NCBI GenBank assembly: GCA_947626075.1
Contig: CANQQW010000009.1
Span: 1 to 42,741 of the forward strand
Direction: 5' to 3'
DNA: 42,741 bases
Source: an uncultured Clostridia bacterium
Lineage (GTDB): Bacteria > Bacillota > Clostridia > UBA1381
In this document: piece by piece, positions 1 to 42,741 of the stretch
Numbering within the stretch: the stretch's first letter is position 1
Layout of the letters: the number at the start of each line of letters is the position of its first letter
Position numbers and translations under genes: made by a program
The notes under the pieces: model-generated
Seen by the model: the letters and a program-made list of their open reading frames with translations, nothing else
What the model was told of the DNA's origin: nothing
The model's database searches: none

Positions 1-81
1 TTTCGTTACCCAGTTGTTGTATATCCTGTCCTCAAATTCGGACGGGTCGTAGGTTTTTGAGATGTTGTTTTTGTCTTGCAT
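1..81 (-). CDS. valS: Valyl-tRNA synthetase, N-terminal fragment (cut by window edge)
   Basis: Only the first 27 codons are inside the window; the gene continues to the left. The visible protein begins MQDKNNISKTYDP and continues with EFEDRIYNNW. That is the usual ValS opening, in which a K-x-Y-x-P motif is followed by E-x-x-x-Y-x-x-W just before the class Ia synthetase core. The enzyme charges tRNA-Val with valine in the cytoplasm. The ATG at 79-81 is preceded on the minus strand by AAGGAG at 8-nt spacing, which supports this start. No T-box leader is visible upstream, where a repeat island and a small membrane-protein gene lie instead. The identification rests on a short segment, so an unrelated class Ia synthetase is possible but less likely. 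Confidence 0.75.
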   Translation of the reverse strand, partial: MQDKNNISKTYDPSEFEDRIYNNWVTK

Positions 82-120
82 TTATATTTTCTCCTTTTTG
101 GATGTGTTTGGTTGATTTAG

Positions 121-206
121 TGCGGGCGGCCAATGACCGCCCCTACGGGGTGTTAGCCCCTACGGCGCACAAATCTAATGTAGGGGCGACCCTTGCGGTC
201 GCCCTC
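121..206. repeat. Dispersed palindromic repeat cluster
   Basis: This is a GC-rich intergenic stretch of short hairpins. GGGCGG (124-129) pairs with CCGCCC (137-142), followed by a GGGG/CCCC unit. At 180-204 a 25-base word (GTAGGGGCGACC, loop, GGTCGCCC) recurs exactly at 4918-4942. The recurrence within one window and the lack of coding potential indicate a dispersed extragenic palindromic repeat. It lies between valS and the small membrane-protein gene. Confidence 0.7.
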
Positions 207-256
207 GGGATGTCGATACGCCGCCCGCCGTAAATACGCCGTTATATTGCGCCGCC

Positions 257-442
257 TCAGTCCAGCAGGAAAGCCGCAAAAAATGCGATTACCGCCAATG
301 CCAACGCGGCGTACTTGACTCGCAGAATGTTTTTTTCTTCACATTCCTTTTTCATCAGCTTACTAACGATAAACTCCGCCTTAAATGTCATAAACAGCGC
401 AGCAGCGCCCAAAATTAAAGCGACAACGGAAATGACAGTCAT
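257..442 (-). CDS. Small two-helix membrane protein, unknown function
   Basis: This gene encodes a 61-residue protein of unknown function. It has two predicted membrane-spanning helices, near residues 2-20 and 41-58. They are joined by a charged loop containing KLMKKECEEKN, which suggests a hairpin in the inner membrane. I chose the ATG at 440-442 because a GGG-type ribosome binding site sits about 10 nt upstream; the in-frame GTG three codons earlier would overlap that site. A strong promoter (TTGACA, 17 nt, GATAAT at 495-523) reads straight into it, which supports a real gene. It lies upstream of valS on the same strand. No named family was recognised. Confidence 0.6.
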   Translation of the reverse strand: MTVISVVALILGAAALFMTFKAEFIVSKLMKKECEEKNILRVKYAALALAVIAFFAAFLLD

Positions 443-494
443 TTCTCGCACACCCTTTTCTTAGTTTTTTTATGAAAATTATTCTTATTCAATA

Positions 495-523
495 ATTATC
501 GCATTTTAGCGCGTTTTTGTCAA
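495..523 (-). promoter_or_regulatory. Sigma-A promoter for the small membrane protein
   Basis: On the minus strand, TTGACA (518-523) and GATAAT (495-500) are separated by exactly 17 nt. The predicted transcript starts about 45 nt before the start codon of the small membrane protein. It may read on through the repeat cluster into valS. Confidence 0.65.
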
Positions 524-579
524 GGCAAAGTTGAAGTAAAAGGAGTAAAATACGTAAGATAGTGTCACGAAATGGTGTA

Positions 580-608
580 TTGCAAAATTTTTAGGTGTGT
601 GTTACAAT
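580..608 (+). promoter_or_regulatory. Sigma-A promoter for the SSB-like gene
   Basis: TTGCAA (580-585), a 17-nt spacer and TACAAT (603-608) form a good sigma-A promoter in the AT-rich intergenic region 443-772. It predicts a long untranslated leader of about 155 nt before the SSB-like gene. No clear structured element is visible in that leader; apart from the two divergent promoters I see nothing else in this region. Confidence 0.5.
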
Positions 609-772
609 ATTATAAATATGATATTTGAGCATAATAATATTTAATATTGCCGCAAAATAATCGGTATACTATTATGTAAAATGTGATAAATTAAGAATAA
701 AAATGAAGATATCGGAATAAATATAACTTGATGATAAAAGATATTTAATTACTACAGAGGAGGTTTATACCT

Positions 773-1417
773 ATGGATAACAATATAACCAATAATCAGG
801 CGTTAATTATAGGCGCAATCGAGGACGAATTTCAATTTAATCACGAGATTTACGGCGAAAAATTTTATACCTGCACGATACGCGTACCGCGTCTTAGCGG
901 CACGGATGACAATGTGCGTATAATGGTTTCGGAAAGACTGATAATGGACGGCGAATACAACGTGGGCGATAAGGTAGAGGTCTCGGGACAGTTCCGTTCG
1001 TACAACAGTTATGAAAACGGCGACAATCGGCTTGTGCTTACTGTTTTCGCAAAAGATATAGAGCATTACGAGGAATCGGACAACAAAAATCCCAACACGC
1101 TTTACCTTAACGGATTTATATGCAAAAAGCCCGTATACCGCACCACGCCGTTCGGACGCGAAATAACCGATCTTCTTCTCGCGGTAAACAGAAGCTACAA
1201 CAAATCGGACTACATACCGATTATAGCGTGGGGACGCAACGCGAGATTCGCGAAAAATCTAAACGTCGGCGATAACGTGAAGATTTGGGGACGTATACAG
1301 TCGAGGACGTATCAAAAGCGCATAAGCGAGGAGGAAACGCTGACAAAAACCGCATATGAGGTGTCTGTCAACAGAATGGAGCTTGTGACGGGCGATGACG
1401 GGGAAAGCGAAGAATAA
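773..1417 (+). CDS. Single-stranded DNA-binding-like protein with two OB folds
   Basis: This 214-residue protein probably binds single-stranded DNA. It consists of two successive OB-fold-like halves, about residues 8-100 and 108-207. Each half shows the typical pattern of beta strands with a VGDKVEVSGQF or VGDNVKIWGRI core before the last strands. The second half carries the SSB-like run TTPFGREITDLLLAVNRS, followed by IIAWGRNA. It is longer than classical Ssb (about 150-170 residues) and ends in an acidic DDGESEE tail rather than the DDDIPF peptide that recruits partners. It is therefore probably the clostridial accessory SSB-like protein, not the main replication Ssb. An AGGAGG site lies upstream of the ATG. 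It is monocistronic, with its own promoter and a strong terminator. Confidence 0.75.
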   Translation: MDNNITNNQALIIGAIEDEFQFNHEIYGEKFYTCTIRVPRLSGTDDNVRIMVSERLIMDGEYNVGDKVEVSGQFRSYNSYENGDNRLVLTVFAKDIEHYEESDNKNPNTLYLNGFICKKPVYRTTPFGREITDLLLAVNRSYNKSDYIPIIAWGRNARFAKNLNVGDNVKIWGRIQSRTYQKRISEEETLTKTAYEVSVNRMELVTGDDGESEE

Positions 1418-1430
1418 TTTAGTTTTATGA

Positions 1431-1515
1431 GCGCGAAATGCGCGTATTTGCGGCGTTAATGATACTTATTGCGGCGCGAATTGCGCGTATTTGCGGCGTT
1501 AATACACTTATTTCG
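1431..1515. repeat. Two-copy 43-bp tandem repeat
   Basis: Two near-identical units of about 43 bp (1431-1473 and 1474-1515) follow the SSB-like gene. Each contains GCGCGAA, GCGCGTATTTGCGGCG and TTAAT. They differ at a few positions in the 3' half. GCGC words within each unit could form small hairpins. The array abuts the terminator stem. Confidence 0.7.
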
Positions 1516-1546
1516 GGGTGCGAAACGTATTTTTCGCACCCTTTTT
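1516..1546 (+). terminator. Intrinsic terminator of the SSB-like gene
   Basis: A perfect 10-bp stem, GGGTGCGAAA (1516-1525) with TTTCGCACCC (1532-1541), has a 6-nt loop and is followed by a run of five T. It ends the SSB-like transcript. Confidence 0.85.
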
Positions 1547-1629
1547 GATTTTTTTTGGCTTGTTTTTCGCTAATTAAGATCGTTTCGCATAATTAATTTG
1601 TATATAATAATGGTTTTTTGGCGTAAATA

Positions 1630-1658
1630 TTGTCACGCGATAAAAATGGGTGTATAAT
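1630..1658 (+). promoter_or_regulatory. Sigma-A promoter for bipA
   Basis: TTGTCA (1630-1635), a 17-nt spacer and TATAAT (1653-1658) lie 25 nt before the bipA start codon. A second TATAAT at 1603-1608 has no good -35 partner. Confidence 0.65.
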
Positions 1659-1682
1659 AGGCGACGGAAAAGAGGTAATTTT

Positions 1683-3506
1683 ATGATAAGCAGAGAGAAT
1701 ATACGAAATATAGCGATTATCGCCCATGTGGATCACGGTAAAACCACTCTTGTGGACGCGATGCTCTCGCAGAGCGGAACGTTCCGTGAGAACGAACAGG
1801 TTGACGAGCGCGTTATGGACTCGAACGACCTTGAAAGAGAAAGAGGCATAACGATACTCGCAAAAAACACGTCGCTTTACTACAAGGACGTTAAAATAAA
1901 TATTATCGACACGCCCGGACACGCCGATTTTGGCGGCGAGGTGGAGCGCGGACTTGAAATGGTTGACGGAGTGCTGCTTTTGGTGGACGCGTTCGAGGGC
2001 TGTATGCCGCAGACGCGTTTTGTGCTTTCAAAGGCGCTTTCGCTTGACCTAAAGCCGATAATCGTCGTGAACAAGGCTGACCGCCCGAACGCCAGACCTT
2101 ACGAGGTCGTTGACGAGGTGCTTGATTTGTTCATAGACCTCGGCGCGACGGAGGAACAGCTTGACACGCCCGTGATATACGCTTCGGGACGCGACGGCTG
2201 GGCAAGCGCCGAGTACAATCCCGAGCGCCCGAAAGACGATCTTACGGACTTGTTCGAGCTTATAGTTAATTATATCCCCTGCCCCGAATGTGAGGAGGAC
2301 GCGCCGTTCCAAATGCTTGTTTCAAACATTGATTACGACGAGTACACGGGAAGAATAGCCGTAGGTAAAATACAGCGCGGCAAGATAAGCGTGAATATGC
2401 CGCTTTCCGTATGCGGTCACGACGGTAAGGTCACGCACGCGAAGGCGACGAAGCTCTACACGTTTGAGGGACTTAAAAAAACGCCGCGCGACGAGGTGGG
2501 CGCGGGAGACGTTGTTGCGATATCGGGTATTTCCGATATAAATATCGGCGAGACGGTCTGTGACGCGAACAATCCCGAAGCTTTGCCGTTCGTTAAAATA
2601 GACGATCCCGTACTGTCCATGACGTTCAGCGTCAACGACAGTCCGTTCGCGGGTCAGGACGGTAAGTTTGTTACGTCAAGACATCTGCGCGACAGGCTGT
2701 TTCGCGAGCTTGACTCAAACGTCAGTCTGCGCGTGGAGGAAACGGACACGACAGAAAGCTTTACCGTGTCGGGACGGGGCGAGCTGCATCTTTCGGTGCT
2801 TATAGAGAATATGCGCCGCGAGGGGTACGAGTTCCAGGTATCGAATCCCGTCGTTATCTACAAGCAAATAGACGGAGGTAAGTGCGAGCCTGTGGAGCGC
2901 CTTACGGTGGACGTACCGGACGAGTACACGGGTACGGTAATGGACGGCGTTATAAGCCGCAAGGGCGAGATGACAAATATGGCTCCGACCGCGCAGGGTT
3001 ACACACGTCTTGAATTTCTTATTCCGTCGAGAGGTCTTATAGGCTACAGAAGCGAGCTTCTTACAGCCACAAAGGGTACGGGCATTATAAACAGTATTTT
3101 GGAAAAGTACGAGCCGTACAAGGGCGATTTCACGGGCAGGACGCGCGGTACGCTTATAGCGTGGGAGGACGGTACGACGATTACTTACGGTCTTTTTAAC
3201 GCCCAGGAGCGCGGAACGCTGTTTATCGGTCCCGGCGTTAAGGTTTACGAGGGTATGATCGTGGGCGAAAGCTCGCGGCTTGAGGATATAACGGTGAATG
3301 TCTGCAAGAAAAAACACGCGACGAACACGCGCGCATCGGGCAGCGACGACGCGCTTAAGCTCACGCCGCCTAAGGAGATGAGCCTGGAGCAGTGCCTTGA
3401 CTTTATCGCCGACGACGAGCTTCTTGAGGTTACGCCCAACCATTTGCGTATGCGGAAGAGGATTTTAAATACAAGTCTTCGCGCGAAGGCTATGAGCAGG
3501 AAATAG
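1683..3506 (+). CDS. bipA: Ribosome-associated translational GTPase BipA/TypA
   Basis: BipA is an EF-G-like GTPase that binds the ribosome and supports 50S assembly and growth at low temperature or under stress. The 607-residue length is normal for the family. G-box motifs are clear: AHVDHGKT (residues 14-21), DTPGH (76-80) and NKAD (130-133). The switch I region has the ERERGITI sequence. The domain II barrel, the EF-G-like alpha/beta domains and the BipA-specific C-terminal domain follow to the end, which is rich in Lys and Arg as is typical. I chose the ATG at 1683 because AGAGG lies 8 nt upstream; the reading frame is open for another 11 codons but the earlier ATG overlaps the promoter -10 region. 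It is monocistronic, with its own promoter and a bidirectional terminator. Confidence 0.95.
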
Positions 3507-3520
3507 AAAAGATTGCAAAA

Positions 3521-3547
3521 AGAGAGCGTATGATACGCTCTCTTTTT
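3521..3547. terminator. Bidirectional terminator between bipA and the secreted protein gene
   Basis: AGAGAGCGTA (3521-3530) pairs perfectly with TACGCTCTCT (3534-3543) around a TGA loop. A-tracts on the left and T-tracts on the right let it work for both converging genes. Confidence 0.85.
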
Positions 3548-3556
3548 GGTTGTTCA

Positions 3557-4846
3557 CTAAATTTCCGCGCTTTGTGCAAGCGGTGCTGCCGTGCCGAGAG
3601 CGTCCCATACGAACGCTTTTATATTCGTTATCGGAGTATCGGACTTTGGCATATTCACGCCGCACGAAAAGCTTGTACCCGTCGGCAAATCGGCTTTTAT
3701 GTAATTCAAACTAACGAGCGTGCCGTCGTCATACGCCGCGACGATAAAGTAGTCTTGCCCGCTGCGTTCTGCAATTTTTGTAACGTCCATATCTACAATA
3801 AAGCCCGTGTTGGTCGGGATCTCGTCGTATTCCCCGCCGCCGGCGGAAACGAGCTTTAACGAATTTATTGTGTACGGGTACGTTTTGGGATTTACCTCCG
3901 TAAGCTGCACAACATTGTTTTCACCGTTTATAATCTTGTAATCTTCGTTGTCGCTGTGGAAGTACGCGCTGTAATCTTCGCCGTTTGCGCCCGTAATATT
4001 AATCGGATTGCCTATTGTAGGCACAGCCTCGGTGCTTACACAGATATTCGAGTATTCCGAAAGCGGCTCGGCTATCGTAACGGTTCGCCCCTCCCTAAGC
4101 TCGAGATTGCTGCTTTTTCCGTCCGCGTTCACATTACCGCATATCGTAATTGCGCCGCCAATCTTAAATTCGCTTGATACGCGCACGGCACTGTCGCATC
4201 TGTTTTTGAATATAGTACAGTCGCGCAGCTCCACCGGAGATATGGCGTTGAGCGCGTGTGAGCCGTTATTGCCGGCCAGCATACAGTTTTCCAAAAGGAC
4301 ATTTCCTCTGCTGTACAGAAAAATTCCCGCTCCGTCGTCGCCGACCGCGTTTATGTTATACATTTCAAACATATTGTCCGACGCGATAAGCATACTGCCG
4401 ATTATCGCAGCGCCCATGACCGTTTTATCGCCGCTGTTCTCGTTGAGCACCCACAGTCCGTCCTCACGCTCACTGAATTTGTGAACTGTGTCGGTGCAGT
4501 CGGTAAGTCCGCAGTTGTCGCAGGCTGGCGTTGCGGTAAGCGTCACGGTGCCTTTGCCGACGCTTTGTATAATATGACCGTTAAGACAAATATACACCCC
4601 GTCGATAACATTCACGCCGTTTTCCGTTATAATGTCATTTGTGAGATAATAATATCCCGCCTCGTTCGGCAGCGCGTCCGTGCTGTCCCACGCCGTCCAC
4701 GTTTTGACCTCGTGATTGTCCGCACAGTCCGCTTTGGCGCATATCGTATGCGTGTGCGGTTTGTCATTCGTGCGCGCTATCGCCGTAACGGGCAGTAAAG
4801 ACATTGCAAGCAGCAGCGTAAGTAAGGTTGAAATTCTTTTTTTCAT
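3557..4846 (-). CDS. Secreted protein with beta-helix-like repeats, unknown function
   Basis: This 429-residue exported protein starts with a clear signal peptide: MKKR, a Leu-rich core and a likely cleavage after TAIA near residue 24. The N-terminal part contains a HTHTICAK segment and TAWDS...LPNEAGYYYLTNDI. This resembles the opening of many clostridial surface proteins that precedes parallel beta-helix repeats. The middle (about residues 130-270) has repeated short strand patterns such as GNVLLENCMLAGN, consistent with a right-handed beta-helix. The C-terminal 75 residues (FIVAAYDDGTLVSLNYI ... NIKAFVWDALGTAAPLA) match a module common at the ends of clostridial extracellular proteins. No catalytic residues are evident. 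The ATG at 4846 has GGAGG at 8 nt spacing. The role is unknown; surface adhesion or glycan binding is only inference. Confidence 0.7.
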   Translation of the reverse strand: MKKRISTLLTLLLAMSLLPVTAIARTNDKPHTHTICAKADCADNHEVKTWTAWDSTDALPNEAGYYYLTNDIITENGVNVIDGVYICLNGHIIQSVGKGTVTLTATPACDNCGLTDCTDTVHKFSEREDGLWVLNENSGDKTVMGAAIIGSMLIASDNMFEMYNINAVGDDGAGIFLYSRGNVLLENCMLAGNNGSHALNAISPVELRDCTIFKNRCDSAVRVSSEFKIGGAITICGNVNADGKSSNLELREGRTVTIAEPLSEYSNICVSTEAVPTIGNPINITGANGEDYSAYFHSDNEDYKIINGENNVVQLTEVNPKTYPYTINSLKLVSAGGGEYDEIPTNTGFIVDMDVTKIAERSGQDYFIVAAYDDGTLVSLNYIKADLPTGTSFSCGVNMPKSDTPITNIKAFVWDALGTAAPLAQSAEI

Positions 4847-4888
4847 ATTTTTTACCTCCGTAAAATTAAATTTTTGTAAATTTGTTTT

Positions 4889-5007
4889 GCGGCGGGGTGA
4901 GGGCACCCCGCCCTACAGTAGGGGCGACCCTTGCGGTCGCCCCTACTTCGCTCACGAAAGCTGCCCAATAAAAAAGTGCGCCGCGCATAAATCTTTTGGC
5001 GGCGCAC
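4889..5007. repeat. Dispersed palindromic repeat with terminator-like hairpin
   Basis: A perfect 12-bp stem, GTAGGGGCGACC/GGTCGCCCCTAC (4918-4946), repeats the element seen at 180-204. Just left is a GGCGGGGTG/CACCCCGCC pair (4891-4911). Just right, GTGCGCCGC (4976-4984) pairs with GCGGCGCAC (4999-5007), with an A-run at 4970-4975 that reads as a T-tract on the minus strand. That last hairpin is therefore terminator-like for minus-strand transcription. The unit lies between the PP2C operon and the secreted-protein gene and has no convincing coding capacity. Confidence 0.7.
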
Positions 5008-5033
5008 CTAAAAACGCTGCCTTGATTTAATGC

Positions 5034-5140
5034 TGCGACACACTTTATCATACTATCAAATTTATCGGTATGAAAATCAAAGCGTGCGCTTTTTTAACAA
5101 GCGCAAACCAATAAATTTGATAATAGTATTGTATGTCGCA
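5034..5140. repeat. Large imperfect inverted repeat (MITE-like)
   Basis: The left arm (5034-5069, starting TGCGACA and containing ATCAAATTTATCGGT) pairs with the right arm (5107-5140, containing ACCAATAAATTTGAT and ending TGTCGCA). The arms are about 35 nt with a few mismatches and enclose a spacer of about 37 nt that holds a smaller GCGC-type hairpin. No protein is encoded. The terminal inverted repeat layout is like a miniature inverted-repeat element or a long structured RNA. With the repeats at 4889-5007 it fills the 411-bp gap between genes. Confidence 0.6.
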
Positions 5141-5200
5141 AATATAATATTATCATACATATTGAAATTTGTAAAGATGTAAATGGGCTGTTTTCTCGAT

Positions 5201-5240
5201 AAAAAACGGCGCAAAGCAGTCTTTTGCCGCTTTGTGCCGT
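5201..5240 (-). terminator. Terminator of the DUF2264-PP2C operon
   Basis: A 12-bp stem with one mismatch joins ACGGCGCAAAGC (5206-5217) to GCTTTGTGCCGT (5229-5240). The six A at 5201-5206 read as a T-tract on the minus strand. It lies 17 nt after the PP2C stop codon. Confidence 0.85.
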
Positions 5241-5257
5241 AATATTTTCGATTTTTC

Positions 5258-5974
5258 CTATCCCGTTACAGCAATCGCGCTGTAATTATCGTTATTCTTT
5301 TTCTCGTTTTTGTGAAGCAAAACGAGCATTTTTTCAAGCCATTCCTCGGGCGATGAGGAAAGAGCGAGCGTTTTTTCCATATCGTCCTCGGTGACATACT
5401 CCCAAAATCCGTCGGAGCAAAGGAGAAACGCGTCGCCGCGTTCAACGTCCGTGACGTGCTCCACGTCGGGGTCAAAATTATCTATATCGCACACGCACCT
5501 TAAAAGCTTGTTTTGGTTGGGGCTTCGGCGTATATCGTCATATGTAATCATACCGTCCGCGTACTGCATGAACGCGATGCTGTGGTCGTCTGTTACGGTC
5601 TTAATATGACCGTCCCTTATATGGTACAGACGGCTGTCGCCTATATTCGCCCATACCGCCTTGCGCCAGTTGGTGACAAGTACCGCTGCGGTGGACGCCA
5701 TATCCATGCGGTCGTCATTGTTTTCACGCTCAAAACCGAGTATTTCCGCAGATTTTCTTAGGTAATTGTAAACAGCTTCCTCCGAAATCTCGGGATTTTT
5801 TTCAAATTCGGCGCATACCGTGTCGCAGACGAGCCGCGACGCGACCTCGCCGCAAAGCTGTCCGCCAAGTCCGTCACACAGGACAAAGCAGAATATGTCT
5901 CCGGCGCGCGCGCTTTTTACGCAGTCCTCGTTATTGGCGCGTCCGCCCCTGTTTGTAATCGACACCGCTCTCAT
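5258..5974 (-). CDS. PP2C-family serine/threonine protein phosphatase
   Basis: This 238-residue soluble metallophosphatase of the PPM/PP2C (PrpC/Stp) type removes phosphate from Ser/Thr residues using two metal ions. Family motifs are present in order: NNED (14-17), CDGLGGQLCGE with metal-binding Asp34, NIGDSRLY (110-117), DDHS (129-132), CSDGFWEYV with Asp188, and the final DN pair at 229-230. The length matches bacterial single-domain members. The Glu-Asp, DG and DN metal ligands are intact, so it should be active. It is the last gene of a four-gene operon, 6 nt after the CYTH gene, and is followed by a strong terminator. No partner Ser/Thr kinase lies in the window, so its substrate is unknown. 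Confidence 0.9.
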   Translation of the reverse strand: MRAVSITNRGGRANNEDCVKSARAGDIFCFVLCDGLGGQLCGEVASRLVCDTVCAEFEKNPEISEEAVYNYLRKSAEILGFERENNDDRMDMASTAAVLVTNWRKAVWANIGDSRLYHIRDGHIKTVTDDHSIAFMQYADGMITYDDIRRSPNQNKLLRCVCDIDNFDPDVEHVTDVERGDAFLLCSDGFWEYVTEDDMEKTLALSSSPEEWLEKMLVLLHKNEKKNNDNYSAIAVTG

Positions 5975-5980
5975 ACCGTT

Positions 5981-6532
5981 CTACCCCCTGTTTTTTAAAT
6001 ATTCGTCGAGAAAACGCGAAAATTTTCCGACGCTTTTTTTATCGAACATCACTCCGAGCGAGTTGAGCTTCATAAGAAGCTCCGCGCTCATTTTGTCGCT
6101 GTATTCCATCTCGACCTCGTAATCGGTCTTTTGAAAATACTCCGTCTTGTCAAGACATAATTCCGAGCCGTTATGCGTAAAAGTTTTGCGAAGCGTTACG
6201 GAGCTTCCCATTCTTCTAAGCTCCCCGACGTCCATACCCGTGATTTTTTTCGCCGTATCCGCGTCTATTGTCTCAGGCGCGCCGTCCGTTTCAAACTCGT
6301 TTTCCTCGCAGATTTGCAGAGGGCTGTTATCGTTTTTATGAACCTTGACCTGTATTTTCGCCGCGCCGTCAACCACTCTTACGCGCACCATTACGCGCTT
6401 TTCACGAAGCAGCGACGCCGCGTCGGTATAGTAATGGTTTTCCTGTTCCTTTACGCTCTCCCACGCGAACGCTTTATCCACGCGTTCATACGTGTCCTCG
6501 TCTATAATACTCTTGATTTCCGTTTCTCTCAT
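5981..6532 (-). CDS. CYTH (triphosphate tunnel metalloenzyme) domain protein
   Basis: This 183-residue protein belongs to the CYTH/TTM superfamily, whose members hydrolyse or bind triphosphate groups (inorganic triphosphate, thiamine triphosphate) or cyclise ATP. The signature ExExK occurs at the N-terminus as ETEIK (residues 3-7). The barrel strands show alternating charged residues, as in VMVRVRVVDG, AKIQVKVH, TLRKTF and DYEVEMEY, whose Glu, Arg and Lys side chains line the tunnel. No HD or CHAD partner domain is fused. The start ATG at 6532 follows an AAAGGGA site. Its neighbours, DUF4250 upstream and PP2C downstream, are separated by only 21 and 6 nt. The substrate cannot be told from sequence; tripolyphosphatase activity is the most common in short members. 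Confidence 0.8.
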   Translation of the reverse strand: MRETEIKSIIDEDTYERVDKAFAWESVKEQENHYYTDAASLLREKRVMVRVRVVDGAAKIQVKVHKNDNSPLQICEENEFETDGAPETIDADTAKKITGMDVGELRRMGSSVTLRKTFTHNGSELCLDKTEYFQKTDYEVEMEYSDKMSAELLMKLNSLGVMFDKKSVGKFSRFLDEYLKNRG

Positions 6533-6553
6533 AAGCTGTTCCCTTTCGGCAAT

Positions 6554-6730
6554 TCAAACGAATTGGTTACGTTCTTTTTTATATTTGTACCCGATCAGGG
6601 CTAATTTTTCCTCTATTTCGGTCTTGTCAAGCTCCATATCGTCACACATTTCGTCAAAGCTTTTGTAAAAATCGCGCAGTTTTGTGTTGACAAAGCCGAG
6701 CAAAATCGCGCTATCCTGCGGTATATGCAT
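6554..6730 (-). CDS. DUF4250 small protein
   Basis: This 58-residue acidic and basic helical protein of unknown function matches the DUF4250 family, found almost only in Clostridia. The recognisable elements are IPQDSAILLGFVNTKLRDFY, then DDMELDKTEIEEKLALIGY and an end like KERNQFV. There is no signal or membrane segment. The ATG at 6728-6730 lies 1 nt after the stop of the DUF2264 gene. AGGA sits about 8 nt upstream within that gene's 3' end, so translation is probably coupled. It forms part of the DUF2264-DUF4250-CYTH-PP2C operon. The helix-turn-helix-like spacing in the second half could suggest nucleic-acid binding, but that is inference. Confidence 0.85.
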   Translation of the reverse strand: MHIPQDSAILLGFVNTKLRDFYKSFDEMCDDMELDKTEIEEKLALIGYKYKKERNQFV

Positions 6731-6731
6731 A

Positions 6732-8408
6732 TTATCTGTCCTTTATAATCGTCTTTATTACCGTTTTTCCGCGCGGTATTACATATTTTATCGCGGGAAT
6801 AACGGTTTTTCTGTATCTTATATTCGTGTTGGGCGACGCGTGAATTATAACGCCTTCGCCGCCTGTTTCACTTTCCGCCGCGCAGCGCTGGAATGAGTTT
6901 TCGGCGCTCGCGCTTTCGCCCTCCGACGTTACGCACTTATCAATATCGCGCGCCGCGACGGCAAAGCCCGCGTCGTACGCATAGCATTCGTATTCCGAAG
7001 TTATCTCGTGAACGCGTATATGCCCGTCCTCAGTCGGCGTAACGGTGGTTTTTACGTCTATGCCCGCAAGCGGCGAGTAGCTTATGGTCAGACTGTCCTC
7101 GTTTACGCGGCAGTCTTTAAAATGTCTGCGTACCATAATCATGCCGTCAACGTCGAACACAAGCATATTATCGGGCGCGCACTCCGATATGTTCACGCAG
7201 CTTCGCATGACGTTAAAGCCAAAGTGCGCGCTGTACGCGAATTTCAGGTACTTCGGTATTATCTGCCCGCAGTCAAACGCCTCGTTTTCGCCGCACACGT
7301 ACGCCGTGCTTTTGCCGCCGCGTCTTGAAATAATCATCTTAGCCGCGTCTACGCGGTGTAAAGCGTCAAGCTCCGGCATCGGCAGCGCATCGCACGTCCA
7401 AAACTCGTGGTCGTCCGGCAGCATCAAAAACATATACGCCTTAAGTCCCCAGTACGGCGAGCCGTGCGCGTTGTAATGCTCCGCCATAAGTAAATTCGGG
7501 TAGTCGTAGCCGACGGTCAGAATACCGGCGTGGGAAAATATGTCCTTGTTAAGCCACGCGTCTATACTGCGCGTTATTATACCTTTCATAACTCCGAGAG
7601 GAAACGGTTCAAGTCCCGCCGTGACGCACGCGCTCCAAAACGCCGTCTGCGCGAAGCGGTACGTGAGCGAGCGTCCGTAAGGAAGCGCTTCGCCGTCCTC
7701 GTCGAACCAATATATAAAATCTTTCGCGAAAAGGCACGCGCGTTCCTTGTATTTGTCCGCGCGCTCCTTGTCCTCGTCACCCATCGTGATTGCGTATACA
7801 AGTCCGTAGAAGTGGAACGCGAACGGTATGTAATAGTCCGTCTGACCGCGCGCGCCGTCGCGGTACCAGCCGCCGGAAATGTAGAACTCGTCAAGGCGGT
7901 CAAGGTCGCTTTCAAGTATGGACGCGTTAAAGCGTCTTGCGAGCTTTTTAAGCGCGATATTTACGAGTACGCGGAAAAAAATCCAGTTGCTGTCGCACAC
8001 GTCGTGCTCGTTTATCGTGTAAAGCCACGCGGCTAAATTGTCCCGCGCGCCGTCCGTGAGCGCGTCCCAAAGCTTGTCCCGCGCGAAAAGCAGTCCGTAC
8101 GCGATAGCCGCCATTTCCACAAACCGCTGGTCCCTGTCGCGGCACTCGCCCCAGTATCCTTGGCTGTTTTTATCCGCGCCGTCCGTCAGACCGTCGGCGT
8201 AAAGACGCGCGAAGTCCTTTAAGTCCCCGCCGCCGCTCCAGAGCGGTACAAGTCCCCACAGCGGGCGCGCAAACGCCTCCATGTCGGCTGAAATATCGTC
8301 GTACCACGCGCTGTGCTTTGAAAAGCATACCTTGCCGCCTCGGTAAAATTTCTTCAGCGGCTCCAATATATCCGCAAGCTGCCTCGTAAAATACTCCTTA
8401 CCGTACAT
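6732..8408 (-). CDS. DUF2264 protein, alpha/alpha-toroid carbohydrate-active enzyme candidate
   Basis: This 558-residue protein of the DUF2264 family is found with polysaccharide degradation genes in many bacteria. Typical family blocks are RPLWGLVPLWSGG (about 48-60), GYWGECRDRDQRFVEMAAIA (83-102), DSNWIFFRVLVN and GWYRDGARGQTDYYIPFAFH. The N-terminal two thirds look like an alpha/alpha barrel of the unsaturated-glucuronyl hydrolase or lyase kind. The last 170 residues are strand-rich, as in polysaccharide lyase C-terminal sheets. No signal peptide is visible, so it is cytoplasmic. GGAGG lies 5 nt before the ATG. It is the first gene of its operon, with a promoter whose -10 box sits in a perfect palindrome. 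Its exact reaction is unproven in this family. Confidence 0.8.
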   Translation of the reverse strand: MYGKEYFTRQLADILEPLKKFYRGGKVCFSKHSAWYDDISADMEAFARPLWGLVPLWSGGGDLKDFARLYADGLTDGADKNSQGYWGECRDRDQRFVEMAAIAYGLLFARDKLWDALTDGARDNLAAWLYTINEHDVCDSNWIFFRVLVNIALKKLARRFNASILESDLDRLDEFYISGGWYRDGARGQTDYYIPFAFHFYGLVYAITMGDEDKERADKYKERACLFAKDFIYWFDEDGEALPYGRSLTYRFAQTAFWSACVTAGLEPFPLGVMKGIITRSIDAWLNKDIFSHAGILTVGYDYPNLLMAEHYNAHGSPYWGLKAYMFLMLPDDHEFWTCDALPMPELDALHRVDAAKMIISRRGGKSTAYVCGENEAFDCGQIIPKYLKFAYSAHFGFNVMRSCVNISECAPDNMLVFDVDGMIMVRRHFKDCRVNEDSLTISYSPLAGIDVKTTVTPTEDGHIRVHEITSEYECYAYDAGFAVAARDIDKCVTSEGESASAENSFQRCAAESETGGEGVIIHASPNTNIRYRKTVIPAIKYVIPRGKTVIKTIIKDR

Positions 8409-8447
8409 TATAACCTCCGAAATTACAGGTATTTTTATCTTATATAC

Positions 8448-8479
8448 AGTAGTATACTACTTTATTTTGAAAAAGTAAA
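8448..8479 (-). promoter_or_regulatory. Promoter of the DUF2264 operon with a 14-bp palindromic candidate operator
   Basis: On the minus strand TTTACT (8474-8479), 17 nt and TATACT (8451-8456) form a sigma-A promoter. The -10 box lies in the perfect palindrome AGTAGTATACTACT (8448-8461). A repressor bound there would block transcription. The palindrome resembles GntR-type operators in its TA-rich core, but the regulator is unknown. Confidence 0.6.
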
Positions 8480-8488
8480 CCTTTTTAA

Positions 8489-8522
8489 TTGTAAACCATA
8501 AAAATATTTAATAGGTTGACAA
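8489..8522. promoter_or_regulatory. BirA biotin operator upstream of bioY
   Basis: TTGTAAACC (8489-8497), 16 nt and GGTTGACAA (8514-8522) form the inverted repeat bound by biotin protein ligase/repressor BirA. The left half and spacer length match the classical operator, and the right half differs by one base. The right half contains the -35 box of bioY, so bound BirA would occlude RNA polymerase. Confidence 0.85.
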
Positions 8523-8544
8523 ATGGATTTTTATGTATTATACT
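8516..8544 (+). promoter_or_regulatory. Sigma-A promoter of bioY
   Basis: TTGACA (8516-8521), a 17-nt spacer and TATACT (8539-8544) form a near-consensus promoter. Its -35 hexamer is the right half-site of the BirA operator. Confidence 0.85.
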
Positions 8545-8577
8545 TATTGAGACATCATTATAAGAGGAGGGAAAGCT

Positions 8578-9123
8578 ATGAAAGCGAAAACAATAGCGGT
8601 ATGCGCCGTATTCGCGGCAATAATGTGCGTGTTCTCGGTCATTACCGTGCCGATAGGTCCCGTGCCGGTAACGCTCGGGTTCCTCGGCGTTATGGTGACG
8701 GCGGTTATACTCGGCGCGAAACGCGGCGCGCTGAGCGTGGCGGTATTTATACTGTTGGGGGCGGTCGGTCTGCCCGTGTTCTCGGGCTTTAAGGGCGGAT
8801 TTCAGGTGCTTTTGGGTCCTACGGGCGGCTACATATGGTCATATGTGCCGATGGCGCTTCTTATAGGTTTTGCGTCGGCGAAAAATCCAAAGAACAAATG
8901 GCTTGCGATGCTGAAAATATTCCTTGTATGTATCGGCGCGGCGCTGCTCGGGTACGCGGTGGGTACTTTGCAGTTTATGCTGGTGCAGAAAACAAGCTTC
9001 GCGCAGGCGCTTATGATATGCGTGGTACCGTTTATACCGTTCGACATAGCGAAAGCCGCCGCAGCCGTGTATCTCGGATATACGGTGAAAGCGGCGCTGA
9101 AAAGGTCGGGCGCGCTCGACTGA
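8578..9123 (+). CDS. bioY: Biotin transporter substrate-binding subunit BioY
   Basis: BioY is the S-component of an energy-coupling-factor (ECF) vitamin transporter that captures biotin at the cytoplasmic membrane. The 181 residues form about six hydrophobic helices. Family marks are VPIGPVPVTLGFLGVMV (about 24-40), the GAKRGALSVAVFILLGAVGLP stretch and GFKGGFQVLLGPTGGYIWSY (66-85). GPTGGY is the strongest BioY motif. AGGAGG precedes the ATG. The gene is monocistronic, controlled by a BirA operator, and ends at a bidirectional terminator. The ECF ATPases and EcfT are not in the window, so it probably shares a common ECF module encoded elsewhere. Confidence 0.95.
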   Translation: MKAKTIAVCAVFAAIMCVFSVITVPIGPVPVTLGFLGVMVTAVILGAKRGALSVAVFILLGAVGLPVFSGFKGGFQVLLGPTGGYIWSYVPMALLIGFASAKNPKNKWLAMLKIFLVCIGAALLGYAVGTLQFMLVQKTSFAQALMICVVPFIPFDIAKAAAAVYLGYTVKAALKRSGALD

Positions 9124-9125
9124 AA

Positions 9126-9163
9126 CAAAAAAACAGGATCGATAAATCAATCCTGTTTTTTTT
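9126..9163. terminator. Bidirectional terminator between bioY and the membrane-protein pair
   Basis: AAAACAGGAT (9130-9139) pairs with ATCCTGTTTT (9150-9159). A-tracts on the left and T-tracts on the right serve both convergent transcripts. Confidence 0.85.
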
Positions 9164-9173
9164 ATTGTCATTC

Positions 9174-10208
9174 TTATTCGGCGGGGCTTGCTTCGGGAGT
9201 TGCCTCAGCCTCGGCTGTAGCTTCGGGAGAAGCTGTTGCCTCGGCTTCCTCATTCTTTTCTTCTTTTTTCGCTTCTTTTTCCGCCTGCTTAGCTTCCTTT
9301 TCCGCCGCTATTCTTTCCTCTCTGTCCTTTTCATCAACTGTCTGTCTTACGTCGCCCCAAAGAGTGTCAACGGTAACATCGTCGCCAAAGCCGTAATACT
9401 CTTTAAATTGATCAAAAGTTTCTTCGCCGACATACGCGCCGAGAGTTACGCGCGCTATCGCCTCGCCCCACGGAGTGTCGTCCGTAACGTCATCGGGCAT
9501 TTGAAGCATTTCCTTTATATCGCTTACCTCCATGCCGTATGTCTTTGCCATTACAGACAGCGGGATATTGTTGTATGCCGCGCTCTCCGTCGTGTTGGCG
9601 GGCATATCGGCGGGTAGTCCGAACTGCTCCAAAAATTCGTCAAGCTCCATGCCGGATTCCTCGGCAACTTCGCCCAGCGTGCGTCCGCTTACGTCAACGT
9701 AGCCCATTCTGTTGTACTTGTTAAACAGCGTCGGCGCTAACATTACCACGGCTGCAACTATAAGCGCAACCACGAGTACCGCCGCGATCACAACGGCTAT
9801 TACCGCGCCCTTTTTCGATTTGTTCTCTTTAACAACCTCGCCGTATACCTGTGAAGCGGCTTCCTGCGCGTTTTCCGCGTTCTCCGCAACCACGTCCGCG
9901 GCGCCCTCGGCGGCGGAGGCGATGTTCTCGGTATCCTGCTGTGTTTCTTCAGCCTCGTTCACCGTTTCGCTTACCTCGTCCGCAGCTTCCTCGGCGCTGT
10001 CGGTAATATCCGCGTTAAGCGACTCTACCGTGGCGGGAGCCTCGGCGTCCTCTGTCGGTACGGAGTCGATAATGTTTTCCTCCGTAGTCGCCGCGATCTC
10101 CGCTTCCTCTGCCGCGTCCTCGATTTTTTCCTCCACGGTTTCGGTTGTTTCCGTAACCTCCTCGGTTACTTCCTCGTTTTCCTCGTTAAATTTCTTTTCC
10201 TCGTTCAC
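9174..10208 (-). CDS. Single-pass membrane protein with long acidic N-terminus and three helical repeats
   Basis: This 344-residue protein has unknown function. Residues 1 to about 130 are extremely rich in Glu, Ala, Thr and Val and probably disordered in the cytoplasm. One membrane helix follows at about 135-160 (VIAVVIAAVLVVALIVAAVV). The outer part has three repeats of about 35-40 residues of the pattern E-[FYI]-hydrophobic-x-x-[FY]-G-hydrophobic ... D-[DV]-x-x-DT-x-W-G. The last is FDQFKEYYGFGDDVTVDTLW. A Lys/Glu/Ala-rich tail ends in ASPEATAEAE-like low complexity. The start is GTG at 10208, with AGGAG 10 nt upstream; a TTG three codons earlier is too close to that site. It is a paralogue of the neighbouring gene, 28 nt away and transcribed after it. 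Stalk or scaffold roles are inference. Confidence 0.7.
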   Translation of the reverse strand: MNEEKKFNEENEEVTEEVTETTETVEEKIEDAAEEAEIAATTEENIIDSVPTEDAEAPATVESLNADITDSAEEAADEVSETVNEAEETQQDTENIASAAEGAADVVAENAENAQEAASQVYGEVVKENKSKKGAVIAVVIAAVLVVALIVAAVVMLAPTLFNKYNRMGYVDVSGRTLGEVAEESGMELDEFLEQFGLPADMPANTTESAAYNNIPLSVMAKTYGMEVSDIKEMLQMPDDVTDDTPWGEAIARVTLGAYVGEETFDQFKEYYGFGDDVTVDTLWGDVRQTVDEKDREERIAAEKEAKQAEKEAKKEEKNEEAEATASPEATAEAEATPEASPAE

Positions 10209-10236
10209 TTTTACCAATCTCCTAACCTAAAAATAT

Positions 10237-10866
10237 TTATTCACCTTGCGGTGCCTGTTCACTTTCCGAAGTCTGCGCGCCGTCGGTCTGCTCAGCCGCG
10301 TCCGTCGGCTCGGGGCTTGCGCTATCCTGCGCCTCCGCTGTTTTTTCCTCCAAAATCTTTTCAAAGTCGCCGTACTTCATATCAATAGTTACATCGTCTC
10401 CGAGACCGAGCTGCGTTTTGAGCTGGTCAAACGTCGTTTGGTCGTATACCATGCTTACGGGAAGCTGCGGGAAGAAGTCTTTCCAAAGAGTGTCCTTAGT
10501 CACCGTGTCCGCAAGACCCGCGTCCGATATAACCTGGTCGGCTGTCTGCTCCATGCCGGTATATTTCAGATAGTTCTCAATCGTCATATTATCGGTCATT
10601 TCGCTTTCCGGCGTATCTTTTGTTACGGTGTCGGAAAGAGTAAGACCGTACTGCGCGAGATAATCCTCCACGCTCATGTTCGCTTGTCTCGCAAGATAAT
10701 CGACTGTGGCTTCCGCCTCTCCGCTCGCTATCTTCTTATCCTTTATGCCCTCCGACAGCTTGCCGTATGTCGCGTATACCCCCACAGCGACAAACGCCGC
10801 CAAAACAATCGCTATAATGACATTTACCATTTTGTCAGCGGCGGACGCTTTCCTTTTTTCATTCAT
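10237..10866 (-). CDS. Single-pass membrane protein with three helical repeats, paralogue of its neighbour
   Basis: This 209-residue protein has unknown function. A short positively charged cytoplasmic start (MNEKRKASAADK) is followed by one membrane helix (about 14-33, VIIAIVLAAFVAVGVYATYG). The outside part holds three repeats. Repeats one and two share TVTKDT. Repeat three, FDQLKTQLGLGDDVTIDMKY, is closely similar to the last repeat of the adjacent protein. The C-terminal 35 residues are low complexity (EPTDAAEQTDGAQTSESEQ). AAAGGAG lies about 11 nt before the ATG at 10866. The longer open frame upstream contains the ribosome binding site itself and was not used. It is transcribed first from the promoter at 10938-10966, together with its larger paralogue. 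Confidence 0.7.
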   Translation of the reverse strand: MNEKRKASAADKMVNVIIAIVLAAFVAVGVYATYGKLSEGIKDKKIASGEAEATVDYLARQANMSVEDYLAQYGLTLSDTVTKDTPESEMTDNMTIENYLKYTGMEQTADQVISDAGLADTVTKDTLWKDFFPQLPVSMVYDQTTFDQLKTQLGLGDDVTIDMKYGDFEKILEEKTAEAQDSASPEPTDAAEQTDGAQTSESEQAPQGE

Positions 10867-10937
10867 ATTTATATAATCTCCTTTCATTTGTTCCTCAAAC
10901 ATAAAACGCTGATACCGCATTTTACATCATATTTTAC

Positions 10938-10966
10938 AATATACCACTTAAATATAAAAAAATCAA
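10938..10966 (-). promoter_or_regulatory. Sigma-A promoter for the paralogous membrane-protein pair
   Basis: On the minus strand TTGATT (10961-10966), a 17-nt spacer and TATATT (10938-10943) lie about 70 nt before the first start codon of the pair. Confidence 0.55.
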
Positions 10967-11002
10967 TACATTTTTTATGAATTTTTTGTTAAATGACGTA
11001 AT

Positions 11003-11031
11003 TTGACTTATCGGCAATAATATATTAAGAT
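11003..11031 (+). promoter_or_regulatory. Sigma-A promoter of folC
   Basis: TTGACT (11003-11008), 17 nt and TAAGAT (11026-11031) lie 33 nt before the folC start codon. It is divergent from the membrane-protein pair promoter. Confidence 0.6.
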
Positions 11032-11064
11032 ATATGTATTAAAATAAATATATGGGTGAAAACG

Positions 11065-12270
11065 ATGAATTATACCGAAAGCTTAAATTACATACATTCG
11101 ATACCGAAATTCCGCCGTCCTTTAGGCAACGAAAACCTACGCCGTCTGCTTTCTCTTTTGGGTGACCCGCAGAAAAAGCTGCGCTTTGTCCACATCGCCG
11201 GAACGAACGGAAAAGGCTCGACGGCGGCGATGACGGAGCGGATATTGCGCGAAAGCGGATATAAAACGGGGCTTTTCACGTCGCCGTATCTGGAGACGTT
11301 TAACGAAAGAATACGCGTAAACGGTGAAAATATACCAAACGGCGCGCTTGCGGAGCGCGCCTCGCGCGTAAGACGCGTAATGGAGGAAAACGGCGCGCTT
11401 GTGAGCGAATTCGCGTTCGTGACCGCCGCGGCGTTTCTGTATTTTTACGAAAAAAAATGCGATATAGTGGTGCTGGAGGTAGGTATGGGCGGCAGGCTCG
11501 ACGCGACGAACGTGATTGACGGCAGCGTTGCGAGCGTAATTTGCAAAATAGCCCTCGACCACACACAGTACCTCGGCGACACGATAGAAGAAATAACGCG
11601 CGAGAAGTGCGGCATTATCCGCGAGGGCGGAAGAGCCATAGCGTACCCGAACGAAAAACACATTACCGACATTATCCGCGCATGCGCCGAGAGTAAAAAC
11701 GTCCGCCTTACCGTCGCGGACGCGCACGCCGCCGACGGGTACGAGCTGTCGCTTAAAGGCGAGTACCAGAAGTACAACGCGGCAGTCGTGCTTGAAACGG
11801 TGAACGCGCTTAGAGAAAAGGGGTATAAAATTCCCGAGAAAGCCGTGCGCGAGGGTCTTAAAAACACGACATGGCACGCGCGGTTCGAGTTTGTGAGGGA
11901 TAACGTCATAATCGACGGTGCGCACAATCCCGACGGCATACGTGCGCTGAAAAAGTCGCTCGCGGGAATAAATAAGGATATAACCGTTGTAACCGCGATG
12001 ATGGAGGACAAGGCGTGGGAGGAGTGCGTAAAGGAAATAAGCCCCATCGCCAAACGCTTTATCGCGACGGAGCTTAATATGCCGCGCTGCCTTAAAGCCG
12101 AAAAAATCGCGTCTATTGTCAAAAACGCCGAGGTAATAAAAGACACGGGCGCGGCTCTTGACGCGGCTTTGTCGGATAATACCGGCGTAGTATGCGTGTG
12201 CGGGTCGCTGTATCTCGCGGGTGAGATAAGAAAAAAAATATCGAAAACAGAAAATAATGCTTGCAAATAG
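11065..12270 (+). CDS. folC: Folylpolyglutamate synthase / dihydrofolate synthase
   Basis: FolC is an ATP-dependent Mur-ligase-like enzyme. It adds glutamate to dihydropteroate and extends the polyglutamate tail of folates, keeping the cofactor in the cell. The 401-residue protein has the ATP loop GTNGKGST (46-53) followed by the family pattern [17 protein letters not shown]. Further motifs are [13 protein letters not shown] and [12 protein letters not shown], then a C-terminal ligase domain with [12 protein letters not shown] chose the ATG at 11065 because GGGTGA lies 6 nt upstream; an in-frame GTG three codons earlier overlaps that site. The product may supply methyl-THF for metH further downstream. 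The rpmE promoter lies inside its last codons. Confidence 0.92.
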
Positions 12271-12289
12271 CGTTGTTATGTGTTATACT
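12261..12289 (+). promoter_or_regulatory. Sigma-A promoter of rpmE
   Basis: TTGCAA (12261-12266), 17 nt and TATACT (12284-12289) start within the 3' end of folC. The short leader has a GGTA/TACC hairpin (12297-12311), which may be a small L31 autoregulatory element. Confidence 0.6.
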
Positions 12290-12340
12290 ACACAATGGTA
12301 TAGTTTGTACCGCAAATTTAAAGTAAGGAGGCAGCAGAAA

Positions 12341-12550
12341 GTGAAAGAGGGAATTCATCCCGATTACAAGCAAACTACCATTACTTGTGCTTGCGGCGAG
12401 GTAATCGCGACAGGTTCAACAAAGGAAAATATCCAGGTTGAAATCTGCTCGAAGTGCCATCCGTTCTTCACGGGTAAGCAGAAGCTTGTAGACACGGGCG
12501 GACGCGTTGAGAAGTTTAACAGACGTTTCAACAGAAAGCCGGCTAACTGA
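12341..12550 (+). CDS. rpmE: 50S ribosomal protein L31, zinc-binding form
   Basis: L31 is a small large-subunit protein that bridges to the 30S head. The 69-residue sequence begins with KEGIHPDYK, as in known L31. It keeps the four zinc cysteines, CAC near residue 16 and CSKC near residue 37, so it is the C-plus (zinc) form rather than the Zn-free paralogue used in zinc starvation. The C-terminus has [12 protein letters not shown]. The start is GTG at 12341, with AAGGAGG 9 nt upstream. The longer open frame upstream overlaps the promoter and was rejected. No terminator separates it from rpsO, so the two may be co-transcribed. Confidence 0.95.
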
Positions 12551-12587
12551 TAAGCCGCGAAAACAAATTTATTGGCATTTAAAGTGA

Positions 12588-12654
12588 ACCCCTGCTTGGA
12601 AAGCCGAATCACCAACGGCATCTCAGCGGCGGGCGATGATTTATCATAGGAGGT
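12588..12654 (+). promoter_or_regulatory. Candidate structured S15 leader of rpsO
   Basis: The 110-nt gap before rpsO can fold. CCCCTGC (12589-12595) pairs with GCGGCGGG (12626-12633, one bulge), enclosing GCCG/CGGC (12603-12619). A hairpin ATGAT/ATCAT (12636-12647) stands just before the ribosome binding site. Alternatively ACCCCT (12588-12593) can pair with AGGAGGT (12648-12654) and hide it. Such a switch fits autoregulation by S15, which is known for rpsO leaders, but the match to a specific known family was not tested. Confidence 0.45.
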
Positions 12655-12660
12655 GAAACC

Positions 12661-12927
12661 ATGACAAAGGAACGTAAGGAGCAGATTATAAAGGAATTTG
12701 CTACGCATGAGGGCGACACAGGCTCGCCGGAGGTACAGATTGCTCTTTTAACAGAGAGAATTAACCACCTCAACAACGACCACCTTAACATTCACAAGAA
12801 GGACCATCACTCAAGACGCGGCCTTCTTATGATGGTCGGTAAGAGACGCGGACTTATGAATTACCTTAAGAGCCAGGATATTGAAAGATACCGTGCTCTC
12901 GTGGCTAAATTAGGCTTAAGAAAGTAA
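12661..12927 (+). CDS. rpsO: 30S ribosomal protein S15
   Basis: S15 is an early-binding 30S protein that organises the central domain of 16S rRNA. The 88-residue length is exact for the family. The family signature is clear: [19 protein letters not shown] (about 16-34), [20 protein letters not shown] (37-56) and [13 protein letters not shown]. The ATG has GGAGG at 7 nt spacing, within a leader that may mask it. The gene lies between rpmE and pnp; rpsO followed by pnp is the order conserved in many bacteria. A terminator with a weak T-tract follows, allowing some read-through into pnp. Confidence 0.97.
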
Positions 12928-12944
12928 TTTTACAGCGAATATAA

Positions 12945-12980
12945 GGCAAACCGGCGCGTCCGGTTTGCCTATATATATTT
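12945..12980 (+). terminator. Leaky terminator after rpsO
   Basis: A perfect 10-bp stem, GGCAAACCGG (12945-12954) with CCGGTTTGCC (12960-12969), is followed by TATATATATTT rather than a pure T-run. Partial read-through into pnp is likely. Confidence 0.7.
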
Positions 12981-12981
12981 A

Positions 12982-13059
12982 CGGAGATATTTGTTTAGCA
13001 AATAAATAGAGGGCGGGAGCGTATCCCATTCTGTATTTATCTGCTAAAACATATCTCCG
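12982..13059 (+). promoter_or_regulatory. Long hairpin in the pnp leader
   Basis: Nested pairing spans the whole gap between rpsO and pnp. CGGAGATAT (12982-12990) pairs with ATATCTCCG (13051-13059). TTAGCA (12995-13000) pairs with TGCTAA (13042-13047), and ATAAATA (13002-13008) with TATTTAT (13034-13040). The apex is a GGG/CCC loop. The long double strand resembles the RNase III-processed leader that controls pnp in other bacteria. Confidence 0.7.
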
Positions 13060-13085
13060 AAAAATAAAAGAAAAGGAGAAAAGAT

Positions 13086-15173
13086 ATGTTCAGAACATTT
13101 GAAACAACACTCGCGGGCAGACCGCTCGTTATCGAAACGGGTAAAATGGCGCAGCTCGCAAACGGAAACTGCCTTGTGCGCTACGGCGACACGGTGGTTA
13201 TGGTAAACGTGACGGCTTCACGCTCGCCCAGAGAGGGAATAGATTTCTTCCCGCTGAGCGTAGATTATGAGGAGAAGCTTTACTCGGTCGGTAAAATCCC
13301 CGGCGGCTACATCAAGCGCGAGGGTAAGCCGTCCGAAAAGGCTATACTCACGAGCCGCGTTATCGACAGACCTATAAGACCGCTTTTCCCGTCAGACCTC
13401 AGAAACGACGTTACGGTTGTGGCGACGGTCCTTTCGGTCGAGCAGGACAATCCGCCCGAGGTCGCGGCAATGATAGGTACGTCTATCGCAATTTCAATTT
13501 CGGATATTCCGTGGAACGGTCCCATAGCGGGCGTATGGCTCGGTCTTGTTGACGGCGAGTACGTTATAAACCCGACCGTCGAGCAGAGAGAAAAGAGCGA
13601 TATGCTCGTTACGGTAGCGGGTACAAAGCAAAAGGTCGTTATGATAGAGGCGGGCGCGAACGAGGTCCCCAACGACGTTATGCTTGAGGGTATAAAGTTC
13701 GCGCACAAGGAAATCATCACGCTCTGCGAGTTTATAAGCGGTATTCAAGCCGAGATAGGTAAGAAAAAGTTTGAGTACGAGTCGCACGACGTTGACCACG
13801 ACCTTTACGACGCGATAAAGGAAATGGCGTTCGAGAAGCTTCAGTACGCGCTTGACACGGACGACAAGAACGTCCGCGACGAGAGAATAGGCGTTATAAC
13901 GGACGAAATCATTCCCGCCCTGGAGGAGCGTTTCCCCGACATTAACGAGCAGATAGGCGAAATTTTATATAAGATGCAGAAGGAAATCGTCCGCGCGTGG
14001 CTCGTGCAGGGCAGACGTGTTGACGGCAGAGGTCTTGACGAGATAAGACCGCTTGCCGCCGAGGTCGACCTGCTCCCCAGAACGCACGGCTCGGGCATGT
14101 TCACGAGAGGTCAGACGCAGGTACTGTCGGTTGCGACGCTCGCGCCGCTTTCGGAGCATCAGCGTCTTGACGGTATCGACATGGAAGAGGAAAAGAGATA
14201 TATGCATCACTACAACTTCCCGTCGTACTCCGTCGGTGAAACAAGACCGTCGAGAGGTCCGGGCAGACGTGAGATAGGTCACGGAGCGCTCGCGGAGCGT
14301 TCGCTCGTGCCGGTGCTTCCCCCGGAGGACGAGTTCCCGTACGCGATAAGAGTCGTGTCCGAGGTGCTTTCGTCAAACGGTTCAACGTCGCAGGGCAGTG
14401 TGTGCGGCTCGACGCTCGCGCTCATGGCGGCGGGCGTGCCGATAAAGGCGCCCGTAGCCGGTATTTCATGCGGTCTTATCACGACCGACGACGGCTTCAC
14501 GACAATGGTTGACATACAGGGTCTCGAGGACTTTTACGGCGAAATGGACTTCAAGGTTGCAGGTACAAAGAAAGGTATAACGTCCATCCAGGTCGATATA
14601 AAGAACGACGGACTTCCTTACGAGGTAATCGCGGAGGCGCTTGAAAAGACATACAAGGCGCGCTGTCACATTATCGACAACGTTCTTCTTAAGGCAATAC
14701 CGGCTGTACGCGACGAGCTTTCGCCGTACGCGCCGAAGGTTGACGTTATGAAGATAGACGTTGACAAGATACGCGAGGTAATCGGTAAGGGCGGCGAGGT
14801 CATTCAGAAGATAGTAGCCGAAACGGGCGCGAAGATAGACATCGAGGAGGACGGTACAATCTATATCTTCGCCACGACGCAGGAAGCGGGTCAGGCGGCG
14901 AGAGACGCTATTGAGACTATCGTCAAGGATCCCGAGGTCGGCGAGATTTATAACGGTCTCGTCAAGACTATACAGCCGTTCGGCGCGTTCGTCGAAATTC
15001 TTCCCGGCAAGGACGGTCTGTGCCATATTTCAAAGCTCGCCAACCACAGAGTTGAGAAAGTCGAGGACGTTGTTAAAGAGGGCGACTATCTCAAGGTCAA
15101 GGTCATGGAGGTCGACCCGAAAACGGGTAAAATCTCACTGTCGCACAAGGACGCGGTTGACGGCGACGAGTAA
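13086..15173 (+). CDS. pnp: Polynucleotide phosphorylase (3'-5' exoribonuclease)
   Basis: PNPase degrades RNA by phosphorolysis to nucleoside diphosphates and is a core mRNA decay enzyme. The 695 residues carry the standard layout: RNase PH domain 1 (about 10-140), the helical linker and RNase PH domain 2 (about 310-540). A KH domain follows (about 555-612, with VIGKGGEVIQKIVAETGAKI), then an S1 domain (about 620-690, ending in GKISLSHKD). Catalytic-core motifs FFPLSVDYEEK, GGYIKREGKPSEKAIL and YNFPSYSVGETRPSRGPGRR are intact. AGGAG lies 8 nt before the ATG. It follows rpsO across a leaky terminator and a long hairpin that probably acts in autoregulation. A symmetrical terminator ends the transcript. 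Confidence 0.97.
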   Translation: MFRTFETTLAGRPLVIETGKMAQLANGNCLVRYGDTVVMVNVTASRSPREGIDFFPLSVDYEEKLYSVGKIPGGYIKREGKPSEKAILTSRVIDRPIRPLFPSDLRNDVTVVATVLSVEQDNPPEVAAMIGTSIAISISDIPWNGPIAGVWLGLVDGEYVINPTVEQREKSDMLVTVAGTKQKVVMIEAGANEVPNDVMLEGIKFAHKEIITLCEFISGIQAEIGKKKFEYESHDVDHDLYDAIKEMAFEKLQYALDTDDKNVRDERIGVITDEIIPALEERFPDINEQIGEILYKMQKEIVRAWLVQGRRVDGRGLDEIRPLAAEVDLLPRTHGSGMFTRGQTQVLSVATLAPLSEHQRLDGIDMEEEKRYMHHYNFPSYSVGETRPSRGPGRREIGHGALAERSLVPVLPPEDEFPYAIRVVSEVLSSNGSTSQGSVCGSTLALMAAGVPIKAPVAGISCGLITTDDGFTTMVDIQGLEDFYGEMDFKVAGTKKGITSIQVDIKNDGLPYEVIAEALEKTYKARCHIIDNVLLKAIPAVRDELSPYAPKVDVMKIDVDKIREVIGKGGEVIQKIVAETGAKIDIEEDGTIYIFATTQEAGQAARDAIETIVKDPEVGEIYNGLVKTIQPFGAFVEILPGKDGLCHISKLANHRVEKVEDVVKEGDYLKVKVMEVDPKTGKISLSHKDAVDGDE

Positions 15174-15186
15174 AAAATTGTATTTT

Positions 15187-15216
15187 AAAAGAGGTTTCGT
15201 AAATGAAACCTCTTTT
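15187..15216. terminator. Bidirectional terminator between pnp and the HPt gene
   Basis: AAAAGAGGTTTC (15187-15198) pairs perfectly with GAAACCTCTTTT (15205-15216), flanked by A/T tracts. It serves both convergent genes. Confidence 0.9.
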
Positions 15217-15221
15217 TTGCA

Positions 15222-15578
15222 TTACGCGTTATCCGCTTTCAGTCTTTTAACAGCGTCCGCGGTTTTTAAATAATCCGCCTTTACTCTCTTAACCGTTTCC
15301 GCGTTAGCCTCGCCGCCGCCCCGAAGCTCGTCGGAAAGGGCGCTGCTCGACTCGTAAAGCTTCGTAAAGCTCAAATTCTGAGACACGCCCTTGATAGTGT
15401 GCGCGGCGCGAAACGCTTCCTCGTTGTTCCCCGCGTCAAGCGACGCGCAAAGCAGGTCATAGCTCGGGTCGTCGAGAAATTTAAGTACAAACCGCTCAGT
15501 AAGCTTCTCGCCCATAAGTCTTGCGGTAACGCTTTCGTAATCTCCCTCTATACATTCATAAAATTCTTTTAAATTCAT
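15222..15578 (-). CDS. Orphan histidine phosphotransfer (HPt) domain protein
   Basis: This 118-residue single-domain protein is made of helices and contains the HPt active site AAHTIKGVSQNLSF. The phosphorylatable His is residue 60, followed by the conserved Lys-Gly. HPt proteins carry a phosphoryl group between receiver domains in phosphorelays. Here the domain stands alone, with no sensor kinase or response regulator in the window. The ATG at 15578 has GGAG at about 8 nt spacing; the frame is open further upstream, but that part overlaps the ribosome binding site. It has its own promoter (TTGACT, 17 nt, TAAAAT). Partners must be encoded elsewhere. A non-phosphorelay scaffold is possible, but the intact His argues for activity. 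Confidence 0.82.
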   Translation of the reverse strand: MNLKEFYECIEGDYESVTARLMGEKLTERFVLKFLDDPSYDLLCASLDAGNNEEAFRAAHTIKGVSQNLSFTKLYESSSALSDELRGGGEANAETVKRVKADYLKTADAVKRLKADNA

Positions 15579-15614
15579 AGCGCGTTCTCCTTTTTTTAAA
15601 AATGTGTCCATATA

Positions 15615-15643
15615 ATTTTAACATAAATAAATTTTACAGTCAA
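15615..15643 (-). promoter_or_regulatory. Sigma-A promoter of the HPt gene
   Basis: On the minus strand TTGACT (15638-15643), a 17-nt spacer and TAAAAT (15615-15620) lie about 37 nt before the HPt start. It is back to back with the metH promoter. Confidence 0.65.
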
Positions 15644-15657
15644 TAACCTATATTACG

Positions 15658-15686
15658 TTGAAAAACTTATAAAGTTGTGATAAACT
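15658..15686 (+). promoter_or_regulatory. Sigma-A promoter of metH
   Basis: TTGAAA (15658-15663), 17 nt and TAAACT (15681-15686) lie 33 nt before the metH start. The space is too short for a SAM riboswitch, and none is seen. Confidence 0.5.
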
Positions 15687-15718
15687 TAATAAAACGGCTT
15701 AATGAAAGGATAAATCAA

Positions 15719-18127
15719 ATGAGTGATATACGTGAATTGCTTGGAGAGAAAATATTATTTTTCGACGGCGGAATGGGTACCATGCTCCAAAAATACGGTA
15801 TGGGAGCGGGAGAAATACCGGAGCTGCTTAATATAAGCAATCCGAAGCTTATAGAAAAAATACACTGTGAATATCTTGACGCGGGCGCGGATATTATAAC
15901 CACGAACACGTTCGGATTAAATCCGCTTAAATTTAATTCGGATGTTAGTATAGAAATGGCAAGCGCGGCGGCTATGGGTATAGCGCGCAAGGCGGTGAAT
16001 AAGTACCAATCATCGGACAAGCCGAGATTCGCCGCGTTCGATATGGGTCCGTGCGGCTCGCTTTTGGAGCCTTTGGGGTCGCTTTCCTTTGACGAGTGCT
16101 ACAACGCTTTTAAACGGGCGGCGGTCACGGCGCGCGAATGCGGCGCGGATCTCGTTATAATAGAAACCATGTCGGACACGCTCGAAGCGAAAGCGGCTGT
16201 GCTGGCGGTTAAGGAAAACACCTCGCTTCCCGTATTCTGTACCATGACGTTCGACGAAAGTTATAAGACACTCACGGGCGGCGACGTAAAGGTTATGTCG
16301 GCGATTATGGAGGGCTTGGGCGTTGACTGCGTAGGTATAAACTGCGGTCTCGGTCCTGAGCAAATAGCCGTGATGATGAGGGAGCTTGCGGAAATTTCCT
16401 CAATCCCCATTATGGCACAGCCGAATGCGGGGCTTCCGCGTATCGAAAACGGTAAAACGGTATACAGCGTTACTCCAGATGCTTTCGCCGACGAGTGCGA
16501 GCCTATAGCGCGGCTCGGCGCGTCGGTCCTCGGCGGCTGCTGCGGCACAACGCCGGAGCATATACGCCGGCTCGTCACGCGGTGCGGCTCGTACAAGCCT
16601 ATCGTGGAGGAAAAGAATATAACCGTCGTCGCGTCATACTCGAAAACCGTCGTGCTCGGAGAAGCGCCGAAGATTGTCGGTGAAAGGATAAATCCGACGG
16701 GTAAAAAGAAATTTAAGGAGGCACTTCGCGAGAGTGATATAAACTACATTTTAAACGAAGCGTTTGCGCAGCGCGACGCGGGCGCGCACATACTCGACGT
16801 GAACGTGGGACTGCCCGAAATAGATGAATGTGAAATGATGGAAAGGGCGGTAAAAGCGATAAGCGCGGCGGTAAATCTGCCGCTTCAAATAGACAGCTCC
16901 GACCCCGCGACGGTAGAGCGGGCTTTAAGAATTTACAACGGCAAGCCGATGATAAACTCGGTAAACGGCAAGGATGAAAGCATAAAGGCGATAATGCCGA
17001 TTGTGAAGAAGTACGGCGGAGTGCTTGTGGGTCTTTGTCTTGACGAGGACGGTATACCGCCGACGGCGGACGAACGCGTTAAAACGGCGAAAAAAATCCT
17101 CGCCGCCGCGAATGAGTACGGTATAAAGAAAAAAGACCTCGTAATGGACGCGCTGACGCTCACCATATCGGCGCAGCAAAAGGAGTCGGCGGAAACGATA
17201 AAGGCGCTTAAGCGCATAAAGGACGAGCTTGGGCTTTGCACGACGCTCGGCGTTTCCAATATATCGTTCGGTCTGCCGCGGCGCGAAATCATAAACGGTA
17301 CGTTCTTCGCGCTCGCGCTGCATTCGGGGCTTGACGCTTGCATAATAAATCCGTGCGCCGACGCGATGATGAACACGTACCGAGCGTACATGGCTCTTTC
17401 GTGCCACGACGCGGACTGCCGGGACTACGTAGACGCGTATTCCGGCACAAAGGCGCAGACTACCGTCACGCGCGAAAGCAAGGCGGATGAAAAGACGGAA
17501 AACATAAATCCGCTGTTTGACATAATCGTAAAGGGGCTTAAGGACACATCATACGCGGAAACGGTAAAACAGCTTGAAACCGCAGACCCTATGGATATTA
17601 TAAACAACATTCTCGTAAAGGCGCTGAACGTCGTCGGACGCGAGTTTGAAAAGGGAACAATGTTCCTGCCGCAGCTTATGATGAGCGCGGAAACGGTGGC
17701 TAACGCGTTTGAAGCCATAAAGGAGCATATCGCGTCGTCGGGACAGGCGCAGGAAAGCAAGGGCAAAATCGCGGTCGCGACGGTCAAGGGCGACATACAC
17801 GATATAGGCAAAAATATAGTAAAGGTGCTTTTGGAAAACTACGGCTACGAGGTGTATGATTTGGGCAAGGACGTGCCGCCGGAGGTAATAGTCAAAGCGC
17901 TTAAGGATAACGATATTCATCTGTGCGGGCTGTCGGCGCTTATGACCACGACGGTGGTAAGCATGGAGGAAACTATTAAAGCCGTGCGCGAAGCGGGACT
18001 TGACGCCAAGATATGGGTCGGCGGCGCGGTGCTGACGCAGGAATACGCCGATATGATAGGCGCGGACAAGTACTGCCCCGACGCGCTTTCATCGGTGCAT
18101 TACGCAAATGAATTTTTCGGCGCGTAA
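15719..18127 (+). CDS. metH: Cobalamin-dependent methionine synthase without reactivation domain
   Basis: MetH transfers a methyl group from methyl-THF via cobalamin to homocysteine. The 802 residues contain three of the four usual modules. The homocysteine domain (about 1-300) has zinc ligands Cys209, Cys274 and Cys275. The pterin domain (about 315-570) carries EAPKIVGERINPTGKKKFKEA. The cobalamin cap plus B12 domain (about 595-800) has the DIHDIG signature, with the lower-ligand His694. The AdoMet-binding reactivation domain of long MetH (about 1,200 residues) is absent, as in many anaerobes. A separate reactivation protein may be encoded elsewhere. The ATG at 15719 has AAAGGA at 8 nt; the open frame upstream was rejected on that basis. 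Confidence 0.93.
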   Translation: MSDIRELLGEKILFFDGGMGTMLQKYGMGAGEIPELLNISNPKLIEKIHCEYLDAGADIITTNTFGLNPLKFNSDVSIEMASAAAMGIARKAVNKYQSSDKPRFAAFDMGPCGSLLEPLGSLSFDECYNAFKRAAVTARECGADLVIIETMSDTLEAKAAVLAVKENTSLPVFCTMTFDESYKTLTGGDVKVMSAIMEGLGVDCVGINCGLGPEQIAVMMRELAEISSIPIMAQPNAGLPRIENGKTVYSVTPDAFADECEPIARLGASVLGGCCGTTPEHIRRLVTRCGSYKPIVEEKNITVVASYSKTVVLGEAPKIVGERINPTGKKKFKEALRESDINYILNEAFAQRDAGAHILDVNVGLPEIDECEMMERAVKAISAAVNLPLQIDSSDPATVERALRIYNGKPMINSVNGKDESIKAIMPIVKKYGGVLVGLCLDEDGIPPTADERVKTAKKILAAANEYGIKKKDLVMDALTLTISAQQKESAETIKALKRIKDELGLCTTLGVSNISFGLPRREIINGTFFALALHSGLDACIINPCADAMMNTYRAYMALSCHDADCRDYVDAYSGTKAQTTVTRESKADEKTENINPLFDIIVKGLKDTSYAETVKQLETADPMDIINNILVKALNVVGREFEKGTMFLPQLMMSAETVANAFEAIKEHIASSGQAQESKGKIAVATVKGDIHDIGKNIVKVLLENYGYEVYDLGKDVPPEVIVKALKDNDIHLCGLSALMTTTVVSMEETIKAVREAGLDAKIWVGGAVLTQEYADMIGADKYCPDALSSVHYANEFFGA

Positions 18128-18137
18128 TATTTGAGTA

Positions 18138-18166
18138 TTGAAAAATGTACGGCGTTGGTATATAAT
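18138..18166 (+). promoter_or_regulatory. Sigma-A promoter of galE
   Basis: TTGAAA (18138-18143), 17 nt and a perfect TATAAT (18161-18166) lie 34 nt before the galE start. Confidence 0.75.
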
Positions 18167-18200
18167 AGTATCAGAATAAAATTTACGGGAGGAAACGTAT

Positions 18201-19226
18201 ATGAAAATACTGGTAACGGGCGGAGCCGGATATATCGGCAGCCACACCTGCGTGGAGCTTTTGAACGCGGGCTATGAAATTATTGTGCTGGACAACCTCT
18301 ACAACGCGAGCGAGAAATGTCTTGACGCTGTAAGGGAGCTTACGGGCAAGGATTTTCCGTTCTACAAGGTCGATTTGCTCGACTACAAGGCGACGGAAAA
18401 GGTATTCGCGGAAAACAAGATAGACGCGGTTATACATTTCGCGGGCTTGAAAGCGGTAGGCGAAAGCACGAGGATACCGCTTACATACTATGATAACAAC
18501 ATAACCGGCACATTGCATCTGATGCAGGCGATGGAGAAGCACGGCTGTAACAATATAGTATTCTCCTCGTCCGCGACGGTTTACGGCGACCCTGAAAGAG
18601 TGCCTATAGTCGAAAGCGATAACAAGGGCGATAAAATTCTTACAACCAATCCCTACGGCACGACGAAGCTGTTTATAGAGCGTATAATGACGGACGCGCA
18701 GAAGGCTAATCCTAAGCTCAGCGTAACGCTTCTCCGTTACTTCAATCCAATCGGCGCTCACAAAAGCGGCAAAATGGGCGAGGACCCGAAAGGTATTCCT
18801 AACAATCTGCTCCCGTATGTGGCTCAGGTGGCTGTCGGCAAGCTCGAAAAGGTGCATGTGTTCGGCAACGACTACCCCACTCCCGACGGCACGGGCGTAA
18901 GAGATTATATCCATGTTGTAGACCTCGCGGCAGGTCATGTAAAAGCGATTGAGCATTGCTCGAATAAGGAGGGCGTACATATATACAATCTCGGTACAGG
19001 TAACGGCTACAGCGTATTGCAGATAATCGAGGCGTTTTCAAAGGCTTGCGGCAAGGAGCTGCCGTATCAGATAGACCCGCGCAGACCCGGCGATATTGCC
19101 GAGTGCTACGCCGACCCCGAAAAGGCGCGCAGGGAGCTTGAATGGGAGGCTAAGTACGGTATAGACGATATGTGCGAGGACAGCTGGAGATGGCAGTCAA
19201 CGCATCCAAACGGATTCGAGGGCTAA
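18201..19226 (+). CDS. galE: UDP-glucose 4-epimerase
   Basis: GalE interconverts UDP-glucose and UDP-galactose (often also the N-acetyl forms), supplying galactosyl units and linking galactose breakdown to cell-wall sugars. The 341-residue short-chain dehydrogenase has the NAD-binding GGAGYIGSH (7-15), the Ser cluster SSSATVYG (122-129) and the catalytic pair Tyr152/Lys156 in YGTTK. LRYFNPIGAH and the C-terminal DPRRPGDIAECYADP typical of GalE follow. GGGAGG precedes the ATG. The gene stands alone with its own promoter and terminator; no galK or galT is nearby. Confidence 0.95.
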   Translation: MKILVTGGAGYIGSHTCVELLNAGYEIIVLDNLYNASEKCLDAVRELTGKDFPFYKVDLLDYKATEKVFAENKIDAVIHFAGLKAVGESTRIPLTYYDNNITGTLHLMQAMEKHGCNNIVFSSSATVYGDPERVPIVESDNKGDKILTTNPYGTTKLFIERIMTDAQKANPKLSVTLLRYFNPIGAHKSGKMGEDPKGIPNNLLPYVAQVAVGKLEKVHVFGNDYPTPDGTGVRDYIHVVDLAAGHVKAIEHCSNKEGVHIYNLGTGNGYSVLQIIEAFSKACGKELPYQIDPRRPGDIAECYADPEKARRELEWEAKYGIDDMCEDSWRWQSTHPNGFEG

Positions 19227-19240
19227 AAGACATATTATGA

Positions 19241-19275
19241 AAAGGCTTTGGAATTAAAATCCAAAGCCTTTTTTC
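19241..19275 (+). terminator. Terminator of galE
   Basis: AAAGGCTTTGGA (19241-19252) pairs with TCCAAAGCCTTT (19260-19271) and is followed by T residues. A-runs on the left could also stop the opposing nuclease transcript. Confidence 0.85.
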
Positions 19276-19397
19276 TGTATCAATCATATAATTAAGGTTA
19301 TAATTCTCAAAACGCACAGCGTACCGTTTTTCAATTGATTTTTACAAAAATTTGTTTTTTTACAACCTTATCCGCAAAAACGGGTAAAAGCTTACCA

Positions 19398-19946
19398 TTA
19401 TTTATAATTATTTTTGTAATATGTACGTTTTACCTCTGCTATATCATAAGAAATTTGATTTTTTATATAATAATCCGAATGTTCCGCAATAAAAGTTTCA
19501 GGTATATATACATCCTTGTTCATATCATATTTTAACCCTAATATGACATATACGTCATTATATTGCTTATATAATAAATAGCGCGACAGTATGGATGTTT
19601 TTATCTTTGTACTGTCAAAGTCTATAATTATTTTCGCAGTCATAAGGTCATCGAAATCTGAGAGATATATTAGTCTGTCTTGAATTTTTGCGTAAAATTT
19701 ACTCTTTTCAATTAATGTATCGCTGATTTTATCATTCAATATTCGTTTAAAGATATTTGCAGGTGAATTATTTGCTCTGTTTCTGTTCACTTGTGCAATA
19801 TCCGTTAAATAGTGCAATCCGGCAAGATGGTAAAAGTATTCCGAACGAAATTCAACCTCAATGCTAATGCCGCAGTCTAAAATAAAAGTATAATTATAGC
19901 CTACATATTTCTTATAGACATCGGCGCATTTCTTCAGTAAATTCAT
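19398..19946 (-). CDS. PBECR4-type (phage Barnase/EndoU/ColicinE5-RelE-like) nuclease domain protein
   Basis: This 182-residue protein resembles the PBECR4 family of predicted RNases carried by phages and mobile elements. The suggestive block is YTFILDCGISIEVEFRSEYF followed by HLAGLHYLTDI (about 18-50). Its His sits in the same HL-x-G context as in the family. The middle has a RILNDKISD...FYAKIQDRLIYL helix-strand pattern and the end holds an ETFIAEHSDYY segment. It is clearly more AT-rich than its neighbours, which suggests transfer. The gene sits alone, 18 nt behind a terminator-like hairpin of a candidate structured RNA. No antitoxin gene is visible, so a toxin role is unproven. Confidence 0.6.
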   Translation of the reverse strand: MNLLKKCADVYKKYVGYNYTFILDCGISIEVEFRSEYFYHLAGLHYLTDIAQVNRNRANNSPANIFKRILNDKISDTLIEKSKFYAKIQDRLIYLSDFDDLMTAKIIIDFDSTKIKTSILSRYLLYKQYNDVYVILGLKYDMNKDVYIPETFIAEHSDYYIKNQISYDIAEVKRTYYKNNYK

Positions 19947-19964
19947 AGTTTTTCCGCCTTACGT

Positions 19965-19992
19965 AAAAACGCCTCTATATTTCAAGAGGCGT
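19965..19992 (-). terminator. Terminator-like hairpin just upstream of the nuclease gene
   Basis: The 7-bp stem ACGCCTC/GAGGCGT (19969-19992), with a 10-nt loop, is followed on the minus strand by four to five T. The nuclease start codon is only 18 nt further on. Confidence 0.65.
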
Positions 19993-20111
19993 CAGTTACA
20001 AAATAATGCTTTTGTTTCTCGGCTGTAAAGCCTATTCAGGAGCAGCAAAGCAATAACTGCTTAAAGAACCTCCACAATCTCTGCCTGACAAAGTAAATTG
20101 TTTCTTAGGTC
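19965..20111 (-). ncRNA. Candidate structured RNA or attenuator before the nuclease gene
   Basis: On the minus strand a promoter at 20118-20146 would start an RNA near 20111. The RNA has several possible helices: CAGTTA/TAACTG (19993-19998 with 20054-20059), TGCTTT/AAAGCA (20007-20012 with 20047-20052) and GGCT/AGCC (20021-20032). It ends in an ACGCCTC/GAGGCGT hairpin (19969-19992) with a T-run. No reading frame of use is present. It could be a free small RNA or a transcription attenuator for the nuclease gene. No known family was recognised by eye. Confidence 0.45.
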
Positions 20112-20117
20112 ATTATT

Positions 20118-20146
20118 ATTATACCACGATTACACTGAAAATGCAA
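20118..20146 (-). promoter_or_regulatory. Promoter of the candidate structured RNA
   Basis: On the minus strand TTGCAT (20141-20146), 17 nt and a perfect TATAAT (20118-20123) are seen. The -35 is weak (3 of 6). Confidence 0.5.
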
Positions 20147-20179
20147 CTGTTTTATAAAAAGATTTTATGTTAGTTTTCC

Positions 20180-20815
20180 TTATCGTCTTTTTTCCATTTC
20201 TTTATATATGTCCTCCCATGTCATGCCGTTATCGACAAGCATAACTGTAAGGTGGTAGATAAGGTCGGCGACCTCGTAGCTTATCTCGTCCTTATCACGG
20301 TTCTTGCCCGCGATAACGACCTCCGCCGCTTCCTCGCCTACCTTTTTAAGTATCTTATCCTCGCCCTTGTCAAACAGGTAGTTGGTGTAGCTGCCTTCCT
20401 CGGGATTTTTCTTTCTGTCCGTTACCACCGCCTGTTCGCGCGCGAATATATCGGAATGAAGCGGCTCGTTCTTATCCTCGACGAGCTTCCCGTCCTCCAC
20501 CTTGCGGAAGAAGCAGCTTCTGTTGCCCGTATGACACGCGGGACCGGCGGGATTTACGAGAAGTATGAGGCAGTCGCAGTCACAGTCTACGCGTATTTCG
20601 CGCACGTACATATAATTACCCGACGTTTCGCCCTTGACCCATTCCTCGGCGCGGCTCCTTGACCAAAACGTCGCTCTGCCCGTTTCGGCTGTTTTTCTTA
20701 TCGTGTCCGCGTTCATGTACGCGACCATAAGCACCTCGTTCGTTTCGATATTCTGCACAACAGCGGGAATAAGCCCGCGCGAATCGAATTTCAGTATGTT
20801 TATAATTTCTTCCAT
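20180..20815 (-). CDS. hisIE: Bifunctional phosphoribosyl-AMP cyclohydrolase / phosphoribosyl-ATP pyrophosphatase
   Basis: HisIE performs steps two and three of histidine synthesis: it removes pyrophosphate from phosphoribosyl-ATP, then opens the ring of phosphoribosyl-AMP. The 211 residues comprise a HisI half (about 1-115) and a HisE half (about 125-211). The HisI half has MVAYMNADTIRKTAETGRAT, WSRSR and the zinc-ligand run VDCDCDC plus PACHTG. The HisE half has YTNYLFDKGEDKILKKVGEE and EVADLIYHL. GGAGG lies 9 nt before the ATG. It is the last gene of the operon after pgsA, away from any other histidine gene in the window, so the pathway is probably split here. Confidence 0.95.
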   Translation of the reverse strand: MEEIINILKFDSRGLIPAVVQNIETNEVLMVAYMNADTIRKTAETGRATFWSRSRAEEWVKGETSGNYMYVREIRVDCDCDCLILLVNPAGPACHTGNRSCFFRKVEDGKLVEDKNEPLHSDIFAREQAVVTDRKKNPEEGSYTNYLFDKGEDKILKKVGEEAAEVVIAGKNRDKDEISYEVADLIYHLTVMLVDNGMTWEDIYKEMEKRR

Positions 20816-20830
20816 GTCCGTAACCTCCCT

Positions 20831-21382
20831 TTATTTAAGCTCCATGAGCCGCCAATTTTTCACAAGATAATCCACGCCGGATATTACTGTGAATACTATC
20901 GAAATCCATATAAGTATGTCCGAAATCAGCTTCGGATTCACTCCCAAAACCGTAGTGCGCATCGGCAGAAGCAGCATTGCCGCTATTATCGCAATCATCT
21001 GAGTGACCGTTTTCAGCTTGCCCCACATGCTCGCCGCCACTACCTTGCCTTCGCCGGCGGCAACCTGCCTTACGCCCGCGACCATAAATTCGCGCGCAAG
21101 CACTATCATAAGCGCCCATACCGACATGCGTCCGTAGTGCATGAGTATCAGGAATGCAGAAGTAGTCAGAACCTTGTCGGCAAGCGGGTCCACAAACTTT
21201 CCGAAAGTCGTCATCTGATCGTATTTCCTTGCCACATACCCGTCAAGCCAGTCCGTTACAGACGCCAGTACAAACACGCCCAAAGCGGCATAATGATACG
21301 CCGCGCCGTCAATCATAAACAGCACCATGAATATTGGCACAAGCACAACTCGTAATAGCGTTAATTTATTGGCTGTGTTCAT
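20831..21382 (-). CDS. pgsA: CDP-diacylglycerol-glycerol-3-phosphate 3-phosphatidyltransferase
   Basis: PgsA makes phosphatidylglycerol phosphate, the precursor of phosphatidylglycerol and cardiolipin, in the membrane. The 183-residue protein has about six hydrophobic segments. Its CDP-alcohol phosphatidyltransferase motif is complete: D44-x2-D47-G48-x2-A51-R52-x8-G61-x3-D65-x3-D69. The N-terminal NTANKLTLLRVVLVPIF is also typical of PgsA. The ATG at 21382 has AAGGAGG 6 nt upstream; the six codons before it contain the ribosome binding site. It lies between rimO (25 nt) and hisIE (15 nt) in one operon. The rimO-pgsA order is common in Clostridia. Confidence 0.93.
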   Translation of the reverse strand: MNTANKLTLLRVVLVPIFMVLFMIDGAAYHYAALGVFVLASVTDWLDGYVARKYDQMTTFGKFVDPLADKVLTTSAFLILMHYGRMSVWALMIVLAREFMVAGVRQVAAGEGKVVAASMWGKLKTVTQMIAIIAAMLLLPMRTTVLGVNPKLISDILIWISIVFTVISGVDYLVKNWRLMELK

Positions 21383-21407
21383 TTTGTTACCTCCTTGCAC
21401 AGCGGTT

Positions 21408-22736
21408 TTATTCCGTGACCATTTGTCCGCTTAAATCATATTCGCCCGCATCGAGCACCTTTACCTTTATTATGTCTCCCTCGCCTACCTCGTCCTCCGC
21501 GCCGAAATATACCTTGCCGTCAACGTCTATGCTGTCGCCGCGGCTTCTGCCGTAAAAGAGGAAGCTGTCCTCGTCATAGCCTTCGACTATTACTTCTATC
21601 GTCTTGCCGAGCTTAGCCTTGTTAAGCTCAAGCGAAATATCCTGCTGGAGCGTCATAAGCGCGTCAAGGCGCTCGTTCTTTACCGCCTCGTCAACCTGAT
21701 TCGGGAACGACGCGGCGGGAGTATCCTCCTCGCGTGAGTATGTAAACACTCCCATACGGTCAAACCTGACCGTTTTCACAAATTCGTAAAGCTCTTTAAA
21801 ATGCTCCTCCGTTTCACCCGGAAAGCCTACTATAATAGACGTTCTTATTGTGCAGTCGGGCAGCTTTTCACGGATTTTTTCTATTCGGTCGAGCATTTGC
21901 TCACGTGTGGTGCGTCTCGCCATGCGGCGCAGTATATAATTATTGGCGTGCTGCACGGGCATATCTATATAATTGCATATTTTATCGTGCTTCGCCATTA
22001 CGTCTATAAGGCTGTCCGTTATGGCTTCGGGGTAAAAGTAATGTACGCGTATCCACTCTATCCCCTCTACCTTTACAAGCTCCTCCAAAAGAATGTCAAG
22101 CGAGTTTCTACCGTATATATCGGAGCCGTAACGCGAGGTGTCCTGAGCTATAAGTATAAGCTCCTTAACGCCGTTTTCGGCTAAGAGGCGCGCCTCGTCC
22201 GTAATTTCCTCAATGCTTCTGCTGCGAAAATGTCCGCGTATCATCGGTATCGCGCAGTATGTGCAGTTATTGTCACAGCCGTCCGCTATTTTAAGGTACG
22301 CCGTATACGGCGGCGTTGACAGTATGCGCGGCAGCCGCGAGGGCGGCGTTCTGTTTATGTTGCCGCATATAACTACCTTTTCGCCCGCAAACGCGTCCTT
22401 TATTACCCGCGCTATTTGGTCGTAGTCACCGGTACCCAGTACCGCGTCAACCTCCGGCAGCTCCGTAAGTATCTCATTACTGTAACGCTCGGCGAGACAG
22501 CCGGTCGCGATAAGCAGTTTGCACCTGCCCTTTTTATATTCAGCCATTTCCAGTATAGCGTCTATTGATTCCTGTTTTGCCTGCTCGATAAAGGCGCACG
22601 TATTGACTATTATCACATCCGCCTCACAAGCGTCGTACGTTATGTTGAACATGTCCGATGCGAGTATGCCGAGCATAGTTTCGGCGTCTGTCTGATTTTT
22701 CGCGCAGCCGAGCGAAACAAGACCGATGTTATACAT
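21408..22736 (-). CDS. rimO: Ribosomal protein S12 methylthiotransferase
   Basis: RimO is a radical-SAM enzyme that adds a methylthio group to an Asp of ribosomal protein S12. The 442-residue protein has the N-terminal cluster ligands Cys11, Cys47 and Cys80. The radical-SAM cluster is C154-x3-C158-x2-C161 (ADGCDNNCTYCAIP). IIVGFPGETEEHF follows, and a C-terminal TRAM domain starts around residue 375. YFYPEAITD and IDMPVQHANNYILRRM are typical of RimO rather than MiaB. I chose the ATG at 22736 because GGAG precedes it by 9 nt, overlapping the recX stop; an ATG five codons upstream lacks a ribosome binding site. Confidence 0.95.
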   Translation of the reverse strand: MYNIGLVSLGCAKNQTDAETMLGILASDMFNITYDACEADVIIVNTCAFIEQAKQESIDAILEMAEYKKGRCKLLIATGCLAERYSNEILTELPEVDAVLGTGDYDQIARVIKDAFAGEKVVICGNINRTPPSRLPRILSTPPYTAYLKIADGCDNNCTYCAIPMIRGHFRSRSIEEITDEARLLAENGVKELILIAQDTSRYGSDIYGRNSLDILLEELVKVEGIEWIRVHYFYPEAITDSLIDVMAKHDKICNYIDMPVQHANNYILRRMARRTTREQMLDRIEKIREKLPDCTIRTSIIVGFPGETEEHFKELYEFVKTVRFDRMGVFTYSREEDTPAASFPNQVDEAVKNERLDALMTLQQDISLELNKAKLGKTIEVIVEGYDEDSFLFYGRSRGDSIDVDGKVYFGAEDEVGEGDIIKVKVLDAGEYDLSGQMVTE

Positions 22737-22740
22737 ATGC

Positions 22741-23226
22741 TTATTCTCCATATTCCGTCTTAATATTTTCAATACAGCTTTTTATGTCGCCGAAGCCGTA
22801 ACCTCGGTATAAAAAGTACCGTATGCATTTATCAATGTTTTTTCTGTCAAAATCACCGCCGAGCCTTTTCCTTACAAGCGGAAGAAGAATATCAGTCTCG
22901 TCATCGTCAAGCTCCGCAACCGCTTCCTCAATGTATTCCGCGCCGATACCCTTACTGTAAAGCTCAGCCTTAATGCGCTTTATTCCGTACTTTTTCAGAT
23001 TCTTTAAATCGCGCGCTTTCGCAAGCGCATACTTTTTGTCGTCCACAAATCCGTAATTACGGCAAAAATCCAGTATTTCCTCTATGTCATATTCCTTTGC
23101 GCCGGCTTTTTTGAGCTTATCAGTAAGCTCTCTTTCACTGTGCGCGCGGTACTCCAAAAGGCGCAGCGCTTTATCTTTCGCCTGCTCGAACGTTAATTCT
23201 TTCGGTTCTGTTCTTTTATAGCTCAT
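22741..23226 (-). CDS. recX: Regulatory protein RecX
   Basis: RecX binds RecA filaments and limits recombination activity. The 161-residue protein consists of three-helix repeats. Typical sequences are ALRLLEYRAHSERELTDKLKKAG (21-43), CRNYGFVDDKKYALAKARDL (55-74) and YGIKRIKAELYSKGI (79-93), then RYFLYRGYGFGDI near the end. Its ATG overlaps the stop of the upstream HD gene by 4 nt (ATGA), so translation is coupled. recA is not in the window. Confidence 0.9.
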   Translation of the reverse strand: MSYKRTEPKELTFEQAKDKALRLLEYRAHSERELTDKLKKAGAKEYDIEEILDFCRNYGFVDDKKYALAKARDLKNLKKYGIKRIKAELYSKGIGAEYIEEAVAELDDDETDILLPLVRKRLGGDFDRKNIDKCIRYFLYRGYGFGDIKSCIENIKTEYGE

Positions 23227-24419
23227 AATACAAAATACCCAAACAATTCACTGAAATTTATACCGCCGACGATTTTCTCATGTTCCTTGCCGCGGTAGCG
23301 CTTTGTAAGATGGTCGTAACCTGCCATCATCTGCGCCGACATAATCCCGTAGCTTAGAGACATATATGCTTCGATGTATGCCGAAAGATGGTCGCAGCAG
23401 CGGATAATCTGTCCGTCCGCGGGATTGTATTTGTCGTCATTATATTTATCGTTTATTATATCCGACGTGACCGTTTCCACATGTCCGTCCTTTATTATCT
23501 TTGAGTCAAACTCGCGCTGAGTATAGTACTCTATCTCACCGTGCCACTCGGGCGGCAGAAGAGGGTATATAACCTCGCGCATCTGCTCGTCCTCTATCTC
23601 GCTTATTATGCTGTCAAGTCCCTTAACGCCGTTTTTTACCGGCGATACAATGTCGCGCGTCAAAACCTCGGGCAGGTCGTGAAAAAGTCCCGCAAAGAAG
23701 TTGTTTTGAAGTCTCTTCGGGCATGGATTTTCAAGCTCCAGCGTCATAAAATACGACAGTATCGCCACGACGAGCATATGTCCCATTACGAACGTCTGCG
23801 GCATTCTCTCCGCCTTCGCCCACCGCTGCTGGTAACGCAGCTTGCCGATAAGCGACAAAAACTGCTGCAGATACTCGCTGCCCGCGAAGTAGCGAAAGCC
23901 TGAAAACGTGTCGCACGCGGCAAGTCCCTCTGCCATTTCGCGTTTTACCTGTTCTATCCCGAACGTTTCGGTATTCATGGGATAGATTATCTTAAACTCC
24001 CAGTTGCTCGCGTGGTAGTGCGCCGCTTTTAATACGCGCTTTTCAAGCTCGCAATATTCCCTGTCGGCGTAATACCGCTCCATGCGCTCGTAAAATCCGC
24101 CGCCTATGCCGTCCATGCGCTCGCGAAGCTCCGACAGCACCCATTTATCAAGCTGCGCGCCTTTTTCCTTTACAAGCTTATGGTAAATGGGCGGTTTTAT
24201 ATCCGTAACGACAATTCTGTGAAAAAACTCAAAGATACCGCCCTCAATAAGTTTAATCATATCGACATTACCCTCACACTTAGCGAGGACGTAGGCGTAA
24301 AACATCTTGTGCGCCTGCTTGTCAAGCTCGGTAAAGCCCGTCCACGGGCGGATATGGTCGTTCCACCGCTGTATTGACGCGGCTTCGTACATAAGCGTTA
24401 TAAGAGATTTTTTTATCAT
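23223..24419 (-). CDS. Tandem HD-domain hydrolase, YfbR-like
   Basis: This 398-residue predicted metal-dependent phosphohydrolase has two HD-like halves. The second half (about 200-345) has GHMLVVAILSYFM with His214, then GLFHDLPEVLTRDIVSP with the diagnostic His247-Asp248 and Asp256, and later CDHLSAYIEAY. That order resembles YfbR-type 5'-deoxynucleotidases. The first half (about 30-80) looks like a worn copy: QAHKMFYAYVLAK, then FEFFHRIVVTDIKPP, in which the HD pair reads His-Arg. It may thus be non-catalytic. The ATG at 24419 has GGGGTGA just upstream; the 12 codons before it lack one. It overlaps recX and follows ilvA by 54 nt. Substrate unknown; nucleotides are likely from the family. 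Confidence 0.78.
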   Translation of the reverse strand: MIKKSLITLMYEAASIQRWNDHIRPWTGFTELDKQAHKMFYAYVLAKCEGNVDMIKLIEGGIFEFFHRIVVTDIKPPIYHKLVKEKGAQLDKWVLSELRERMDGIGGGFYERMERYYADREYCELEKRVLKAAHYHASNWEFKIIYPMNTETFGIEQVKREMAEGLAACDTFSGFRYFAGSEYLQQFLSLIGKLRYQQRWAKAERMPQTFVMGHMLVVAILSYFMTLELENPCPKRLQNNFFAGLFHDLPEVLTRDIVSPVKNGVKGLDSIISEIEDEQMREVIYPLLPPEWHGEIEYYTQREFDSKIIKDGHVETVTSDIINDKYNDDKYNPADGQIIRCCDHLSAYIEAYMSLSYGIMSAQMMAGYDHLTKRYRGKEHEKIVGGINFSELFGYFVL

Positions 24420-24473
24420 GTCTTTCACCCCGCAAGTCAGCATTATCGCCGCCAAATCCGCAAGGAAAGGCGT

Positions 24474-25682
24474 TTATTCTCTCGTTACCTTGTAGCCGTT
24501 CTTTTCAAGCGTCTTTACTACTCTTTCTCCGTGCTCGCGTCCGCCGACGTCGCACGCGATGTGTATTATAACCTCATTCGGGTCGAGGTCGGGGCTTAAT
24601 CTGTCGTACTGTACCATAACGATATTCGCGTTTTCCTTTGCGAGAATATCCGAAAGGTGACCGAGACTGCCCGGTATATCGAGCAGCGTCGCCGCGAATT
24701 TCAGCTTTCTCTCGCGCGACATAAGACCCAGCTCAATAATTCTGTTTACAAAGCTCACGTCTATGTTGCCGCCCGACAGCACGCACACGACCTTTTTACC
24801 CTTAACGTCTATCTTGTTGTTCAAAACAGCCGCAAGCGGCGTCGCTCCGGCGGGTTCCACCATTTGCTTTGTTCTTTCCAAAAGCAGCAGTATAGCCTCG
24901 GAAATTTCCGCGTCGCTTACCGTTACAACATCGTCGGCGTATCTGTTTATTATCTCCATAGTCTTGTCGCCGGGGGCTTTTACCGCTATGCCGTCGGCGA
25001 TCGTCGCGGCGGTGTCGGTGACGATTTTCTTCTTTTGCTTAAACGATTTGCATATCGCCGGAGCGCCCTCCGCCTGCACACCGATTATCTGCACGCGCGG
25101 GTTTATCTGCTTAATGCACGCCGCAACTCCGGCTAAAAGTCCGCCGCCGCCTGCCGGCACAATTACCATATCGACCGTCGGCAAATCCTCAAGTATCTCT
25201 ATGCCGATCGTACCCTGACCCGCCATTACCTCCAAATCGTCGAACGGGTGGAGGAACGTCGCGCCCTCCTTTTCGGCTATTTCAACGGCTTTGTTGTAAG
25301 CGTCGTCGTAGCAGTCGCCGTGCAGTACCACCCTCGCGCCGTAGCCCTCGGTCGCGCTGACCTTTGCGATAGGCGTTGACTTGGGCATTACAATTGTCGC
25401 GGGTATCGAGTTTACGTGCGACGCGTACGCCACGCCCTGCGCGTGGTTGCCCGCCGACGACGCGACAGCCGACGTTATCTCGCCTCTTTCAACGAGCGCC
25501 GCGATTTTATTTGACGCGCCTCTTATCTTAAAGGAGCCTGTTTTTTGCTGATTTTCAAATTTAAGATATATTTCGCCCCCGGTCATATCGGAAAATGTCT
25601 TTGATGATTCGATTTTTGTTCTGTGAATTGTAGGCTCAAGCCGCTTCACGGCACGCTCTATTTCCTTTAGCTCTAAGTCCAT
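24474..25682 (-). CDS. ilvA: Threonine ammonia-lyase with C-terminal ACT domain
   Basis: This PLP enzyme deaminates threonine to 2-oxobutyrate, feeding isoleucine synthesis or threonine breakdown. The 402-residue protein has PLP Lys52 in KTGSFKIRGA, the Gly-rich phosphate loop PAGGGGLLAG and SSAGNHAQGVAYAS. A single ACT domain follows (about 328-402, starting KLKFAATLLDIPGSLGHL). One ACT rather than two IlvA-type regulatory domains, and the size, match the TdcB/IlvA short form. The ACT domain probably senses an amino acid. A good promoter lies about 42 nt upstream. It opens a six-gene operon ilvA-HD-recX-rimO-pgsA-hisIE. Confidence 0.92.
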   Translation of the reverse strand: MDLELKEIERAVKRLEPTIHRTKIESSKTFSDMTGGEIYLKFENQQKTGSFKIRGASNKIAALVERGEITSAVASSAGNHAQGVAYASHVNSIPATIVMPKSTPIAKVSATEGYGARVVLHGDCYDDAYNKAVEIAEKEGATFLHPFDDLEVMAGQGTIGIEILEDLPTVDMVIVPAGGGGLLAGVAACIKQINPRVQIIGVQAEGAPAICKSFKQKKKIVTDTAATIADGIAVKAPGDKTMEIINRYADDVVTVSDAEISEAILLLLERTKQMVEPAGATPLAAVLNNKIDVKGKKVVCVLSGGNIDVSFVNRIIELGLMSRERKLKFAATLLDIPGSLGHLSDILAKENANIVMVQYDRLSPDLDPNEVIIHIACDVGGREHGERVVKTLEKNGYKVTRE

Positions 25683-25723
25683 TTCGTCCCAAATCCTTTC
25701 GTATACTTATCCTTATTCTATTA

Positions 25724-25752
25724 ATTATACCTCAAATAATCACATTTTTCAA
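25724..25752 (-). promoter_or_regulatory. Sigma-A promoter of the ilvA-hisIE operon
   Basis: On the minus strand TTGAAA (25747-25752), a 17-nt spacer and a perfect TATAAT (25724-25729) lie about 40 nt before ilvA. Confidence 0.75.
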
Positions 25753-25850
25753 TAGTTATGCCGTAATTATTAAAGAAAAAGACCATTTTTGACGGCTTAT
25801 ATGAGAAAATATACCAAATAATTTCATAAAGGACTGCCAAATCGGATATA

Positions 25851-25885
25851 AAAAAGCGTATCGTTTTTGAACTGATACGCTTTTT
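25851..25885 (-). terminator. Terminator of the eutS-eutP-mmcQ operon
   Basis: AAAAAGCGTATC (25851-25862) pairs perfectly with GATACGCTTTTT (25874-25885) around an 11-nt loop. The flanking A-run reads as a T-tract on the minus strand. Confidence 0.85.
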
Positions 25886-25908
25886 AGTTGTATGTTTGCA
25901 CTATTTTA

Positions 25909-26319
25909 TTAATCAAGCCGTTCGGTATTTTGCGCAGAGCGCGCACCGCGCTTTGTCTTTTTCTTCGTCAATTCGTAGCTCATATCGAGCAGCGGATAAA
26001 TCTCCGCCGCGTCAACCGTTCCGTCAAGGAGTATCGTGAGCCAGTTCTCGCGGTTCATATGGTATGCGGGCAAAAATCCTTTACGGAGCCGCAGAGAGCC
26101 GGACAGTATCGGGTCGCATTTTATGTTCAGAATATCGACGCGCTTATCGCCTTCCATACCGAGCCTATTTCGCGGCACGTCCATAAAAAGCGCGTACCAT
26201 TTGCGCGTATCGCCGTGACGAAGCACGTAATACTCCGGCGCGGTTGAAAACGGCGCATCCGGCGTTGTTTTATACGTTTTTTTCGCGTATGATAATACTT
26301 TTTCCTTTATCTCGTTCAT
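25909..26319 (-). CDS. MmcQ/YjbR family protein
   Basis: This 136-residue protein belongs to the MmcQ/YjbR family, a CyaY-like fold sometimes described as DNA-binding. The recognisable parts are TTPDAPFS near residue 18, EYYVLRHGDTRKWYALFMDV and the family core LPAYHMNRENWLTILLDG (about 83-100). The usual two C-terminal helices follow. There is no signal or membrane segment. The C-terminus has a basic KKKTKRGARS run. It is 28 nt after eutP and is the last gene before a strong terminator. The function of the family is unclear, and the link to EutS/EutP is only positional. Confidence 0.82.
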   Translation of the reverse strand: MNEIKEKVLSYAKKTYKTTPDAPFSTAPEYYVLRHGDTRKWYALFMDVPRNRLGMEGDKRVDILNIKCDPILSGSLRLRKGFLPAYHMNRENWLTILLDGTVDAAEIYPLLDMSYELTKKKTKRGARSAQNTERLD

Positions 26320-26347
26320 ATGTATACCCCGCCGGAGCGTTCCTTTG

Positions 26348-26815
26348 CTAAGTTACTTTTCTTTCCTCGTCCCAAGGGAGGACGTCGCCGTCCTCGCGGA
26401 GATAGTCTATTATCTGCCATACTCCCTCGCCCGTTTTTGAGTCCACCCGAAAAACCGTTTCGCAGCCGGCAAGACGCAGCCACCTTTCCGCCCTGTCCGC
26501 GTCGGCGTTTTTATTGTTTATCTGCGTCACTATACCTATAACCGGTCTGTTGCACACCGGCGTTACGCACGGCGGATACAGCGAATACGGCTCGCACGCG
26601 CTTATTAAAAGCCCGACAATATCCGACTCGAACGTATACATCGCGAGCGCGTTGCCGAGGTTTTTGGTCTGTATGTATTCTCCGGGGGTATCTGTGATAA
26701 CGTCAAAACGATTCACATACTGCGTTTTGTGATAATGAATCTTCTCGCCCTTAAGCGCCTGCGTGAGCGTCGTTTTCCCGCACTCGCTCCGTCCGACAAG
26801 AATTATCTTTCTCAT
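26348..26815 (-). CDS. eutP: EutP/PduV-type small GTPase-like protein
   Basis: This 155-residue P-loop protein is of the EutP/PduV family, normally encoded in ethanolamine or propanediol microcompartment operons. The P-loop GRSECGKTTL (8-17) and the Tyr/Thr-rich switch HYHKTQYV are typical. TDTPGEYIQTKNLGNAL holds the DTPGEY motif that marks EutP. The TQINNK segment takes the place of the G4 motif (NKxD), so nucleotide specificity may be relaxed. Some EutP members act as acetate kinases; that activity cannot be judged here. It overlaps eutS by ATGA. No other Eut or Pdu gene is in the window. Confidence 0.9.
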   Translation of the reverse strand: MRKIILVGRSECGKTTLTQALKGEKIHYHKTQYVNRFDVITDTPGEYIQTKNLGNALAMYTFESDIVGLLISACEPYSLYPPCVTPVCNRPVIGIVTQINNKNADADRAERWLRLAGCETVFRVDSKTGEGVWQIIDYLREDGDVLPWDEERKVT

Positions 26816-27189
26816 GTCTTTGTAAGGCCGCAGACCGTAAATTTAAGCGTGTTCTCCGCGTAATTCATAATCGAGCGCAGAGACGTTTCCACGTCCGATA
26901 CCATGCCCGTGATTATAAGCGTGCCGCTGAAACGGTCCACAAAGCTCAAGTCCACATTGGAGGTCTTTGTCGCGATGTCCGCCGCTATAATCGCGGTTTC
27001 GGCGGGGCTCATGGTGAGTATGCCAATCGCGCTGTGTCCGAAGTCTATTTCGGGATTTAAACCGAGCTTTGTATAAAGTATCGGGTCGGGGCTGGCAATA
27101 ACGTGCGAAAGCGTAATCTGCTTGCCCGGAACAAGCTCCTGTATTATCCGCAGCTTATCCTCGGATGATAAAATGTCCTTTAACTCCAC
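26812..27189 (-). CDS. eutS: Bacterial microcompartment shell protein EutS/PduU type
   Basis: This 125-residue permuted BMC-domain protein forms hexameric tiles of microcompartment shells. The EutS signature is clear: IIQELVPGKQITLSHVIASP (about 14-33), followed by YTKLGL, then HSAIGILTMSPAETAIIAADIATKTS in two parts and FVDRFSGTLIITG. It starts with GTG at 27189 and GGAGG 8 nt upstream. A possible extended -10 promoter (TGTTAGAAT on the minus strand, near 27235) lies upstream. It is followed directly by eutP and then an MmcQ/YjbR gene, with no enzyme core genes. A full shell therefore cannot be built from this locus alone. Confidence 0.93.
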   Translation of the reverse strand: MELKDILSSEDKLRIIQELVPGKQITLSHVIASPDPILYTKLGLNPEIDFGHSAIGILTMSPAETAIIAADIATKTSNVDLSFVDRFSGTLIITGMVSDVETSLRSIMNYAENTLKFTVCGLTKT

Positions 27190-27320
27190 CGCAGCGTCCT
27201 CCTTTCAAATATATCTTTCAAAATACATATATATTCTAACATATTCGGCGCAAAATTTCCATACTTTTTTTAAAAAAGTCAGAAAATATACGTTGTTATC
27301 TCACGGTTAAACGAAAAATA

Positions 27321-27349
27321 TTGATATTAAACCGTCAATATGGTACACT
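27321..27349 (+). promoter_or_regulatory. Sigma-A promoter of the fucosidase gene
   Basis: TTGATA (27321-27326), a 17-nt spacer and TACACT (27344-27349) lie 36 nt before the fucosidase start. Confidence 0.6.
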
Positions 27350-27384
27350 GATTATAAATTAAGTAACCTACGGAGGGGAAAAAC

Positions 27385-28851
27385 GTGAACGAATATCTTA
27401 AAAAAATCAATTCCGTAATCGCAAACGGGCGCTATAAGGACACGTGGAAATCGCTTTCTCTTTACCGCGTGCCGAGGTGGTACGAGGACGCGAAATTCGG
27501 CATATTCATCCACTGGGGAGTGTACTCCGTGCCGGCGTTCGGCAGCGAGTGGTACTCGCGCAACATGTACATACAGGGGAGCAGGGAGTACGAGCATCAC
27601 ATAAAGACCTACGGCGCGCACAGGGATTTCGGCTACAAGGATTTTATACCGATGTTTAAGGCGGAAAAATTTGACCCGTCGGAATGGGTTAGCTTGTTCA
27701 AGCGCGCGGGCGCACAGTACGTCGTTCCCGTCGCGGAGCATCATGACGGGTTCCAGATGTACGAGAGCGAGCTGTCAGACTGGAACGCGGCGAAAATGGG
27801 TCCGTGCCGCGACGTTCTGGGCGAGCTTACGAGCGAATGTGAAAAGGCGGGACTTATAAGCGGCGCGTCAAGTCACCGCGTCGAGCACTGGTTCTTTATG
27901 GGTCACGGCAAGGAGTTTGACTCGGACATAAAAGAGCCGTTAAAGCGCGGCGATTTCTACTGGCCGGCGATGAGCGAGGCGGATCACCACGACCTGTTCT
28001 CCGTTCCGACCCCGACCGAGGAATTTTTAAACGACTGGCTCTGCCGCTGCTGTGAGATAGTGGACAAGTACCGCCCGAAAATCGTGTATTTCGACTGGTG
28101 GATCCAGCACAGCGCGGTAAAGCCGTACCTCAAAAAATTTGCCGCGTACTACTACAACCGCGCCGACGAATGGGGTACGGGCGCGGTGATAACGTACAAG
28201 CACGACGCGTTTATGTTCGGCGCGGCGGTTCCCGACGTGGAGCGCGGTCAGTTCGCGGACGCGAAGCCGTACATTTGGCAGACAGATACGGCCGTCGCCA
28301 AAAATTCGTGGTGCTATACGGAGGGGAATAATTACAAAAGCGCGGCGCAGATAGTGCGCGATTTGGTAGATATTGTGAGTAAAAACGGGCGTATGCTTTT
28401 AAATATCGGTCCCCGCGCCGACGGCACGATTCCCGACGAGGATAAAAATATTCTGCTTGAAATAGGAAAGTGGCTTAAAGTAAACGGCGAAGCGATTTAC
28501 TCGTCGCGCCTGTGGCGCAAAAGCGCGGAGGGTCCGACCGTGATAGAGGAGGGACAGTTTGCCGACAGCGAGGCGAAGGCGTACACGTCCGAGGATATTC
28601 GCTTTACGGTAAACGGCGGTTATCTTTACGCTGTGTGCCTTAATATGCGCGGCAAAAACAGCGTCTGCATAAAGTCGCTCGCAGAAGCGGACGCGTCGAG
28701 AAAGCCGAATTTTCACGGTATTATAAAATCGGTCGAGGTTCTTGGATACGATAAGCCGCCCGAATGGACGCGTGACGAGAACGGTCTGACGGTTAAAACA
28801 AAAACGATTGAAAACGATATGCCTGTAGTATTTAAAATAAAAGTGGAGTAG
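27385..28851 (+). CDS. Alpha-L-fucosidase, glycoside hydrolase family 29, cytoplasmic
   Basis: This 488-residue GH29 enzyme removes terminal alpha-L-fucose from glycans. The (beta/alpha)8 barrel begins with VPRWYEDAKFGIFIHWGVYS (about 29-48), followed by EWYSRNMY. The fucose-binding pair His119-His120 lies in EHHDGFQMY. The catalytic nucleophile Asp237 is in YFDWWIQHS. MLLNIGPRADGTIP and a C-terminal strand-rich domain follow. There is no signal peptide, so it acts inside the cell on imported oligosaccharides. Mucin or milk glycans are plausible sources for a gut bacterium, but that is inference. GGAGG precedes the ATG. It is followed by an ACT-domain gene whose ribosome binding site overlaps its 3' end. 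Confidence 0.93.
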   Translation: MNEYLKKINSVIANGRYKDTWKSLSLYRVPRWYEDAKFGIFIHWGVYSVPAFGSEWYSRNMYIQGSREYEHHIKTYGAHRDFGYKDFIPMFKAEKFDPSEWVSLFKRAGAQYVVPVAEHHDGFQMYESELSDWNAAKMGPCRDVLGELTSECEKAGLISGASSHRVEHWFFMGHGKEFDSDIKEPLKRGDFYWPAMSEADHHDLFSVPTPTEEFLNDWLCRCCEIVDKYRPKIVYFDWWIQHSAVKPYLKKFAAYYYNRADEWGTGAVITYKHDAFMFGAAVPDVERGQFADAKPYIWQTDTAVAKNSWCYTEGNNYKSAAQIVRDLVDIVSKNGRMLLNIGPRADGTIPDEDKNILLEIGKWLKVNGEAIYSSRLWRKSAEGPTVIEEGQFADSEAKAYTSEDIRFTVNGGYLYAVCLNMRGKNSVCIKSLAEADASRKPNFHGIIKSVEVLGYDKPPEWTRDENGLTVKTKTIENDMPVVFKIKVE

Positions 28852-28857
28852 ATTGAA

Positions 28858-29223
28858 ATGAATATACATATAATTGACGGCGAGTTTGCCGTTTGCAAGG
28901 TTTTGGACTTTTCCGAAACGGATTTTGAGAACGGCTTGGTTTTTGCGGCGAACACCGACGAGGAAAAGTCGCTTGTATGTCCGATTGAGCGCGTTCCCGA
29001 AAACACGGCTAATGCCGATTACGGTTGGCGCGCTTTCCGCATATGCGGCGTTTTGGATTTTTCGTTGATTGGTATTTTGGCGGATATAGCCGATATTTTA
29101 GCGAAAAATAAAATCGGTATTTTCGCCGTTTCGACGTACAATACCGACTACATTTTTACCAAAACCGAAAGCTTTGACCGCGCCGTAAGCGCGCTTCGCG
29201 CCCGCGGCTATGAGGTTTGTTAA
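28858..29223 (+). CDS. ACT-domain protein
   Basis: This 121-residue cytoplasmic protein resembles the tandem ACT (CASTOR-type, ACT_7-like) fold, which binds amino acids or related small ligands. Its strands and helices alternate regularly. Its second half contains SLIGILADIADILAKNKIGIFAVSTYNTDYIF (about 68-99), split across two structural units. This is the classic ACT pattern of a leading hydrophobic strand, GILADIA helix and a strand ending in STYNTDYI. The ATG at 28858 follows GTGGAG in the end of the fucosidase gene, so the pair is co-transcribed. It ends 7 nt before the convergent DUF1294 gene, with no terminator visible. The ligand is unknown. Confidence 0.82.
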   Translation: MNIHIIDGEFAVCKVLDFSETDFENGLVFAANTDEEKSLVCPIERVPENTANADYGWRAFRICGVLDFSLIGILADIADILAKNKIGIFAVSTYNTDYIFTKTESFDRAVSALRARGYEVC

Positions 29224-29229
29224 ATCATA

Positions 29230-29685
29230 TCAGAAGAAAGTCCAAAAGCCTAAAAATCCCAGCACAAAGCTGTCCGCGATAAGCTGAAGCACGAACAATA
29301 TCGGTACTCCCACGGAAAACTTTTTTTTGAGCGTCTTATGGCGGAACGCGTTCATACCGATAAGTCCGCCTATCGCGCCGCCCCAAAAGCATACGCGAAA
29401 CAGTTTTTTCTCGCTGATGCGCCTGTCGCGGCGCTTCGCGCTCGACTTATCGTGTCCGAAAAGGTAAAATGCCCATATATTCATAATAAGCAAAAACGCC
29501 ACTATGCCTAAAAAAAGGTACTTATTCACCGTGTCGTTGCCAAACAGTTTAATCGACGTCGGCAGAGGCAGGGCGCAAAGCCAATCGCTCAGCGCAGTCC
29601 ACGCGTTCTGTATGCCCTCCCATGCCGCTGTCAGCGCGATGTAGGCGTACTGTCCCGCCGTCTGCATAATTTCATGTATATCCAT
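29230..29685 (-). CDS. DUF1294 membrane protein
   Basis: This 151-residue membrane protein has the DUF1294 domain at its C-terminal half. The family pattern is visible: an NIWAFYLFGHDKSSAKRRDRR segment (split by the turn), RISEKKLFRVCFWGGAIG and GMNAFRHKTLKKKFSVG, with three helices. The first 50 residues are an extra region with Trp-rich helices (AWEGIQNAWTALSDWL) that most family members lack. Function unknown; related proteins are sometimes fused to cold-shock domains. The ATG at 29685 overlaps the upstream stop by 1 nt (TAATG), and GGAGG lies 5 nt before it. It ends the rarA-GNAT-capD-DUF1294 cluster. Confidence 0.8.
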   Translation of the reverse strand: MDIHEIMQTAGQYAYIALTAAWEGIQNAWTALSDWLCALPLPTSIKLFGNDTVNKYLFLGIVAFLLIMNIWAFYLFGHDKSSAKRRDRRISEKKLFRVCFWGGAIGGLIGMNAFRHKTLKKKFSVGVPILFVLQLIADSFVLGFLGFWTFF

Positions 29686-30683
29686 TAATTCCTCCAAAGG
29701 CGCGTGTTTTGTTTTGTTATTTCAAATATCAGCTTTACTATGCCCTCTCTGTCGTTTACGCGCGCCATTTCGTAAAGCATTCCAACCGCCGCGTCAAGAT
29801 TCTTTACACTGCTTCCCGCAACGCGCATAATCTTATCATGGTCGGTTCTTTCGGGATTTTCAAAGTCATAGAACAGTTTCTCGCTAAGCTTGTCCCCTTT
29901 GCGCAGACCGATAAATTTAATTTTAACGTCCTTGTAAGGCTCCTTGCCCGCCTTGCGGCAAAGTTCCTCCGCAATCGAGAGAATGTTTTTGCTTTCGCCC
30001 ATGTCGAACACGGCGACATCTCCGTTCTTTGCGGCGGTAAGCGACAGCATAACAAGGCTTACAGCCTGCGGTACAGTCATAAAATACCGTGACGCGGCGC
30101 GGTCGGTAACGGTCACTTCGCCGCGCTCTATCTGCTTTTTAAACAGCGGGATAACAGAGCCCTCCGAGCCGATTACGTTACCGAAACGTACCGTTATAAA
30201 AGCGGTATGCTTCGAGCGCAGCGCTCTGTCATAAAGCATCATCTCGCTTACGCGCTTGCTCGCGCCCATTACGCTCACAGGCTCCACCGCCTTGTCGGTC
30301 GATATGAAAACAAAGCTGTCCGCACCGTACTTTTCACTAAGCTCAGCCATTATCTCCGTGCCGCGGATATTATTTTTAACGGCTTCCTCGGGATTTCGCT
30401 CCATAAACGGCACATGCTTGTGCGCCGCCGCGTGAAAAACAATGCTCGGTCTGTACGCGGACATAATGTAGTCCATTTTCGCGTAATCACGTACCGAAGC
30501 TATTTCAACCTCGGCGCGCTCTGTTTCGTTTCGGACATAGTACGCGCCGTTTTCGTATATATCGACTATTATGATTTTCTCCGCGCCGCTTTTATCGAGC
30601 TGCCTTACAAGCTCGCTGCCGATCGATCCGCCGCCGCCCGTAACCATACATACCTTACCGCGGATAGGTGTAAGACTGTCCAT
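29685..30683 (-). CDS. CapD/FlaA1-like nucleotide-sugar 4,6-dehydratase, soluble form
   Basis: This 332-residue short-chain dehydrogenase of the polysaccharide biosynthesis (CapD/FlaA1/PglF) family makes keto-deoxy sugars from UDP-GlcNAc-type substrates. The NAD motif is VTGGGGSIGSELVRQL (about 14-29). Family marks are AAAHKHVPFMERNPEEAVKN, FISTDKAVEPVSVMGASKR and VRFGNVIGSEGSVIPLF. The Thr-Asp-Lys centre replaces Tyr-x3-Lys, as usual in this family. The N-terminal membrane half of long CapD (about 600 residues) is missing, so the enzyme is soluble. AGGA precedes the ATG. It overlaps DUF1294 by 1 nt and follows the GNAT gene by 16 nt. The sugar product is unknown. Confidence 0.88.
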   Translation of the reverse strand: MDSLTPIRGKVCMVTGGGGSIGSELVRQLDKSGAEKIIIVDIYENGAYYVRNETERAEVEIASVRDYAKMDYIMSAYRPSIVFHAAAHKHVPFMERNPEEAVKNNIRGTEIMAELSEKYGADSFVFISTDKAVEPVSVMGASKRVSEMMLYDRALRSKHTAFITVRFGNVIGSEGSVIPLFKKQIERGEVTVTDRAASRYFMTVPQAVSLVMLSLTAAKNGDVAVFDMGESKNILSIAEELCRKAGKEPYKDVKIKFIGLRKGDKLSEKLFYDFENPERTDHDKIMRVAGSSVKNLDAAVGMLYEMARVNDREGIVKLIFEITKQNTRLWRN

Positions 30684-30699
30684 AATAATCCTTTCCTGT

Positions 30700-31194
30700 T
30701 TAATTCAGTTCGATATAATGCGGTATAATGTCCTCATAGTGTCCGTCCTTTACGCGAAAGCCGCGCGGGATAACGCCGAGCTGAGTAAAGCCGAGTTTTT
30801 TATAAAGCGCGAGCGCGCTTTCGTTAGTCCTTACAACCGCGTTGAACTGCAAAATACCAAATCCGATTTCCTTAGCCTTCTTCATGCAGTGCGTCACAAG
30901 CATTTCTCCTATATGCCGTCCGCGCATATCGGAACGCACCGCGTAGCTCGCGTTGCATATGTGTCCGCACCTGCCGACGTTGTTCGGGTGAAGAATATAC
31001 AGTCCCAGTATTTCACCCGTGTCCGCGCCGCAAGCGACGCCCGTAAACGACTGCGACTTAAAAAATTCCGCGCCGGATGCGCGGTCAAGCGTTTCCTCCT
31101 GCGGGAACGCCTGACCGTCCTTTACCACCTCGTTCCAGACAGCCGTAGCCGCGTCAACGTCGTTATCCGTAAATTCCCTTATGTCCACATTCAT
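30700..31194 (-). CDS. GNAT family N-acetyltransferase
   Basis: This 164-residue Gcn5-related N-acetyltransferase uses acetyl-CoA to acetylate an amine. The motif A region, SYAVRSDMRGRHIGEMLVTH, contains the R/Q-x2-G-x-G/A-like pyrophosphate loop in the form RGRHIG. A typical FNAVVRTNESALALYKKLGF (motif B) follows. Substrate cannot be predicted; the spread of features resembles phosphinothricin or RimI-like members. GGGAG precedes the ATG. It is 15 nt after rarA and 16 nt before the dehydratase. It could act on the amino sugar made by the dehydratase, but that is inference from position. Confidence 0.85.
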   Translation of the reverse strand: MNVDIREFTDNDVDAATAVWNEVVKDGQAFPQEETLDRASGAEFFKSQSFTGVACGADTGEILGLYILHPNNVGRCGHICNASYAVRSDMRGRHIGEMLVTHCMKKAKEIGFGILQFNAVVRTNESALALYKKLGFTQLGVIPRGFRVKDGHYEDIIPHYIELN

Positions 31195-31209
31195 TGTTAA
31201 TTTCTCCCG

Positions 31210-32526
31210 TTATGATTTTTTCCATTCAAGTATTTTTTCAAGACGCTCTTTAATCGCCTTTTCTTTACCTTGACCGGCAGGTCTGTAATACCGTCTGTGT
31301 ATAAGCGAGTCGGGCAGGCAGTTCATCTTTGCCATTTTTTCCTCGGTATCGTGCGCGTAAACGTAGCCTTTGCCGTAGCCCGCTTCTTTCATAAGCCTTG
31401 TCGGCGCGTTGCGTATCTGCATCGGTACAGGCTCGGCGGGCGCGTTGTTTATGTCGCGCTTAGTCTCTATGTCCGCGACCTCCAAAGCGTTCGACTTCGG
31501 CGCCATAGACAAATACACAACCGCGTGCGCCAAATTTACGCTGCACTCCGGCATACCGATAAAGTGACACGCCTGATACGCCGCGATGGCAATCAGAAGC
31601 GCGTTGCTGTCGGCAAGTCCCACGTCCTCGCTCGCGAAGCGTACCAGACGGCGGGCGATATAAAGCGGGTCCTCGCCGCCGTAAAGCATGCGCTCCATCC
31701 AGTATATCGCCGCGTCGGGGTCGCTGTTGCGCATGGATTTATGCAGCGCGGAAATGATGTTGTAATGCTCCTCTCCGGTCTTGTCGTAAAGAAGCGAGCG
31801 TCGGTTCATACATTGCGCCAATGTCTCATCGTCAATGTCAAGTCCGCCGTCCTCGGTTATCCTGCCGTTAAAAACAGCCATTTCAAGCGTGTTTAGCGCC
31901 GTGCGCGCGTCGCCGTTCGCGAACCGCGCGATAAGCGAAAGCTGCTCGCCGCTTATATGAACATTCATGGAAGCGAAGCCTTTCTCGCTGTTTACGGCGC
32001 GTTCAAGCATTTCCTTTAGGTCGTCCTCCTCGAGCGCCTTAAGTATAAATACCTTGCAGCGTGACAAAAGCGCCGAGTTAAGTTCAAACGACGGGTTTTC
32101 CGTCGTCGCGCCGACGAGTATTATACTGCCCTTTTCGACGTAGGGCAGAAACGCGTCCTGCTGCGCCTTGTTGAAGCGGTGTATTTCGTCCGTAAACAAT
32201 AGCGTGCGTATACCCATTTGGCGCGCGTGTTCGGCGCGGTTCATAATGTCCTTAAGTTCCTTGACGCCGCTCGACGTCGCGCTCACCTCGACGAAATCCG
32301 CTTTTGTTTGCTTTGCTATTATGCGCGCGAGCGTAGTCTTGCCCACGCCCGGCGGTCCCCAAAATATCATAGAGGAAATATTGTCGCTCTCAATCATCTG
32401 ACGGAGTATTTTACCCTTGCCGACAAGATGCTTTTGTCCCACGTACTCGTCAAGCGTCTCGGGACGCAGACGGCTCGCGAGCGGCGCGCCGTGTTCTCTG
32501 TCGTCAAGCATGCTTATCTGTTCCAT
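31210..32526 (-). CDS. rarA: Replication-associated recombination protein A (RarA/MgsA) AAA+ ATPase
   Basis: RarA is a conserved AAA+ protein related to clamp loaders that acts at stalled replication forks. The 438-residue protein has Walker A GPPGVGKTT (57-65), Walker B FTDEIHRF (about 111-118), sensor 1 GATTENPSFELN with its arginine finger region SRCKVF, and the family C-terminal tetramer domain. The last contains RRLVRFASEDVGLAD and the ending VYAHDTEEK...YYRPAGQGKE. The N-terminus has PLASRLRPETLDEYVGQKHL, typical of RarA. GGAGG lies 8-9 nt before the ATG. It begins a four-gene cluster; the gap upstream holds a weak terminator, so its own promoter is not evident. Confidence 0.93.
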   Translation of the reverse strand: MEQISMLDDREHGAPLASRLRPETLDEYVGQKHLVGKGKILRQMIESDNISSMIFWGPPGVGKTTLARIIAKQTKADFVEVSATSSGVKELKDIMNRAEHARQMGIRTLLFTDEIHRFNKAQQDAFLPYVEKGSIILVGATTENPSFELNSALLSRCKVFILKALEEDDLKEMLERAVNSEKGFASMNVHISGEQLSLIARFANGDARTALNTLEMAVFNGRITEDGGLDIDDETLAQCMNRRSLLYDKTGEEHYNIISALHKSMRNSDPDAAIYWMERMLYGGEDPLYIARRLVRFASEDVGLADSNALLIAIAAYQACHFIGMPECSVNLAHAVVYLSMAPKSNALEVADIETKRDINNAPAEPVPMQIRNAPTRLMKEAGYGKGYVYAHDTEEKMAKMNCLPDSLIHRRYYRPAGQGKEKAIKERLEKILEWKKS

Positions 32527-32549
32527 ACGGTTATTTCCTCCTTTTTCGT

Positions 32550-32576
32550 AAAAGGGCTGTCTTACGACAGCCCTTT
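32550..32576 (-). terminator. Weak terminator behind the signal-peptide membrane protein
   Basis: AAAGGGCTGTC (32551-32561) pairs perfectly with GACAGCCCTTT (32566-32576) around a 4-nt loop. The T-tract on the minus strand is short and broken, so read-through into rarA is plausible. Confidence 0.65.
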
Positions 32577-32580
32577 CCGA

Positions 32581-33393
32581 TTAGTCCTCCTTAAAGGGAA
32601 ACATATCGCCTAAAATTTCCTTTGCCTTTGTCTTTACCGCGTTGTCGCTTCTGAGCTTAATCGCGCGCGTTTCCTCAAGATTTTCTTCCGGCTCCTCCTC
32701 GTCGAAAACACTCGAATCGGCGTCGCGATTGGGGCGGTAATTTTTTCTGTTTATTTTCTTTACGTCGTCAAGCTCTTCCTCAAGCTCCTCCTTGACCGCC
32801 GACTTTACTTTGGCGCGCTCGTTCCTCGGCTTCGACTGCGCTTCCTCCCAGCGTCTGAAACGTTCTTCTTCCTCGGCGCTCACTTCTCTTAAAAGCGGCT
32901 GTTTTTCAGGGAGCGTAATACCGTCGTCGTCCAAAGCCATAGATTCGTTCATATTGTTGATGTCGACCTCCTGTTCGGCAAAGCCGCCCACGCTTGACAC
33001 AAACTTTTCCTCCACGTCCTTACGCAACGCTCTGATTTCCGCCGAAATATGGTTGTCCTTTTTTGAAAGACGGTAAAATCTGTTTCCTATCCAAAAGCTG
33101 AGCACGGTATTAACGACGGTGATAAAAATGAACCAAAACGCCGCGACGCCCTTTGTGAGGTACTTGCTGTCGGTAACCTCGGCTGTAGAGGCGGTTCCCG
33201 CCGCCGCGGGTATGGACGCGGTTTGATCCTGCGCCGTTTGCTGCATATCCGTCTGCTGCATGTCCGTCTGTTGGGTATCCTGCTGCACAAGGTTGTCGGC
33301 AGGCTCCGGCGTTACAGCCAGCACAAGCGGCGAAGCCGCAAATATCATAAGTCCCGCTGCTATGAGCGCTGCTAATTTTTTCTTAAAATTCAT
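32581..33393 (-). CDS. Signal-peptide single-pass membrane protein, charged tail, partner of GAP1-type protein
   Basis: This 270-residue protein has unknown function. It has a signal peptide (1-26, MNFKKKLAALIAAGLMIF start) and a Gln/Thr-rich linker with tandem QQTDM units (about 41-55). One membrane helix follows (about 82-103, VAAFWFIFITVVNTVLSFWI), then about 165 highly charged residues. Those include an acidic run rich in Glu (EELEEELDDVKK) and KNYRPNRDAD, and are probably cytoplasmic. The topology suggests an outside linker and a large inside tail that could dock a soluble partner. The ATG at 33393 lies only 12 nt after the GAP1-type gene. No known family was recognised. Confidence 0.7.
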   Translation of the reverse strand: MNFKKKLAALIAAGLMIFAASPLVLAVTPEPADNLVQQDTQQTDMQQTDMQQTAQDQTASIPAAAGTASTAEVTDSKYLTKGVAAFWFIFITVVNTVLSFWIGNRFYRLSKKDNHISAEIRALRKDVEEKFVSSVGGFAEQEVDINNMNESMALDDDGITLPEKQPLLREVSAEEEERFRRWEEAQSKPRNERAKVKSAVKEELEEELDDVKKINRKNYRPNRDADSSVFDEEEPEENLEETRAIKLRSDNAVKTKAKEILGDMFPFKED

Positions 33394-33404
33394 CTTTATC
33401 TCTC

Positions 33405-35546
33405 CTATTCAACTACATCTTGAAATGTTTCACGCATTTTTTTCTTTGCGGGTATTCTTGACATTCTCGCCTTGCTCGCGTTGTACACGCGCGTGTACGC
33501 AAGCAGTTTGTCGTCATCCCTTTTACACTTATTATAGCCTATCAAGAACCAGTTCCAAAAGCTCGGCGGAACGGTCTCGGTATTTACCATGATTTCATGG
33601 TAATGACCCGGCGACTCTATGATTTCAAGCGCAAGCTTTGAAATCATGAAATTATAGCATGAGGTCTGCGTCTTACGCATTTCCAAAATCAGCTCCCTGA
33701 CGGTTTTAGCTGTTTTTTCAGCCTCAATCTGGTTCCCGTATGTTCCCTGCCAGCGGTATACCGCGTACAGGAGCCTTGATATGAGAAGCGGCGAATTACT
33801 GTTGCGTATATCGTCCATAACCTCGCCTTTTATGTCGGTGTACTTCCCTCGCTGATACGGAATGTAGCCTACTCTGTTAAGCATACGTTTGATTTTATTA
33901 ATGTCCTGTTCCTGACGGCTGCGCGTTTTCGTATGCTTTGTCATGGATACGCCGTACTTGTCCCATGATTCGTCTTTGTTGTTATAAATATATTTTAAGC
34001 AGCTTTTTTTCAGGAACACGTCGCGCGTTGAAGCGTCGAAATAAGCCACAAGCTCCGCGAGGTCGCCCGTTTCCCAGCCTTCAACCGGCGTAAACGCCGA
34101 AAGTCCGCTGCCTGTTATGACTATCTGAGACGCCATTTTCACAAACAGCTTCAAGTCCTCGGCATTGCCGAAAAGCTCTTTCCACGTGTCCATACCCGAC
34201 GCGTGCTTTATACTGCCCAAGAATACGAGCAGCGATATTTTGTTCTTATCGGTTATATTGTCGTATGACGCGCGGATGGTTTCCATGTATCCGTTAAGGT
34301 TTTCGCACACGGTCTGCGCCTGCTCTTTCGCCGCGTCGCCGCTCTGCGGTTTGATTATTTCAATCGTCTCGCCCGCGCACATTTTTTCAAGGCACTGACC
34401 GATATAAATCTCGGTCACGCTCTTTTTCTCGTTTTCAAACAGCTCGAGATTATCGAACATTATCTTTGACAGCTCGTATTTAACTCCCGCCATATTCAGG
34501 TCGTTTATCGCGGGATATATCTCCAGCACACGAGTTTTAAACGCTTCGCTGCCCGCCGATTTTTTAAGACGTATCAGCTTGCCGGCGATACCGCTCTTTG
34601 TGGTGTTCTCGCAAGTCGCCTCCCAGTCGAGAAGCTGAGACGCGGAGGTGAATTTGTACTTCGCGTAAATTGCGCGCAAATCCTTTACGTCAAAACGCAT
34701 CAGGAGCGATACGGCGTCATGCGGGAATTTGGTGTTTTCCACGTCTATATAAATACAGTTGGGACGCGTTTCCACCGCTTGTTTCGTTATATTGTTTCTT
34801 CCCTTTACCGTGCCGTGGAAAATAATCTGTTTCTGTTTATCGGATGGAAGGTATACGTTATACGTCGATATGCCCGTATTCTGCGCCGCGCCGCGCGGAA
34901 GCAGCCATTTGAGAGACAAAAGGTACATCTGCGTAAGCTCCATGTCGTTCGTAGCGATACATATATTCTTTATATCGCCCGAGGTCAGAAGCAGCATCGC
35001 CTTATCGAGCATATACGTAAGCTCATATTTATGCGACGAGATAAAGTCTATGACCTTATCCTCAAGTCCCTCCGTCGGTTCTATGGAATCAAGCGGCTTC
35101 AAGTAATGCACTATCTGTCCCGCGAGATCTTTCTCGCTGAGGTGAGTGCGGTAAAGCGGATGATTTATATACCGTTCGGGCATGAAATCGTCGTCCACAT
35201 CGTCAAACACAAACGCGTGCGCGAACACGTTCCCCGGCTGACCGTCAAAATCATAGCCGGCGTAGGAAACCTGCATTGCGGCGTATCTGCCGTCCGACAG
35301 TGTGAGCGTCCTGAAAATTTTCGGGAACAGCTCCGGCACGGACGGGTCGCACGGCTTATCGCTGTATTCTATATCGCTGTTCTTGGGCAGACGATATGTG
35401 GCGAAGCGTATAATTTCATCAATATTCTGTTTGGTAAGCCCCTGCGTGCAGGAAAACACGCGCAGTCCCGATCGGTTTGAAAGTCCTATTTCCGGGTCGG
35501 ACAGGCTGTGGGTCACAGAGGTATAGATTAGCTGGTATACCTTCAT
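33405..35546 (-). CDS. GAP1-type (GTPase-associated protein 1) large protein
   Basis: This 713-residue soluble protein of the GAP1-N2/GAP1-M layout is described from GTPase-centred conflict systems. The first 130 residues resemble the N-terminal domain. They contain YTSVTHSLSDPEIGLSNRSG, LKYIRT-like strands and YDFDGQPGNVFAHAFVFDD (about 115-133). Next comes the middle domain (about 150-260, with LLTSGDIKNICIATND and GISTYNVYLPSDK). The remaining 450 residues are helical with no recognised motif. No ATPase or nuclease motif is visible. A poor ribosome binding site (AAAGGA, 13 nt from ATG) precedes it. It sits directly behind an ABC exporter and before a small membrane protein. The GTPases normally found beside such genes are absent here. 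Confidence 0.65.
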   Translation of the reverse strand: MKVYQLIYTSVTHSLSDPEIGLSNRSGLRVFSCTQGLTKQNIDEIIRFATYRLPKNSDIEYSDKPCDPSVPELFPKIFRTLTLSDGRYAAMQVSYAGYDFDGQPGNVFAHAFVFDDVDDDFMPERYINHPLYRTHLSEKDLAGQIVHYLKPLDSIEPTEGLEDKVIDFISSHKYELTYMLDKAMLLLTSGDIKNICIATNDMELTQMYLLSLKWLLPRGAAQNTGISTYNVYLPSDKQKQIIFHGTVKGRNNITKQAVETRPNCIYIDVENTKFPHDAVSLLMRFDVKDLRAIYAKYKFTSASQLLDWEATCENTTKSGIAGKLIRLKKSAGSEAFKTRVLEIYPAINDLNMAGVKYELSKIMFDNLELFENEKKSVTEIYIGQCLEKMCAGETIEIIKPQSGDAAKEQAQTVCENLNGYMETIRASYDNITDKNKISLLVFLGSIKHASGMDTWKELFGNAEDLKLFVKMASQIVITGSGLSAFTPVEGWETGDLAELVAYFDASTRDVFLKKSCLKYIYNNKDESWDKYGVSMTKHTKTRSRQEQDINKIKRMLNRVGYIPYQRGKYTDIKGEVMDDIRNSNSPLLISRLLYAVYRWQGTYGNQIEAEKTAKTVRELILEMRKTQTSCYNFMISKLALEIIESPGHYHEIMVNTETVPPSFWNWFLIGYNKCKRDDDKLLAYTRVYNASKARMSRIPAKKKMRETFQDVVE

Positions 35547-35576
35547 ATTGATTAACCATTCCTTTCTTAAAATTCG

Positions 35577-37385
35577 TTAGTCAAGCTCTTTAAGACCTGT
35601 ATAAAGCTCGTAATACCGTCCTTTAAGCTTCATAAGCTCCTCATGTGAGCCGCGTTCTATAATCTCGCCGTTTTCCAGTACCATTATCGCGTCCGCGTTT
35701 CTGATAGTCGAAAGCCGGTGAGCTATAACAAAGGTCGTTCTGTTCTCCATAAGAGTGTCCATACCTTTATTGATATCGCGCTCCGTGCGCGTATCGACAG
35801 AGCTTGTCGCCTCGTCGAGAACGAGTATCGGCGCTTTCGACAGCGCCGCGCGCGCGATATTTAGAAGCTGTCTCTGACCCTGCGACAGGTTGGAGCCGTC
35901 GCCTTCGAGCACGGTGTCGTAGCCGTCGGGAAGATGGCGTATGAAGCTGTGCGCGTTTGAGGTGAGCGCCGCCTGGCGCACCTCCGCGTCGGTCGCGTCA
36001 AGTCTGCCATAGCGTATATTATCCATAACCGTGCCGGTAAACAGGTGCGTGTCTTGCAGTACCACGGCGATATTTTCTCTAAGACTGCTGCGGTCTATGT
36101 CGTAAATATCATGTCCGTCTATTGTTATTTTGCCCGAATTTATATCGTAAAATCTTGTTATAAGATTTGTTATCGTGGTTTTACCCGCGCCTGTAGATCC
36201 AACAAGCGCTATCTTCTGACCGGGATGCGCGTATATCGAGACGTTTTTGAGTATCGTCTTGTCGGGGTTATATCCGAAAGTCACGTCATCAACGATAACG
36301 TCGCCTTTTATGTTGCTAAGGACAATATCGCCCTTTTCGCTTTCGGGTTCTCTGTCCATAACGTCAAATACACGTTCCGCACCCGCAAGCGCGGACATTA
36401 CGACCGTAAGCTGCTGAGCAAGCTCGTTAATGGGGCGCGAGAACTGACGCGAAAAGTTTACGAATACCGTAAGACCGCCTATATCAAGCGCGCTGAGCGA
36501 GCCTATTCGTCCAAGTCTGCTCAGTATTACAAGTATCGAGCCTACGCCCGCGGTAAGCGTGTAGTTTACCTGGCTCATCGCGTTCATGCTCGGACCCATC
36601 ATGCCGCCCGCGAACTGCGCCTTTATCTGCGTTTCGCGCAAGGTATTGTTAAGACCGTCAAAGTCGTCCATAACTTTCTGCTCGTGACAGAAAACCTTTA
36701 CGACCTTTTGTCCCGTTACTATTTCCTCTATGTAAGCGTTGACCCTGCCGAGCTCAATCTGTTGATTTACAAATTTCTTTCTTGACCTCGAAGCTATCGT
36801 CGTGCCTATCTTTGCCATTATCGGCGCGATAACAATCGTCACTATACTCAGCCAAAAGTTGGTGTAGAACATCAGCGCAAGTGTACCGATAAGGCTTACC
36901 ACGCCCTGAAATATCTGTACAAGCGTGGAGTTAAGCATTTCGCCTATAGTATCGACGTCGTTCGTGAAGCGGCTCATTATGTCGCCCGTATTGTTGGTAT
37001 CGAAAAAGCGCACGGGGAGCTTTTGAAGCTTTTCAAACAGGTCGCCGCGAATCTTTAAGAGCGCTCTCTGCGATACGCCTATCATAATTCTTGCCTGTAG
37101 GAATGACGCCAAAACGCCCGCCGCGTATATACTCGCCATTTTTACAAGGTTTACGACAAGCACCGAAATTCTTTCCGCCGCGCTCACGTCGGCGACGAGG
37201 TTATTTATAATGGGGCGCAGCATATACGAGCCGGCGAGGTTCGACGCCGCGCTTACCAGTACGCATACGAACGCTATTCCTATTCTGAGCTTATCCTCGT
37301 TCAGATAAGACATAAGGCGTTTAATTGTCGCTTTTGTGTTCTTGGGCTTCCGTGTGTCAGCCCGTCGTGAATTCATCGGAGGCAT
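35577..37385 (-). CDS. ABC exporter half-transporter, catalytically intact subunit
   Basis: This 602-residue type IV ABC half-transporter has a membrane domain of six helices (about 30-330) and a C-terminal ATPase (about 360-600). Walker A is GSTGAGKTT (396-404), the Q-loop is VVLQD and the signature is LSQGQ (500-504). Walker B LVLDEATS has catalytic Glu525, and the switch His is 556 (IAHRLST). The signature deviates from LSGGQ, which matters because it faces the degenerate site of the partner subunit. The first 20 residues are basic. It overlaps the first exporter gene by 1 nt (TAATG) and has GGAGGTGA upstream. Together they form a heterodimeric exporter; the cargo (drug, lipid or peptide) is unknown. 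Confidence 0.92.
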   Translation of the reverse strand: MPPMNSRRADTRKPKNTKATIKRLMSYLNEDKLRIGIAFVCVLVSAASNLAGSYMLRPIINNLVADVSAAERISVLVVNLVKMASIYAAGVLASFLQARIMIGVSQRALLKIRGDLFEKLQKLPVRFFDTNNTGDIMSRFTNDVDTIGEMLNSTLVQIFQGVVSLIGTLALMFYTNFWLSIVTIVIAPIMAKIGTTIASRSRKKFVNQQIELGRVNAYIEEIVTGQKVVKVFCHEQKVMDDFDGLNNTLRETQIKAQFAGGMMGPSMNAMSQVNYTLTAGVGSILVILSRLGRIGSLSALDIGGLTVFVNFSRQFSRPINELAQQLTVVMSALAGAERVFDVMDREPESEKGDIVLSNIKGDVIVDDVTFGYNPDKTILKNVSIYAHPGQKIALVGSTGAGKTTITNLITRFYDINSGKITIDGHDIYDIDRSSLRENIAVVLQDTHLFTGTVMDNIRYGRLDATDAEVRQAALTSNAHSFIRHLPDGYDTVLEGDGSNLSQGQRQLLNIARAALSKAPILVLDEATSSVDTRTERDINKGMDTLMENRTTFVIAHRLSTIRNADAIMVLENGEIIERGSHEELMKLKGRYYELYTGLKELD

Positions 37386-39118
37386 TACGCGGTCACCTCC
37401 TCGTCAACCTGCGAACGGTAAATGTCGCGGTACTCCTCGTTGGTCTGCATAAGCTCGTCATGAGTGCCGAATCCCGTTACGCTGCCCTCGCTCAGGACAA
37501 GGATTTTGTCCGCGTCCGATATGGACGAAATTCTTTGAGCGATTATTATTTTGGTTGTGTCTTTTAAAGTGGTGGCGAAGGCGTGTCTTATCTTCGCCTC
37601 GGTCGCGGTGTCCACCGCGCTTGTGCTGTCGTCGAGTATGAGTATTTTCGGCTTTTTGAGAAGCGCGCGAGCGATACAAAGTCTTTGCTTCTGACCACCC
37701 GACACGTTTACTCCGCCTTGACCCAGCTCCGTGTTGTAGCCGTCGGTAAACGATTTTACAAATCCGTCAGCCTGAGCGTTATCCGCCGCCTGCTCTATTT
37801 CCTCGCGCGACGCGTCCGCGTCGCCCCAGCGGAGGTTATCCTCGATAGTCCCCGAGAAAAGCACGTTCTTTTGCAGTACCATGCCCACGCCGTCGCGCAG
37901 ATGACGTATACTGTAATCCTTTACGTTCACTCCGTCGACAAGCACCTCACCCGCCGTCACGTCGTACAGACGCGGTATGAGCTGCACAAGCGACGTCTTG
38001 CCCGAGCCGGTAGCGCCGATTATGCCTATCGTCTCGCCCGGGTTTATTTTGAAGCTTATATTGTTGAGTATGTTGTCTTTGCGGCTCTCGTAGTACTTGA
38101 AGCATACGTTCCTAAACTCAACCTCGCCTCTCTCAACCGTGAGGTCTTTTCTCGCAGCGTTGTCGTCCGTAAGGTCAACAACGGTGTTAAGCACCTCTTT
38201 AATACGCTTTGATGACGCTGCCGCTCTGGAGCTTTGCAGAAACAGCATCGATACCATCATCAGCGACATGAGTATCTGTACTATGTACGTTGTGAACGCC
38301 GTGAGGTCTCCGACCTCCATACCGCCGCCCACTACGAGATTTCCGCCGTTCCATACGGTCACAATCATGGTTATGTTCATTGCGAGCGTCATGACCGGCA
38401 TCGTGCATATTACTATCTTCATCGCGTTAAGCGTCGCGTCTTTCAAGTCCGCGTTCGCCGCGCGGAATTTGTTAATCTCAAATTTTTCACGGACAAAGGA
38501 TTTTATTACCCTCACGTTGGTGATGTTTTCCTGTATGCCCGAGTTCAGACCGTCCAGCTTGCGCTGTACCGTGTTAAATCTCGGGTATGCGGTATACATA
38601 AGCGTGCCTATGGCGGCGCCCAAAAGCGGAATAACGATAATAAGTATCGCGGCAAGGCTTGTGTTAAGTCTCAGCGCCATAATGATACCGCCTATGAGCA
38701 TTCCCGGTGAACGCATAGCCATGATAAGGAACATACGCGTTATATTCTGTATTTGCGTTATGTCGTTCGTAAGACGCGTTACGAGAGAGCCGGTTGAAAA
38801 AGTGTCTATATTTTTGAAGGAAAAGTCCTGAACTTTTTTGAATACGTCCTTGCGTATGTCGGCGCTGAATGATACAGCCGCCTTAACGGACAGGTAATGT
38901 CCGCCCAAGCCGCCTATTATCATGACGCATATACAGCCGAACATTATTGCCATACGCGATATTACGTAAGCAATGTCGCCGTTTGCAATACCGTCGTCTA
39001 TCATTGTCGCCATAATCGTCGGCAGCACGATCTCTCCCGCTACCTCCGTAAGCATCAGGAGCGGTCCGAATATAAAACATAGGATATGTGATTTTATGTA
39101 TTTCATGTATTGTTTCAA
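37385..39118 (-). CDS. ABC exporter half-transporter, subunit with degenerate ATPase residues
   Basis: This 577-residue half-transporter has six membrane helices (about 10-300) and a C-terminal ATPase (about 335-577). Walker A GATGSGKTS (368-376) and signature VSGGQ (472-476) are normal. After Walker B, the catalytic Glu is replaced by Asp497 (LILDDSTSA), and the switch His is Gln528 (IAQRISS). Those replacements mark the non-catalytic half of heterodimeric exporters such as TM287/288 or BmrCD. The start is TTG at 39118, with AGGAGG 6 nt upstream; the first ATG four codons later is too far. It follows pyrG by 48 nt and overlaps its partner gene. Confidence 0.9.
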   Translation of the reverse strand: MKQYMKYIKSHILCFIFGPLLMLTEVAGEIVLPTIMATMIDDGIANGDIAYVISRMAIMFGCICVMIIGGLGGHYLSVKAAVSFSADIRKDVFKKVQDFSFKNIDTFSTGSLVTRLTNDITQIQNITRMFLIMAMRSPGMLIGGIIMALRLNTSLAAILIIVIPLLGAAIGTLMYTAYPRFNTVQRKLDGLNSGIQENITNVRVIKSFVREKFEINKFRAANADLKDATLNAMKIVICTMPVMTLAMNITMIVTVWNGGNLVVGGGMEVGDLTAFTTYIVQILMSLMMVSMLFLQSSRAAASSKRIKEVLNTVVDLTDDNAARKDLTVERGEVEFRNVCFKYYESRKDNILNNISFKINPGETIGIIGATGSGKTSLVQLIPRLYDVTAGEVLVDGVNVKDYSIRHLRDGVGMVLQKNVLFSGTIEDNLRWGDADASREEIEQAADNAQADGFVKSFTDGYNTELGQGGVNVSGGQKQRLCIARALLKKPKILILDDSTSAVDTATEAKIRHAFATTLKDTTKIIIAQRISSISDADKILVLSEGSVTGFGTHDELMQTNEEYRDIYRSQVDEEVTA

Positions 39119-39166
39119 GATAATCCTCCTCTCTTAATCGGTTAAATTTATTTAAACAATAAATTA

Positions 39167-40795
<1,629 letters not shown>

Positions 40796-41974
40796 TTACT
40801 CCCCTCTGTGTCTTGTGACAAAACGCTCTATCCTTTTTAAAGCTTCCTGTATATTTTCTATCGAATACGCATACGAGCAGCGTATAAAGCCCTCGCCGCT
40901 TTCGCCAAAGGCGTTGCCCGGTACTACCGCGACGTGTTCCTCCTCCAAAAGCTTCCCACAAAATTCTTCCGACGTCATGCCCGTTGATTTAATGCATGGG
41001 AACACGTAGAACGCGCCCAAAGGCTCGAAGCAGCTTAGTCCCATCGCGCGGAAGCCGTCCACGATATAACGGCGGCGGTAGTTGTACTCGCGGCGCATTT
41101 CCTCAACGTCGTTATCGCAGCTTTGAAGCGCCTCGATTGCCGCGTACTGCGCCGTTGTCGGCGCGGACATTATGCCGTACTGGTGGATTTTACGCATAAG
41201 GCTTATCAGTTCCGCGGGACCCAGCGCGTAGCCAAGCCGCCAGCCCGTCATCGCGAACGCCTTTGAAAAACCGTTTACAACAACTGTTCTCTCGCGCATA
41301 CCGTCTAATTTTGAGAACGGAATATGCCCTTCCTCGCTGTAGCGAAGCTCGCCGTAAATCTCGTCCGACAGTACCATTATATCAGTACCGCGAAGCACTT
41401 CGGCTATCGCCTCCAAATCCTTGCCCGACATTACTCCGCCGGTCGGATTGTTGGGGTACGGAAGTATTAAAAGCTTCGTCTTGTCCGTGATTTTTTCCTT
41501 AAGCTGCGACGGTAAAAGACGGAACTCGTCCTCCTCCTTTGTTTCAATCGGTACGGGTACGCCGCCCGCCATGATTGTAAGCGGCTTGTAGCATACGAAG
41601 CACGGCTCGGGTATAAGCACCTCGTCGCCGGGGTTTACAAGCGTACGTATCATGAGGTCGATCGCCTCGCTGCCGCCCACCGTCACAAGCACTTCGGTTT
41701 TTGGGTCGTACTTTACGCCGAATTTTCTTTCATTGTAATTACATATCGCCTCGCGCAGTTCCATGAGACCGGAATTGGCGGTGTAGTGCGTCTGTCCCTT
41801 TTCGAGCGAGTAAATACCCGCTTCGCGTATAGACCACGGCGTGGTGAAGTCGGGTTCTCCCACACCCAGGGAAATCGCGTCTTTCATTTCAGCCGCTATA
41901 TCAAAAAACTTTCTTATCCCCGACGGCGGCAGCGCCGACACGACGGGAGAAACGATTTTACTGTAATCTATCAT
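40796..41974 (-). CDS. PLP-dependent class I/II aminotransferase
   Basis: This 392-residue fold-type I aminotransferase catalyses amino-group exchange between an amino acid and a 2-oxo acid. The PLP Lys238 lies in NGFSKAFAMTGWRLGY (234-249). The substrate-binding motifs ISLGVGEPDFTTP and PYPNNPTGGVM, and the Asp of SDEIYGELRY, are intact. The sequence is closest to the aspartate/aromatic aminotransferase (PatA-like) group, and the exact substrate cannot be read from sequence. The ATG overlaps the upstream regulator gene (ATGA), and an Lrp-type regulator paired with an aminotransferase is a common arrangement. It is followed 3 nt later by pyrG. Confidence 0.92.
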   Translation of the reverse strand: MIDYSKIVSPVVSALPPSGIRKFFDIAAEMKDAISLGVGEPDFTTPWSIREAGIYSLEKGQTHYTANSGLMELREAICNYNERKFGVKYDPKTEVLVTVGGSEAIDLMIRTLVNPGDEVLIPEPCFVCYKPLTIMAGGVPVPIETKEEDEFRLLPSQLKEKITDKTKLLILPYPNNPTGGVMSGKDLEAIAEVLRGTDIMVLSDEIYGELRYSEEGHIPFSKLDGMRERTVVVNGFSKAFAMTGWRLGYALGPAELISLMRKIHQYGIMSAPTTAQYAAIEALQSCDNDVEEMRREYNYRRRYIVDGFRAMGLSCFEPLGAFYVFPCIKSTGMTSEEFCGKLLEEEHVAVVPGNAFGESGEGFIRCSYAYSIENIQEALKRIERFVTRHRGE

Positions 41975-42453
41975 AACGTAATCACCTGTCTTGTATCCTT
42001 TTCGTCGTCCTCGAATACAATTCCTTCCTCCTTGTATTTTTTCAGCACGAAGTGCGTCGCCGTTGATATTATAGAGTCCATAGGGGCGAGCTTCTGCGCC
42101 ACGAACAGCGCTACCTCTTTCATGCTCTTGCCCTCAATCGTAACGGCGAGGTCGTACGCCCCCGACATGAGGTAAAGCGACTTGACCTGCGGGTACTTGT
42201 AAATCCTTTCGGCTACCTTGTCAAAGCCTTCTCCGCGCTGGGGCGTTATACGAAGTTCTATGAGCGCCGTTACAACGTCGCGGTCTGTTTTATCCCAGTT
42301 TATAATGGTCTTATAACCGACGATTACGTTCTCTTTTTCGAGTTTTTTGATGCTTTCGGCGACTTCTTTTTCGTCCGCGCCGAGCATTTGCGCGATTTTA
42401 GCGCGTGAAACGCTGTTTTTTTCCTTATCTAAAATATTTAATATTTCTTTCAT
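41971..42453 (-). CDS. Lrp/AsnC family transcriptional regulator
   Basis: This 160-residue amino-acid-responsive regulator has a winged helix-turn-helix (about 5-50, with SRAKIAQMLGADEKEVAESI) and a RAM/AsnC ligand domain (about 65-140). The latter includes IELRITPQRGEGFDKVAERI and LYLMSGAYDLAVTIEG. The typical GxxDLA motif is seen as GAYDLAV. I chose the ATG at 42453: GGTGA lies about 10 nt upstream, and related proteins begin with KEILNIL. An ATG three codons upstream is too close to the site. It overlaps the aminotransferase gene and is likely its regulator. The upstream promoter has an extended -10 element. Confidence 0.88.
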   Translation of the reverse strand: MKEILNILDKEKNSVSRAKIAQMLGADEKEVAESIKKLEKENVIVGYKTIINWDKTDRDVVTALIELRITPQRGEGFDKVAERIYKYPQVKSLYLMSGAYDLAVTIEGKSMKEVALFVAQKLAPMDSIISTATHFVLKKYKEEGIVFEDDEKDTRQVITL

Positions 42454-42515
42454 AACCGTCATATCACCTTTCCAAAGCATACAAATATGCACATTAATAG
42501 TCATTTTATCTTATA

Positions 42516-42524
42516 ATTATATCA
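42516..42524 (-). promoter_or_regulatory. Extended -10 promoter of the Lrp-aminotransferase-pyrG operon
   Basis: On the minus strand TGATATAAT (42516-42524) is a TGnTATAAT extended -10 element. No good -35 is seen. It lies about 60 nt before the Lrp start codon. Confidence 0.5.
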
Positions 42525-42584
42525 TAACTATTACGAGTACGCCATACCTTTTTGAAAAAAAATTAAAAAAATTTTGGGGGCGGC

Positions 42585-42741
42585 GAGGGGGCGCGAGGAA
42601 TGAGAGAGGAATCCCTCCACCGGCTACGCCGGTCCCCCTCCCTTTGACAAGGGAGGCTAAGGGGCGGGACGTCGAGGTGAACAACACGCGAAGCGTGTTG
42701 TAGGCGTGTTCGCTTGCGAACAAACGCCGTAGCAAGGCGCC
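42585..42741. repeat. Dispersed palindromic repeat island at the window end
   Basis: A chain of hairpins fills the end of the window: ACCGGC/GCCGGT (42619-42633), CCTCCCTT/AAGGGAGG (42637-42656), CAACACGC/GCGTGTTG (42682-42700) and GTTCGC/GCGAAC (42708-42721). It is GC-rich, without plausible coding frames, and differs in sequence from the repeats at 121-206 and 4889-5007. It continues past the window edge. Confidence 0.65.

Follow-up and report, generated by a model that had tools for sequence, protein, structure and literature searches.

The window analysed here, a 42,741-nt stretch from an uncultured Clostridia bacterium (contig CANQQW010000009.1), carries on its minus strand a run of genes in the order Lrp/AsnC regulator, aminotransferase, pyrG, two ABC half-transporters, a 713-residue GAP1 protein, a membrane protein that we call TMP, and rarA (Table 1). 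The two exporter genes directly upstream of GAP1 share one base at 37385, in line with the overlap reported in a preliminary description of this DNA, and end 30 nt ahead of the GAP1 gene. That description had also placed a one-helix membrane protein with a large charged tail just behind GAP1; we confirmed this open reading frame, with 11 nt separating the GAP1 stop from the TMP ATG. The GAP1 stop codon, TAG, falls within the Shine-Dalgarno sequence of TMP (TAGGAGAG), and ribosome-binding sites are present for GAP1, TMP and both exporter genes. An Rfam scan of the window gave no match. Elsewhere in the window (26348-27189, minus strand), a putative small GTPase resembling EutP/PduV adjoins a small, apparently shell-like protein, giving this spot the look of a microcompartment, and in several congeners it remains nearby, at a distance of a few genes.

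Table 1: Genes and protein segments of the locus, in window coordinates.
Feature	Position	Strand	Basis or remark
Lrp/AsnC-type regulator	41971..42504	-	Conserved neighbour upstream
Class I/II aminotransferase	40796..41974	-	Conserved neighbour upstream
pyrG (CTP synthase)	39167..40792	-	Conserved neighbour upstream
ABC exporter subunit 1 (ABC1)	37385..39118	-	Degenerate Walker B DD and AQR H-loop
ABC exporter subunit 2 (ABC2)	35577..37385	-	Canonical Walker B DE, degenerate signature LSQGQ
713-aa GAP1-N2 protein (window-type GAP1)	33405..35546	-	PF20013 match
GAP1-N2 domain, residues 4-137	35136..35537	-	Pfam match
Possible diverged GAP1-M region, residues 150-290	34677..35099	-	Only within whole-protein hhalign alignment of residues 1-323
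Family-private, almost all-helical C-terminal region, residues 324-713	33408..34577	-	No classic GAP1 match
GAP1 residues 533-538, sole strand of the helical half, proposed TMP docking edge	33933..33950	-	Inferred from L086 model
270-aa membrane partner (TMP)	32581..33393	-	Next gene past GAP1
TMP signal peptide, residues 1-26, near-invariant A26	33316..33393	-	Relatives' alignment
TMP extracytoplasmic T/Q/A-rich linker, variable	33145..33315	-	Relatives' alignment; missing in L083 and L086
TMP transmembrane helix, about residues 84-106	33076..33144	-	Hydropathy; helix in model
TMP segment E140-x6-N147-x-N149 (invariant)	32947..32976	-	Proposed GAP1-pairing strand; model strand 780-785
TMP C-terminal motif VKxKAKEILGDIFPF	32584..32643	-	(Nearly) invariant in all relatives; not placed in model
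rarA/mgsA	31210..32526	-	Downstream neighbour only in most of genus

In Pfam, the 713-residue protein matched GAP1-N2 (PF20013) with an E-value of 2.2e-14; its score of 54.1 bits is well over the cut-off, which is 24. The protein had earlier been called GAP1-N2/M-like, and while the first half of that label holds above the Pfam cut-off, the second is weaker, since Pfam GAP1-M gave no match even at E<=1. Alignment of the whole protein by hhalign to a classic GAP1 profile, built from eight sequences of the same class, extended over residues 1-323 with a probability of 98.6, and the GAP1-M region as an isolated profile reached 1.8, which is not significant. GAP1-M itself scored over the cut-off in three of the five classic GAP1 proteins scanned. 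As the M region does not reach significance by itself, we take 'GAP1-M-like' as a fair guess for the residues past the N2 domain, and not as a finding.

The remainder of the protein, residues 324-713, does not align with classic GAP1, and classic Clostridia GAP1 proteins are likewise without a Pfam GAP1-C match. No relatives of this region were found outside the family in 391 genomes of the class. It is helical, with a pLDDT of about 90, in the model of a relative. Searches of Pfam, NCBIfam, PADLOC and PHROGs with the 713-residue protein revealed no further family besides GAP1-N2, and no credible sequence relatives of either GAP1 or TMP were seen in the PDB.

Published systems define GAP1 by an adjacent DO-GTPase (Kaur et al., 2020, PMC7159879). 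No DO-GTPase2 (PF19993) was found in the window's genome (G000), and across 41 genomes this profile gave two matches, that in G011 scoring over the cut-off and that in G018 under it. Since the Pfam DO-GTPase2 model is insensitive to tubulin-theme GTPases, we added a search with an alignment of three such proteins (A3), which detected G011 only and nothing in G000. These searches covered 37-41 genomes; a DO-GTPase1 (PF19975) search, run without a positive control, was excluded as evidence. At the loci themselves, no adjacent or fused DO-GTPase gene was present in any of the 41, the neighbours being pyrG, ABC1, ABC2, TMP, rarA or unrelated genes, and Pfam identified no FNIII, tubulin, vWA, HSP70 or kinase companions among the immediate neighbours.

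The GTPases noted as missing from the window are thus missing genome-wide, and the suggestion of a 'reduced' variant stands as far as their loss is concerned, but not for the protein itself, which includes about 390 helical residues private to the family. Given the GAP1-N2 homology, the locus could still belong to an ordinary DO-GTPase/GAP1 system whose GTPase is encoded elsewhere or was missed, and the window's genome assembly is 92.6% complete, so that such a gene could be missing from it. The absence of DO-GTPases would be weak from this one genome alone, but it is not weak across the genus, in which all 16 genomes carry window-type GAP1; among the 37-41 genomes searched, DO-GTPases were confined to G011, apart from the match below the cut-off in G018. 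We consider an ordinary system improbable, and it is already largely refuted.

Genome G011 carries both kinds of locus. Its contig C80 (L042) encodes a window-type GAP1 together with TMP, rarA and the exporter, and contig C6 (L055) a system of classic appearance, made up of an 882-aa GAP1, a DO-GTPase and tubulin-like genes. The L055 system resembles the window locus in coming from the same genus and in its 882-aa protein, which is GAP1-N2-like (E 0.006, below the cut-off), but differs from it in having the DO-GTPase and tubulin-like genes, and it co-exists with a window-type GAP1. As one genome holds both, window-type GAP1 forms a lineage of its own and is neither a remnant nor a decayed copy.

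Several other gene sets were noted during these searches. The DO-GTPase of L055 (7270-17497, G011:C6) bears a zinc ribbon, and both the GAP1-N2 and the DO-GTPase of that locus fall under the Pfam cut-offs. In L178 (8756-15712, G011:C8), a DO-GTPase2 gene and the gene of a 930-aa protein kinase-NACHT protein lie near each other; no GAP1 gene was recognised in the interval, and this set is possibly another conflict system. A GAP1-N2/DO-GTPase run was also seen in L171 (1-18368, G373:C159), just ahead of an apparent S10 ribosomal protein operon.

Of 95 genomes of the order searched with an 18-row GAP1 alignment, 48 contain a full-length orthologue, and all 48 belong to one Clostridia family. GAP1-N2 was also present in 27/61 genomes of the relatives search, and a draw of 391 genomes from the class added just two N-terminal GAP1 matches outside the family. 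A scan of named genomes yielded 41 GAP1 loci, nearly all from uncultured Clostridia of animal guts, including Candidatus Ornithomonoglobus; carriers are nearly all metagenome-assembled gut Clostridia, and the one that looks like an isolate is MD329 (L060). When TMP was searched for independently, 47 of the 48 GAP1 genomes proved to have it, the one without it (G077) having an incomplete GAP1 match; the 47 GAP1-less genomes lacked TMP, bar one borderline match (E 1e-3) with two stop codons. TMP was the next gene in 39/39 named loci where the contig continues. The pairing of GAP1 with TMP is obligate. The outcomes that the preliminary description had named as refuting it, absence of a GAP1 match or homologues that do not co-occur with the membrane protein, are clearly not what was observed.

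Pairwise distances of GAP1, TMP, ABC1, ABC2 and pyrG correlate across 33 loci (Spearman 0.62-0.88). Since these distances rise together, the block has been inherited vertically and is not a mobile module. GAP1 and TMP are single-copy genes in a fixed position without mobile or defence neighbours; PADLOC returned no defence-system match and PHROGs no phage-family match, and no phage or plasmid relatives were found. The pair is neither a chance nor a mobile assembly, and the earlier reading of the locus as a GTPase-centred conflict or stress module finds no support. The base of the family in the pyrG tree was not resolved as to loss versus never having gained the genes.

We then analysed the membrane partner. 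The N-terminal hydrophobic stretch of TMP spans residues 6-29, with A26 of the cleavage type, and its cytoplasmic tail comprises 164 residues, of which 31 are K/R and 43 D/E. In 19 relatives, a cleavable signal peptide is followed by an S/T/Q/P-rich linker of very variable length and one transmembrane helix, and the cytoplasmic side consists of a conserved juxtamembrane helix, the invariant E-x6-N-x-N, a disordered charged stretch, and a terminal invariant motif of the KxKAKxxLxDIFPF type. The TMPs of L086 and L083 have lost the signal peptide and ectodomain but kept the transmembrane segment, strand and tail. Because the signal peptide and linker are dispensable in these two, the conserved job of TMP would lie on the cytoplasmic side. 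The two shortened homologues map to 10149-10601 in L086 and 3608-4018 in L083, the latter having no clear start codon ahead of the transmembrane segment.

No fitting family for TMP was found in Pfam, NCBIfam, PHROG or PDB. Published accounts of GAP1-N2 systems include SLATT 2TM effectors and partners rich in TM segments (PMC7159879), and TMP shows a sub-threshold likeness to Saf_2TM (E 0.011; 16 bits, where the cut-off is 29.5), both of which would suit a reduced conflict system in which TMP is a membrane-damaging effector, as predicted for SLATT/Saf_2TM, restrained by GAP1. However, TMP does not belong to SLATT/Saf_2TM, as it matches no family and has one transmembrane segment, not two, once its signal peptide is cleaved. 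Its conservation resides in the cytoplasmic motifs and not in the transmembrane segment, and the vertical inheritance, single copy and fixed position of the gene, along with the empty PADLOC, phage and plasmid searches, also argue against an effector. We think this explanation unlikely, and a stress or defence role of GAP1-TMP is unsupported.

To model the two proteins together we used L086, where the GAP1 and TMP genes lie in the same frame, and joined them as one 867-residue chain, putting Gly in place of the GAP1 stop TAA and a linker of four codons behind it; this is a modelling device and implies no read-through. The alignment contained three more in-frame pairs as well as unpaired GAP1 and TMP rows. 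The resulting single-chain AlphaFold2 model had a mean pLDDT of 83.2 and a pTM of 0.67, with GAP1 mostly near 90, and the C-terminal motif of TMP was not placed (pLDDT 43-48). Residues 780-785 (SLTVVN), within the invariant E-x6-N-x-N of TMP, formed a strand with a pLDDT of about 80. According to DSSP, the only strand of at least three residues in the helical half of GAP1 is the six-residue strand 532-537, which maps to residues 533-538 of the window protein. Strands assigned by DSSP must pair and no other strand residue occurs after 537, which in this model places the partner of the TMP strand in GAP1; strand 532-537, equal in length, would be the likeliest one. Covariation across 36 GAP1/TMP pairs (effective number 28) gave scattered top pairs, none concentrated at the proposed contact. 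The pairing of the conserved TMP strand with GAP1 in this one model makes the earlier proposal that the membrane protein anchors GAP1 plausible, and TMP as the anchor is the role we favour; of the earlier reading, this part has the best support.

Heterodimeric ABC exporters with one degenerate nucleotide site include those of the TM287/288 and BmrCD type. The upstream gene pair encodes an exporter of this kind, with two half-transporters and one degenerate site: ABC1 has a DD Walker B and an AQR H-loop, and ABC2 a DE Walker B, an AHR H-loop and an LSQGQ signature. ABC2 was found upstream of GAP1 in 37 of 38 named loci, including L079, where an additional spacer of about 0.9 kb separates the two. 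The exception is L083, in which GAP1-TMP is kept and the 1.4 kb upstream is unrelated sequence without an exporter. The exporter pair is absent from the pyrG locus of the four GAP1-less genomes of the family in which this locus could be read (G016, G023, G019 and G031). Genome-wide, the best full-length relatives of ABC2 reach <=45% identity in GAP1-less genomes, versus 66-73% in GAP1 genomes, and the best matches of the GAP1-less genomes group in paralogue clades in the tree. In one genome, G026, an end fragment of a true ABC2 orthologue persists (its clade has 99/99 support); GAP1 is absent, and a TIR-domain gene comes next. On this contig (L180, 1-1589; G026:C189) the fragment lies at the contig edge, and the TIR-domain protein stands where relatives have GAP1.

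Because of L083 and G026, the link of GAP1-TMP to the exporter looks strong but not absolute. The same two loci would fit a GAP1-TMP unit that does something else at the membrane, with the exporter as a mere operon neighbour, as would the pace of substitution relative to pyrG, which is about 3x for GAP1 and about 4x for TMP, and only 1.8x for the exporter. The near-constant presence of the exporter upstream, and its disappearance from the pyrG locus of the four GAP1-less genomes of the same family, speak against this explanation, which we regard as possible but rather doubtful. A link between the GAP1-TMP module and the exporter is probable. Of the suggestion that the locus is a stress module tied to the exporter, then, the tie is retained and the stress role is not.

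Weighing these results, we give roughly even chances to window-type GAP1 being a domesticated, GTPase-free GAP1-N2 derivative that is tethered to the membrane by TMP and works with the exporter. GAP1 and TMP would form one membrane-tethered module, in which TMP is a single-pass protein whose N-terminus leads during export. Its cytoplasmic helix and E-x6-N-x-N strand would hold GAP1 at the membrane by strand addition, as seen in the one model, leaving the invariant tail motif (KAKEILGDIFPF) free to contact something else, for which the ABC exporter of the adjoining genes is the simplest candidate. We infer that the module may adjust the activity or placement of the exporter. The constant company of TMP and, in nearly every locus, the exporter, with no GTPase, points to a part of a predicted defence system put to new use. 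A more specific version, in which one bacterial family took over a GAP1 from a conflict system to serve as the cytoplasmic part of a two-protein exporter accessory, with the TMP strand docking on it and the FPF tail on the exporter, is offered only tentatively.

GAP1-N2 proteins are so far known only from computed systems, where they are defined by their GTPase, and the papers found give no experimental data on any of them. If window-type GAP1 is indeed a recruited exporter accessory, it would represent a GTPase-independent use of the GAP1 fold. The retention of the N-terminal domain in a near-core gene of one lineage, without such a GTPase, shows that the GAP1-N2 domain has a use of its own. 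The private C-terminal region of GAP1 and the tail motif of TMP constitute new sequence families, and an always-paired two-gene unit with clear motifs makes the binding partner of GAP1 testable.

Compared with known systems, ABC1 and ABC2 show the same motif pattern as TM287/288 and BmrCD-type exporters, for which we know of no GAP1/TMP-like accessory pair. The GAP1-N2-type DO-GTPase systems share with the window locus the N-terminal GAP1-N2 domain, the alignability of residues 1-323 to classic GAP1, a membrane theme and occurrence in Bacillota. Since the defining GTPase is absent, we have not filed the window locus among the DO-GTPase/GAP1 systems. Unlike them, it has no DO-GTPase, tubulin, vWA, HSP70 or FNIII gene adjoining, and it combines a private helical C-terminal region with a fixed chromosomal locus and a constant partner, whereas the partner in those systems is variable.
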